In this document: piece by piece, positions 1 through 41,753 of the stretch
Layout: each line of letters opens with the position of its first letter
Numbering within the stretch: position 1 is the first letter of the stretch
Notes under the pieces: generated by a model
Seen by the model: only the letters and a program-made list of their open reading frames with translations
Databases searched by the model: none
Told to the model about the DNA's origin: nothing
Program-made: the position numbers and the translations under genes
From: Candidatus Doudnabacteria bacterium
GTDB taxonomy: Bacteria; Patescibacteriota; Doudnabacteria; UBA920; 2-01-FULL-46-14
Direction: 5' to 3'
DNA length: 41,753 nucleotides
NCBI GenBank assembly: GCA_023246055.1
Contig: JAHFJD010000004.1
Coordinates: 1-41,753, forward strand

Positions 1-1
1 C

Positions 2-391
2 CCAGATCCAGTGATCTCATGTACACAAACTAGCTGCACAGCAACAGATGATGCCGGTAACACGACGATTCTATCCTTTCAAAAGACCAAGGTCCTGACC
101 ACCAAAAACCTGAAGCTTTTGTCGGTTTCGTATAACGGGACGACATCAAGCTTTCAGCCAAATCTACTCGTCATAAATCTCGTGGAGAAATCAGGTTCGC
201 TGTTGGATTTTGACCAAGGATTTTGGCTCAAATCCAAGCAAGTGATTTACATAGACCTCAACAAACCGAAGAACCAATCCACGATTTATACTCTGAAAAG
301 CAACGGGACATTGACCAAAGAGGTGGTGAGGGGAATGAGATTTTTGCAACTCGGAACAGAAGGCGGTAATATTAAGGCAAATATTAAATAG
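2..391 (+). CDS. C-terminal part of a probable surface/Ig-like repeat protein (5' partial)
   Basis: The reading frame is open to the left window edge, so the gene begins outside the window; the internal GTG at 11 is probably not its start. The first visible residues (PDPVISCTQTSCTATDDAGN) resemble the end of a bacterial Ig-like or HYR-type extracellular repeat, where a D-x-A-G-N turn closes the domain. The rest is Ser/Thr/Asn-rich beta-type sequence with no membrane anchor in the visible part and no catalytic motif. It is likely the tail of a secreted or cell-surface protein. The two nearby cysteines could form a disulfide. The next gene starts 6 bp downstream, so the two may be cotranscribed. 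The family is an inference from composition and one motif only. Confidence 0.6.
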   Translation, partial: PDPVISCTQTSCTATDDAGNTTILSFQKTKVLTTKNLKLLSVSYNGTTSSFQPNLLVINLVEKSGSLLDFDQGFWLKSKQVIYIDLNKPKNQSTIYTLKSNGTLTKEVVRGMRFLQLGTEGGNIKANIK

Positions 392-397
392 GAAGAG

Positions 398-697
398 ATG
401 ACAATAAATAAAAAGCTTTGGATAATTTTTGTTCTGATTGTTATAGTACCCTTTATTTTGGGTCTATCCCCTGATTCCTTGCTTAACACAATTGGATGTC
501 GGGGTGAAGTACCCATCTGTAATAACTTTAGATTTGTATTTTTTTCAATATCTATACTTGCTGCTGTATATGTCATTTATGCTAATCATTCAAGAGGTTC
601 AAGAGGAAATTTGTGGTATGCACTTGGACTTATTTTTTTGATCGTTGATGTTTTATTTGTTTTCACATTGTACTCTCTATCCAACTTTGGCTTCTAA
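398..697 (+). CDS. Small three-helix membrane protein, unknown function
   Basis: This is a 99-residue, strongly hydrophobic protein with three predicted membrane segments: about residues 6-23 (LWIIFVLIVIVPFILGL), 46-62 (FVFFSISILAAVYVIYA) and 73-95 (WYALGLIFLIVDVLFVFTLY). The loop between segments 1 and 2 carries two cysteines (GCRGEVPICNN) that could form a disulfide if exposed outside the cell. The ATG at 398 follows GGAAGAG, which is close but usable as a ribosome site. It starts 6 bp after the surface-protein gene. I do not recognise a family. The roughly 170 bp after its stop show no further gene. Confidence 0.6.
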   Translation: MTINKKLWIIFVLIVIVPFILGLSPDSLLNTIGCRGEVPICNNFRFVFFSISILAAVYVIYANHSRGSRGNLWYALGLIFLIVDVLFVFTLYSLSNFGF

Positions 698-869
698 ATG
701 TTTTTTGGTAATGATTTCTAGAAGCAACGCAACCTGTCGAACGTGTACAAAACCTGATTAACTTACATTGTCCAGAATTTTTCGACCGAAAAAAACGCGG
801 CAATTCATGCAGTGAGCTCAAAAGCCTTGTCACCAGGAACCTGGAGCGAAATTTCATTTTGCGCCGATA

Positions 870-898
870 TTGCCACTTTCCTTAGGCAGAGGTAAAAT
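870..898 (+). promoter_or_regulatory. Sigma-70 promoter of the histidine kinase operon
   Basis: TTGCCA (870-875) and TAAAAT (893-898) are separated by exactly 17 bp. A transcript would begin near 905, upstream of the ATG at 924. This argues against the TTG at 870 being the kinase start, because that TTG belongs to the -35 box. Confidence 0.6.
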
Positions 899-923
899 AT
901 GGATAAGACCTAAATTTATTGAT

Positions 924-2315
924 ATGGCCGATACTACCACCCCAAAAAAATCCCTCACAGAAACTCTCTACAAACAAAACGCCGAGCTGGCGATCAGAAA
1001 CAAAACTCTCTCCCTCCTCTCCAAGCTCTACGAAATCAGCATCCTGACCCTGACGCCAAAGGATTTGGCCGCCAAAATCAGCCCTATAGTCCAAGCGGAC
1101 CTAAATTTTGAGTTGGTCGGGATATTGCTTTTCGACAAAGAAAAAAACTCGTTTTTACCTCTGGATTTCTCAAGCTCCGAACGTCTCGAAAAAATTCAAA
1201 CGGCATTCAAAATCCAATTTGCTGGAATAAAGATTCCAACTTCAAAAAGTCTTTTTTGGAAACAGCTTGTTGATTCCAAGACCGTGGGATACACGGAAGC
1301 TTTACCTGAGGTGTGGAACTCGTTAGTGGCAGAAAAAATGCTCGCCGAGATCAGCACTGATGGTCATGTCCGCTCCTCCCTCGTCTACCCCCTACTCATC
1401 CAAAACGAAATTATCGGCGCATTGATACTAAGCCTCAATCGCCTGAAAAATGACCTCGTGGATTTTGAAAAAGAGTCAATCAGCAGCTTTGTCAATGTCA
1501 TTACAGTCGCTCTGGACAAAGCCATTGTCTCGGAAAAATTAAAAGAAGCCAATCAGCAACTGAAAATTCTCGATGCGGCGCGGGCCGAGTTCATCACCAT
1601 GGCCAGCCACCAGCTGCGCACACCGCCGTCCTCCATCAAATGGTTTCTGTCAGCCATCCTCGCCGATGAATTCGGAAAAATAGATGGCGAGCTGCGGGAG
1701 GCGCTTCGAAAAATCGATGCTACTAACAGCTCGCAAATTTCGCTCATCGATGCATTGCTTAACGTCTCCCGCATTGAACGCGGCAAGTTGGAATTCGTCT
1801 ATGAAGTGGCAGATCTCCTGGAAATTACCGCTCTCACAGTCGATCAGCTCCAACCTCTGGCTCAGCAAAAAAATCTCAAACTTCGCTTTGTGAAACCAAC
1901 AACTGGGCTTCCAAAGATTGTCATGGATAAAGAAAAAATTCACCAGGTGGTGAGCAACATGATTGACAATGCCATCAAATATTCGAAACAAGGTGAAATC
2001 CTAGTATCCTTGCAGCAAACTGCCACTAATCTTGAACTGAAGGTCAAAGATACGGGCAAAGGCATGGAAAAAGACGAACTTTATGCCGCTTTCCAAAAAT
2101 ACGGCCGGGGCAAAGACTCCAAAAAATACGCGGCTGGGCTGGGACTTGGCATGTATCTCGCTAAAGTCATTGTCGACCAGCACAACGGCAAAATCTGGGC
2201 GGAAAGCAAAGGCATCGGCCAGGGCTCAATATTCGCCTTCTCTCTGCCGATCGAGAGCAAACTCAAGCCTACCTCCCTGGTTTTTGACCTCACCAAAACT
2301 CAAAACGTAAAATAA
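924..2315 (+). CDS. GAF-like sensor histidine kinase
   Basis: The protein (463 residues from the chosen ATG) has an N-terminal coiled or GAF-like sensing region of about 200 residues without membrane segments, then a HisKA dimerisation domain with phospho-acceptor His229 in SHQLRTP, then a HATPase_c domain with N-box (NMIDNAIKYS, about residue 349), G1 box (DTGKGM, about 376) and a G2 box (GLGLGMYLAK). It should therefore autophosphorylate in the cytoplasm. ATG 924 is preferred over the in-frame TTG at 870 because a good promoter covers the TTG. No response regulator gene is in the window, so its partner is unknown. The stop codon directly abuts the ATG of the cation ATPase, implying one mRNA and perhaps a role in sensing ion or envelope state (inference). 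Confidence 0.9.
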   Translation: MADTTTPKKSLTETLYKQNAELAIRNKTLSLLSKLYEISILTLTPKDLAAKISPIVQADLNFELVGILLFDKEKNSFLPLDFSSSERLEKIQTAFKIQFAGIKIPTSKSLFWKQLVDSKTVGYTEALPEVWNSLVAEKMLAEISTDGHVRSSLVYPLLIQNEIIGALILSLNRLKNDLVDFEKESISSFVNVITVALDKAIVSEKLKEANQQLKILDAARAEFITMASHQLRTPPSSIKWFLSAILADEFGKIDGELREALRKIDATNSSQISLIDALLNVSRIERGKLEFVYEVADLLEITALTVDQLQPLAQQKNLKLRFVKPTTGLPKIVMDKEKIHQVVSNMIDNAIKYSKQGEILVSLQQTATNLELKVKDTGKGMEKDELYAAFQKYGRGKDSKKYAAGLGLGMYLAKVIVDQHNGKIWAESKGIGQGSIFAFSLPIESKLKPTSLVFDLTKTQNVK

Positions 2316-4934
2316 ATGCTCAAATCTAGATCCTGGCAGAGTCTCGAAATCCAACAAATCCTGGAAATTCTGAAACTCAATAACTCAAAAGGTCTCACTT
2401 CAGACGAGGTCGAAACACGACGCGCTGAGTACGGAGCCAATGTCTTGCCCGAGAGCCGGAAGCGTAGCGTGTTGCAGATGTTTTTTTCGCAATTTGCTAG
2501 CCCCTTAGTTTGGATATTGTTGGTTGCGGCACTCCTCGGCCTGTTTTTTCACGAACCGGGCAATTTTTTAGAAAAATATGGTGACCCCATCGTTATCCTC
2601 ATCGTGGTCATTGTCAACGCCTGTATCGGCCTGTTTCAAGAATACCGCGCGAACAAAATTTTTGAAAAACTCAAAGAAATAGTCCGGGTCAAAGCGATTG
2701 TGATTCGTGGAGGAAAAACTTATTCAGTTGACTCAGCCGATTTGGTGCCGGGTGATCTCGTGATGCTAAAAGGCGGCAATAAAGTTCCGGCTGACTCGAG
2801 ACTTTTAAAGGTCGCCAATCTCGAAGCCAATGAGGCTTTGCTCACAGGTGAATCCAAAGCAGTCAAAAAATCACTGGGCCTCATCGGAGAAAAAGCCCTG
2901 GTCGGAGACCGAACCAACATGGTGTTCACCGGCACGGTCATAGAACGCGGCGAAGGGCTCGGCCTGGTCGTGGCCACTGGTGGACTAACCGAAATTGGAC
3001 AAATTTCTACCCTCACCCAAAATACCGAGAACGAAGAGAGTCCCTTGCAGGCCCGGATGGGCAAACTCGGACGCTTTCTCACGGAAATCTTTATCGTCAT
3101 TTCTCTCGCCATTTTTATCCTCGGCCTTAGCGAGGGCGATCCTTTTATTGAAATGGTGCAAACGACTGTGGCTATGGCGGTCGCGGCAATCCCCGAAGGC
3201 CTACCGGCCGCAATATCCATAATCCTCGCGGTCGCCAGCCAAAAAATCTTGGCCCGCAAAGGCCTGGTACGAAAGCTTATCGCCGCCGAGACCTTGGGCT
3301 CAACTTCAGTAATTTGCACTGACAAGACAGGAACTCTCACCTACGGACAGATGAAAGTGGAGGAAATCATTGCGCGCAGTGACGAAAAACAAGTCCTCCT
3401 CGCCCTGGCTTTGGCAAATGAAGCCATACTAGAGGATCGCGATGGGAAAATGACAGTGAACGGAGAGGCCACAGACAAAGCCAAGCTGGAAAAATTTATG
3501 ACGACAGGAAAAAATCTACGCGACACGCTGTCCTCCCTCCCCCGCATCGCCATGGTACCGTTTGAAGAATCAAGGAAATATATCGCCTCCTTCCACCTGG
3601 ACGGCAAGATGCTAAAAATTTTCCTGTCTGGGGCGCCAGAAGCAATCCTTTTGAAAAGCAAGCTCAAGGAAACAGAAAAACGCCAGATTCGTGAAACCTA
3701 TGAGAACATGGCGGGACGCGGGTTTCGCTTAATCGCCGCTGCTTCCCGAAATATCGTGTTGTCGAAATCGAATTTTCGAGAAGGAATGGAGGTTTCTGAT
3801 CTCGTGAAATTCGTAGACGATTTGGAATATTTAGGCCTCGCTGCGATCCGCGACCCCATCAGGGAAGATGTGCGCGAAACCTTGGCCGTTACCCGCAAAG
3901 CTGGTGTCAAAGTCCTCATGGTTACCGGCGATCACATACTCACCGCCAAAGCTATTGGACTCGAATTGGGTTTTGGCACTGCTAGCGATGCTGTAATCAC
4001 TGGCGAGGAGTTAGACAAAATTTCCGACGGGGAGCTACAGTCTGTGATAAAAAACTTGGAAATCATTGCCCGAGTCAACCCGGAACACAAGCTCCGCATC
4101 ATTGCCGCTTGGCAAAAACACGGTGCAGTGGTCGCTATGTCGGGTGATGGGGTAAATGACGCACCAGCCCTGAAAGCGGCTGACATTGGGGTGGCCGTTG
4201 GCTCTGGCACGGATGTGGCCAAAGAAGCTTCGGATTTGGTGCTCCTCGATGATAGTTTCAGCACCATAACCGCCGCAATCGAAGAAGGTCGCACAGGTTT
4301 TGCAAATATCCGCAAAGCCACAGTCACCGTCATGTCCAACGCTTTTACGGAAATCATTCTCATTGCCTCAACTCTCGTCACTCATTCCCCTTTTCCTGTC
4401 ACTGCGATCCAAATCCTCTGGGTCAACATTGTGGAGGATGGTTTGCCTGTCCTAGCGATGGCTTTCGAGCCGTCAGAAGAAGGGATTATGAACACCAAGC
4501 CCATATCACCTCGAGAACCAATCTTGGATCGAGAGAGTAAGATGCTGATTTTTGTGGTAAGCTTGATTAGCGACCTCACTCTGGTCGCAATATTTTTATA
4601 TCTGCACCGCGTTCTGCATTGGGATCTCATGAAGGCCCAATCTCTGGTGTTTATAGCCACTGCCACACCCACGCTCGTCAACGTCTTTTCGTTTAAATCC
4701 TTGCGATTGCCTCTCCCCAAGATAAACCTCTGGAACAATAAATTTCTGCTCGCGTCCGTGGCAATCGGATTTGCCCTGATGCTCATCGCTGTGTATGTGC
4801 CTTTTTTCAATCACTTTCTCGGTACTGTGCCTTTGCCATTTTGGCCAGCGATCGCGAGCCTCGTCCTATTTCCTGTCTACAAACTTTCCCTCATTGAACT
4901 CACCAAAATGTGGTATCGAAGAAATCACAATTAA
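2316..4934 (+). CDS. P-type cation ATPase, P2 (Ca2+/cation) type
   Basis: This 872-residue pump has the full P2-type layout: an N-terminal cation-ATPase domain, the actuator motif TGES (about residue 177), a TM4 motif PEGLP, phosphorylation site DKTGTLT with Asp336, a nucleotide-binding SGAPE motif, MVTGDH, and the hinge motif GDGVNDAP (about 610). The TM6 sequence WVNIVEDGLP keeps the Asn and Asp that coordinate Ca2+ in SERCA-type pumps, and TM5 has NAFTEI. It is most likely an ATP-driven Ca2+ (or Mn2+) exporter in the cytoplasmic membrane. Specificity cannot be fixed from motifs alone. Its ATG follows the kinase stop codon without a gap and the MgtE-like gene follows 11 bp after its stop, giving a three-gene cation operon. 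Confidence 0.93.
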   Translation: MLKSRSWQSLEIQQILEILKLNNSKGLTSDEVETRRAEYGANVLPESRKRSVLQMFFSQFASPLVWILLVAALLGLFFHEPGNFLEKYGDPIVILIVVIVNACIGLFQEYRANKIFEKLKEIVRVKAIVIRGGKTYSVDSADLVPGDLVMLKGGNKVPADSRLLKVANLEANEALLTGESKAVKKSLGLIGEKALVGDRTNMVFTGTVIERGEGLGLVVATGGLTEIGQISTLTQNTENEESPLQARMGKLGRFLTEIFIVISLAIFILGLSEGDPFIEMVQTTVAMAVAAIPEGLPAAISIILAVASQKILARKGLVRKLIAAETLGSTSVICTDKTGTLTYGQMKVEEIIARSDEKQVLLALALANEAILEDRDGKMTVNGEATDKAKLEKFMTTGKNLRDTLSSLPRIAMVPFEESRKYIASFHLDGKMLKIFLSGAPEAILLKSKLKETEKRQIRETYENMAGRGFRLIAAASRNIVLSKSNFREGMEVSDLVKFVDDLEYLGLAAIRDPIREDVRETLAVTRKAGVKVLMVTGDHILTAKAIGLELGFGTASDAVITGEELDKISDGELQSVIKNLEIIARVNPEHKLRIIAAWQKHGAVVAMSGDGVNDAPALKAADIGVAVGSGTDVAKEASDLVLLDDSFSTITAAIEEGRTGFANIRKATVTVMSNAFTEIILIASTLVTHSPFPVTAIQILWVNIVEDGLPVLAMAFEPSEEGIMNTKPISPREPILDRESKMLIFVVSLISDLTLVAIFLYLHRVLHWDLMKAQSLVFIATATPTLVNVFSFKSLRLPLPKINLWNNKFLLASVAIGFALMLIAVYVPFFNHFLGTVPLPFWPAIASLVLFPVYKLSLIELTKMWYRRNHN

Positions 4935-4945
4935 ATTGAACTTCT

Positions 4946-5506
4946 ATGGAAAAACCCGAATTCAAACCTAATATCTCCGATGATCTCAAAGAGCCGGTTG
5001 GCCACCTTATCGAACACCGTCTGCCGTGGCTGATTTTAGGGCTCCTTGGAGGCATCGTCACCTCGATCATTGTATCCAGCTATGAAAAAATTCTGTCCGC
5101 TGACCTGCGATTGGCCTTTTTTATTCCTGTGATCGTTTACATGAGCGATGCGGTCGGTACCCAAACGGAAACCATCTACGTCAGGCATTTACGAAAATCA
5201 GGCGGAGACTTCTCAAAATATCTTTTCAAAGAAACTGGTCTCGGCCTCTCTCTAGGTTCAATCTTCGGACTCGTCATCGGGTTATTCGCCGCCTACTGGC
5301 TGCACGCGCCAGCGATCGGAATAACTGTTGGGTTGGCGATGTTTATCAATGTAACCATAGCGCCTGTCTTGGCAATTTTCATTCCAGAAATTCTATACAA
5401 AGAACATTCAGATCCCGCCCTTGGCTCGGGTCCGCTCGCGACGATTATTCAAGACCTATTGAGTTTACTCATTTATTTTCTGATAGCAAGCTTGATTATT
5501 TTCTGA
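4946..5506 (+). CDS. MgtE-type divalent cation channel domain, stand-alone
   Basis: The 186-residue protein corresponds to the membrane domain of MgtE/SLC41 Mg2+ channels only. It has about five hydrophobic segments and the conserved patches SDAVGTQTETIYVR (canonical region GNVGTQ) and DPALGSGPLATIIQD (canonical DPA..SGP..T...D), which line the Mg2+ pore. The cytoplasmic N and CBS domains that gate full-length MgtE by sensing Mg2+ are absent, so the channel either works ungated, pairs with another subunit, or transports another divalent ion. It is the last gene of the kinase-ATPase-channel unit. The promoter for the next unit overlaps its 3' end. Confidence 0.85.
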   Translation: MEKPEFKPNISDDLKEPVGHLIEHRLPWLILGLLGGIVTSIIVSSYEKILSADLRLAFFIPVIVYMSDAVGTQTETIYVRHLRKSGGDFSKYLFKETGLGLSLGSIFGLVIGLFAAYWLHAPAIGITVGLAMFINVTIAPVLAIFIPEILYKEHSDPALGSGPLATIIQDLLSLLIYFLIASLIIF

Positions 5507-5520
5507 AAATCTGCTATAAT
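5492..5520 (+). promoter_or_regulatory. Extended -10 promoter of the Cys-rich protein/CcdA unit
   Basis: TTGATT (5492-5497), a 17-bp spacer and a perfect TATAAT (5515-5520) preceded by TGC form an extended -10 promoter. It begins inside the last codons of the MgtE gene. Predicted transcription starts near 5527, about 28 bp before the ATG at 5555. Confidence 0.75.
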
Positions 5521-5554
5521 ATTTTCAGATTTATTAACATCGGAAACAAAAAAT

Positions 5555-5734
5555 ATGAGTTCGGCAATCGCTCAATATATCAAACACACGTGCGTTAAAT
5601 GCGGCAAAGCCAAGACGGGGGTGGAAGGAATCCACCGCTTTGGGGGTAAAACCTTTTGCTGCGAGGTTTGCTGCGGAAACACCTCCCAAAACGAACACAA
5701 ACAAAAAGTAGCCAATGCTTGCGAATTCTGTTAG
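5555..5734 (+). CDS. 59-residue Cys-rich zinc-ribbon-like protein
   Basis: The short gene reads MSSAIAQYIKHTCVKCGKAK and ends in ANACEFC. It has eight cysteines, in CVKCGK, FCCEVCCGN and CEFC, so it probably binds one or two Zn2+ (or Cu+) ions through ribbon-like knuckles. It directly follows a strong extended -10 promoter and its 3' end overlaps the next gene by 20 bp, so the two are translationally linked. A soluble metal-binding or thiol-carrier role next to a CcdA-like membrane protein is possible but is inference. I do not recognise the family with certainty. Confidence 0.7.
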   Translation: MSSAIAQYIKHTCVKCGKAKTGVEGIHRFGGKTFCCEVCCGNTSQNEHKQKVANACEFC

Positions 5735-6503
5735 CGTCTTATTTTATAGCTGTTTAATCATCGGGGTTTTCCTGATTGCGGCTCTGGTGAAAAAAGAGCC
5801 GAGTCAGAGCTTAAAACTCTTTTTATTTTTGGGTATGATTGTGCCGGCTGTATTTACGACCATCTATTTGGCGGCTGCCACAGTCATGGAAAATCGCGCA
5901 TCTGTCACCGCAGGTCCGGTCCACTGGCATGCGGATTTTCAAATTTATTCCTGTGATAAAAATCTTCAGGCCTCGAATCAGGTCCTCGGCCGGACCATCC
6001 TGCTTGCTCATGGAGGCGAAGAGGAAAACATGGGAAAAACATCCGAATCGGTTGATATGGTCGATCCGAAAGGGCTGTCCAATCGCGTGGGCACGTCAGT
6101 TTTTCACGAACACGGCGACAATCGCATTCATATCGAAGGCGTTGTCCGAAATCTTCGGGATATCAGGCTCGAAAAATTTTTTGAGGTAATCGGCGGACAA
6201 CTCACTCCCTCCTTTTTGCGGATTCCGACAAATCACGGAGAAGAAATTTTGCAAAACGGCATGAATTGCCCGAATGGCCAGCCCGGAACCCTGCAGACGT
6301 TCGTCTACAAAACTAAAGGCAATCGTATCACTCAAGAAAAACTCGCGGATTTTCCCAACTATGTAATTTCGCCTTACAGCAATATCCCTCCGGGTGATTG
6401 TCTCATTCTTGAATTTTCATCAGAAATCAAAAACAAGACGGACAAAATTTGTCCGTTCTACGAGATCGCCATCCAAAAAGGAGAATACAAGTATGAGAAT
6501 TGA
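5715..6503 (+). CDS. Membrane-anchored His-rich protein, unknown function
   Basis: The 262-residue protein has two N-terminal membrane helices (about residues 7-25 and 35-55) followed by a roughly 200-residue extracytoplasmic domain. That domain carries His/acid clusters (GPVHWHADFQIYSC, FHEHGDNRIHIEG, NHGEEI) and cysteines that could bind a transition metal or form disulfides. The start at 5715 lies inside the upstream Cys-rich gene. A good ribosome site (AAAAGGAG, 6477-6484) for the next gene sits just before its stop. Position between a Cys-rich protein and a CcdA-like thiol/electron carrier suggests metal or redox work on the outer face of the membrane. I know no named family. Confidence 0.7.
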   Translation: MLANSVSVLFYSCLIIGVFLIAALVKKEPSQSLKLFLFLGMIVPAVFTTIYLAAATVMENRASVTAGPVHWHADFQIYSCDKNLQASNQVLGRTILLAHGGEEENMGKTSESVDMVDPKGLSNRVGTSVFHEHGDNRIHIEGVVRNLRDIRLEKFFEVIGGQLTPSFLRIPTNHGEEILQNGMNCPNGQPGTLQTFVYKTKGNRITQEKLADFPNYVISPYSNIPPGDCLILEFSSEIKNKTDKICPFYEIAIQKGEYKYEN

Positions 6504-6619
6504 TAAGGTTCCAAAAACGTGGAGCGCACTCCGACCTTGTGTCGGAGCAACACGCGTTTTTGGAAAAAGGAGAGGCACGGATACCGGAGCAGCCCCGAGC
6601 GGCGTCGAGGAGATGCGAA

Positions 6620-7348
6620 GTGTATCCAAGGCTCGACGTGGGGATTGAGTCACAGCTTCCGACAATTTTCACGGTTCTGGTGACGGCGGTGATTGATTCC
6701 ATCAATCCCTGCGCCATTGGCGTATTGATCTTGATGATGTCTGTAGTCATGTCTTCTGGCGGTTCGATCAGACGAATGCTCTCTTTGGGCTTTGTCTATA
6801 TTGGTGCAGTCTATGTCACGTATCTAGCTGCCGGTCTGGGGCTAATCTATTTTTTTGCCCGCATTCCCCTGGTCGTAACTGAATACCTGTCGATTGGCGT
6901 GGCACTGTTTGTTACTCTGGCCGGTATTCTGGAAATCAAAGATTATTTCTGGTATGGCCGGGGTTTTTCTTTGGCCATTCCGGCCAGCATGGCAAAAAAA
7001 ATCGACCAATACGCGACGCACACGACAATCATCGGCATGGCGGCCTTGGGAGCTTTCGTGTCAGGCGTGGAACTGCCTTGCACGGGCGCGCCATATTTGG
7101 CAATAATCACCATTCTGTCGCAGTATTTTGATTTCAAGGCATTTCTGCTTCTGGTGTTTTACAATCTCATCTTTGTCTCCCCTCTGATCGTCATCCTCCT
7201 GATGGTCGCGACTGGAAAAAAGATTCAAGAAGTCAAGAAATGGAAACAGGACAATCGCGGATTCATGCGCCTGGCTATCGGTCTGCTTTTGATTGGCCTT
7301 TCCTGGCTGCTGATCTTGATCGCCAACGGCACAATTAATTTCGGTTAA
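6620..7348 (+). CDS. CcdA/DsbD-like transmembrane thiol-electron carrier
   Basis: About six membrane helices are visible, with the paired cysteines of the CcdA/DsbD family: SINPCAIGV in helix 1 and GVELPCTGAPYL in helix 4. This family passes electrons from cytoplasmic thioredoxin to extracytoplasmic thiols. I chose GTG 6620 because GAGGAG lies 7 bp upstream and the first helix follows soon after. The frame stays open up to TTG 6500. There is also a better ribosome site for ATG 6493 (AAAAGGAG), but that ATG is in another frame and reaches a stop at 6648, so the 5' end may have been altered by an indel or insertion in the GC-rich stretch 6520-6610, which includes a CTCCGAC...GTCGGAG hairpin. 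Confidence 0.8.
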   Translation: MYPRLDVGIESQLPTIFTVLVTAVIDSINPCAIGVLILMMSVVMSSGGSIRRMLSLGFVYIGAVYVTYLAAGLGLIYFFARIPLVVTEYLSIGVALFVTLAGILEIKDYFWYGRGFSLAIPASMAKKIDQYATHTTIIGMAALGAFVSGVELPCTGAPYLAIITILSQYFDFKAFLLLVFYNLIFVSPLIVILLMVATGKKIQEVKKWKQDNRGFMRLAIGLLLIGLSWLLILIANGTINFG

Positions 7349-7387
7349 TCCTTTTTTGTATTTTCGTAATAATTAGTATTTCGTAGT

Positions 7388-7657
7388 ATGCCACATATCG
7401 TAAAACGCAGAGGACATACAGAGCCTTTTGATTCCCGCAAAATCTATGCGGCAGTTTTCGCATCCTGCCGCAACGCTCATCTGTCGGAAATGCTCTCCGA
7501 AAACATTGCTGACAGTGTGCAAAACCGTCTGGAGGAGTGGGTCGAAGATAAACAGGACGTAACATCAGAGCAGATTTTCCGGGAAACCATCACTGTCCTC
7601 AAAGCCCTGCACCCAGACGCCGCGTTTCTGTTCGAAACTCACCGCGACATCTCATAA
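7388..7657 (+). CDS. Stand-alone ATP-cone domain protein
   Basis: The 89 residues form one ATP-cone: VKRRGHTEPFDSRKIYAAVF at the N-terminus (canonical V.KRDG..E.FD..KI..A) followed by helices and DVTSEQIFRETITVLKAL. ATP-cones sense ATP/dATP and are normally fused to ribonucleotide reductases or to the zinc ribbon of the repressor NrdR. Here neither partner is present. It could act in trans as a nucleotide sensor, but no reductase gene is in the window. A family A repeat follows, then the pterin dehydratase gene. Confidence 0.8.
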   Translation: MPHIVKRRGHTEPFDSRKIYAAVFASCRNAHLSEMLSENIADSVQNRLEEWVEDKQDVTSEQIFRETITVLKALHPDAAFLFETHRDIS

Positions 7658-7669
7658 TTTGCAATTCTT

Positions 7670-7708
7670 TCCCTCCCCAGGCCTGGGGAGGGATCAAGGG
7701 AGGGGTCG
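7670..7708. repeat. Family A palindromic repeat
   Basis: A CCCTCCCCAGG/CCTGGGGAGGG hairpin is followed by the tail ATCAAGGGAGGGGTCG. The same hairpin plus tail occurs at 12042-12083 and near 40450. It fills the space between the ATP-cone gene and the dehydratase gene and leaves only 2 bp before the latter's ATG, so its AGGGAGGGG tail may serve as the ribosome site. Confidence 0.85.
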
Positions 7709-7710
7709 CC

Positions 7711-8043
7711 ATGTCTGATTTAACTTCCAAACACTGTATCCCATGTGAAGGAGACGTTCCTCCCTTCACCCGCCCGCAAGCCGAAACCTATCTGCCCCAA
7801 GTTTCAGGATGGGAACTATCCCCGGATGCCCGATCAATCTCCCGAAAATTCAAATTCAAAAATTTTAAGGCCGCACTTGTTTTTGTAAACCAGATCGGCG
7901 AGATTGCCGAAGCCGAAGGCCATCACCCAGACATCTCTTTTGGCTGGGGTTATGTCCACATCAAACTCTCAACTCATGCAATCACAGGTTTATCAGAGAA
8001 TGATTTTATTCTGGCGGCAAAGATTAATCAGATTAGGAATTAG
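7711..8043 (+). CDS. phhB: 4a-hydroxytetrahydrobiopterin dehydratase (PCD/DCoH family)
   Basis: The 110-residue protein carries the family hallmarks: FKFKNFKAALVFVNQIGEIAEAEGHHPDISFGWGYVHIKLSTHAITGLSENDF read as consecutive conserved blocks, with the catalytic EGHHPD motif and the late histidine in THAITGLS. The enzyme dehydrates 4a-hydroxy-pterin formed by aromatic amino acid hydroxylases. No hydroxylase is nearby, so in this organism it may act in molybdopterin or folate-like metabolism or have another role. An N-terminal extension carries KHCIPCEGDVPP. The family A repeat just upstream supplies the only purine-rich ribosome site. Confidence 0.92.
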   Translation: MSDLTSKHCIPCEGDVPPFTRPQAETYLPQVSGWELSPDARSISRKFKFKNFKAALVFVNQIGEIAEAEGHHPDISFGWGYVHIKLSTHAITGLSENDFILAAKINQIRN

Positions 8044-8050
8044 ATCAACT

Positions 8051-8096
8051 AAAAAACCCGGACGAACTTCAGTAGTTCGCACGGGCTTGGAATTTT
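8051..8096. terminator. Bidirectional Rho-independent terminator
   Basis: Stem CCCG..CGAACT / AGTTCG..CGGG (8057-8085, a 2-nt mismatch inside) is flanked by A6 on the left and a T5 tract on the right. It lies between convergent genes (dehydratase, plus; 158-aa-frame gene, minus) and can stop both. Confidence 0.85.
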
Positions 8097-8530
8097 TACC
8101 GTTGGGTCGGGGTAAGCGATTCACGATCCACAAGCTTTCCGGCCTCTTTAACACTCAAACCAAGATCCTTAGGAAGCAGGGGGTATTGGATAAGTAAGTC
8201 TCGGAGCTGATCGCGTGCCTCTTCATCACCGGCGAGAACCCGTTCTCGAAGCTTTGGACCATTCTTTTTTCCATACTCGACAAACCACGTTATGAGTCCT
8301 AACCTCGTGATTATCCCCGACCCATCTGTGGGGGCGTCCTGATAGACGAGTTGAAACTCAACATCGCTCACATAATATTGCAATATATGGGCAACATCAT
8401 ATTGGTTCTTGTGGTAGAAAGAGTTCAGACGTTCCTGCGCCCAGCCGGGACTGGTAATTAATGCCCCATATAAGGTTTCACAGCGAATTGGAAACTCATC
8501 TTCTGGTGCGTTCAGATACTTTGTGAGCAT
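8096..8530 (-). CDS. Hypothetical protein, about 144 residues
   Basis: This is a soluble, mixed-charge, mostly helical protein (MLTKYLNAPEDEF at the start; later YVSDVEFQLVYQDAPTDG and RERVLAGDEEARDQLRDLL). There are no membrane segments and no motif that I recognise. ATG 8530 is preceded by AAAAGG; an alternative TTG at 8572 overlaps the stop of the upstream gene and would add 14 residues. It lies downstream of a signal-peptide protein and upstream of a strong terminator, so it is the last gene of that small unit. Function unknown. Confidence 0.6.
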   Translation of the reverse strand: MLTKYLNAPEDEFPIRCETLYGALITSPGWAQERLNSFYHKNQYDVAHILQYYVSDVEFQLVYQDAPTDGSGIITRLGLITWFVEYGKKNGPKLRERVLAGDEEARDQLRDLLIQYPLLPKDLGLSVKEAGKLVDRESLTPTQR

Positions 8531-8572
8531 TATCGCCTTTTCTCTATACGACTTGATCCACAACTGTTCCAA

Positions 8573-8815
8573 TTATTTTTCAGACAACCTTAGTGTCTCC
8601 TGCAGCTTTGGATCAGAGCGCAGAGCTTGTCTCAATTCTCCCATCCCGTTATACCTGGCATGAATCGTGCAGATATCCTCGGAAATCGGCTCCAAGCGTA
8701 ATGTTGCAAGGATGTTTGCAAGATCACTGATTTCAAGTTTGTGCGGCTGGGCATTCGAAGCCACTGGAACCGCAAGCACAAAAACAATGGCCGCAACAAT
8801 ACTGAAATTTTTCAT
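8573..8815 (-). CDS. Small secreted protein with signal peptide
   Basis: The 80-residue product begins MKNFSIVAAIVFVLAVPVASNAQ, a clear signal peptide with a probable cleavage site after SNA. The mature part is about 57 residues, helical, with one cysteine. A strong ribosome site (GAGGAGGAG) lies 5 bp before the ATG, and a promoter is visible 38-66 bp upstream. The downstream gene begins within about 45 bp of its stop. No homologue is recognised; the pair may be a lineage-specific secreted protein and a partner. Confidence 0.7.
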   Translation of the reverse strand: MKNFSIVAAIVFVLAVPVASNAQPHKLEISDLANILATLRLEPISEDICTIHARYNGMGELRQALRSDPKLQETLRLSEK

Positions 8816-8852
8816 CGTCTCCTCCTCGAAATAGGTTCCTAACTCTTGCTAA

Positions 8853-8881
8853 AGCTTAGTTTAGTTTCCAAATCTTGTCTA
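8853..8881 (-). promoter_or_regulatory. Promoter of the signal-peptide protein gene
   Basis: On the minus strand TAGACA (8876-8881) is followed after 17 bp by TAAGCT (8853-8858). The start site would fall near 8846, about 30 bp before the ATG at 8815. Confidence 0.45.
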
Positions 8882-8890
8882 GTTTCCGAT

Positions 8891-8934
8891 AATCACACGC
8901 TATTACCATACTAGTATGGTAATAGCGTGTGATT
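8891..8934. repeat. 44-bp perfect palindrome without a loop
   Basis: Both 22-bp arms match exactly around a CTAG centre (arm starts AATCACACGCTATTACCATA). It lies downstream of rpoD and just upstream of the promoter of the signal-peptide gene. There is no T-tract, so it is not a standard terminator. It could act as a cruciform, an operator for a dimeric protein, or an RNA stem that protects the rpoD mRNA 3' end. Confidence 0.9.
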
Positions 8935-8989
8935 CCAATTATAAAATTCTGACTTGCTTACAACTCTACAGCTTACTACTTACAACTTC

Positions 8990-10246
8990 CTAATAGTCTC
9001 TCAACTTCTGAATATGTTTGTGCTCTTTGATGCGCTCGAGGGCTTTGGCTTCGATTTGGCGGATACGCTCGCGCGTGACGCCAAACTCTTTGCCAACTTC
9101 TTCCAGAGTATGCGTCACCCCGTCTTCGAGCCCGAAGCGCATTTTCAAAATCTTTTGCTCGCGCGGATCAAGGTCTTTCAAAACATCGCCCACGTATTCG
9201 CGCAGTATCTGTCGGCCCGCTGATTCTGCGGGCATTGAGGTTTGCTCGTCAACGATGAAATCCCCGAGTCGCGAATCTTCTTCATCCCCCTCATCCCCCA
9301 CGGCTGTATCAATTGACACAGTTTCCTGGGAAATTTTTTGGAGCTGCAGCACTTTGGCTACCTCAATCCCCATTTCCGCGGCAATTTCCTCAACTGTTGG
9401 CTCGCGCCCTAACTCCTGCACGAGCGACCGCTCGGCTTGCGCGTATTTATTGAGAGTCTCCACCATGTGCACCGGAATACGGATGGTGCGCGACTGGTCG
9501 GCAAGTGCCCGGGTAATGGCCTGACGAATCCACCACGTCGCATAAGTGGAAAATTTATATCCTTTCGTCCAGTCAAATTTTTCCACAGCGCGAAACAGAC
9601 CCAGGTTCCCCTCCTGGATGAGATCAAGCAGTCCCAGGTTCCGACCCATATATTTTTTGGCAATGGATACTACGAGACGGAGATTGGCTTCGGTCAATTT
9701 TTTGCGGGCCGCCACATCGCCTTTTTGGATTCTTTTCGCGAGTTCCACCTCTTCCGCACCCTTGAGCAGCGAAACCTTGCCAATTTCCCGCAAATACATC
9801 TGGATCGAGTCATCATAAATATCCCCGAGGTCGTAACTCTCTGGGGTCGCGCTCACAGATTTGGAACGCGGTCCTTCCGGCTCAGCTTTGCTTTGCTCCC
9901 AAATGGAAGCCACCTCCTGATCCACCACCTCCACCCCGAGCCGATCAAGCTCTGAAAACAGCTTTTCCAGAGCCTCGAGGTTCTCTTCAAAATGCGGCAT
10001 GTTGTGAATTATTTCTGCTTCAGTCACAAAACCGCTCTGCTGGCCTTTTTTCGAGAGATCAAAAATGGCTTTGTCCCAATCAAACGCCTGTACCGGATGA
10101 CTTAAGGTTGTGTCGACCTTCCTGCCTCTTCGCTCTTCCCTGCCTTTCCTGTCTTTGCGACGCTTCCCGCCCTTTATCTTGTGAATCGATTTTTTAAAAT
10201 GTTTCGGCTTGGACTTCTTGTTTTTTTTCAATCTATGTTTAGCCAT
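8990..10246 (-). CDS. rpoD: RNA polymerase primary sigma factor RpoD
   Basis: The 418-residue protein has a short, very basic N-terminus ([19 protein letters not shown]) in place of a long region 1.1, then region 1.2 ([16 protein letters not shown]), region 2 with [17 protein letters not shown] and the -10 reading segment [12 protein letters not shown], region 3, and region 4.2 with the -35 helix-turn-helix ([20 protein letters not shown]). It directs core polymerase to housekeeping promoters such as the TTGaca-17-TAtaaT ones seen in this window. ATG 10246 overlaps the dnaG stop (TGATG), so translation is coupled to dnaG, the familiar dnaG-rpoD arrangement. Confidence 0.97.
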
Positions 10247-12033
10247 CAATTACGAAACTTGCTTAGTTCTCCCGCTAAATGATTAAATTCCAAGGACAAT
10301 GTCTTGACGAGCTCTGGATTGCCTGCCGTTTCCGCATTTTTGATCTCTGCGGTCAGCTGGCGCATACTCTTTCTGATTAAGGCCTCCCGAAACTGCCCCA
10401 AAAAATTCTGTTTCAAAGATTCTAGGTTCCCGCCACCCTCAAACGAAATCTCATTATCGAGAGCAAACACCAGAAGATTGAGATTGGTGGCGAGTTTTGG
10501 ATGCTCTGACAAGAGATTTTCCATATTGAGGCGGCCAGACGAGTATGCCTCGGCTATGGTCTGGAAAATTTCCCGATGGACGGGCAGAGAAAAATCTTCG
10601 GCCTTGAGACTCGGGATGTCAAGCGCCAGTTCCTCGGGAAATTTCAGAATCAGCCCGAGAACCCTGGCCTCCAGTATTTCTTGCTTTGTCTTTCGAGGAA
10701 TCGACTGGCTCGACTCCGAAGATCCACCTTGGGCGGATTTGAATTTCGATAGACCTGCTTTGTTTAGTAATTCAATTATGACCTTGGGGTCAACACTGAC
10801 AGCGCCGGCCAGTTTTTGTGAATAATGGACACGGTCTATGCTATCAGGCAGAAGTGATAAAAGCGGGAGAATTTCTCGCACCGCTTGTTTTTTGCCGGTC
10901 GCAGATTGTAAATCCATTGTAGCAAGAATCCGGGTAAAATAAAAGTCAAGGAAGCTTTGAACGCTTTTGACCGCGTTCTCCCAGAGGCTGGGGTCTTTGC
11001 GGATGAGCTCATCGGGGTCTTTGGCAAGAGCTCTGGGGATTGAGATAATCTTCACGTTAAACCCGGCTGCGAGAGCGAGCTCTACAGCGCGACGCGTTGC
11101 CACAACCCCGGCCGCATCTGCATCGAGCGCAAAACTGATGTTTTCGGTAAATCTTTTGAGACTCTCAAGCTGCGGATTTGTAAACGCTGTGCCAGAAGAG
11201 CCTACCACATTGGAAAATCCAAATTCATGGCAGGTAATCACATCCACATTCCCTTCCACTACAATCACCTCATCGCGCTTGCGGATTTCGGTTTTTGCGA
11301 GATTGAGTCCATAAATCAGCCGGCTCTTGCTGTAGATCAGGGTCTCAGGACTGTTAACGTATTTGGAAACTCCGTCCTGGTCTTTCAAAATCCTAGCTGT
11401 AAAGCCCACCACTCGCCCATGCATGTCAAACAGGGAGAACATCACCCGCTCATGAAATCGGTCAAAATAACTGCCGTCTTCTCTTTTGACTAGTAGTCCG
11501 GCGGTGGCGGCCTCCTGCTTTGTGTAACCTTTCTTCACAATAAATTCCTCAAACGCGTGAAAGCCATCTGGAGCGTAACCGATTTGCCACTGCTTGAGAG
11601 TCTCTGGCCTGAACCCGCGTTTTTGCAAATAATCGCGGGCAGGCTTGGCAGTCTGCGAATCCGACAAAACTTTCGAATAAAACAAAGCGGCCCAGTTGTT
11701 AATGTCGTAAAGATTCTTTTTCTGGTCAGGAGTGTAGGACACCCCACCCTCCGGCCGCCGCAATGTCACTCCGGCCCGCGCAGCTAAAATCTGCAGAGCT
11801 TCGGGAAAATCCACGCCCTCGCTTTGCTTCACGAACTCAAAAACATCCCCGCCGAGACCGCAGCCGAAGCAATGCCAGATCTGTTTCGCCGGTGACACTG
11901 TAAACGACGGCGTTTTCTCGGAGTGAAACGGACACAGACCGCGGAAATTCACCCCGGCTTTTTTGAGCCGCACTGTCTCGCCCACGAGATCCACAACATT
12001 GATTTTTTCTCTTATCTCATCCGTTGGCTGCAT
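10246..12033 (-). CDS. dnaG: DNA primase DnaG
   Basis: The 595-residue enzyme makes RNA primers at the replication fork. The N-terminal zinc domain has Cys34 and His37 ([11 protein letters not shown]) and Cys55/Cys58 (HCFGC). The catalytic core follows with the basic motif region and a TOPRIM fold ([11 protein letters not shown] with the catalytic Glu, then ALDADAAG). The C-terminal 150 residues form the helicase-binding domain. The gene lies between ppa and rpoD in one minus-strand operon. A family A palindromic repeat sits between its ATG and the ppa stop. Length and motifs are complete, with no insertion inside this gene. Confidence 0.97.
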
Positions 12034-12041
12034 ACGGTCTT

Positions 12042-12083
12042 TTCCCCCTCCCCAGGCCTGGGGAGGGATTAAGGGAGAGGTCG
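12042..12083. repeat. Family A palindromic repeat
   Basis: A CCCCTCCCCAGG/CCTGGGGAGGG hairpin with the tail ATTAAGGGAGAGGTCG. It is nearly identical to 7670-7708 and lies in the short ppa-dnaG gap. Confidence 0.85.
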
Positions 12084-12092
12084 AACCAAACT

Positions 12093-12599
12093 TTATTCAC
12101 CATTCGCATGTGCCGCTTCCAATTCTTTCTCTGCTCTAGCCCGATCCTTAAACCCTTTTATCTCGATAATCTTATCCTTCTGGACTCCGAGCTCCTTGAA
12201 AAAATCTCTAAAAGTTTTCTCATAATCAAACTTCAAATCCCTTAGTTCTTGGAACCTGCCAAATTCCTTATCCGCTACGGCCACGGCGAGAATTTTATTG
12301 TCCACCTCCCCGCGGTCCAAAACCTCAATCATCCCTACCGCGCGGCATTCCACGACTGTTCCCTGCTCTAGCGGATGCGAACAAAACACAAACGCATCAA
12401 GAGGATCGCCATCACCCCCCAAAGTTTGCGACACAAATCCATAATCGAAGAGGAACTTAAAATCTCCCGTAAACACCCACTCGAGCTTGATGAGATCGAG
12501 GCCAGGATCATACTCGTATTTATTTGGGCTACCTTTTGGGATTTCAATCACGACATTAAACTTTGCCACTGACCCGAAAGGCAAATTCTTATAACTCAT
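12093..12599 (-). CDS. ppa: Inorganic pyrophosphatase (family I)
   Basis: The 168-residue soluble enzyme hydrolyses pyrophosphate to phosphate. It shows the family I core: EIPKGSPNKYEYD, FDYGFVSQTLGGDGDPLDAFVF (the D-x-D-P-x-D metal site) and the later DNKILAV plus K-rich C-terminus. It precedes dnaG, so the pyrophosphate remover is cotranscribed with primase and sigma factor. The ATG at 12599 is separated from the upstream 78-residue gene by 12 bp. No anomalies were seen. Confidence 0.95.
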   Translation of the reverse strand: MSYKNLPFGSVAKFNVVIEIPKGSPNKYEYDPGLDLIKLEWVFTGDFKFLFDYGFVSQTLGGDGDPLDAFVFCSHPLEQGTVVECRAVGMIEVLDRGEVDNKILAVAVADKEFGRFQELRDLKFDYEKTFRDFFKELGVQKDKIIEIKGFKDRARAEKELEAAHANGE

Positions 12600-12611
12600 C
12601 TTTTTTACCCC

Positions 12612-12848
12612 TTAATTATACTCTGGCCGTCTCTCGATCTCATCGAGCATGCGATCAAAGGACTGGTACGCGGTCTTCAGATACCGGTGCAGGCCTTGCA
12701 AATTCTCGCGCGCGTCCTCGGCGCTGTCCACGCGGTCAGCCTGATAATAAGCAATAACGTCGCGGTCTAGCATCCGCTCCAACTCACGCACTCGTTCGAT
12801 GATTTGGCTTTGAAATTCCTGAACGCCGGAAGGATCAAATTCTGCCAT
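12612..12848 (-). CDS. Small conserved-looking helical protein, first gene of the ppa-dnaG-rpoD operon
   Basis: The 78-residue protein is charged and almost wholly helical (EFQSQIIERVRELERMLDRD, then HRYLKTAYQSFDRMLDEIE), likely a coiled-coil or helical-bundle homodimer in the cytoplasm. No catalytic motif is seen. It is the promoter-proximal gene of the operon; a hairpin (GGGG-cagacag-CCCC, 12869-12884) would form at the 5' end of the mRNA. No good ribosome site precedes the ATG. Function unknown. Confidence 0.7.
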   Translation of the reverse strand: MAEFDPSGVQEFQSQIIERVRELERMLDRDVIAYYQADRVDSAEDARENLQGLHRYLKTAYQSFDRMLDEIERRPEYN

Positions 12849-12884
12849 GTTTTTTAGAATTAATAATGGGGGCTGTCTGCCCCT

Positions 12885-12913
12885 ATTTTAGCCAAAACGA
12901 GCTTTTTCGTCTA
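12885..12913 (-). promoter_or_regulatory. Promoter of the 78-aa gene/ppa/dnaG/rpoD operon
   Basis: On the minus strand TAGACG (12908-12913), a 17-bp spacer and TAAAAT (12885-12890). Transcription would begin near 12878, so the first nucleotides fold into the GGGG/CCCC hairpin at 12869-12884. Confidence 0.5.
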
Positions 12914-12978
12914 TTTCGCGCTTTTATCATCCTCATAAATCCCGAAAAATTTCCTATGATAAAGGTTGATGAGGGAGC

Positions 12979-13197
12979 TTAGCGGCTAGTTTTCGACGCG
13001 ATCCAGTTGAGGGTTGCCAAAAAAATCCACGCCCATGGGAAAACCCCGATCAGCGTATCGCTGACCGAGTGGCTGTTCCGATCCGCAACCATGAACACCC
13101 AAGCTATGGCGGCAAAAACGAGAAGCGTTAAACATCACCCCGGAACGCTCACTGGCCAATGCACCCATCCCCATTTTCTAAACCAATAATTGTTCAT
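12979..13197 (-). pseudogene. Small membrane protein gene broken by a Trp-to-TGA change
   Basis: Reading from ATG 13197 gives MNNYWFRKWGWVHWPVSVPG, then TGA (13135-13137), then CLTLLVFAAIAWVFMVADRN and a second hydrophobic stretch ending WIASKTSR and TAA. Both halves are in the same frame and together form a normal two-helix protein of 72 residues. The pattern PxSxxG-W-x-x-T-L-L is familiar from small membrane proteins, which suggests TGG (Trp) became TGA. GGAG lies 10 bp before the ATG. The rest of the genome clearly uses TGA as stop, so this is a nonsense-mutated gene unless read through. The 130 bp to the next gene (13198-13327) hold nothing convincing. Confidence 0.6.
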
Positions 13198-13327
13198 CTA
13201 TCAATTACTCCAAAATCTTATGGCGGTGTTTGTTGGACAAAGTTCGAATATATTTCGAGCAGAATCCAAAGGACTAATGTGCTTGCCCCGCGCGCCCTGT
13301 GCACGCATAAATTCCTGAATCAAGTCG

Positions 13328-13531
13328 TTACTTTTTATATTCTAAAATATCTCCTGGCTGACATCCCAAAGCTTTGCAAATTGCCTCCAATGTTGATAAC
13401 CGAATGGCTTTTGCCTTTTCGTTTTTCAGTATAGAGATATTAGCCATCGTAATTCCGACTTTTTCGGCAAGCTCGGTTACACTCATCTTCCTTTTTGCCA
13501 GCATCACATCAATGTTGATTATAATTGCCAT
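13328..13531 (-). CDS. XRE/Cro-type helix-turn-helix regulator
   Basis: The 67-residue protein is a single Cro/CI helix-turn-helix domain (KMSVTELAEKVGITMANISILKNEKAKAIRLSTLEAICKAL in sequence blocks), of the short YozG-like class that is regularly encoded beside DUF2975 membrane proteins. It starts 4 bp after the stop of the DUF2975 gene upstream, as that pair usually does. It likely represses its own operon as a dimer. The membrane partner may control it or be controlled by it; the mechanism is not known to me. Confidence 0.88.
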   Translation of the reverse strand: MAIIINIDVMLAKRKMSVTELAEKVGITMANISILKNEKAKAIRLSTLEAICKALGCQPGDILEYKK

Positions 13532-13535
13532 AGAT

Positions 13536-14015
13536 TTATACCGTTAAATCGTTCTCAGATTTTATATCCACCGCATTTTGCAAAATTCGTTCAAACATCG
13601 CCGCCGCCGTGGCGATAACGACAGAGCCGAAGGTGATGAGGACACCCATGAAAACCCCGCCCGCAGGATCATCATTACCATGGTTCAACATAATGAAGAT
13701 TTCTTCTACCACAACAAAACTAATGATGGCTATTGCGCAATATTTTATAGTCCGCAGAGCTTTCACGGCTTCCGCTGAAAATACCTTATTTTGTCCGGCA
13801 TATCGGAGCACCTTGAACGCCTGATAGAGTGCTGCGAAAAAAGGAATAGACCCTATGTAGACAAGCGCTATGAACGGATCTTTGAAGTATATTTCAAAGT
13901 TCGTAGCGTGTACGTTCCTGCCCTCAATGTGGGGTTCCCAAAGCAGGAGGGCCAGAGCGCCGATGCCGATGAGCACAACGACCACCTGCAGAAAGATTGT
14001 GGAGCTTTTTTTCAT
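13536..14015 (-). CDS. DUF2975 family membrane protein
   Basis: The 159-residue protein has four hydrophobic segments: about residues 7-25, 46-66, 90-110 and 121-142. The family-typical segment FKVLRYAGQNKVFSAEAVKALRTIKYCAI lies between helices 2 and 3. DUF2975 proteins are of unknown function and are typically the partner of a short XRE regulator, which follows here 4 bp downstream. Together they probably form a membrane-linked regulatory pair. Confidence 0.82.
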   Translation of the reverse strand: MKKSSTIFLQVVVVLIGIGALALLLWEPHIEGRNVHATNFEIYFKDPFIALVYIGSIPFFAALYQAFKVLRYAGQNKVFSAEAVKALRTIKYCAIAIISFVVVEEIFIMLNHGNDDPAGGVFMGVLITFGSVVIATAAAMFERILQNAVDIKSENDLTV

Positions 14016-14177
14016 GGTTGGTTCTTATAAATTATTTATGCCTGCATCTTAATTTATTGTTTATCGTTTGTCAATATGTATTTATCGTTATGTGTGGATA
14101 TCTCTAGCGGAGATGTGGGCAACCTTTTTCGCTCTTTTATTTCAAAAGTTTATCCACGCCCGCCCGGTGCGCGCACA

Positions 14178-14219
14178 AATCCCCGCTGTTTTAGGAAAAA
14201 TTATAAAACGGCGGGGATT
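14178..14219. repeat. Inverted repeat, possible transcript end
   Basis: AATCCCCGC-t-GTTTTA pairs with TAAAAC-g-GCGGGGATT across a short loop. It lies between the DUF1905 gene end and the DUF2975 gene start, with no clear T-tract on the minus strand. It may be a weak terminator or a mobile hairpin. The rest of 14016-14259 holds nothing else that I can support. Confidence 0.6.
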
Positions 14220-14259
14220 GCTCCCACCACATCACTTTTCTTTTTGTGGTCTTTGCTCG

Positions 14260-14541
14260 TTACTCGAGCTTAAAGGAAACAGTTACTCGATCACCAACGG
14301 CTATTTTTTCTTCGTTTCTTACAGTCGCCTTAAGGGCTACGAAAAAATCACCACCTTTTTTCATCATAAGTTTTGTTTTCCATGATGTTTCGCCGACATA
14401 TGCAGTAATCGGGTACATGCCCCACGCGCGTCTTTGCGCCTTAAGTTCTTTTGTGTATTTTGTGGGTACAGCGACATACACCCAGCCGCCAGAGTCGGGA
14501 AATTTTTGCACAGTACCCTTAAAAGTAACATCCCGCTTCAT
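14260..14541 (-). CDS. DUF1905 domain protein
   Basis: The 93-residue protein matches the DUF1905 beta-barrel family: FKGTVQKFPDSGGWVYVAVP at the start, WGMYPITAYVGETSWKTKLMMKKGGDFFVALKATVR in the centre and GDRVTVSFKLE at the end. The biochemical role of this family is not established. Its ATG overlaps the 3' end of the TfoX-like gene by 4 bp, so the two are cotranscribed. Confidence 0.82.
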   Translation of the reverse strand: MKRDVTFKGTVQKFPDSGGWVYVAVPTKYTKELKAQRRAWGMYPITAYVGETSWKTKLMMKKGGDFFVALKATVRNEEKIAVGDRVTVSFKLE

Positions 14542-14879
14542 GTTCGTTTTTTCGAAGCTTTTGCTCGTTTATTAAAATCAAGTGCGAGGTCAAGCCAATA
14601 TTTCAAATCTTTCTTACTCGCTGTCCCTTTGGGCCCAACAAAAACAAACCCTTTCATCGGCTTACCGGTAAAATCCATTGGCCGACAGCCCTTTTTCTTT
14701 AGTGCTGTCTCATATACATCAGGATTAAGCCGTACCATGAGATCATCTTTCAAGACACCAGCGCACATTTTACTGTTCACCATAAAAGTCAGTCCGCCCA
14801 TCATTTTCTTTTCGGCAACATCTTTTCGTTTACCCAGCGCTTCTCTTACTTTTTCTGCAAACGACTCGCTATATGCCAT
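14538..14879 (-). CDS. TfoX N-terminal domain protein
   Basis: The 113-residue protein has the TfoX_N fold only: EKKMMGGLTFMVNSKMCAGVLKDDLMVRLNPD is the core pattern (M-F-G-G-x-x-F..D..Y.R), followed by PMKGFVFVGP and a basic tail. Full TfoX/Sxy proteins activate competence genes; single-domain versions are common and their role is unclear. It is coupled to the DUF1905 gene by a 4-bp overlap. This DUF1905/TfoX_N pairing looks like a small accessory operon. Confidence 0.85.
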   Translation of the reverse strand: MAYSESFAEKVREALGKRKDVAEKKMMGGLTFMVNSKMCAGVLKDDLMVRLNPDVYETALKKKGCRPMDFTGKPMKGFVFVGPKGTASKKDLKYWLDLALDFNKRAKASKKRT

Positions 14880-14909
14880 AAAATTTATGCAAATTCGTTA
14901 TTTGAGATT

Positions 14910-15110
14910 TTATGCTGCTTCAAAGCGCGCTTTGTTCTCATCCATCCACTTCTGCATTTCCGACTTTTGTTCTTCTTCGGTTAAATTTGCCTTGCCCTTC
15001 ATAACTTCAGCATGCGCTTCGGCATAGTGGGGCTTAAGCGCATTCATCCACTCTTCAAAAGTTTCTCCTTGAGCTTCGTGATCACATAGATCGCATTTTA
15101 GTATTTTCAT
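14910..15110 (-). CDS. Small zinc-finger-like protein
   Basis: The 66-residue protein begins MKILKCDLCDHEAQGETFEEW and contains CxxC plus a later HYAEAHAEVM segment, so Cys6, Cys9 and the HxxxxH pair could bind Zn2+ like a C2H2-type finger. The tail is acidic and helical. It precedes the TfoX-like gene by 30 bp on the same strand and may be in the same unit. Function unknown. Confidence 0.65.
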   Translation of the reverse strand: MKILKCDLCDHEAQGETFEEWMNALKPHYAEAHAEVMKGKANLTEEEQKSEMQKWMDENKARFEAA

Positions 15111-15225
15111 AGGATTTTTGGTTAATTTAATAATTATTGTGCTCGACCTTTTAATTATACTACTTTTTATTCTCCAGATTTAGTTCGTCTGTTTGAAAAT
15201 ATCCGAACGGCCAGCCTTGTCTCTA

Positions 15226-15683
15226 TTAATTTTTATCCTGGCTCTTTTCTAACTCTTTTGGCAAGGAGGTAATTTTATAAAAGTTGTTTAAGGCAATATA
15301 GCCAAAAACTATAAAAAACAATGACCGGGCAATCACAGGAACGATTTGGGTACCGGCTTGAAAAATTCCTGATATGCCCCATAGCCCTCTGTATAAAACA
15401 ATATATGAGCAAAATAAATAAGGCACAAAACCAAGAAAGAAGACCAGGACATCCACGACCGTCGCGCACCGTCAAGTGCAGCCCTGCTGAGCGCACCATA
15501 CCCAAATATCAAGACAATAGAAATAAGAGATCCTAAACTTAGAAGTAAGTAATCTGAATTTAGGAACCCAAAGCGAAACCCTTGAATAACAGACACAATA
15601 AAAATAACCAACAAAGGTAATATGGCCCTAGTGATGTAGTGTGAAAAAATTTCGGTTGTGCTAAGTTCTTGGGTATTGATCAT
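15226..15683 (-). pseudogene. Membrane protein gene split by a frameshift
   Basis: Two overlapping minus-strand frames look like one gene. Frame 1 starts at ATG 15683 and encodes two hydrophobic segments up to about GALSRAALDGARRSW. The frame that continues plausibly starts at 15456 with DVLVFFLGFVPYLFCSYIVL, a further hydrophobic segment and a charged end (ITSLPKELEKSQDKN), stopping at 15226. Frame 1 on its own runs on to 15333. A single-base shift near 15440-15480 would restore a roughly 150-residue protein with four or five helices. It may be a true mutation or an assembly error. No family is recognised. Confidence 0.5.
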
Positions 15684-15746
15684 ATGCCAGACCCCTTTAA
15701 TTTATTATTAACTCAATACCGCAAATTTAAGAGATATGCCAGCAGG

Positions 15747-16163
15747 CTAAATTTCTATTTCCTCTCGCATAAGATCTTCTATTCTGTTTAAAATATTATC
15801 TGGATCGCGGGACGATATGAAAGTAGATAATTTATCACGCAATTTTTTATTTTGGGTTATGAGAAAGGCCTCTGCTACCAATCCCTTAATTGCGTTCCTA
15901 CTTCTCCTCCATTCTTCAACTTTTCTATTATATTCTGCAACTTTTTCGACATGGTAGCTATCAACGCTACCGGCGATATCGTGTGGGTAGTTTCCTTCCG
16001 ATCTTATCGCGGATAAGAGTCTGCCATAAGCAGATATTTTAGTTTCCATAAGAGATTGAGTCTTTACGCGGCGCTTAGAAAGCCATGAACCTAACCAAAC
16101 TCCACCAAGCGAAAAAAGTCCGGTAAGTATGACTAAGAATAGTTCCATAGTAATTTTAAGCAT
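15747..16163 (-). CDS. Membrane-anchored helical protein, unknown function
   Basis: The 138-residue protein has one N-terminal membrane helix (ELFLVILTGLFSLGGVWLGSWLSKRR), then a cytoplasmic helical domain rich in charged residues ending in a conserved-looking acid tail (RIEDLMREEIEI). An internal ATG at 16148 is an alternative start; neither start has a good ribosome site. It resembles many small single-pass proteins without known function. It lies downstream of tRNA-Ser on the same strand. Confidence 0.6.
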   Translation of the reverse strand: MLKITMELFLVILTGLFSLGGVWLGSWLSKRRVKTQSLMETKISAYGRLLSAIRSEGNYPHDIAGSVDSYHVEKVAEYNRKVEEWRRSRNAIKGLVAEAFLITQNKKLRDKLSTFISSRDPDNILNRIEDLMREEIEI

Positions 16164-16265
16164 TTATAAAAGGTCCCGATGCATATGGGTTGCCCTCGAT
16201 AACAAGTTATCTGGCGGTGTATTCTAAAAATAGCTCGAACGGAATTCTGTCCAATCCGGGCAGAG

Positions 16266-16350
16266 CGGAGGCGGTGAGATTCGAACTCACGAGACCCCGA
16301 AGGGTCACGGCTTTCCAAGCCGTTGCACTAGGCCGCTATGCGACGCCTCC
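16266..16350 (-). tRNA. tRNA-Ser (anticodon GGA)
   Basis: The 85-nt sequence folds fully: acceptor stem GGAGGCG/CGCCTCC, anticodon stem ACGGC/GCCGT with loop TTGGAAA (anticodon GGA), a long variable arm (GACCC-TTC-GGGTC) that identifies a serine tRNA, and T-loop GTTCGAATC. The CCA end is not encoded and must be added afterwards. It reads UCC and UCU codons. Confidence 0.97.
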
Positions 16351-16545
16351 GCCCTATCCGGATTGACCAATTTTTTAAATACTTGCCCGCCTTTGTACTT
16401 TTTAATCTGTCACTCTCTCAACCATGTGGATTTTTTACCCGGGAATGCTTCACTCGGTCGAGTTCCGCTCGCCCCAAAAAATCAATAACCAATAAATTCT
16501 ACCATGAATTTTTAGTTTATCCAATTTTGTTGAACCTTTCGTAGT

Positions 16546-16581
16546 TGTGGCAAATTCCTGCGGCCGCAGGAATTTGCCACA
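16546..16581. repeat. 36-bp perfect palindrome, downstream copy
   Basis: Eighteen-base arms (TGTGGCAAATTCCTGCGG and complement) meet without a loop at a GCGGCCGC core. It begins 3 bp after the stop of the PaaX/Cas2-like gene. A near-identical palindrome stands upstream of the same gene at 17134-17181. A T-rich run (ATTTTATTTT) follows on the plus strand only. Confidence 0.95.
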
Positions 16582-16583
16582 TT

Positions 16584-17117
16584 TTATTTTAAACTAAATA
16601 CTTGCCTAAGCTCTCTTTCGTTATCTATCTCCATCACTGTGAGGTAGCGAAAATATTTTCGCAAATTCCACTCCCTTAGAAGCTGATCCAACTCCCCTGT
16701 CACTGGATATGGCGTTATATAAACACTCTCTTGCAATGGCCAGAATCCCAAATTGCTTTTTAATTCTGTTCGGATATACTCTCGCCATTTCTTAAGGCTC
16801 TCTGGCATATCAAAAATTACAATCCGCCAATGTCCATCCCACTTCTTTGGCCTAAGCTTTTCAAGACGTGCATATTTCAGAATGCCGAGTCTCCCTTTCG
16901 GCGTAAGATGAAAAAAGGACTGGTTATTCTTTTCCTTTTGCCGGACATATCCGCGTCTCTCCAGATCGTGCATTTTTAGGAACACGCTTCTATAATCCCA
17001 AGGCATCTCCCCTTTGAAATTAATTTCTGTAAACTCCCGCGATGACAATGCTCCTTTCTCAAGCAAAAGATTGAGAACAATGCGGCTCTTTTCATTCAAC
17101 TTTCTCCCTTTTTTCAT
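16584..17117 (-). CDS. PaaX/Cas2-like winged-helix protein
   Basis: The protein (177 residues from ATG 17117) has an N-terminal winged-helix region (KSRIVLNLLLEKGALSSREF through DLERRGYVRQKEKNNQ and the wing FHLTPKGRLGIL) and a C-terminal Cas2-like ferredoxin domain as in PaaX repressors: WDGHWRIVIFDMPES, then FWPLQESVYITPYP. PaaX represses phenylacetate genes, but none is present and such proteins are common in this group of bacteria without that pathway. The frame extends to 17174 but that would run through the palindrome, so ATG 17117 is preferred. Perfect palindromes flank the gene on both sides and could be its operator or the ends of a mobile unit (inference). Confidence 0.82.
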   Translation of the reverse strand: MKKGRKLNEKSRIVLNLLLEKGALSSREFTEINFKGEMPWDYRSVFLKMHDLERRGYVRQKEKNNQSFFHLTPKGRLGILKYARLEKLRPKKWDGHWRIVIFDMPESLKKWREYIRTELKSNLGFWPLQESVYITPYPVTGELDQLLREWNLRKYFRYLTVMEIDNERELRQVFSLK

Positions 17118-17133
17118 TTCTCGACTGATTACG

Positions 17134-17181
17134 TCTATTTGTGGCAAATACCTGCGGCCGCAGGTATTTGCCACAAATAGA
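17134..17181. repeat. 48-bp perfect palindrome, upstream copy
   Basis: Arms of 24 bases match exactly; the inner 17 bases (GTGGCAAATACCTGCGG) differ from the downstream copy (16546-16581) by one base per arm, and the symmetrical position changed too, so pairing was kept. It lies 17 bp before the start codon of the PaaX/Cas2-like gene, where an operator or mRNA hairpin would act. Confidence 0.95.
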
Positions 17182-17219
17182 TAATAATTCGTTATGTAAT
17201 TTTGGTCAACTTTACTGGC

Positions 17220-18578
17220 TCAAAACAGAACGTTTTGTTTTTTTGAGTCAAATTTTCCTCTCTCCCCTTCTTCAAAGACTTTAATAATCCCATAAACTCC
17301 GTCGTAACCCGGTGTTTTTATCACCCGCTCTTCACGCACACGTTTAACCGCTTCGGCCACCAGCTCTCCGGCGACTGTCTTCAAATCCTCAATCGGCAGA
17401 TCGAGAATCACGGCAAATTCACTGCCCGCTCGGCGGATAAGCTTCCAATAAATATCCTGAATCTTTTTGCTCTTGGAGCCAACCTCAAAACAGTCAGCCA
17501 ATACTTCCTCAAGCGGCACCAAGTGTTTTTGGGGGATGAAATTTTTCGGAACAAATCCTTCCGGCCGATCTGCAAGATCACTGACTCGGGACACCACTCC
17601 GACGACTAACCCGCGACCGCAGACTGGGCAACGGCCACCGGCTCGGCGCGTTTGATCGGGAGTATAGAAAATTTTGCACGGTCCATGACCATCAAGGTGA
17701 TATTTCCCCTCTTCGGGAAAATACTCGATAGTGTATTTGAGGCGTGTGCGGTCTTTCTCTTTGAGGATTCGGAAATATTCAGCATAAGATAATGCGTCCT
17801 CCGGAATCTCCATGACTGTAGCCTCGCGCCCAATGCGCGGCAGAGAATGGGCATCCGAAGCGGAAACGATCGAGAAGCGATCCGTGATCGACACACGCCA
17901 ATTCATAGCCGGATCAGAGGATAGGCCAGTCTCAAAAGCGTAAATATATTTTGTCATATCCCCAAAACATTCCTCGATCGAATCAAAACCGGATTTACTG
18001 CCAAAAATCCCGAAATACGGCGTCCAGGCGTGTGCCGGGATCATCAGCGCAGTCTCGTCTGCATCAAGCAAATATTTCAAAATCTCCACGGAATTCATGC
18101 CCAAAATCGGTCGGCCATCGCTTCCGAGTTTGGCCCCGCGTTTTTCCAAAGAATTCGTGAATTTTTCGACAGCCGCAAACGATGGCAAAAGCAATACATA
18201 ATGCACCCGCCGCATTTTCTTTTCGCCCTGGGAATAGATACAGGCCACCTCGGATGACAGTATAAATCTCACCCCTCCCTCGCCCTCCCCCTCCAGGGGA
18301 GGGAAATTCGTATTTATTCCTTCCCCTTGTCCCACTTTTATTCCCCTCCCTTGATGGGAGGGGCTGGATGAGGGTGATCGTAATTTAAAAAATCCCTGTT
18401 CTGCTTCCTCCAGCTTTTCTCGGAGTTCCGCTCTCCACCCTGGATGCGTAAAATCACCCGTGCCCAGGAGATTGACGCCTTTGATCCGCCCCCATTTGTC
18501 TAAATTTTCCGGAATCAAATCCCGGGAACACGCCCGGGAATATTTGGAATGGATATGGATATCGGAGATAACACGCAT
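17220..18578 (-). CDS. Endonuclease Q-like PHP-domain DNA repair enzyme
   Basis: The protein (452 residues from ATG 18578) begins MRVISDIHIHSKYSRACSRD, the PHP metal-site motif, followed by GTGDFTHPGW, SSEVACIY, MIPAHAWTPYFG and SASDAHSLPRIGREA, all typical of EndoQ (TIGR00375-type) proteins. A zinc site CPVCGRGL and the later C-terminal segment complete the family layout. EndoQ cuts DNA 5' of uracil, hypoxanthine and abasic sites. ATG 18578 is preferred over 18647, because the PHP motif follows directly. About 35 residues (68-102, PSSSPSHQGRG...GEGEGG) are encoded by a family A palindromic repeat inserted in frame between the first PHP block and VRFILSSEV. Confidence 0.88.
   Translation of the reverse strand: MRVISDIHIHSKYSRACSRDLIPENLDKWGRIKGVNLLGTGDFTHPGWRAELREKLEEAEQGFFKLRSPSSSPSHQGRGIKVGQGEGINTNFPPLEGEGEGGVRFILSSEVACIYSQGEKKMRRVHYVLLLPSFAAVEKFTNSLEKRGAKLGSDGRPILGMNSVEILKYLLDADETALMIPAHAWTPYFGIFGSKSGFDSIEECFGDMTKYIYAFETGLSSDPAMNWRVSITDRFSIVSASDAHSLPRIGREATVMEIPEDALSYAEYFRILKEKDRTRLKYTIEYFPEEGKYHLDGHGPCKIFYTPDQTRRAGGRCPVCGRGLVVGVVSRVSDLADRPEGFVPKNFIPQKHLVPLEEVLADCFEVGSKSKKIQDIYWKLIRRAGSEFAVILDLPIEDLKTVAGELVAEAVKRVREERVIKTPGYDGVYGIIKVFEEGERGKFDSKKQNVLF
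18273..18377. repeat. Family A repeat inside the endonuclease Q gene
   Basis: Two facing CCCTCCCC/GGGGAGGG hairpin units (about 105 bp, divisible by three) lie in frame within the coding region, giving a Pro/Ser/Gly-rich loop where other family members have none. Confidence 0.85.
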
Positions 18579-18671
18579 AATATGGATTATAAACAAAAGA
18601 GAGGCGAACCACAAAGGGTTCGCCCCACTAACAGGGGTTGTTACCAATTAAGAAGCACTATGTTGCCGGCC

Positions 18672-18824
18672 TTAAGGTCTACGGCTCGGACTTTTTTTGC
18701 TTCGGTGCGAGGATAACCGTTTGCGGTGAATTAATTGCTCCACTAGAACGTCTAGGGCAGCCTGTTTGCCGCTTGTGCTGGTTCGCGGATCCCGCTTCTT
18801 CTTGTGATCTCTGTGACCGCTCAT
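18672..18824 (-). CDS. 50-residue basic protein
   Basis: ATG 18824 follows a near-perfect ribosome site (GAGAGGAGGATCT). The product reads MSGHRDHKKKRDPRTSTSGK, a central helix (QAALDVLVEQLIHRKRL) and a basic end RSKKSPSRRP. It is extremely Lys/Arg/His-rich, so it may bind nucleic acid or a ribosome. It lies 38 bp after the stop of the Zn-ribbon gene at 18863, on the same strand, and likely shares its mRNA. No family is recognised. Confidence 0.65.
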   Translation of the reverse strand: MSGHRDHKKKRDPRTSTSGKQAALDVLVEQLIHRKRLSSHRSKKSPSRRP

Positions 18825-18862
18825 AGATCCTCCTCTCGTTCAGGGGTTCCTTCCGATCACTG

Positions 18863-19180
18863 TTAATTACTTCCAGACGCGAATGCCCGCATATGCTCTA
18901 CGAGTTGCGGGATATGTAGATGGAATTTGCGGTCCAGTTGTGCACGCATACGAAGCGCATGCAAAGCCGCAACGACAGCTCCCCAGGACCTGGAATTTGA
19001 ACAATGCGGAAAAATCAATCCGCACTCCGCCGGACTGCCCATGCAGAACCGCCACAATTTGCCCTTCTCGTCCCGAAATACCCACATCTCTGAATTGCAG
19101 AGATTGCAGCGTCGGTCGTCCTCTTTCACAAATGCAGGATTACCGGTATCGTGAATGTACACGCCTTCTTCTTTTCGCAT
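18863..19180 (-). CDS. Zinc-ribbon-like hypothetical protein
   Basis: The 105-residue protein has a four-cysteine set in its first half (CNLCNSEMWVF ... CMGSPAECGLIF then PHC), matching a zinc ribbon or treble-clef pattern, and a helical second half with no membrane segment. A very strong ribosome site (AGGAGGACTTC) precedes the ATG at 19180. With the 50-residue basic protein it forms a two-gene unit. The strong initiation signals argue that both are real. Function unknown. Confidence 0.68.
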   Translation of the reverse strand: MRKEEGVYIHDTGNPAFVKEDDRRCNLCNSEMWVFRDEKGKLWRFCMGSPAECGLIFPHCSNSRSWGAVVAALHALRMRAQLDRKFHLHIPQLVEHMRAFASGSN

Positions 19181-19240
19181 GAAGTCCTCCTGAATGACCG
19201 CAATACATAATATTAAAACAAGCCTGGCTTTTCAGCAAGC

Positions 19241-19280
19241 CTACCTCTCACCCTACCCTCTCCCCATCAAGGGCGAGGAA
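19241..19280. repeat. Degenerate family A repeat
   Basis: CCTACCTCTCACCCTACCCT and the hairpin CTCCCCATCAAGGGCGAG abut the stop codon of the GNAT gene. It is less regular than the other copies. Confidence 0.5.
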
Positions 19281-19616
19281 TCAATTGGGGAAATCCATCC
19301 GAAACTCGAGACCGTGATCGGCAAATCCAAATTTTTTGTAATAGCCATGCACGTCTTGTTTCTCGTGCCGCGCTGTGCAGATAAGTTTATAACATCCCCG
19401 AGCTTTCGCTTCCGCGATTACAACTTCTATAAGTTTCGAACCAACGCCCTGTTTGCGGTGGGATTCATCTACAAACACATCCTCCATAAAACCAAACGAA
19501 TCTTCATGTAGATCGTTTTTCAAAATATACAAATAAGCGCGACCAACGGTTTGACCATTTTCAGTGGCTAGGAATTTGATACCGGTTGCGCTAATTTGTT
19601 GTCGCTCAATTTGCAT
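19281..19616 (-). CDS. GNAT family N-acetyltransferase
   Basis: The 111-residue protein has the GNAT fold signature: MEDVFVDESHRKQGVGSKLI, the acetyl-CoA pyrophosphate loop (R-x-x-G-x-G), a following helix, then the motif B region GYYKKFGFADHG. It transfers an acetyl group from acetyl-CoA to an unknown amine. It is short at the N-terminus (family members are often about 140 residues) but keeps the core. It lies between yvcK and the Zn-ribbon gene, with repeat fragments on both sides. Confidence 0.88.
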   Translation of the reverse strand: MQIERQQISATGIKFLATENGQTVGRAYLYILKNDLHEDSFGFMEDVFVDESHRKQGVGSKLIEVVIAEAKARGCYKLICTARHEKQDVHGYYKKFGFADHGLEFRMDFPN

Positions 19617-19620
19617 ATAC

Positions 19621-19664
19621 TTAACCTCCCCAACCTCGCTCCTGCCCGAGGAGAGGAATTTAGG
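19621..19664. repeat. Family A repeat between GNAT and yvcK genes
   Basis: CCTCCCCAACCTCGCTCCTG followed by CCCGAGGAGAGGAAT: the usual tail plus hairpin, oriented toward the yvcK stop. Confidence 0.55.
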
Positions 19665-20640
19665 AAACTAATCCATAAATAATCTTCGCGAGTTTTTTAC
19701 TGTCGTGCCGCAGAAAACTGCGCTGCAGAGCATCAGCCTTCACTTTACGATGATTATTTTTGGAAAGCAAATCTGCGGAGACCACTCGCACTCCCATTTT
19801 TTTCACAGCCTCGGGGTCTGGTTCCACAAATTTGGCCTTGGTTTTACGGTATTGGCTCAACACCGCGGGCTTTGGTATTTTCTTGTTCAGAATGACCAAA
19901 TCCAAACCTTTTGGACCCAGATATTTCTGCATCGCTTGCACGAAGTGCGAGACTTTGAAACTGTTAGTCTGGCCCCATTTGGTCATGAGGTTTACGATGA
20001 GGATTTTTTTGGCGCGCGACCTCTGTATCGCCGGAACAATGCCTTTGACTAGCAGATTGGGAACGGTGCTGGTATACAGGTCACCCGGCCCGAACACGAT
20101 CGCGTCTGCCTCTGTTATGAGACGCAAGGCCCGCGGATTGGCCGGACCGGAAGGATTCAATTTTAGATTCGTGATCTTCAAGGCGCCGTTGTGCCTCGGT
20201 TCGTCGATCGTATGCTCGCCGACAATCTTTTTACCGTTTTCGAGTATAGCCGTGAGTGTGGTCGGAAATTTCGTGACCGGCACGACCTGCCCGCGAACAT
20301 TGAGAATCTTGGCCGCGATCTTTATCGCCTCTTCATTGCTGCCCAGAGCTTTTTCCAATGCGGCCAGAATGATGTTTCCCGCAGTGTGGCCGGCAAGCGC
20401 GCCTTGATTAAAACGATAAGAAAAAAGTGCTTGCAGCGGCTTTTCCGTGTAGGAAAGCCCCAGCAAACATTGCCTGATATCCCCAGGCGGCATAATATCG
20501 AGCTCCTGGCGAAGCCTGCCAGTCGAGCCACCATCATCCGCGCTCGAGACAATTACCGCGTTGTTGGTTGGAAACTGCCGCAAACCAGAGAGAAGAGTTG
20601 AGGTTCCTGTTCCTCCGCCGATGATGACAATATTTTTCAT
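19660..20640 (-). CDS. yvcK: YvcK/CofD-like protein (gluconeogenesis factor family)
   Basis: The 326-residue protein shows the family start MKNIVIIGGGTGTSTLLSGL, then SADDGGSTGRLRQELDIMPPGDIRQCLLGLS and FGPGDLYTSTVPNLLVKGI, all hallmarks of YvcK, a cytoplasmic UDP-sugar-binding protein needed for normal cell shape and growth on gluconeogenic carbon sources in Bacillus. In other bacteria it lies beside rapZ and whiA; those are not here. Full length and no inserted repeat, though a family A repeat abuts its stop and a family B repeat lies just upstream of its start. Confidence 0.93.
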   Translation of the reverse strand: MKNIVIIGGGTGTSTLLSGLRQFPTNNAVIVSSADDGGSTGRLRQELDIMPPGDIRQCLLGLSYTEKPLQALFSYRFNQGALAGHTAGNIILAALEKALGSNEEAIKIAAKILNVRGQVVPVTKFPTTLTAILENGKKIVGEHTIDEPRHNGALKITNLKLNPSGPANPRALRLITEADAIVFGPGDLYTSTVPNLLVKGIVPAIQRSRAKKILIVNLMTKWGQTNSFKVSHFVQAMQKYLGPKGLDLVILNKKIPKPAVLSQYRKTKAKFVEPDPEAVKKMGVRVVSADLLSKNNHRKVKADALQRSFLRHDSKKLAKIIYGLVS

Positions 20641-20653
20641 TGCTTGTTCTTTC

Positions 20654-20711
20654 TGTCATTCCCGCGAAAGCGGGAATCCAGTCTGGATCCCGGATCAAGT
20701 CCGGGATGACA
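20654..20711. repeat. Family B palindromic repeat (TGTCAT ends)
   Basis: TGTCATTCCCGCG...CGCGGGAATCCAG-type hairpin followed by GGATCCCGGATCAAGTCCGG and ending GGGATGACA. Two hairpins lie inside terminal repeats TGTCAT/ATGACA. Equivalent elements occur in three 23S introns. It lies between yvcK and kbl. Confidence 0.9.
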
Positions 20712-20720
20712 AATTGATCC

Positions 20721-21950
20721 TTAATTTATCACTTTTAATTCTCTACCAACCTCTTCAAAAGCCGCAATGGCTTTATCGAGATGTTCTCGAGTATGGGCAG
20801 CGGAGAGCTGTACTCGGATCCGCGCTTTGCCTTTGGGGACTACGGGATAAGTAAATCCACGCACATAAATGCCTTTCTTGAATAGTGCTCCGGCCATATC
20901 AAAAGCTAATTTTTCTTCGCCCAGCATTACCGGAGTGATTGGATGTTTCCCGTCGCCTCCGAGTTTAAATCCCAGCTTGTCCATGGCAGATCGGAAATAA
21001 TTGGTATTGTCGCGCAGGGTTTCGAGTCGGGTACTGAACTCTATATCGAAATTCTTCAAAGTATAGAGCGCGGCCGCGGCAATCATGGGCGGCAAGGAAT
21101 TGGAAAAGAGCGAGGTGCGGGAACGTTGGCGCAAATATTCGATAATCTCTTTGCGACCCGCGGTAAACCCGCCGCCCGCCCCGCCTAGAGCCTTGCCAAA
21201 AGTTGAGGTGAGGATGTCCACACCACCCATAACGCCTGCCTGCTCAATACTGCTGCGACCAGTTTTGCCAAGCACTCCGGAAGCATGTGAATCATCCACC
21301 ATGACCATGGCCCCGTATTTGTCGGCCAAATCGCAGATTTCTTTTAGCTTGGCAGTATCGCCGTCCATGCTAAACACCCCGTCCGTGGCAATCAACATCC
21401 TCTTTCCCCTCCCTTGAGGGGAGGGGCTGGGGGAGGGTGATCTTGAAGAAAACTCTTTCAACTTCTCTTCCAAATCCCCCATGTCACTATGCTTGTATCG
21501 AAACCTTTCTGCTTTGCAAAGCCGCACACCGTCAATAATCGAAGCATGATTGAGCTCATCACTAAAAATCGCGTCCCCTTCCTGCAGAATGGTTTCGAAA
21601 AGCCCGGTGTTGGCATCAAAACACGAAGTGTAGAGAATCGCATCCTCTGTACCGAAAAATTTGGCGATTTCCGCTTCCAAGTCTTTGTGCACTGTCCCGG
21701 TACCGCAAATAAATCTCACCGAAGCCATACCGAAACCGTATCTTTCAAGTCCGTCTGCGGCCGCCGTTTGCATTTCCTCACTGCCAGCAAGACCCAAATA
21801 ATTGTTACCGCAGAAATTCAGAAGCTGCTTGCCGTCAACTTCAATTTCGGCTCCCTGTTTGCCGCTAATTGTCTTTTCCTCTTTCCACGTGCCAGCAAGA
21901 TGAATATCTTCCAAATCCTTTTCAAATTGTGATTTGTAGTTTGTGAACAT
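20721..21950 (-). CDS. kbl: Glycine C-acetyltransferase (2-amino-3-ketobutyrate CoA ligase)
   Basis: The 409-residue PLP enzyme cleaves 2-amino-3-oxobutyrate with CoA to glycine and acetyl-CoA. Visible hallmarks are [46 protein letters not shown], the PLP-contacting [12 protein letters not shown], and the Schiff-base lysine near residue 253 in [14 protein letters not shown]. About 16 residues (168-183, [14 protein letters not shown]) come from a family A repeat inserted in frame just before [15 protein letters not shown]. The gene is third in an operon with tdh and a methyltransferase, so threonine is oxidised by Tdh and its product handed to Kbl. Confidence 0.95.
21402..21449. repeat. Family A repeat inside kbl
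   Basis: TCCCCTCCCTTGAGGGGAGG hairpin followed by the tail GGCTGGGGGAGGGTGATC; about 48 bp, a multiple of three, encoding the extra [14 protein letters not shown] stretch. Confidence 0.85.
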
Positions 21951-21952
21951 AA

Positions 21953-22663
21953 TTATTCTCTCTTTTTATAAACTGCCCATATCCTTGCAGTTTTTTTATC
22001 TGGTGTTTCTGCCGCTCTCAACTGTTCGTGTGGTTCTGCAGTGATCTCAAATCCATATTCTTCACCCAGTTGTCTCAACTCTTCTGCGCTGAAATAATGC
22101 TGGGCTATATCTTTTTTGATACCCTGTCGATCTGCACCAGTAAAGCCAAGTCCCTGCCCACGCATATCCTCGGTAATTTCCCTTTCTTCCGAATCATCAT
22201 TAACTGATCTACCCATGAACAGAAAATATTTCTCCGGTTTGAGGACTCTGTTTATTTCCTTGAATGATCCTCTCACTCCTTCAATATTATTGTGGTGGAT
22301 AGCGCCGGTACTGATGACAAAATCAAAGCTTCCGTCTCCAAACGGCAACTCGGCACTCTGGCCCTTTACGAAATTCGCTCGGAGATTCTGCTCTGCTAAC
22401 CTTCTCTGCGCTGCGCTGATCATCCCTTCTGACAAATCAAGGCCGGTGACATTAAATCCGTCCCGAGCCAAAGGCATAACATAACGCCCGTTTCCGCTGC
22501 CAACATCCAAAACATCGCGGCCCAATTCAGATTTGTGCTGTGCGCAGAATTGATTGAAAAATGGATCAGGGCCTTCGTCCTCTCTCCAGCCTCTCTCACC
22601 TTCTTTATCCCAGTAATCTCTGGCCTTTTCTAAATTGTTTGGTCGTAAATTTTCCGGTGGCAT
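21953..22663 (-). CDS. Class I SAM-dependent methyltransferase
   Basis: The 236-residue protein has the Rossmann methyltransferase core: [19 protein letters not shown] (motif I), [11 protein letters not shown] (SAM ribose contact), [21 protein letters not shown] (motifs II-IV) and GAIHHN, as in Methyltransf_11. The substrate is unknown. Its ATG overlaps the tdh stop (TAATG) and it ends 2 bp before kbl, so it is made together with the threonine-catabolic enzymes. Why a methyltransferase sits between them is not clear. Confidence 0.9.
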
Positions 22664-23970
22664 TACATTTGAATTAAAAATTTCGGATGATTATTGATCA
22701 TATTTTCAAACCGCTCTTTAGTGTACTCGCCAATCGGCAGAATAGTTCCTTGCCCTTGATCTAGTATAACATTATACAGCTTTTCCTGAATCTGGTTTTT
22801 GGGATCTTCGAGGAGTGCGCGTGTCATCTCCCACGTCCGCCAAATCTGCCGGCCGATTACAGCGTGCATGGTAAAACCATGCACTATGAGGCGGTTATAA
22901 TTCTCAATCACAAAATCACCGCTTTTGATGCCAAACAAAATGATCTCGCCACCGCGACGCGTGGCAAAGAGGCAATTGTTCACAGACGAGTTAAAACCAG
23001 ACATTTCAAACGACACATCCACCCCTACGCCTTTGGTGATGTTCATAATCTCGTCGGTGATTTCAGGATTGTGCGAATACATTTCACCCCTCCCTTGCCC
23101 TCCCCCTCGAGGGGAGGGAATAATACCGGGCTTCTCTGCATTTTCCTCCCCCTTGAGGGGGGATGTTGGGTGGGGGTGAGTTTTCAATGGAATGACGTAA
23201 TCTATCCCCAATTTCTTTGCCATGTTAATTGAAATTGGATTCGGCTCCACACCGATGATACTCTTCGCGCCCCTGGCCCTAGCAATCAGCAAGAGAAACA
23301 GTCCGATGGGTCCCAAACCAAAAATCGCCACTGTTTTGTCTTTCAGATCCACTTTGCTTGCAGCATGAACAGCGTTACCAAATGGCTCTTGCATGGCTGC
23401 TACCTCTGGCCGGATCTTGGCAGTGTTGGTTTTCCAGACAATGTGCGCTGGCACTCGGACATATTCTGCAAATCCTCCATCATGGGAAATACCCAAAATC
23501 TTCTCGTTAGTGCACACCTCTTTTTGCCCGCGTAGACACTGGTAGCATTGGTTACAAACCACGTGCGATTCACATGCTACAAAATCGCCTTTTTTGATCC
23601 CTTTCACACCTCTGCCAACCTCAACCACTTCTCCAAAGAATTCGTGACCAATTATTCTATAGGTATTTTCACCCCTCCCTTGCCCTCCCCCTCGAGGGGA
23701 GGGAATAGCCCCGGACTTTCCTGCATTTTCCTCCCCCTTGAGGGGGGAGGTTGGGTGGGGGTGAAATTCCGACTCTAAACTCCCCAAAATCTGCTCCTTG
23801 AACGCCTGCCGATACCAAATCCCCTTGTCTGACCCACACACGCCAGCATAATGGACCTTGATCATAACGTCCGTATCGCTTTCCACTTTGGGCATGGGCA
23901 CCTGCGCTAACTCGAAGCCAGTTGATTCATCCCACTTTGTTTTACTCTTGTCGAATATTAATGCGCGCAT
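22663..23970 (-). CDS. tdh: L-threonine 3-dehydrogenase-like zinc alcohol dehydrogenase
   Basis: The zinc-dependent medium-chain dehydrogenase (435 residues from ATG 23970) oxidises L-threonine to 2-amino-3-oxobutyrate with NAD+. Visible are catalytic-zinc CGSDKG and GHEFFGEVVEVG, the structural-zinc cysteines in ESHVVCNQCYQCLRGQKEVC, EPFGNAVHA and the NAD-binding GLGPIGLFLLLIARA. Two stretches of about 35 residues, 68-102 and roughly 261-295 (each HPHPTSPLKGEE...PSPRGGGQGRGE), are copies of the family A repeat in frame; without them the length fits the family. The first lies just before GHEF, the second after the Rossmann core's IDYVIPLKT. It heads the tdh-methyltransferase-kbl operon. Confidence 0.92.
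   Translation of the reverse strand: MRALIFDKSKTKWDESTGFELAQVPMPKVESDTDVMIKVHYAGVCGSDKGIWYRQAFKEQILGSLESEFHPHPTSPLKGEENAGKSGAIPSPRGGGQGRGENTYRIIGHEFFGEVVEVGRGVKGIKKGDFVACESHVVCNQCYQCLRGQKEVCTNEKILGISHDGGFAEYVRVPAHIVWKTNTAKIRPEVAAMQEPFGNAVHAASKVDLKDKTVAIFGLGPIGLFLLLIARARGAKSIIGVEPNPISINMAKKLGIDYVIPLKTHPHPTSPLKGEENAEKPGIIPSPRGGGQGRGEMYSHNPEITDEIMNITKGVGVDVSFEMSGFNSSVNNCLFATRRGGEIILFGIKSGDFVIENYNRLIVHGFTMHAVIGRQIWRTWEMTRALLEDPKNQIQEKLYNVILDQGQGTILPIGEYTKERFENMINNHPKFLIQM
23086..23190. repeat. Family A repeat inside tdh, second copy
   Basis: Two facing hairpin units: CCTCCCCCTCGAGGGGAGGG and CTCCCCCTTGAGGGGGGA, with the tails CACCCCTCCCTTGCC and TTGGGTGGGGGTGAG. In frame in the coding sequence. 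Confidence 0.9.
23665..23769. repeat. Family A repeat inside tdh, first copy
   Basis: Nearly identical to 23086-23190, in the same orientation and reading frame; the encoded peptides differ at only a few positions (AGKSGAI against AEKPGII). Confidence 0.9.
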
Positions 23971-24025
23971 AAAATCAGCCAATCTCGCCCCGTAGTGAAC
24001 GGTACTCCGTTCTACTACTGGCGTC

Positions 24026-24082
24026 AAAACCGCGGGAATTGTCCCAATCTGTTTTGGCTTTATTGAATATTAACGCTTGCAT
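24026..24082 (-). pseudogene. Duplicated 5' fragment of tdh
   Basis: From ATG 24082 the frame reads MQALIFNKAKTDWDNSRGF, which aligns with the true Tdh start MRALIFDKSKTKWDESTGF at 23970. After this the similarity stops. It lies about 110 bp upstream of the real start in a different frame. It looks like the remnant of a second, diverged tdh copy. Confidence 0.65.
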
Positions 24083-24137
24083 AGAGATAATTTATATGAT
24101 AATGTTGGGAATCCACAACTCCAAGGGGGGCACATAA

Positions 24138-24380
24138 ATGAGCGAAACACTTGACAAAAAATTCACCGGGCGTGGTCCTATATTTGTGAAGCTTGAAGGT
24201 ATGGAACGAAGAGTCGGGGTCACAATTGCGCCAGGTGACCCGCTGTCGAACGCCGTTCGGCAAGCGGCCAGCATGCTAATTCCGCGCTTCGTCGCTGGCA
24301 ATCTGAACGACCAATTCGAGATCGTCGAGGACAACACTTCCACCACCGGCTATCTCGTTATCCGCAAAAAGGGGGGGTGA
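24138..24380 (+). CDS. Hypothetical 80-residue protein
   Basis: The soluble protein reads MSETLDKKFTGRGPIFVKLE and continues with beta-rich and helical parts (GVTIAPGDPLSNAVRQAASM, GYLVIRKKGG). A ribosome site (AAGGGGGG) lies 8 bp before the ATG. Its stop overlaps the next start as TGATG, a clear coupling signal, so both are real genes of one mRNA that ends at a strong terminator. No family is recognised. GC content is higher than in neighbouring accessory genes. Confidence 0.7.
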   Translation: MSETLDKKFTGRGPIFVKLEGMERRVGVTIAPGDPLSNAVRQAASMLIPRFVAGNLNDQFEIVEDNTSTTGYLVIRKKGG

Positions 24381-24655
24381 TGGATGTCAATTGGGACACA
24401 GTAATTGAAACATCCGACCTCATTGTCGCTTGCGAAGGTTGGTGGAAGGGTTCTCCACAACTACTGGGAAGTTTCATGGTCAGAAGCGATTCTCGTCCAG
24501 CCACAGTGCGAGACATTGCCCTGATCGCGTATCAGCAGCTCCATCCTGGCCGCATGTCCGGTATCAGATTCATTGAACCGAAAGACGTCATGGGGATTGA
24601 CAAATTCGACCCTCATTGCAAACGGATCACGTTTCGGTTCAACCGGCCAGCGTGA
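24380..24655 (+). CDS. Hypothetical 91-residue protein coupled to the preceding gene
   Basis: The protein reads MDVNWDTVIETSDLIVACEG and ends DPHCKRITFRFNRPA. It looks like a compact alpha/beta domain; the segment PATVRDIALIAYQQLHPG resembles the helix of a small ubiquitin-like or baseplate-type fold, but I cannot name it. The ATG overlaps the preceding stop (TGATG). A Rho-independent terminator follows 6 bp after its stop. Function unknown. Confidence 0.7.
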   Translation: MDVNWDTVIETSDLIVACEGWWKGSPQLLGSFMVRSDSRPATVRDIALIAYQQLHPGRMSGIRFIEPKDVMGIDKFDPHCKRITFRFNRPA

Positions 24656-24660
24656 CTCGA

Positions 24661-24700
24661 AGCGGTTTGTCCACTCTAACTGGACTGACCGCCTTTTTTT
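24661..24700 (+). terminator. Rho-independent terminator
   Basis: Stem GCGGT..TGTCCA / TGGAC..ACCGC (24662-24692) followed by T7 (24694-24700), directly after the two-gene unit. Confidence 0.9.
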
Positions 24701-24765
24701 ATCCACCTCATCGGCGGACCGCGCTTCGCTTGTTTACTTTACAAAGAACTTACAATTTTCCGATT

Positions 24766-24868
24766 CTCCCCCTCATGAGGGGGAGCTAAAGGGGGTCATA
24801 GTTGGCTTCGAAAATCTTCAAGGTTCTCTATTACCTCCCCTAACCCCTCCTCACGAGGAGGGGAAAAT
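24766..24868. repeat. Family A repeat pair
   Basis: TCCCCCTCATGAGGGGGAG with tail CTAAAGGGGGTCATAG, then a spacer, then CCTCCCCTAACCCCTCC and the hairpin CCTCACGAGGAGGGG. The two units face each other. It ends 5 bp before the glmS stop. Confidence 0.85.
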
Positions 24869-24872
24869 ACTT

Positions 24873-26807
24873 TTATTCTACAGTAACTGATTTCGCTAGA
24901 TTCCTCGGCCGGTCGACATCGCGGCCCAAATTCACTGCTATATAATAGGCAAAGAGTTGCAAGGGAATGGTGTTGAGAAGCGGCTCGAGGAGTTCCATAG
25001 TTTTCGGCACAAATATTATATCATCGGCCACTTCTTTTGCTTCCTCATCGTCTTCCGACGCGATTATCAAGGTCCGCGCGCCCCGCGCCCGCGCTTCCAT
25101 AATATTACTTTTCATTTTTTCAAACAGCTGATTGCGCGTCAAAATTGCGACCACTGGGAAATCCTCGGACACGAGCGCGAGGGGGCCATGTTTCATTTCT
25201 CCTCCCGCATAACCCTCGCTATGAATATAGGAAATTTCTTTGAGCTTGAGCGAGCCTTCCAGCGCCACAGGGTAGTTTACCCCACGGCCGAGAAAAAACA
25301 TATTTTTATAATGAGCATATTTTTTGGCAATTTTTTTGATGTTTTCGGCCTGCTTCAAAATCTCATTCATCTTCCCTGGTATCTCGAGCAGAGATTCCAA
25401 AAATCTTTTCCCTGTTGCCACGTTAACGTGCTTTAGTCGTCCCAACTGCAAGGCATTGAGCAAAAGCAGAGCAACCATGTTAGTGTACGCTTTGGTGGAC
25501 GCCACAGCCATTTCTAGACCTGCGTGAATATACGAACCAGCTTTGGTCTCGCGAGCGATTGTCGAGCCGACCACATTGATAATCCCTCGAACATGCGCGC
25601 CTTTTCGCTTGGCCTCTCTCACAGCCATAATCGTATCCGCAGTCTCACCTGATTGTGAGACAGCATAGACCAAAGTTTTTTTATCAACGATCGGATCGCG
25701 ATAGCGAAATTCGCTGGAAAAATCCACCTCGCAAGGGACTTGCGCCAGTCTCTCAAACGCATATTTGCCGACAAGCCCGGCATAGTAAGCCGTACCGCCT
25801 GAAATGATATTGATTCTTTTCAAATCCCGCAGTTGATCCTCGCTGATATTCAATCCTCCAAGATGGGCTGTCCCCTCTTCCATATCTAACCGCCCACGGA
25901 TCGCGTCCTCAAACACTGTTGGCTGTTCCATGATTTCCTTGAGCATAAAATGCTCGTAACCGCCCTTTTGCGCCTTTGCCTGATCCCAATCAATTTGCAT
26001 CGTACCTTTAGTAATCAGTTCGTCTTTTAGATTGGAAATGCGCAGGTTGTCCCGTGAAATCTCCGCTACCTCACCATCATCGAGAAAAGTCACTTGTTTG
26101 GTATAGGCGAGCATAGGGGTCACGTCAGAAGCAATATAATGCTCCCCTTCAGCCACGCCCACAACCAAGGGACTGCCGAGCCTCGCGGCAATAATTTGGT
26201 CAGGGTGATCAGCGTGCACTGCCAAGAGTCCATATGTGCCACGGACATCGCTAAGGGCTCTGCGCACAGCATTAGCAAGTGTATTTTCACCCCCACCTTT
26301 ATCCTCCCCCCTCAAGGGGGAGGAATTCCCCTCCCTTGCCGTGCCCGCCGAAGCTTCGTGCGAAGGCTGGGAGGGGAGGGGTTGGGGGAGGGTGGAATAA
26401 TAATCCGCAATCAAATGTGCCAGCACCTCGCTGTCAGTATCTGATGTAAATTTATATCCTTTTTTAACAAGCTTCTTTTTGAGCTCGCGGTAGTTTTCAA
26501 TGATGCCATTGTGTACTATGGCCAATTTGCCATCCATTGCGACGTGCGGGTGAGCGTTTTCTTCAGTCACTCCGCCATGCGTAGCCCACCTGGTATGGGC
26601 AATACCGAGCGTACCAGGATAATTTGAGTCTTTCAATTTCCCGACAAGGTTATCAATCTTGCCTACAGCACGAACCCGCTCAATCTTGTTTTCATGTAAC
26701 AAGCAGATACCCGCGCTGTCATAGCCGCGATATTCCAAATCCCGCAGTCCTTGAACGAGGATGGGCAGGGCTTGTTTATTGCCAATGTATCCGACTATGC
26801 CACACAT
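24873..26807 (-). CDS. glmS: Glutamine--fructose-6-phosphate aminotransferase
   Basis: The 644-residue enzyme makes glucosamine-6-phosphate, the entry to cell-wall sugars. The glutaminase domain starts MCGIVGYIGN with the catalytic Cys2, then LRDLEYRGYDSAG, HTRWATHGGVTEENAHPH and IVHNGIIENY. Two SIS sugar-isomerase domains follow (SGGTAYYAGLVGKYAFE, SQSGETADT, then LGRGVNYPVALEGSLKLKEISYIHSEGYAGGEMKHGP in blocks), ending in the usual LAKSVTVE. About 37 residues (139-175) are a family A repeat in frame in the glutaminase domain after HLIADYY. Without it the length matches the family. No glmS riboswitch is evident in the short space upstream. Confidence 0.96.
   Translation of the reverse strand: MCGIVGYIGNKQALPILVQGLRDLEYRGYDSAGICLLHENKIERVRAVGKIDNLVGKLKDSNYPGTLGIAHTRWATHGGVTEENAHPHVAMDGKLAIVHNGIIENYRELKKKLVKKGYKFTSDTDSEVLAHLIADYYSTLPQPLPSQPSHEASAGTAREGNSSPLRGEDKGGGENTLANAVRRALSDVRGTYGLLAVHADHPDQIIAARLGSPLVVGVAEGEHYIASDVTPMLAYTKQVTFLDDGEVAEISRDNLRISNLKDELITKGTMQIDWDQAKAQKGGYEHFMLKEIMEQPTVFEDAIRGRLDMEEGTAHLGGLNISEDQLRDLKRINIISGGTAYYAGLVGKYAFERLAQVPCEVDFSSEFRYRDPIVDKKTLVYAVSQSGETADTIMAVREAKRKGAHVRGIINVVGSTIARETKAGSYIHAGLEMAVASTKAYTNMVALLLLNALQLGRLKHVNVATGKRFLESLLEIPGKMNEILKQAENIKKIAKKYAHYKNMFFLGRGVNYPVALEGSLKLKEISYIHSEGYAGGEMKHGPLALVSEDFPVVAILTRNQLFEKMKSNIMEARARGARTLIIASEDDEEAKEVADDIIFVPKTMELLEPLLNTIPLQLFAYYIAVNLGRDVDRPRNLAKSVTVE
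26283..26393. repeat. Family A repeat inside glmS
   Basis: Two facing units of the CCTCCCC/GGGGAGG type around a CGAAGCTTCG inner hairpin, about 111 bp (37 codons) in frame. The inner hairpin makes this copy longer than the others. Confidence 0.85.
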
Positions 26808-26865
26808 AATTAGTAGCGAATAGAGATTAGAGAAAAACGAATAGTCTTAGAATAGAGAAAAGTAA

Positions 26866-27180
26866 CTACCATTCTCGCTCCGAAGTCTTAGTATTACTTA
26901 TCAACTTTGATAACATCTTTTGCACCTCAATAACTAAAGATTCGGCCTTATTATAATCGATATTTGAATACTGCGATTTGGCAACTATTAATTGTGTTTC
27001 TAATTCAGTTGCTGAACCAAATGAAATATTCATAAACCTTACAAATTCCACTTTATGGTTTCGCGCCCAGCCTTCGGCAATATTGGAAGCAATAGAAATC
27101 GCGGCTCGGGTCATTTGAGGAAACAAAATATATTTCTCATTCTCTGGTAACTGCTTGGCTATTGCGTAGACCTCTTTCAC
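26866..27180 (-). CDS. Four-helix bundle protein (23S rRNA intervening-sequence family), N-terminus damaged
   Basis: The protein has the family pattern KEVYAIAKQLPENEKYILFPQMTRAAISIASNIAEGWAR and FVRFMNISFGSATELETQLIVA. The GTG at 27180 starts downstream of the usual N-terminus. Upstream, the same frame encodes IVWQKAIELV, typical for the family (K-D-L-I-V-W-Q-K-A), but the codon expected to be Leu (TTA) is TAA at 27208-27210, and the only upstream ATG (27235) is out of frame. The gene may be decaying, or may use the GTG. Family members are often encoded within 23S rRNA genes; here it is free-standing and its role is unknown. Confidence 0.75.
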   Translation of the reverse strand: MKEVYAIAKQLPENEKYILFPQMTRAAISIASNIAEGWARNHKVEFVRFMNISFGSATELETQLIVAKSQYSNIDYNKAESLVIEVQKMLSKLISNTKTSEREW

Positions 27181-27265
27181 TAGCTCAATCGCTTTTTGCC
27201 AAACTATTTAATCTTTAATAAGAATTTACTTTCATAACTATTCTCTATGCACTATTCCCTTTTCG

Positions 27266-28108
27266 CTATAACTTATTCCAAACAAATTCAAAAATCATCT
27301 TTTGCGTCTCGTAAAGGCCCTGGTCTTCTATGATAACACCAACTGGTTCGCCTGTCGCGGACAAAGATATCATGGCCACTTTCCCACCGTAAATAATCAT
27401 ATAAGTCGGCGTGCTTTCTTTTTCTGACAGGCATCTCCGCTCATCAAGACCCGCGAGCTCCCCGCCTTTGCCAAAAGCAATAACCCGGTTGGCTACACCC
27501 GCCTTGATTCGATCTTTGTTGAAATTGGAATAAGCTTTGTAGAGATATTGTTTGATGTCAGATGAAGAGTAGACATAATAAGTTGAATTCATAACTCCCC
27601 TTCCACCCCCTCTTATCTTAAGAGGGGGAACTCCTCCCCTTAAACTAAGGGGAGGTTGGGAGGGGTTATTACTCATTGTCGCTAGCACGTCCTGCAAGAT
27701 GATTCTCAAGCCTGCGCTACCTTCATAATATTTGGCCACAGGCCGCGCGCCGGATTTTTCGTACAAGGATTCCAATTCTGGCAAAGATTTGCTAATATGA
27801 ACCTTAAGTGTGTCCAAAGACCGCTTCTTGTTTTCGACAGCATCGAGAAGCTTCTGCGGCGGCTCAGCCACGAAATACTGCTTTTTCTGATCTTTCCCGC
27901 CAGAGGTGGATCGAGATTGGTATTGCTTGTAAAAACTCACCACACCAAGCTTCAGAAGCCGCTCGAGAATGTCATAAGTGGTGCCGCGATTGACTTGTGA
28001 CTGTTTGGCTATCGCGCTTGCTGGTGCTGGACCTAAAGAAATCGAGGCCAAATATACAGAAATTTCCTTTTCATCTAGACCAAACTGTAGGAGATTTTCT
28101 ACAATCAT
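27266..28108 (-). CDS. TrmB-family transcriptional regulator
   Basis: The 280-residue protein has an N-terminal winged helix (LLQFGLDEKEISVYLASISLG ... SAIAKQSQVNRGTTYDILERLLKLG), a linker coiled coil (about residues 88-118) and a C-terminal ligand-type domain (YYEGSAGLRIILQDVL ... YMIIYGGKVAMISL). TrmB proteins usually respond to sugars. About 28 residues (147-174, NNPSQPPLSLRGG...GGGRGVMN) are a family A repeat in frame between helices of the C-terminal domain. A promoter lies just upstream of its ATG and the inositol-phosphatase-like gene diverges from it. Confidence 0.85.
   Translation of the reverse strand: MIVENLLQFGLDEKEISVYLASISLGPAPASAIAKQSQVNRGTTYDILERLLKLGVVSFYKQYQSRSTSGGKDQKKQYFVAEPPQKLLDAVENKKRSLDTLKVHISKSLPELESLYEKSGARPVAKYYEGSAGLRIILQDVLATMSNNPSQPPLSLRGGVPPLKIRGGGRGVMNSTYYVYSSSDIKQYLYKAYSNFNKDRIKAGVANRVIAFGKGGELAGLDERRCLSEKESTPTYMIIYGGKVAMISLSATGEPVGVIIEDQGLYETQKMIFEFVWNKL
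27587..27670. repeat. Family A repeat inside the TrmB-type gene
   Basis: CCTCTTATCTTAAGAGGG and CTCCCCTTAAACTAAGGGGAG hairpins, about 84 bp (28 codons), in frame. The hairpin centres TCTTAAGA and TTAAACTAA match the intergenic copies at 28281-28365. Confidence 0.85.
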
Positions 28109-28138
28109 TGACAGAAATCTTAAAATAATGATAAAATA

Positions 28139-28167
28139 AGGGTATCAAACGCTATTCTTATTGTCAA
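28139..28167 (-). promoter_or_regulatory. Promoter of the TrmB-type gene
   Basis: A perfect TTGACA (28162-28167) with a 17-bp spacer to TACCCT (28139-28144), minus strand. Start predicted near 28132, about 24 bp before the ATG at 28108. Confidence 0.55.
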
Positions 28168-28280
28168 GTATCTTCTACAGAAATATGTTGATAATTCTAA
28201 ATAATTTACCCGCCCTTCCGAAGTCCCGTCTGACTTGACGGAGGAGGGTCAAGTGAAGTCTACAAAATTAAGAAGCAACT

Positions 28281-28365
28281 TCTCCCCTTAAGCTAAGGGG
28301 AGATTGAGAGGGGTTATGAAATCCTCGTAACTCACCCGGCCCTCTCTTATCTTAAGAGAGGGAAG
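28281..28365. repeat. Family A repeat pair
   Basis: CTCCCCTTAAGCTAAGGGGAG with tail ATTGAGAGGGGTTATG, then CACCCGGCCCTCTCTTATC and its hairpin. It lies 10 bp before the start of the inositol-phosphatase-like gene; its purine-rich end (AAGAGAGGGAAG) may be that gene's ribosome site. Confidence 0.8.
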
Positions 28366-28374
28366 AAAAGACCC

Positions 28375-29127
28375 ATGTACGAAAAACAACTCAAAATTGC
28401 CATCGCCGCAGTAAAAGCATCGGAAAAAACCTTCCGGAAATATTTTGGCACTAAAACAAAACTGCAAAATAAATCCGGCGATTTTCGAAACCTCGTGTCT
28501 TTAGCGGACAAAACCATTGAAAAAGAAATCAGGAAATATATTCTTACCAAATTTCCTAAGCATGGGTTTGTTGGTGAAGAGAACGGCAGTGTGAATCGAA
28601 AGGCAGAGTTCAAATGGGTGCTTGACCCGATAGACGGCACCTCGAACTACATCAACGGACTATCGAGTTGCGTCATCTCCCTAGCGCTTTTAAAAAAAGA
28701 AAAAACGGTGCTGGCTGTCGTGTATGTGCCAATGTTGCGGGAATTGTATACAGCTATTCTGGGACAAGGAGCCTTATGCAATGGCCAACCCGTTCGCGTA
28801 TCAAATAAAACGGATTTACATCTCGGCTTTGGAGCCCTCGGCTGGAGCAGAGACATAAAATTTGCAGTTAGACTGTTTTCCAAGCTTCTCCCCAAAGTCT
28901 TGAGCCTGCGCGTCGCAGGATCGGGAACATTTACCCTCTGCAATGTCGCCAAGGGTAATTATGATTTTTTTGTTGGAAAAGGCAATCCTGCAATTTGGGA
29001 TATCGTGGCTGGCGAGCTGATAGTAAAAGAAGCGGGAGGAGCAGTAGTAAACCTCAAAAAAAAACCGCCAATACAAATCGCAGCTAACAAAATGCTGGCC
29101 GCGAAAATATTCAAACTTTTCAAATAA
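28375..29127 (+). CDS. Inositol monophosphatase family protein
   Basis: The 250-residue enzyme shows the Mg2+-dependent phosphatase signatures: FVGEENGS (canonical GEE), DPIDGTSNYINGL (metal site D-P-x-D-G-T), and the C-terminal AIWDIVAGELIVKEAGGAVV. It belongs to the SuhB/IMPase superfamily. The substrate may be inositol phosphate, fructose-1,6-bisphosphate or PAP. Given the neighbouring gap and pgk genes, a sugar phosphate is plausible but unproven. It is divergent from the TrmB-type regulator and convergent with the cupin gene, with a perfect palindrome between the two ends. Confidence 0.92.
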   Translation: MYEKQLKIAIAAVKASEKTFRKYFGTKTKLQNKSGDFRNLVSLADKTIEKEIRKYILTKFPKHGFVGEENGSVNRKAEFKWVLDPIDGTSNYINGLSSCVISLALLKKEKTVLAVVYVPMLRELYTAILGQGALCNGQPVRVSNKTDLHLGFGALGWSRDIKFAVRLFSKLLPKVLSLRVAGSGTFTLCNVAKGNYDFFVGKGNPAIWDIVAGELIVKEAGGAVVNLKKKPPIQIAANKMLAAKIFKLFK

Positions 29128-29134
29128 TCCGATC

Positions 29135-29168
29135 TCCGCATTTTTATGCAATTGCATAAAAATGCGGA
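29135..29168. repeat. 34-bp perfect palindrome between convergent genes
   Basis: Arms of 17 bases (TCCGCATTTTTATGCAA) with no loop; a run of A follows on the right. It lies 7 bp after one stop codon and 6 bp before the other, so it probably works as a bidirectional transcript end, although the fold lacks a loop in the DNA form. Confidence 0.92.
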
Positions 29169-29174
29169 AAAAAA

Positions 29175-29639
29175 TTAACGGGGATTGTATTTTTTTTGTA
29201 GACGTGAAAAATCATCAGCCAGCCGTATGGCATCGTGAAGCTCTGGAGAGGAAACTTCCAAAACCTGCACGTTATCCTTCGGGGCTGATATCCGGTGAAC
29301 AGTCTGCGCCTGGCAATGAAACACCATTCCGGGTTTGGCTTGAAATTTTTTCATATCAAGAGCAATGGTTGGATGCCCTTCGAGAACCAGCCAGCTTTCA
29401 GCTTTGATCTTGTGCTTTTGCAGAGAAAACCTCTTACCCTTTTCAAAATACATTATTTTTCCGGCATAGCGGTTGGTAAAAATCAGCCACACCTCCCCGC
29501 CCCAAGGCTTTTCCTGAGCAATCGGCTTCACAAGGCCACTCCCACCCCGGTGTAGAGCTTTGCTCACAGCAAATCCGTCTTTGTAGATTTTTATTTTTCC
29601 AAAACGTTTTTCGATGAGCTTGCGGATTGCGGAATTCAT
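29175..29639 (-). CDS. Cupin protein, mannose-6-phosphate isomerase type-2 like
   Basis: The 154-residue protein (ATG 29639) has one cupin barrel: KPWGGEVWLIFTNRYAGKIM, KGKRFSLQKHKIKAESWLVLEG (motif 1 with the metal-binding His), then KPGMVFHCQAQTVHRI (motif 2). This resembles the C-terminal isomerase part of ManC/ManA type-2 enzymes. With the nucleotidyltransferase fusion upstream it may serve nucleotide-sugar synthesis. A GTG at 29648 is an alternative start but it belongs to the adjoining family A repeat. Confidence 0.85.
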   Translation of the reverse strand: MNSAIRKLIEKRFGKIKIYKDGFAVSKALHRGGSGLVKPIAQEKPWGGEVWLIFTNRYAGKIMYFEKGKRFSLQKHKIKAESWLVLEGHPTIALDMKKFQAKPGMVFHCQAQTVHRISAPKDNVQVLEVSSPELHDAIRLADDFSRLQKKYNPR

Positions 29640-29645
29640 AACTTT

Positions 29646-29684
29646 CACCCCTCCCTTGCCCTCCCCCTCAAGGGGAGGGAATTA
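29646..29684. repeat. Family A repeat between gap and the cupin gene
   Basis: ACCCCTCCCTTGCCCTCC, then the hairpin CCCTCAAGGGGAGGG. It ends at the gap stop codon (29682-29684) and lies directly before the cupin gene's start. Confidence 0.85.
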
Positions 29685-30698
29685 TGTACTGATTCGATTA
29701 GCTAGATATTCGAGAAGGCTAGTGAGCTGGGTGACATAGCCCCATTCATTGTCATACCAGGCCAGGACGTTTACAAACGAGCCGTCCACGACCTCTGTGG
29801 ACAGCAAATCAATAGTCGCACCGGCAGGGTTGCCCTGATAATCGCGCGACACCAGGGGCAGGTCAGAAACCGCGAGTTGGCCTTTGAGATGAGTCTTACT
29901 GGCTTTGATAAATGCATCGTTAATAGTTTTTGCCATGGTCTTTTTATTCAATTGTGCGGAAAAGGCAAGAACGGACGGATCAAGCACTGGCACACGAAAC
30001 GACATGCCGGAAATTTTATCTTTAAGCTTTGGGAACATCTTGCCAATGGTTTGGGTGACACCTGTGGTTGATGGAATGATCGACTGACTTGCGGCCCTGG
30101 CGCGTCGCAAATCTCTATGGGAGTTGTCCACCAAGCTTTGATCAGATGTAAAGGCATGGACTGTGTTGATGAAACCCCGCTGGATGCCGAAATTTTCTTC
30201 GAGGACTTTCACAACGAGCGAGGAACAGATAGAGGTGCATGAGGCCCCGGATATTATTTTGTGCTTTTTTGGATCAAAAGTTTTGTGATTTACCCCGTAA
30301 ACCAGCGTGGCTTCTAGGTCGTGGCCGGGCGCGCTCACCACCACGTACCTGGCGCCGGCTTTAATATGCTGTGCGGCTTCTGCACGATTCTTATGTTTTC
30401 CGGTAGCGTCCAAGACCAAGTCGGTTTTGTACTTCCGCCAGGGCAAATCAAAGCTCTCGGTTTCTTGGATGAATGGAACGGCCTTGCCTTCAATAACTAA
30501 ATTCTTTCCCTTCACCTTCACTTCTTTGTCCCACAAGCCATAGGTAGAATCATATTTGAGAAGGTGCGCGTAGGTTTCGAGATCGGAACGGCTGTTGCTA
30601 GCCACAATCTCAAAATGCGGATTATTCCAGGCAATCCGGAGAAATATCCGGCCGATTCTCCCCAGTCCATTTATCGCAAGTCTAATTGGTTTTGCCAT
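29682..30698 (-). CDS. gap: Glyceraldehyde-3-phosphate dehydrogenase
   Basis: The 338-residue glycolytic enzyme has the NAD(P) fold GLGRIGRIFLR, the catalytic Cys154 in GASCTSICSS (usual form SCTTN, here Asn is replaced by Ile), His181 in NTVHAFT, and RRARAASQSIIPSTTG. In the loop that chooses the cofactor, the usual N-D-L-T-D reads N-S-R-S-D (residues 35-39): the acidic residue that excludes NADP is Ser and is followed by Arg, which points to NADP use. ATG 30698 follows AAGGA. It lies between pgk and the cupin gene on one strand. Confidence 0.95.
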   Translation of the reverse strand: MAKPIRLAINGLGRIGRIFLRIAWNNPHFEIVASNSRSDLETYAHLLKYDSTYGLWDKEVKVKGKNLVIEGKAVPFIQETESFDLPWRKYKTDLVLDATGKHKNRAEAAQHIKAGARYVVVSAPGHDLEATLVYGVNHKTFDPKKHKIISGASCTSICSSLVVKVLEENFGIQRGFINTVHAFTSDQSLVDNSHRDLRRARAASQSIIPSTTGVTQTIGKMFPKLKDKISGMSFRVPVLDPSVLAFSAQLNKKTMAKTINDAFIKASKTHLKGQLAVSDLPLVSRDYQGNPAGATIDLLSTEVVDGSFVNVLAWYDNEWGYVTQLTSLLEYLANRIST

Positions 30699-30730
30699 CT
30701 AGCTTATTCCTTATTAGCTTAATGCTTAAC

Positions 30731-30806
30731 TTTATCCCGTTCAAAATCACGCCCGCGCTTACGCGCCCGAAGGGCCTGGGGGCGGGACTATTTTGAACGG
30801 GATAAA
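30731..30806. repeat. Inverted-repeat element at the pgk 3' end
   Basis: Seventeen-base ends TTTATCCCGTTCAAAAT and ATTTTGAACGGGATAAA match perfectly, with an inner GC-rich hairpin (CGCCCGCGC...). The last five pgk codons and its stop (LSRSK, TAG) lie inside the right arm. Confidence 0.9.
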
Positions 30807-32020
30807 TATTTCATCACCGGAAATTCTTTGCCCGCCAAGAACTCTAACGAAGCTCCCCCACCGGTCGAAACATGCGTAAACTTTCCTTGCCAGCCATAGC
30901 GCTCCACAATGCTTTCCGTATCGCCTCCCCCGATCACTGTTATGGCGGAGCTTCCGATCATGGCTTCGGCGATTTTTTTCGTGCCGATCGCAAACCGCTC
31001 TTCTTCAAACACTCCCATCGGCCCGTTGGCAAAAATCATTTTGGCGGTTTTTAAAATGTCTGAATAAAGGTCGATCGTCCGTGGACCGATGTCAAAATAA
31101 GACCAATTTTTTTCAAGGTGTTCGCCGGTGTCGAGATTTACCACTCTAATGTCCGAACTTTCGCCACTCTCCGCAGAAAGCATATCAATAGGCAGCACTA
31201 TTTTATCGCCTGCTTCTTGGAGCAGTCTCCTGCAAATTTCCAGATAATCCTGCTTCTCCCCCCGGGAGGCATCTACAAATACGTCCTCTACCTTTGATTT
31301 TTCAACAGCCATCCCTTTAGCCTTAAAGAAAGTGTTCGCGAGAGCTCCGCCGATTAGAATCCTGTCAGCCTTATGAATTAGGTTCTGCAGCACACCGACG
31401 CGATCAGAAATCTTGGCCCCGCCCTGCACCGCCACAAACGGATGTTTTGGTGCTTCCAATAATTCAGAAAGGATTCGGATTTCCTTTTCAAACAAAAACC
31501 CGCAACAGGATGGTAAAATTTCTAAAATTCCAGTGGTAGACGCATGAATCCGCATGGCTTGCGCAAAACCCTCATAAACAATAAATTCAAAACCTTTACA
31601 TAATTGTTTTGCAAATTCCGGGTCGGCGGCTTCTTCCTCGGGATGAAAACGGACATTCTCGAGCATAGTCAATTCCCCAGGCTTCATAGCTTTGATCTGC
31701 TTTTCCACCTCTGAACCGACACATTCTGAAAGTGCCTTGACCGGACGGCCAAGCAGTTTGGATAATCTGTCTGCGATCGGTTTTGTGCGCATCCCCTCGA
31801 CAACTTTTCCACCCGGTCTGCGCACATATGTCAAAAAACCTATGGAACAGCCTTGCTGCAAAAGATATTCAATAGTTGGCAGAGTCGCGCGAATCCGCGT
31901 GTCATCCGGGACTATCCAACTGCCATTTTTCTCAGTCAAAGTAATGTCATAAGGCGCGCGCAGCAGAATTTTTTTACCTTGCACATCTGCCTCCTTCAGG
32001 GTTTTTAGATTATATTTCAC
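30788..32020 (-). CDS. pgk: Phosphoglycerate kinase, divergent
   Basis: The 410-residue enzyme makes ATP from 1,3-bisphosphoglycerate. Conserved blocks: DDTRIRATLPTIEYLL, GGAKISDRVGVLQNL, FANGPMGVFE and GGGDTESIVERYG. In the N-terminal substrate domain some usual residues differ: RVDFNVP reads RAPYDIT, and DAFGTAHRAHAS reads EGFAQAMRIHAS. The start is GTG 32020, inside the right end of an inverted-repeat element, and the stop is inside another (30731-30806). It sits directly upstream of gap on the minus strand. Confidence 0.93.
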   Translation of the reverse strand: MKYNLKTLKEADVQGKKILLRAPYDITLTEKNGSWIVPDDTRIRATLPTIEYLLQQGCSIGFLTYVRRPGGKVVEGMRTKPIADRLSKLLGRPVKALSECVGSEVEKQIKAMKPGELTMLENVRFHPEEEAADPEFAKQLCKGFEFIVYEGFAQAMRIHASTTGILEILPSCCGFLFEKEIRILSELLEAPKHPFVAVQGGAKISDRVGVLQNLIHKADRILIGGALANTFFKAKGMAVEKSKVEDVFVDASRGEKQDYLEICRRLLQEAGDKIVLPIDMLSAESGESSDIRVVNLDTGEHLEKNWSYFDIGPRTIDLYSDILKTAKMIFANGPMGVFEEERFAIGTKKIAEAMIGSSAITVIGGGDTESIVERYGWQGKFTHVSTGGGASLEFLAGKEFPVMKYLSRSK

Positions 32021-32097
32021 CCCGTTAGAAATCCTTGCGCTTAATTATCAAAGCTGCAAAAGTTTTTTCCATTCCATTAATTTGATTTCTAACGGGG
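32020..32097. mobile_element. MITE-like element, CCCCGTTAGAAATC ends
   Basis: Perfect 14-base terminal inverted repeats (32020-32033 and 32084-32097), 78 bp in total, no coding capacity. A second copy of 80 bp is at 39723-39802 with the same ends but a different interior. It fills the gap between the nucleotidyltransferase fusion and pgk and supplies the pgk GTG start. Confidence 0.8.
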
Positions 32098-32098
32098 C

Positions 32099-32932
32099 TC
32101 ATACTTTAAATTCCTTCATAACCTCTGCATAAATCTGTGGAGTAGAAACGTCATGCCACTCGCCCTCAAACGGATAACCGTATAGTTTGCCCTCACTAGC
32201 CAACCTGGGAAATAGATCTTGCTCAAGCCGCAAGGATTTGGAACCAATATATTTAAACACCCCCGGATCTAGAACGTAAATTCCTGCATTGATAAGGTGC
32301 GAACGAGTTTTGTTTTTCGGTTTTTCCACGAAATCTTTGATGCGATTACCTTCAATCGCGGCCACGCCCCACATGGATGGGTGCTCGACAGAAGCGAGCG
32401 CCATGGTGGCGATGCCGCGGTGAGAATTATGAAAATCCAGGAGGTCAAGAAAATTAATTTTTGTCAGAACATCCCCGTAGACAACCAAAAAAGGTTCTTG
32501 AGATAAATATTCTTTGGCTTGCAAGAGCGGCTGGGCTGTGCCGTTTCGACTCTCGGCTTGCTCAATATATTTGATACGAACCCCCAGTCTCGCGCCGTCG
32601 CCAAAATAATCTTTGATTTTTTTGCCAAGGTGCGCGACGGAGACATAAATATCAGTGAGGCTCTGTTCTTTAAGCGCGAGGAGCGTATGCTCTAAAAGCG
32701 GGCGGCCGTTTATCGGAAGGAGGGATTTGGGAAGCTCGTTCGTTAACGGACGAAATTTCACACCTTCTCCGCCGGCCAAAATCAAAACCTTTGTCGATTG
32801 CGGTACGAGGCAGCTCGACAGCAAATACTCGATCGCGTGCGAGCGGTTGCGGATTTTTGATCCGTCTATAGCAGCATCAACACGCTTCAGGATGTCTTCA
32901 TCAAGGGTTATGGTCAGGCGGGTTTTTGGCAT
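32099..32932 (-). CDS. Ribbon-helix-helix/NDP-sugar nucleotidyltransferase fusion
   Basis: Residues 1-45 (from ATG 32932) form a ribbon-helix-helix DNA-binding domain: RLTITLDEDILKRVDAAIDG and NRSHAIEYLLSSCL. The rest (about 230 residues) is a nucleotidyltransferase: LILAGGEGVKFRPLTNELPKSLLPI (canonical GGxGTRLxPLT..xPK), LVVYGDVL, and VEKPKNK. It should make an NDP-sugar from a sugar-1-phosphate, probably a mannose- or glucose-type substrate. The Thr-Arg of the first motif is replaced by Val-Lys. A second ATG (32944) lies in the operator-like repeats and would add four residues. The fusion suggests the enzyme regulates its own gene or sugar genes. Confidence 0.85.
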   Translation of the reverse strand: MPKTRLTITLDEDILKRVDAAIDGSKIRNRSHAIEYLLSSCLVPQSTKVLILAGGEGVKFRPLTNELPKSLLPINGRPLLEHTLLALKEQSLTDIYVSVAHLGKKIKDYFGDGARLGVRIKYIEQAESRNGTAQPLLQAKEYLSQEPFLVVYGDVLTKINFLDLLDFHNSHRGIATMALASVEHPSMWGVAAIEGNRIKDFVEKPKNKTRSHLINAGIYVLDPGVFKYIGSKSLRLEQDLFPRLASEGKLYGYPFEGEWHDVSTPQIYAEVMKEFKV

Positions 32933-32940
32933 ATTAACAT

Positions 32941-32956
32941 TCATACGGTATCATAT
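32941..32956. promoter_or_regulatory. TCATAC direct repeats (10-bp period) at the fusion gene start
   Basis: TCATAC (32941) and TCATAT (32951) start exactly 10 bp apart, just upstream of ATG 32932. The same repeat with the same period is at 33301-33326. Ribbon-helix-helix dimers often bind tandem sites with one helical turn of spacing. Confidence 0.55.
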
Positions 32957-32982
32957 TTACTCACATTGGGGCAACTCACAAT

Positions 32983-33014
32983 ATAAAAAGAAAGGCCACT
33001 TGGAGGGAGTGGCC
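32983..33014 (-). terminator. Rho-independent terminator of the small gene at 33078
   Basis: On the minus strand GGCCACT-CCCTCCA-AGTGGCC (32994-33014), followed by a T-rich run (complement of 32983-32993). Confidence 0.85.
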
Positions 33015-33077
33015 GTGGTGATGCGAAGATTGGGGGTTTGGTGCGAGTTGTGGTCCATCAGGGGTGTTGGGGGGTTA

Positions 33078-33278
33078 TTAGGTATGATTGCAGAATTCGG
33101 TAAGATGGAGGGTGGCTTCGCGCCAGTTAAAGAGGGTGTCGGTGAGGTGTTCGGGAAATTGCTTTATGTAAGCGTGTGGTAGTTGGGGTAGATGTTGTAT
33201 TTGTGGGTGGTGTGTTTGGGGTTCAGTAAAAACAATTTCTCGGTGGTTTGGGACACCGTCCTCAATTTCTTTTCGCAT
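33078..33278 (-). CDS. 66-residue protein of unknown function
   Basis: ATG 33278 follows the strong ribosome site AGGAGGA. The protein begins MRKEIEDGVPNHREIVFTEP and is rich in His, Pro and Gln in its centre (QTHHPQIQHLPQLPHAY), with a more ordinary end (NWREATLHLTEFCNHT). It has its own terminator (32983-33014) and 10-bp TCATAC repeats upstream, so it is a complete transcription unit. No family is recognised. Sharing operator-like repeats with the fusion gene next door suggests joint regulation. Confidence 0.6.
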   Translation of the reverse strand: MRKEIEDGVPNHREIVFTEPQTHHPQIQHLPQLPHAYIKQFPEHLTDTLFNWREATLHLTEFCNHT

Positions 33279-33300
33279 TTTTATGATTCCTCCTGCTAGT

Positions 33301-33326
33301 TCATACATTATCATACCCTATCATAC
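33301..33326. promoter_or_regulatory. Three TCATAC direct repeats with 10-bp period
   Basis: TCATAC begins at 33301, 33311 and 33321. On the minus strand this reads GTATGA-TAGG-GTATGA-TAAT-GTATGA; TATGAT could also be a -10 box for the 33078-33278 gene. The same period is at 32941-32956. Confidence 0.65.
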
Positions 33327-33407
33327 TCTGTCTAGGGCAGTTATCCACACTTCTCCGATAAAGCTTCGAAGTGCTTGGCACCGCAAACAAAAACCCCCTT
33401 TTCTAAG

Positions 33408-33521
33408 GGGGCAACGACCTACTTTCCCAACCGCATCGCGCGGCAGTATCATCGGCGCTGACGTCTTTCACGGCCGGGTTCGGGATGAGACCGGGTGGTT
33501 CAACGTCGCAAATGTCACCCT
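33408..33521 (-). rRNA. rrf: 5S rRNA
   Basis: The closing helix GGGUGAC (33520-33514) pairs with GUUGCCC (33415-33409). Between them are the 5S landmarks: CGACGTTGAACCACCCGG, TCATCCCGAACCCGGCCGTG (loop B/C region), AGCGCCGATGATACTG and GGGAAAGTAGGTCGTTGCC. Flanking repeats CCCCCTTTTCTA/TAGAAAAGGGGG (33394-33405, 33521-33532) form an outer processing stem. About 114 nt; ends estimated. Confidence 0.93.
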
Positions 33522-33799
33522 AGAAAAGGGGGTTTTGACTTTGGAGGGGCAAACCCAGAAGGGTTTTTCCCCTTCCAACGGCCTCCCCTTTCCAATGTCA
33601 TCCAGGACACTAGCCAAGCTAGATGTCCTGGATTTAATTTGTGAAATGAGTAATTTTCCTGCCGAAGAGGCAGGATGGCTAACAATCATGAACTGCTAGT
33701 CAAACTAGTGGAAGTTGGAAGTGGGAGATGGGAAGTGGGAAAGAAGATTCCAGAGCTTCTCTATCCAACCTCTAACCTCTCACTTCCAACCTCCAACAC
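33522..33799 (-). other. 23S-5S spacer
   Basis: No gene. It contains a hairpin TCCAGGACA...TGTCCTGGA (near 33600-33632), TCCTGCC/GGCAGGA (33657-33676), one arm of the 23S processing stem (33688-33703), and GTTGGAAGTGGGAG...CTCTCACTTCCAAC paired sequences before the 23S end. No tRNA is present. Confidence 0.7.
33688..33703. other. 23S processing stem, 3' arm
   Basis: ATGAACTGCTAGTCAA here is the exact complement of TTGACTAGCAGTTCAT at 39606-39621. The two flank the whole 23S gene, as expected for a long-range RNase III-type processing stem. Confidence 0.75.
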
Positions 33800-34101
33800 T
33801 AAAACACTTTCGGTTGATTAGTAACGCTCGGCTGAATCCCTTACGGGACTTATACCTGCGCCCTATTAACGGGGTCGTCTCCCCCGAACCTCTCATTCCG
33901 CCTTGCGGCGGAACAACGACACTTAATCTTGAGGACGGCTTCGCGCTTATATGCCTTCAGCGCTTATCCAAACTAGGGTTTAGCTACCCGGCAATGCCCT
34001 TGACAGGACAACCGGTACACCAGAGCCCTATTCATCCCGGTCCTCTCGTACTAGGAATGAACCCTCTCAAGTATCGAACGCCCACAGCAGATAAGGACCA
34101 A

Positions 34102-34477
34102 CAATCATGTTACTTCGTAACAAAATTTCTAATTACTAATTTCTAAATAAATCCCAATGATTTAATTTCAAAATTAGAAACATTATTACGTGGCATGGAC
34201 ATTTCTGCCATGCTCTCTATGTCGCCATAGAGTTCAGACTATATCTTTACTCTCCTGTCATCCTCGGGCTTGACCCGGGGATCCAGAACTGGATTCCCGC
34301 CTTCGCGGGAATGACATCGAAAGATGTTGAGCGTGTAGTCGTTGAGGGTTCCTTAAAAAATTAAGATCTTCCCTGCTGATAATCCGCAATCGAAGATTAT
34401 TACGCAATAAATTACGTACTCCAATATACACGGGTTTTCCAGCATATAGCTCAATTTATAGACAGCTTTGGTCACTC
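34102..34477 (-). mobile_element. Group I intron 1 in 23S rRNA (no ORF)
   Basis: Exons join as GAGACAGT|TTGGTCC, close to the I-CreI target region. The exon ends in U and the intron ends in G. P1 is perfect: exon AGACAGU pairs with the internal guide GCUGUCU (34460-34466) with U-G at the cut. Core elements: Q (CAGCAGGGAAG, 34368-34378), R (CAACGACTACACGC, in 34331-34350) and S (AAGATATAGTCT, 34236-34247). A family B element lies between R and S. AT-rich TTTCTAATTACTAATTTCTAA repeats follow S. Confidence 0.93.
34256..34316. repeat. Family B repeat in intron 1 (P8 region)
   Basis: TGTCATCCTCGGGCTTGACC to CGCGGGAATGACA, two hairpins inside TGTCAT/ATGACA ends, placed between the R and S core elements. 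Confidence 0.9.
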
Positions 34478-34570
34478 ACTGTCTCACGACGTTTTGAACC
34501 CAGCTCGCGTACCACTTTAATAGGCGAACAGCCTAACCCTTGGTAGCTTCTTCACCACCAGGATGTGATG

Positions 34571-35437
<867 letters not shown>

Positions 35438-35638
35438 TAGAGTAGCTTTTATCCGTTGAGCTTCCACCATACCACTATGGATGGTCGGATCACTAACTTC
35501 CACTTTCGTGCCTGCGCGGCGTGCTTGCCTTGCAGTTAAGCCAGCTTATGCGTTTGCACGACCAGCGCGATTTCCATCCGCGCCTAGCTGACCTTTAAAC
35601 GCCTCCGTTACCTTTTAGGCAATTATGTTACTCGTTCT

Positions 35639-35722
35639 TCTTTCTCCCCTTCGTGAGGGGGAGATTAAGAGGGGGTTATGGAATTCATAACCTCCCCTAG
35701 CCCCTCCTCACGAGGAGGGGAA
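35639..35722. repeat. Family A repeat pair in intron 3
   Basis: TCCCCTTCGTGAGGGGGAG with tail ATTAAGAGGGGGTTATGG, then ATAACCTCCCCTAGCCCC and hairpin CCTCACGAGGAGGGG. It lies between S and the 3' splice site. Confidence 0.9.
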
Positions 35723-35791
35723 CGGGTACGCGCATTTCTGCCGCACTCTGCATGTCGCCATGCAGTTCAGACTATATCACTATCCTCACCT

Positions 35792-35865
35792 TGTCATGCC
35801 CGACCTGATCGGGCATCCAGACACAAAGGACTGGATTCCTCCGCCTTAGGCGGACGGGAATGACA
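35792..35865. repeat. Family B repeat in intron 3 (P8 region)
   Basis: TGTCATGCCCGACCTGATCG to GACGGGAATGACA, between R and S, same orientation as in introns 1 and 4. Confidence 0.9.
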
Positions 35866-35913
35866 GAAAAGGATACTCGGCGTGTAGTCGTTGAGGATTA
35901 TAATTTATGCTTA

Positions 35914-36156
35914 TCAAGATTCAGGTTGTCTATTCTCCAACCAATCTTTAATTGATGTTTTAACACCAACTACTATTCCGTTTTCAGTTATGGCCTCTTC
36001 ACCGGGTCTGAAAGCATAAAATTTACCTTCCGGCGAGATGACCCCCAGTCTGCCTTTTGCAGTAGTCCATTCTCCTTTTTCATTTTGACCAGGTTGAACC
36101 GTTAGTCTTTGTTCCGAGTCTGGACTAACTGAAAACTCTTTCCCTTTATTTGACAT
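35914..36156 (-). CDS. 80-residue protein encoded in 23S intron 3, unknown family
   Basis: ATG 36156 follows AAAGGATAATTT, and this ribosome site overlaps the intron's Q element. The protein reads MSNKGKEFSVSPDSEQRLTV and has a beta-rich middle (GRLGVISPEGKFYAFRPGEE) and a helical end (TSIKDWLENRQPES). It lies where homing endonuclease genes usually sit (between Q and R), but lacks LAGLIDADG, GIY-YIG, HNH or His-Cys motifs. It could be a maturase-like RNA binder, a passenger gene or the remnant of another gene. Confidence 0.6.
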   Translation of the reverse strand: MSNKGKEFSVSPDSEQRLTVQPGQNEKGEWTTAKGRLGVISPEGKFYAFRPGEEAITENGIVVGVKTSIKDWLENRQPES

Positions 36157-36726
36157 AAATTATCCTTTCCTGCTGGTTGTCTGCACCAAGCTGATTTTCA
36201 CTTTGGCACATAAACCATTAATTAGGTTTATTATACCAAAGTACAGTTGGATACTCCAGATGTTCCAGCATATAGCCAAGTTTTTTTCTTCTAATGTTGC
36301 CATTAGAGGGCCCGGTATGACGCTTCCTCGACAAAAAGTCAAGGCGTAACGTATCGCGCCATACTTCCAGGCAACCGCCCCAGTTAAACTACCCACGAGC
36401 CACTGTCCCTGTGATGGTTAATCACGGGTTAGAATCAAAATTCATTCAGGGTGGTATTTCATATTGCGACTCCTCTCGAGCTAGCGCCCGAGACTCAAAG
36501 TCTCCCACCTATACTAAACAGAACAAATCTTGACCCAATGACACGCTATAGTAAAGCTTCATAGGGTCTTTCCGTCTTGCTGCGGGTAAACGGCATCTTT
36601 ACCGATAATGCAAATTCATCGAGCTATTTGTTAAGACAGTCCCCCACTCGTTATGCCATTCGTGCGGGTCGTAACTTACACGACAAGGAATTTCGCTCGG
36701 ACCATTGTTACTCATTCCGTGTAATA

Positions 36727-36817
36727 TTCCTCCCCCTCGATGGGGGAGGTTAGGTTAGGTGGGGGTGATTATTTAATAATTCACCCTTCCCTTGCCCCTC
36801 CCATCAAGGGAGGGGAA
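36727..36817. repeat. Family A repeat pair in intron 4
   Basis: TCCTCCCCCTCGATGGGGGAGG with tail TTAGGTTAGGTGGGGGTGA, then TTCACCCTTCCCTTGCCCC and hairpin TCCCATCAAGGGAGGGGA; lies between the 3' splice site and S. Confidence 0.9.
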
Positions 36818-36897
36818 TAAATCCCGGAATTGGTGCGATCGTTTCCGTCGCACTCTCTGTGTCGCCACAGAGCTCGGACTCTATCTTCATCTTTGTC

Positions 36898-36970
36898 TGT
36901 CATCCCAAACTCGATTTGGGATCCACGTCATGAATTCCCTCCGCCAGATGGCGGATTCGCGGGAATGACA
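36898..36970. repeat. Family B repeat in intron 4 (P8 region)
   Basis: TGTCATCCCAAACTCGATTT to CGCGGGAATGACA between R and S. Confidence 0.9.
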
Positions 36971-38446
36971 ATCAAGAGGTGCAGCGTATAGTCTCTACGG
37001 GTTCGAATTACGTAATTAATTACGTAACAAGTCTTCCCTCGGAATTGTCTCATTGATGAGAGTTTTTCCGATATAGCTACATTTTACTATGGCAGCAAAA
37101 CCTTCTTTTCTGAAGTAAATTCCTCTACCATAGGACGATTATAGTTATCGCCGGCGTTCATCAGGGCTTGGCCCACCGGGTTGCCCCAGCGGGTTTAACC
37201 TTCTGACACTGGCCAGGCATCAGCCCGTATACATCAGCTTTTAGCTTTAGCACGGACCTGTGTTTTTGTTAAACAGTCGGGAGGGGGTCATTCGCTGCGA
37301 CCCCGTGTGATAGCGCTTGCGCGACATCACATGGGGCAGGCCATATACCGAAGGTACGGCCGCTTTTTTGCCGAGTTCCTGAACAAATATTGTCTCGTTC
37401 GCCTGAGGATACTCTCCTCATCCACCGGTGTCGGTTTGCGGTACGGTTGGCGCGAAATGTAAGGTTCGAACCTTTTCTTGGCACCTTGGGTCACACAAAT
37501 TTCCCTTGCGGGATTTCTCCAAATTTTCTAGCTTGTCCCGATAAATCGGAACGGCCTTCCGGATTTGCCTGAAAGACCATAGCTCTACGAATTCAGAAAC
37601 CTAAATAGTCAGATTAGGCTTGCACTACCATGATGCGTCAATCCGAAACAAATTTCGCGTCAGCGACGGAATATCAACCGTCTCATCCATCGCACGGCAC
37701 CATTGGGCACCGCACTTAGGGCCGGCTAACCCTGGGCTGATAAGCATTGCCCAGGAAACCTTGGATATTCGGCGTGCAGGATTCTCACCTGCATAATAAT
37801 TACTTATCCCAACATTCTCTCTTGTGAGCGCTCCACCGGCTCTCGCGAGTCCGACTTCGCAGCTGCTCACAATGCTCCTCTACCCCCTGCGCCTTGCGGC
37901 GCAGAGTCGTGTTTTCGGTACAAAGCTTAGCCCCTATACATTGTCGGCGCCCCTGTCCCTCTCCGCCTTCCGTAAAGTTGGCGGAGATTCGAGTAGTGAG
38001 TTGTTACACACTCTTTAAAGGGTGGCTACCTCTAAGCCAACCTCCTACCTGTCTTGGGACAGAAACATCCTTTACACTATAGCTTTGATTTGGGGACCTT
38101 AAACGACGATCTGGGCTCTTTCCCTTTGGACACATGAAGCTTAGACCTCACGGTCTGACTCCTCCGCATACGTTCCTGGTATTCAGAGTTTGATTCGAAC
38201 GAACGACTTGCGCCGCTCGATCCGATTCAGTGCTTTACCCCCAGAAACAAAACGGAAGGCTAGCCCTAAAGCTATTTCGAGGAGAACCAGCTATCACCCA
38301 GTTCGATTGGAATTTCTCCCCTACTCACAGCTCATCCCCTATTTTTGCAACAATAGTGGGTTCGGACCTCCCCCAAGTTTTACCTTGAGTTCATCCTGGC
38401 CATGAGTAGCTCACCGGGTTTCGGGTCTAACGCATACCACCAACCA

Positions 38447-38512
38447 GCGCTTCGCGCTGGAAATATCGATATATCGAAATATCGAAATCTCCAGTGCGTT
38501 AGCACTGGCAAC
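38447..38512. repeat. Repeat-expanded helix in 23S rRNA
   Basis: CCAGCGCTTCGCGCTGG and CCAGTGCGTTAGCACTGG flank ATATCGATATATCGAAATATCGAAAT, a tandem TATCGA stretch. It extends a 23S hairpin rather than splitting the gene. Confidence 0.65.
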
Positions 38513-38624
38513 GGGCTATTAACCCTCGCTTTCACTACGTCTACGCCCGTGTGACGGGCTTAAACAAGCGATATACGTTAACTCGTTGGGTCATTCTTCA
38601 ATAGGCACGACGTTGCCCACTGCT

Positions 38625-38740
38625 TCGCAGATGGGAATTTCAAATTTCCAATATCAAATGTCAAATGAAATGCATAAAGTGCATCCTTTTGAAATTTGTA
38701 ATTTGGCATTTGACATTCCTAACTGCGGAGCAGTTAGAGC
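38625..38740. repeat. AT-rich inverted repeats in 23S rRNA
   Basis: AATTTCAAATTTCCAATATC and ATGTCAAATG are mirrored by TTGAAATTTGTAATTTGGCA and TTTGACATT around an ATGCATAAAGTGCAT loop, within CTGCTTCGCAG/CTGCGGAGCAG stems. It enlarges a variable 23S helix. Confidence 0.7.
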
Positions 38741-38797
38741 TTCGTCTCCTTGTAGATATACGGTTTCAGATACTATTTCATCGCCCTCACCGGGCTG

Positions 38798-38839
<42 letters not shown>

Positions 38840-39191
38840 AAAAAGTATTTAGTCTTAGATCGTAGTCGACCCAGTTTCGTGCAAGCTTTCACGTGTCTTG
38901 CACTACTTAAGAACCAATCAGGAAACAATTGTGGTCTTTCGCGTACGGGACTATCACCCTCTGTGGTCCGCCTTTCCAGGCAGGTTCTACTAGACAACAC
39001 AAGAAATTTTTCCCTCGCTTTTACAGAAGCGATCGATTGGTCTTGCGACCCCTTATTCACAACGGCTGTAACCTTTAAAGAAATGCAACTCCTAATAAAT
39101 TAGAAACTACACCCCCAACATGAATAAGGTTTGGACTGTTCCCCTTTCGCTCGCCACTACTAGGGGAATGCAACCGATCTCGCCTCGCTCG

Positions 39192-39285
39192 CTCGGAAAT
39201 CCAAATTACAAAATCCAAATGTCAAAATTTGACATTTGAAATTTGAGCTTTGTCATTCCGTATCGAACGAAGTGAGATACGGTAA
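39192..39285. repeat. AT-rich inverted repeat in 23S rRNA (5' domain)
   Basis: AATGTCAAAATTTGACATTTG with surrounding CAAATT/AATTTG repeats, plus CCGTATCGAACGAAG/GAGATACGG. Same AAATTTGACATTTG family as at 38625-38740. Confidence 0.7.
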
Positions 39286-39605
39286 TTGTTTTCTTTTCCA
39301 CATGCTACTGAGATGTTTCACTTCGCATGGTACCCGAACTCTATATACCACTATAGAGACTTCCGAGGTTTACTCGGAAAGGTTTCCCCATTCGGACATC
39401 CCCGGATCAAAGCTTGTTTGCCAGCTCCCCGAGGCGTATCGCCGGCTCCTGCGTCCTTCATCGGCTTTTTGTGCCAAGGCATCCACCGTATACCCTTATC
39501 GGTGTTTTAGACTAAACGCAGACTTACACTGACTGAAACGCAGACTTACGCAGAAAAAATTCCGCGTTCGTCTGCGTCTAGTCCGCGTAGTTCCGCGTCT
39601 AGTAG

Positions 39606-39621
39606 TTGACTAGCAGTTCAT
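39606..39621. other. 23S processing stem, 5' arm
   Basis: TTGACTAGCAGTTCAT is the exact complement of 33688-33703. Confidence 0.75.
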
Positions 39622-39722
39622 AATCGCTAGCTTGATCGCCATCAGATCTTGAAGAAAAATCTGACGCGCGATCAATTTGAATTTTACCCCGACCAGTCAG
39701 ACTGGTCTGGGGTTGCCATTTA

Positions 39723-39802
39723 CCCCGTTAGAAATCCCGTTTGAGACGAGACGACTAATCGGGGTAAATCCCGTAAAAAATCAGCAAAGATTTCTAACGG
39801 GG
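39723..39802. mobile_element. MITE-like element, CCCCGTTAGAAATC ends, second copy
   Basis: Perfect 14-base terminal inverted repeats (39723-39736 and 39789-39802), 80 bp. Same ends as 32020-32097, unrelated interior. Confidence 0.8.
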
Positions 39803-40087
39803 TTTACTCATTTCACCCACCTAAATTTCTTGAGAAATTTTGGCGGGTTCATCCCACCAAACGCGTTCGTTGGTTTGGTGAGATATATTCAGTTGTTAAA
39901 GTTCTTGCCATGCTTACTCACTTACCGCTTACTGCATACTACTCTTTACTCCCACAATCCACTCCGATCTAGATCGGGGTGAATTCTAGGAACAAATTCA
40001 ACACCAGATTTCGTATTTTCGTACAGATTCGCCCGCCTGCCAGACGCTTCTAGCGTCAGCGATTGCGGGCAGGTATTTCGTAGTACT

Positions 40088-40214
40088 AAAAAACCGCCTT
40101 TGGGAGGCGGCTCTCACATTCACACGAAAATGCAAGTCAGTTCGGCAACCGCCTGGTTTTTATGAATAATGTTTGCTCGTTTCGCATATTTTGCCTGTTT
40201 ATGGAGTTTCTCAC
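40088..40214 (-). ncRNA. Candidate small RNA or attenuated leader
   Basis: A strong promoter (40221-40249) fires into this stretch, and a Rho-independent terminator (stem CCGCC/GGCGG at 40094-40110 followed by six T on the minus strand) lies about 125 nt later, well before 23S. So the main product may be a free RNA of about 125 nt. It contains a 16-codon frame (40137-40187, MRNEQTLFIKTRRLPN), which could be a leader peptide. Alternatively it is an rRNA leader with read-through past the terminator. It does not match SRP RNA, 6S or tmRNA as far as I can see. Confidence 0.5.
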
Positions 40215-40220
40215 ACCCCC

Positions 40221-40249
40221 AGTATACTTGTTTTTCTCGAGAAAGTCAA
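40221..40249 (-). promoter_or_regulatory. Strong promoter upstream of the candidate RNA and 23S
   Basis: TTGACT (40244-40249), 17-bp spacer, TATACT (40221-40226) on the minus strand. Start predicted near 40214. This is the best-matching promoter between 23S and the next gene, so it likely drives the 23S-5S unit. Confidence 0.75.
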
Positions 40250-40355
40250 GTTTTTTGAGGTATTTTAGAACGTAAAATCATTTTATGCTTCCCAACCTCT
40301 CATGTCAAGGCTGAAGCTGTCCCCACCTTTTCCACAAAGGAGCGAAGCAACATTG

Positions 40356-40545
40356 AAACCCTCTCCCCGAATGGGAGAGGGGGGACCGGTACTCCGGTGG
40401 GTGAGGGATGGTGTAGCCAAGGCTACGCAGTGCACGGCAAGCATTTATTTTCCCTCCCCAGGCGTGGGGAGGGATTAAGGGAGAGGTCGTCGGTTTTTAT
40501 TCCCCTCCTCGTGAGGAGGGGTTGGGGGAGGTTAAGAGAATCCTA
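40356..40545. repeat. Cluster of family A repeats
   Basis: CCCTCTCCCCGAATGGGAGAGG, then CCCTCCCCAGGCGTGGGGAGGG with tail ATTAAGGGAGAGGTCGTCGG, then TCCCCTCCTCGTGAGGAGGGG with tail TTGGGGGAGGTTAAGAG. Three units in a row. Confidence 0.85.
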
Positions 40546-40552
40546 CTCTGAC

Positions 40553-40581
40553 TTGAAATCTCAATCCCGCCATGCTACTCT
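40553..40581 (+). promoter_or_regulatory. Probable promoter of the 115-residue gene
   Basis: TTGAAA (40553-40558), 17-bp spacer, TACTCT (40576-40581). Start near 40588, 31 bp before ATG 40619. Confidence 0.45.
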
Positions 40582-40618
40582 AAAGAGCTTTCAAAGCAAT
40601 GAATTCAACGGGGGACAA

Positions 40619-40966
40619 ATGAACATGAGCGTATCCAGGAAACCACTGCATGAGCTTTTACTAGATGAAATAGAAAGTAAGTTGCGAGTCCTTAACGATC
40701 CGTTTGAAAACCGGATATTATTAGACTCTACCCAAAAAAAAATAGAACGGTTAAATTACGAAGTGGTATTCGCATTGCGGCTGCTCGACAGCGGCAGTAT
40801 GAAACCGGAACATATGAGAGAAGTGGTCGCGAGGCTTCAAGTAATGAATTTCCCAGAGGGATTCAGTGTTCAGTCATCGGTGACGAAATTGGAAACCGAC
40901 GCCGCCATACTCGAAGCCGAGCGGGCCAAACAGACTACTGGTACAGCCGAAGGTATCACCAGCTAG
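40619..40966 (+). CDS. Hypothetical 115-residue helical protein
   Basis: ATG 40619 follows GGGGGA by 4 bp; the longer frame starting at 40397 runs through repeats and is not credible. The protein (MNMSVSRKPLHELLLDEIES, later FENRILLDSTQKKIERLNYE) is soluble and mainly helical, with no cysteines and no known motif. It ends in a Thr/Ala/Gly-rich tail. A promoter and a terminator frame it as a single-gene unit. Function unknown. Confidence 0.65.
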   Translation: MNMSVSRKPLHELLLDEIESKLRVLNDPFENRILLDSTQKKIERLNYEVVFALRLLDSGSMKPEHMREVVARLQVMNFPEGFSVQSSVTKLETDAAILEAERAKQTTGTAEGITS

Positions 40967-40987
40967 CAATGCAACAGCAAAGTTCAC

Positions 40988-41028
40988 GAGAGCACGAGGC
41001 TCATCCCTCCGCGCTCTCTTTTTTTTAT
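40988..41028 (+). terminator. Rho-independent terminator
   Basis: GAGAGC (40988-40993) pairs with GCTCTC (41013-41018), followed by a long T-tract to 41028. Confidence 0.8.
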
Positions 41029-41052
41029 CTTCTTTTTCTCAAAAGTCCCTTC

Positions 41053-41086
41053 GCCAATTTCCATCGCGGCCGCGATGGAAATTGGC
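41053..41086. repeat. 34-bp perfect palindrome between convergent genes
   Basis: Arms GCCAATTTCCATCGCGG and complement meet at a GCGGCCGC-like core without a loop. The design is like the palindromes around the PaaX/Cas2-like gene (16546-16581, 17134-17181). Confidence 0.93.
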
Positions 41087-41148
41087 ACTCATGTTTATCC
41101 CGCACCTTTCCCCCGAAAACCCCTCGGCTTGCCGCGGGGATGAACTCG

Positions 41149-41753
41149 CTATCTCACCACCCGCCGCAAATGCTGCGGAATATGCACTACAATATCTAGA
41201 GCGATAGTATTGCAAAGTTTAGCCAAATTTTCCACTGAATTCTCGTCAAAGGCATTTGCACTCACCACGACAACTTCATCACCGGCCTTGGCCTCTGGCA
41301 CCTCGGTCAAATCTATGGTCGTGATGTTCATGCTCACACGGCCCAAAATCCTGCAAAACCTGTCTTTGTACTTGACCATACCGATGTTTGAAAGTCTGCG
41401 GTCCACGCCCTCAAAATATCCAAGCGGGAGAGTGCCAACCCTCATGTCTTTCTCTGCCTTGAACGTCATGCCATATCCGACCGAATCTCCGGATTTGATT
41501 TTTTTCACTCCTGTGATCCGCGCTCGCATCTCGAGTGTGGGCTCTGTCCCGACAATATTTCCCAAACCAAAAAGCCCCTTGCCTACTCGGACTGTATTGC
41601 TCTTGATGCTAGACAGGTGCCGCAGGCCAGTGGTGGCGGCAAGGTGAATGAATTTAAAAGGGAATTCGAGAGTCAGTTTTTCAACCAAAGGATTCCAGAC
41701 CTCAATTTGTTTCTTCGTATAATCATCATCCTCCCCATCTGCAAAATGCGAGC
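41149..41753 (-). CDS. alr: Alanine racemase, C-terminal part (5' partial)
   Basis: The frame is open to the right window edge (SHFADGEDDDYTKKQIEVWN upstream of the listed residues), so the N-terminal PLP-lysine part is outside. Visible are the barrel end SHFADGEDD (canonical HFA.AD), RVGKGLFGLG, the C-terminal beta domain with VGYGMTFKAEKD (Tyr as the catalytic base in GYGxT), LPLGYFEGVDR and GRVSMNITTIDLT. The enzyme interconverts L- and D-alanine for peptidoglycan. The usual PGY region reads PLGYFEG, still with the Gly-Tyr. It converges on the small gene at 40619 with a palindrome between them. Confidence 0.93.
   Translation of the reverse strand, partial: SHFADGEDDDYTKKQIEVWNPLVEKLTLEFPFKFIHLAATTGLRHLSSIKSNTVRVGKGLFGLGNIVGTEPTLEMRARITGVKKIKSGDSVGYGMTFKAEKDMRVGTLPLGYFEGVDRRLSNIGMVKYKDRFCRILGRVSMNITTIDLTEVPEAKAGDEVVVVSANAFDENSVENLAKLCNTIALDIVVHIPQHLRRVVR

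What the first reader, a model, noticed from the sequence alone, without database searches (positions are those of the whole stretch)
32099..33326. Ribbon-helix-helix/nucleotidyltransferase fusion with matching 10-bp repeats
The fusion joins a DNA-binding domain to an NDP-sugar enzyme. TCATAC repeats with an exact 10-bp period lie at its own start (32941-32956) and upstream of the small gene at 33078 (33301-33326). This is what operators of a ribbon-helix-helix dimer look like, so the enzyme could sense its substrate and regulate transcription directly.
Basis: partly seen in the sequence, partly recalled or inferred. Interest (0 to 1): 0.72.

Follow-up and report, generated by a model that had tools for sequence, protein, structure and literature searches.

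The report
Sugar-enzyme-like gene switch in Patescibacteria
A DNA-binding domain joined to a sugar-nucleotide enzyme domain appears, across many Patescibacteria, to control its own gene and neighbouring sugar-metabolism genes through conserved GTATGATA repeats, and in this branch the enzyme half has lost a nucleotide-binding signature, so it may now act as a metabolite sensor.

Summary
The window gene (Doudnabacteria-like) is RHH_1 + NTP_transferase. The same fusion occurs in 44 of 380 Patescibacteria genomes searched. Twenty-one of 49 fusions examined carry GTATGATA boxes (direct repeats with a strict 10-bp period, or inverted) within 200 bp of their start; only about 4 unexplained sites occur in 692 kb. 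Exact operators occur in 23 of 44 fusion genomes against 5 of 336 others. The RHH domain's only solved-structure sequence match is E. coli NikR, whose published half-site is GTATGA. I infer an autoregulator bound as tandem RHH dimers. Operons downstream carry PGK, GAPDH or GlpX; separate operators precede aminotransferase, phosphohexomutase and nagB genes, so the regulon looks like central carbon and sugar-phosphate metabolism. In the window's branch the NTP-binding GxGTR signature has decayed (1 of 25 operator-bearing fusions keep it), while both metal Asp and both phosphate Lys persist, suggesting a ligand-sensing rather than catalytic domain (inferred). The "small gene" beside the second operator is not conserved; the operator is. 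DNA binding, ligand and direction of regulation are unshown. New variant of a known kind (PutA-like RHH-enzyme regulator).

The parts
32099..32944 (-). RHH-NTP_transferase fusion gene (listed start ATG 32944; start conserved in relatives 32932)
32822..32920 (-). RHH_1 domain, beta strand RLTITL, NikR-like
   Evidence: PF01402 over cut-off; only PDB sequence hit is E. coli NikR
32111..32791 (-). NTP_transferase (sugar nucleotidyltransferase fold) domain
   Evidence: PF00483; AlphaFold2 model pTM 0.82, Foldseek hits to GMPP, MurU, RmlA
32756..32770 (-). position of the nucleotide-binding signature GxGTR, here GEGVK
   Evidence: alignment with solved relatives; family table
32939..32966 (-). operator 2 at the fusion's own start: boxes GTATGAAT and ATATGATA plus a weak third, 10-bp period
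   Evidence: conserved in G002 and G003
33299..33326 (-). operator 1: three GTATGA boxes at 10-bp period
   Evidence: counterpart in G003 and G002
33307..33334 (-). promoter-like TAGACA-16-GATAAT overlapping operator 1 (consensus match only)
33078..33278 (-). 66-aa leader ORF behind AGGAGG, not conserved
32994..33014 (-). intrinsic-terminator-like hairpin between leader ORF and operator 2
   Evidence: similar hairpins visible in G002 and G003
30788..32020 (-). phosphoglycerate kinase gene downstream in the same direction
   Evidence: PF00162; same order in G002, G003
29682..30698 (-). GAPDH-like gene, next downstream
   Evidence: ORF; same order in G002, G003; family read from the sequence (own knowledge), not by a Pfam scan
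33406..33522 (-). 5S rRNA gene upstream of operator 1

Best explanation
The gene encodes a one-component transcription regulator. RHH dimers of the fusion bind GTATGATA boxes (each nearly palindromic, GTATgATAc) side by side on one face of the DNA (10-bp direct repeats, or inverted with centres 8 bp apart). The boxes overlap promoter-like -10 sequences and the start of the fusion, so binding most likely represses the fusion operon (here fusion-PGK-GAPDH) and, in relatives, a few other sugar-metabolism genes. The C-terminal nucleotidyltransferase-fold domain most likely binds a sugar phosphate or nucleotide sugar and alters DNA binding. In the window's branch it has probably lost or changed catalysis. 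Supported by comparative data: the fusion, the operators, their conservation and their link to the fusion, and decay of the nucleotide signature with conserved metal and phosphate residues. Inferred: that the RHH domain binds the boxes, repression, the ligand, loss of catalysis.
For: Fusion in 44 of 380 phylum genomes (RHH checked). Two-box sites scoring at least 14/16 within 200 bp upstream of 21 of 49 fusions, with about 4 unexplained sites in 692 kb; 25 of 49 exceed dinucleotide shuffles at p<0.01. Same-strand box spacing is mostly 10 bp (20 of 32 pairs; others 8, 18, 20, 21, 28). Exact direct or inverted operators in 23/44 fusion genomes against 5/336 others, Fisher 3e-20 (genomes not independent). 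In nine operator-bearing genomes (G002, G004, G008, G012, G020, G025, G027, G035, G321) the fusion holds the only RHH_1 detected. The RHH domain's only PDB sequence match is E. coli NikR, same R-x-T-x-T strand, whose half-site is GTATGA (PMC7055735, PMC4486848). Targets: PGK, GAPDH and GlpX operons, aminotransferases, nagB, alpha-amylase-like and a phosphohexomutase-like gene. Signature: T+R kept in 1 of 25 operator-bearing fusions, while Lys/Asp/Lys/Asp are kept in 25 of 25.
Against: No experiment. About half of the fusions, chiefly distant clades but also G054, G086, G221 and G093 with the same RLTITL strand, lack the operator within 200 bp. Both catalytic-type Asp are kept almost everywhere, so activity with altered specificity is not excluded. 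The RHH/NikR match is weak (E=0.003). Targets outside the fusion's own locus are few and differ by lineage.
Confidence: 0.75

Rival explanations
1. A PutA-like bifunctional protein: a fully active sugar nucleotidyltransferase that also represses its own gene, using substrate or product as signal.
For: Metal Asp and phosphate Lys conserved in 47-48 of 48 fusions; a distant clade (KLTVTI) keeps GTRLRP intact and, in several genomes, sits beside a gene that reads like a GHMP kinase (kinase identity from sequence reading only); PutA is a precedent (PMC5293562).
Against: In operator-bearing fusions the GxGTR signature is changed or destroyed in 24 of 25, and the base-binding Glu is Gln in 21 of 25 (motif roles from PMC6981941).
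Confidence: 0.25
2. The repeats are ordinary promoter (-10) elements of these AT-rich genomes, not operators.
For: TATGAT resembles a -10 hexamer, and promoter-like matches overlap the boxes.
Against: Strict 10-bp period and conserved G at two positions; a single box is not enriched genome-wide; tandem sites are practically limited to genomes with the fusion and to a few genes.
Confidence: 0.05
3. The boxes are operators of a different, stand-alone RHH or NikR-type regulator.
For: GTATGA is the NikR half-site (PMC7055735); the window genome has three other RHH_1 matches.
Against: In nine operator-bearing genomes the fusion holds the only RHH_1 found; operators co-occur with the fusion and lie at its promoter.
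Confidence: 0.05
4. Operator 1 controls a specific small protein (the 66-aa ORF) with its own function.
For: Good ribosome-binding site and ORF directly downstream, closed by a terminator-like hairpin.
Against: No homologue in 60 relatives; G003 and G002 keep the operator but have unrelated sequence there.
Confidence: 0.15

Closest known systems
NikR (E. coli nickel-responsive RHH repressor)
   Same: RHH domain with R-x-T-x-T strand (only PDB sequence match); half-site GTATGA (PMC7055735, PMC4486848)
   Different: No NikR metal-binding domain detected; the sensory domain is a nucleotidyltransferase fold; boxes repeat every 10 bp or are inverted with centres 8 bp apart instead of GTATGA-N16-TCATAC
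PutA (trifunctional proline utilization A)
   Same: N-terminal RHH fused to a metabolic enzyme domain, autogenous repressor (PMC5293562)
   Different: Unrelated enzyme domain; here the nucleotide signature is degenerate in the operator-bearing branch, and the regulon is sugar-phosphate and central carbon genes
Sugar-1-phosphate nucleotidyltransferases (GMPP, MurU, RmlA, HddC)
   Same: Fold and metal/phosphate residues
   Different: RHH fusion; GxGTR signature altered; the protein ends with the catalytic-fold domain, without the C-terminal extension of GMPP or GlmU

Membership tests
RHH_1 (CopG/NikR-type ribbon-helix-helix) | Pfam PF01402 over the curated cut-off | tested here: met
   21.3 bits against 20.5
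RHH_1 (CopG/NikR-type ribbon-helix-helix) | Dimer binding repeated sites through the beta strands | not testable with these tools
   Box conservation is consistent; no binding data
NikR | GTATGA half-site together with an R-x-T-x-T strand | tested here: met
   Strand match; boxes; half-site from PMC7055735
NikR | C-terminal nickel-binding domain | tested here: not met
   Pfam finds only NTP_transferase-type domains there
NikR | Operator GTATGA-N16-TCATAC | tested here: not met
   10-bp direct or 8-bp-centre inverted arrangement
Sugar nucleotidyltransferase | PF00483 fold | tested here: met
   154.7 bits; Foldseek
Sugar nucleotidyltransferase | GXGXR nucleotide-binding signature | tested here: not met
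   GEGVK in the window protein; signature per PMC6981941
Sugar nucleotidyltransferase | Catalytic activity | not testable with these tools
   Metal Asp and phosphate Lys kept
PutA-like RHH-enzyme autoregulator | Operators at the protein's own promoter | tested here: met
PutA-like RHH-enzyme autoregulator | PRODH and P5CDH domains | tested here: not met

The most novel reading that the evidence does not exclude
A nucleotidyltransferase turned into a metabolite-sensing pseudoenzyme and joined to a NikR-like RHH domain is a lineage-spanning regulator of glycolysis/gluconeogenesis and sugar-phosphate genes in Patescibacteria, with a sister clade of intact signature recording the transition.
Probability: 0.5. 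Interest if true: 0.8.

Novelty: new variant of a known kind. Interest (0 to 1): 0.7.

Why it matters
I found no described regulator of central carbon metabolism in Patescibacteria in the papers searched (subscription journals not covered). A conserved regulator with a readable operator gives a directly testable regulon in a largely uncultured phylum, and a family running from GTR-bearing proteins to signature-lost ones lets the change from enzyme to sensor be followed.

Tried and rejected
Genome-wide regulon in the window's genome: GTATGATANNGTATGATA with up to 3 mismatches gave no convincing further site; one hit lies in a coding frame and one 2-mismatch site lies before an AAA/ClpB-like gene. 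The 66-aa ORF as a conserved target: no homologue. A changed box (CGTATA repeats) in the KLTVTI clade: visible in G191, G352, G413 (one family) and G344, too few independent cases to claim covariation (that script stopped early at G408). Exact inverted sites elsewhere in KLTVTI genomes mostly fall inside coding frames and are probably chance. Literature search for an RHH-nucleotidyltransferase fusion found nothing.

Full report
What is there. The minus-strand gene 32099-32944 encodes RHH_1 (residues 9-41) followed by NTP_transferase (52-278). Order on the minus strand: rRNA genes with the 5S at 33406-33522, terminator-like hairpin, operator 1 (33299-33326) over a promoter-like TAGACA-16-GATAAT, a 66-aa ORF, a terminator-like hairpin (32994-33014), operator 2 (32939-32966) over the fusion's start, fusion, PGK, GAPDH-like gene. 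The nearest named relative is Ca. Doudnabacteria (84% identity).

Conservation. Fusions were found in 26 of the first 98 genomes examined (one of them truncated by a contig end) and in 44 of 380 phylum genomes. Reading upstream of 49 fusions shows GTATGATA-N2-(G/A)TATGATA direct repeats or GTATGATA-N-TATCATAC inverted repeats. At least 14 of 16 matches within 200 bp occur in 21 of them; 25 beat dinucleotide shuffles at p<0.01 where about 0.5 are expected. In 692 kb of surrounding sequence about four such sites have no explanation. Same-strand boxes are spaced mostly at 10 bp. All three genomes of the window's family that hold the fusion carry both operators, although the sequence between them is unrelated and the 66-aa ORF has no homologue. 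So the conserved thing is the operator pair, not the small gene.

Link to the fusion. The exact direct pattern is in 19 of 380 genomes, 17 with the fusion; direct or inverted: 23 of 44 fusion genomes, 5 of 336 others (Fisher 3e-20; genomes are related, so this p-value is too small). In nine operator-bearing genomes the fusion holds the only RHH_1 detected, which argues against another RHH regulator.

Who binds. Against all PDB sequences the RHH domain matches only E. coli NikR (E=0.003), over RLTITLDEDIL against RVTITLDDDLL. NikR's half-site is GTATGA and its beta strands enter the major groove (PMC7055735; PMC4486848). The motif was found from DNA alone before this match was computed, so the two lines agree independently. 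Each box reads as the near-palindrome GTATgATAc, as expected for one RHH dimer per box (inference).

Regulon. Downstream of the fusion: PGK and GAPDH (window family), GAPDH (G008, G027, G031, G037, G044), GlpX fructose bisphosphatase (G085, G066, G102, G093), PfkB-like kinase or transketolase-like genes (several names by sequence reading only). With their own operators: class I/II aminotransferases in G008, G037, G044 and G031, two of them unlinked to the fusion; nagB in G196 and an alpha-amylase-like gene in G165; a phosphohexomutase-like gene in G216, the same kind of gene that precedes the fusion in G069. The common theme is sugar-phosphate and central carbon metabolism. In the window's genome I found no second convincing target.

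The enzyme half. The model is confident (pLDDT 86.5, pTM 0.82) and matches GMPP, MurU and RmlA. Canonical GxGTRLRP reads GEGVKFRP here. Over 48 complete fusions the two metal Asp and two phosphate Lys are kept in 47-48, but Thr+Arg of the signature in 9, and in only 1 of 25 operator-bearing ones; the base-binding Glu is Gln in 21 of those 25 (nucleotide and base roles per PMC6981941; Asp roles from general knowledge of the family). Eight fusions with intact GTR lack the operator, and six of those form the KLTVTI clade. I read this as selection for binding rather than turnover in the window's branch, but altered activity is possible. A quick tree puts the window protein inside a supported clade of operator-bearing fusions.

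How it most likely works. RHH dimers fill neighbouring boxes on one DNA face over the promoter and shut off the fusion operon; the C-terminal domain binds a sugar phosphate or nucleotide sugar and changes this. Repression follows from the position of the boxes; ligand and sign are inferred. Two operators 200-480 bp apart in the window's family could also act by looping (inference).

Comparison. It works like PutA (RHH plus enzyme, autogenous repressor; PMC5293562) and reads DNA like NikR, but it is a member of neither: NikR's metal domain and N16 spacing, and PutA's enzyme domains, were tested and are absent. It is a new variant of the RHH-enzyme regulator kind.

Noticed in passing
window 32020-32097 and 39723-39802: Two short elements of 78-80 bp with identical 13-bp ends (CCCCGTTAGAAAT) in inverted orientation but different interiors, MITE-like; one lies exactly between fusion and PGK, where relatives have 2-4 bp.
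   Followed up: partly
window 34215-34531, 35748-36329, 36855-37142: Three group I introns match by Rfam on the minus strand within or beside the 23S rRNA gene; a 194-aa ORF at 34698-35282 looks like a homing endonuclease (sequence reading only).
   Followed up: no
L195, L193, L192, L197: In the KLTVTI fusion clade, CGTAT boxes with 10-7-10 spacing precede the fusion in three genomes of one family (and a 10-bp pair in G344), possibly a changed operator matching a changed beta strand.
   Followed up: partly
L079 and L081 (G054): Two exact tandem operators lie away from the fusion in G054, one before an unidentified 136-aa ORF and one downstream of an FtsZ-like gene, while the fusion itself has none upstream.
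   Followed up: partly
L116 (G093): The fusion in G093 sits in a PGK-fusion-GlpX order and has lost the whole nucleotide loop, including the PK lysine.
   Followed up: partly
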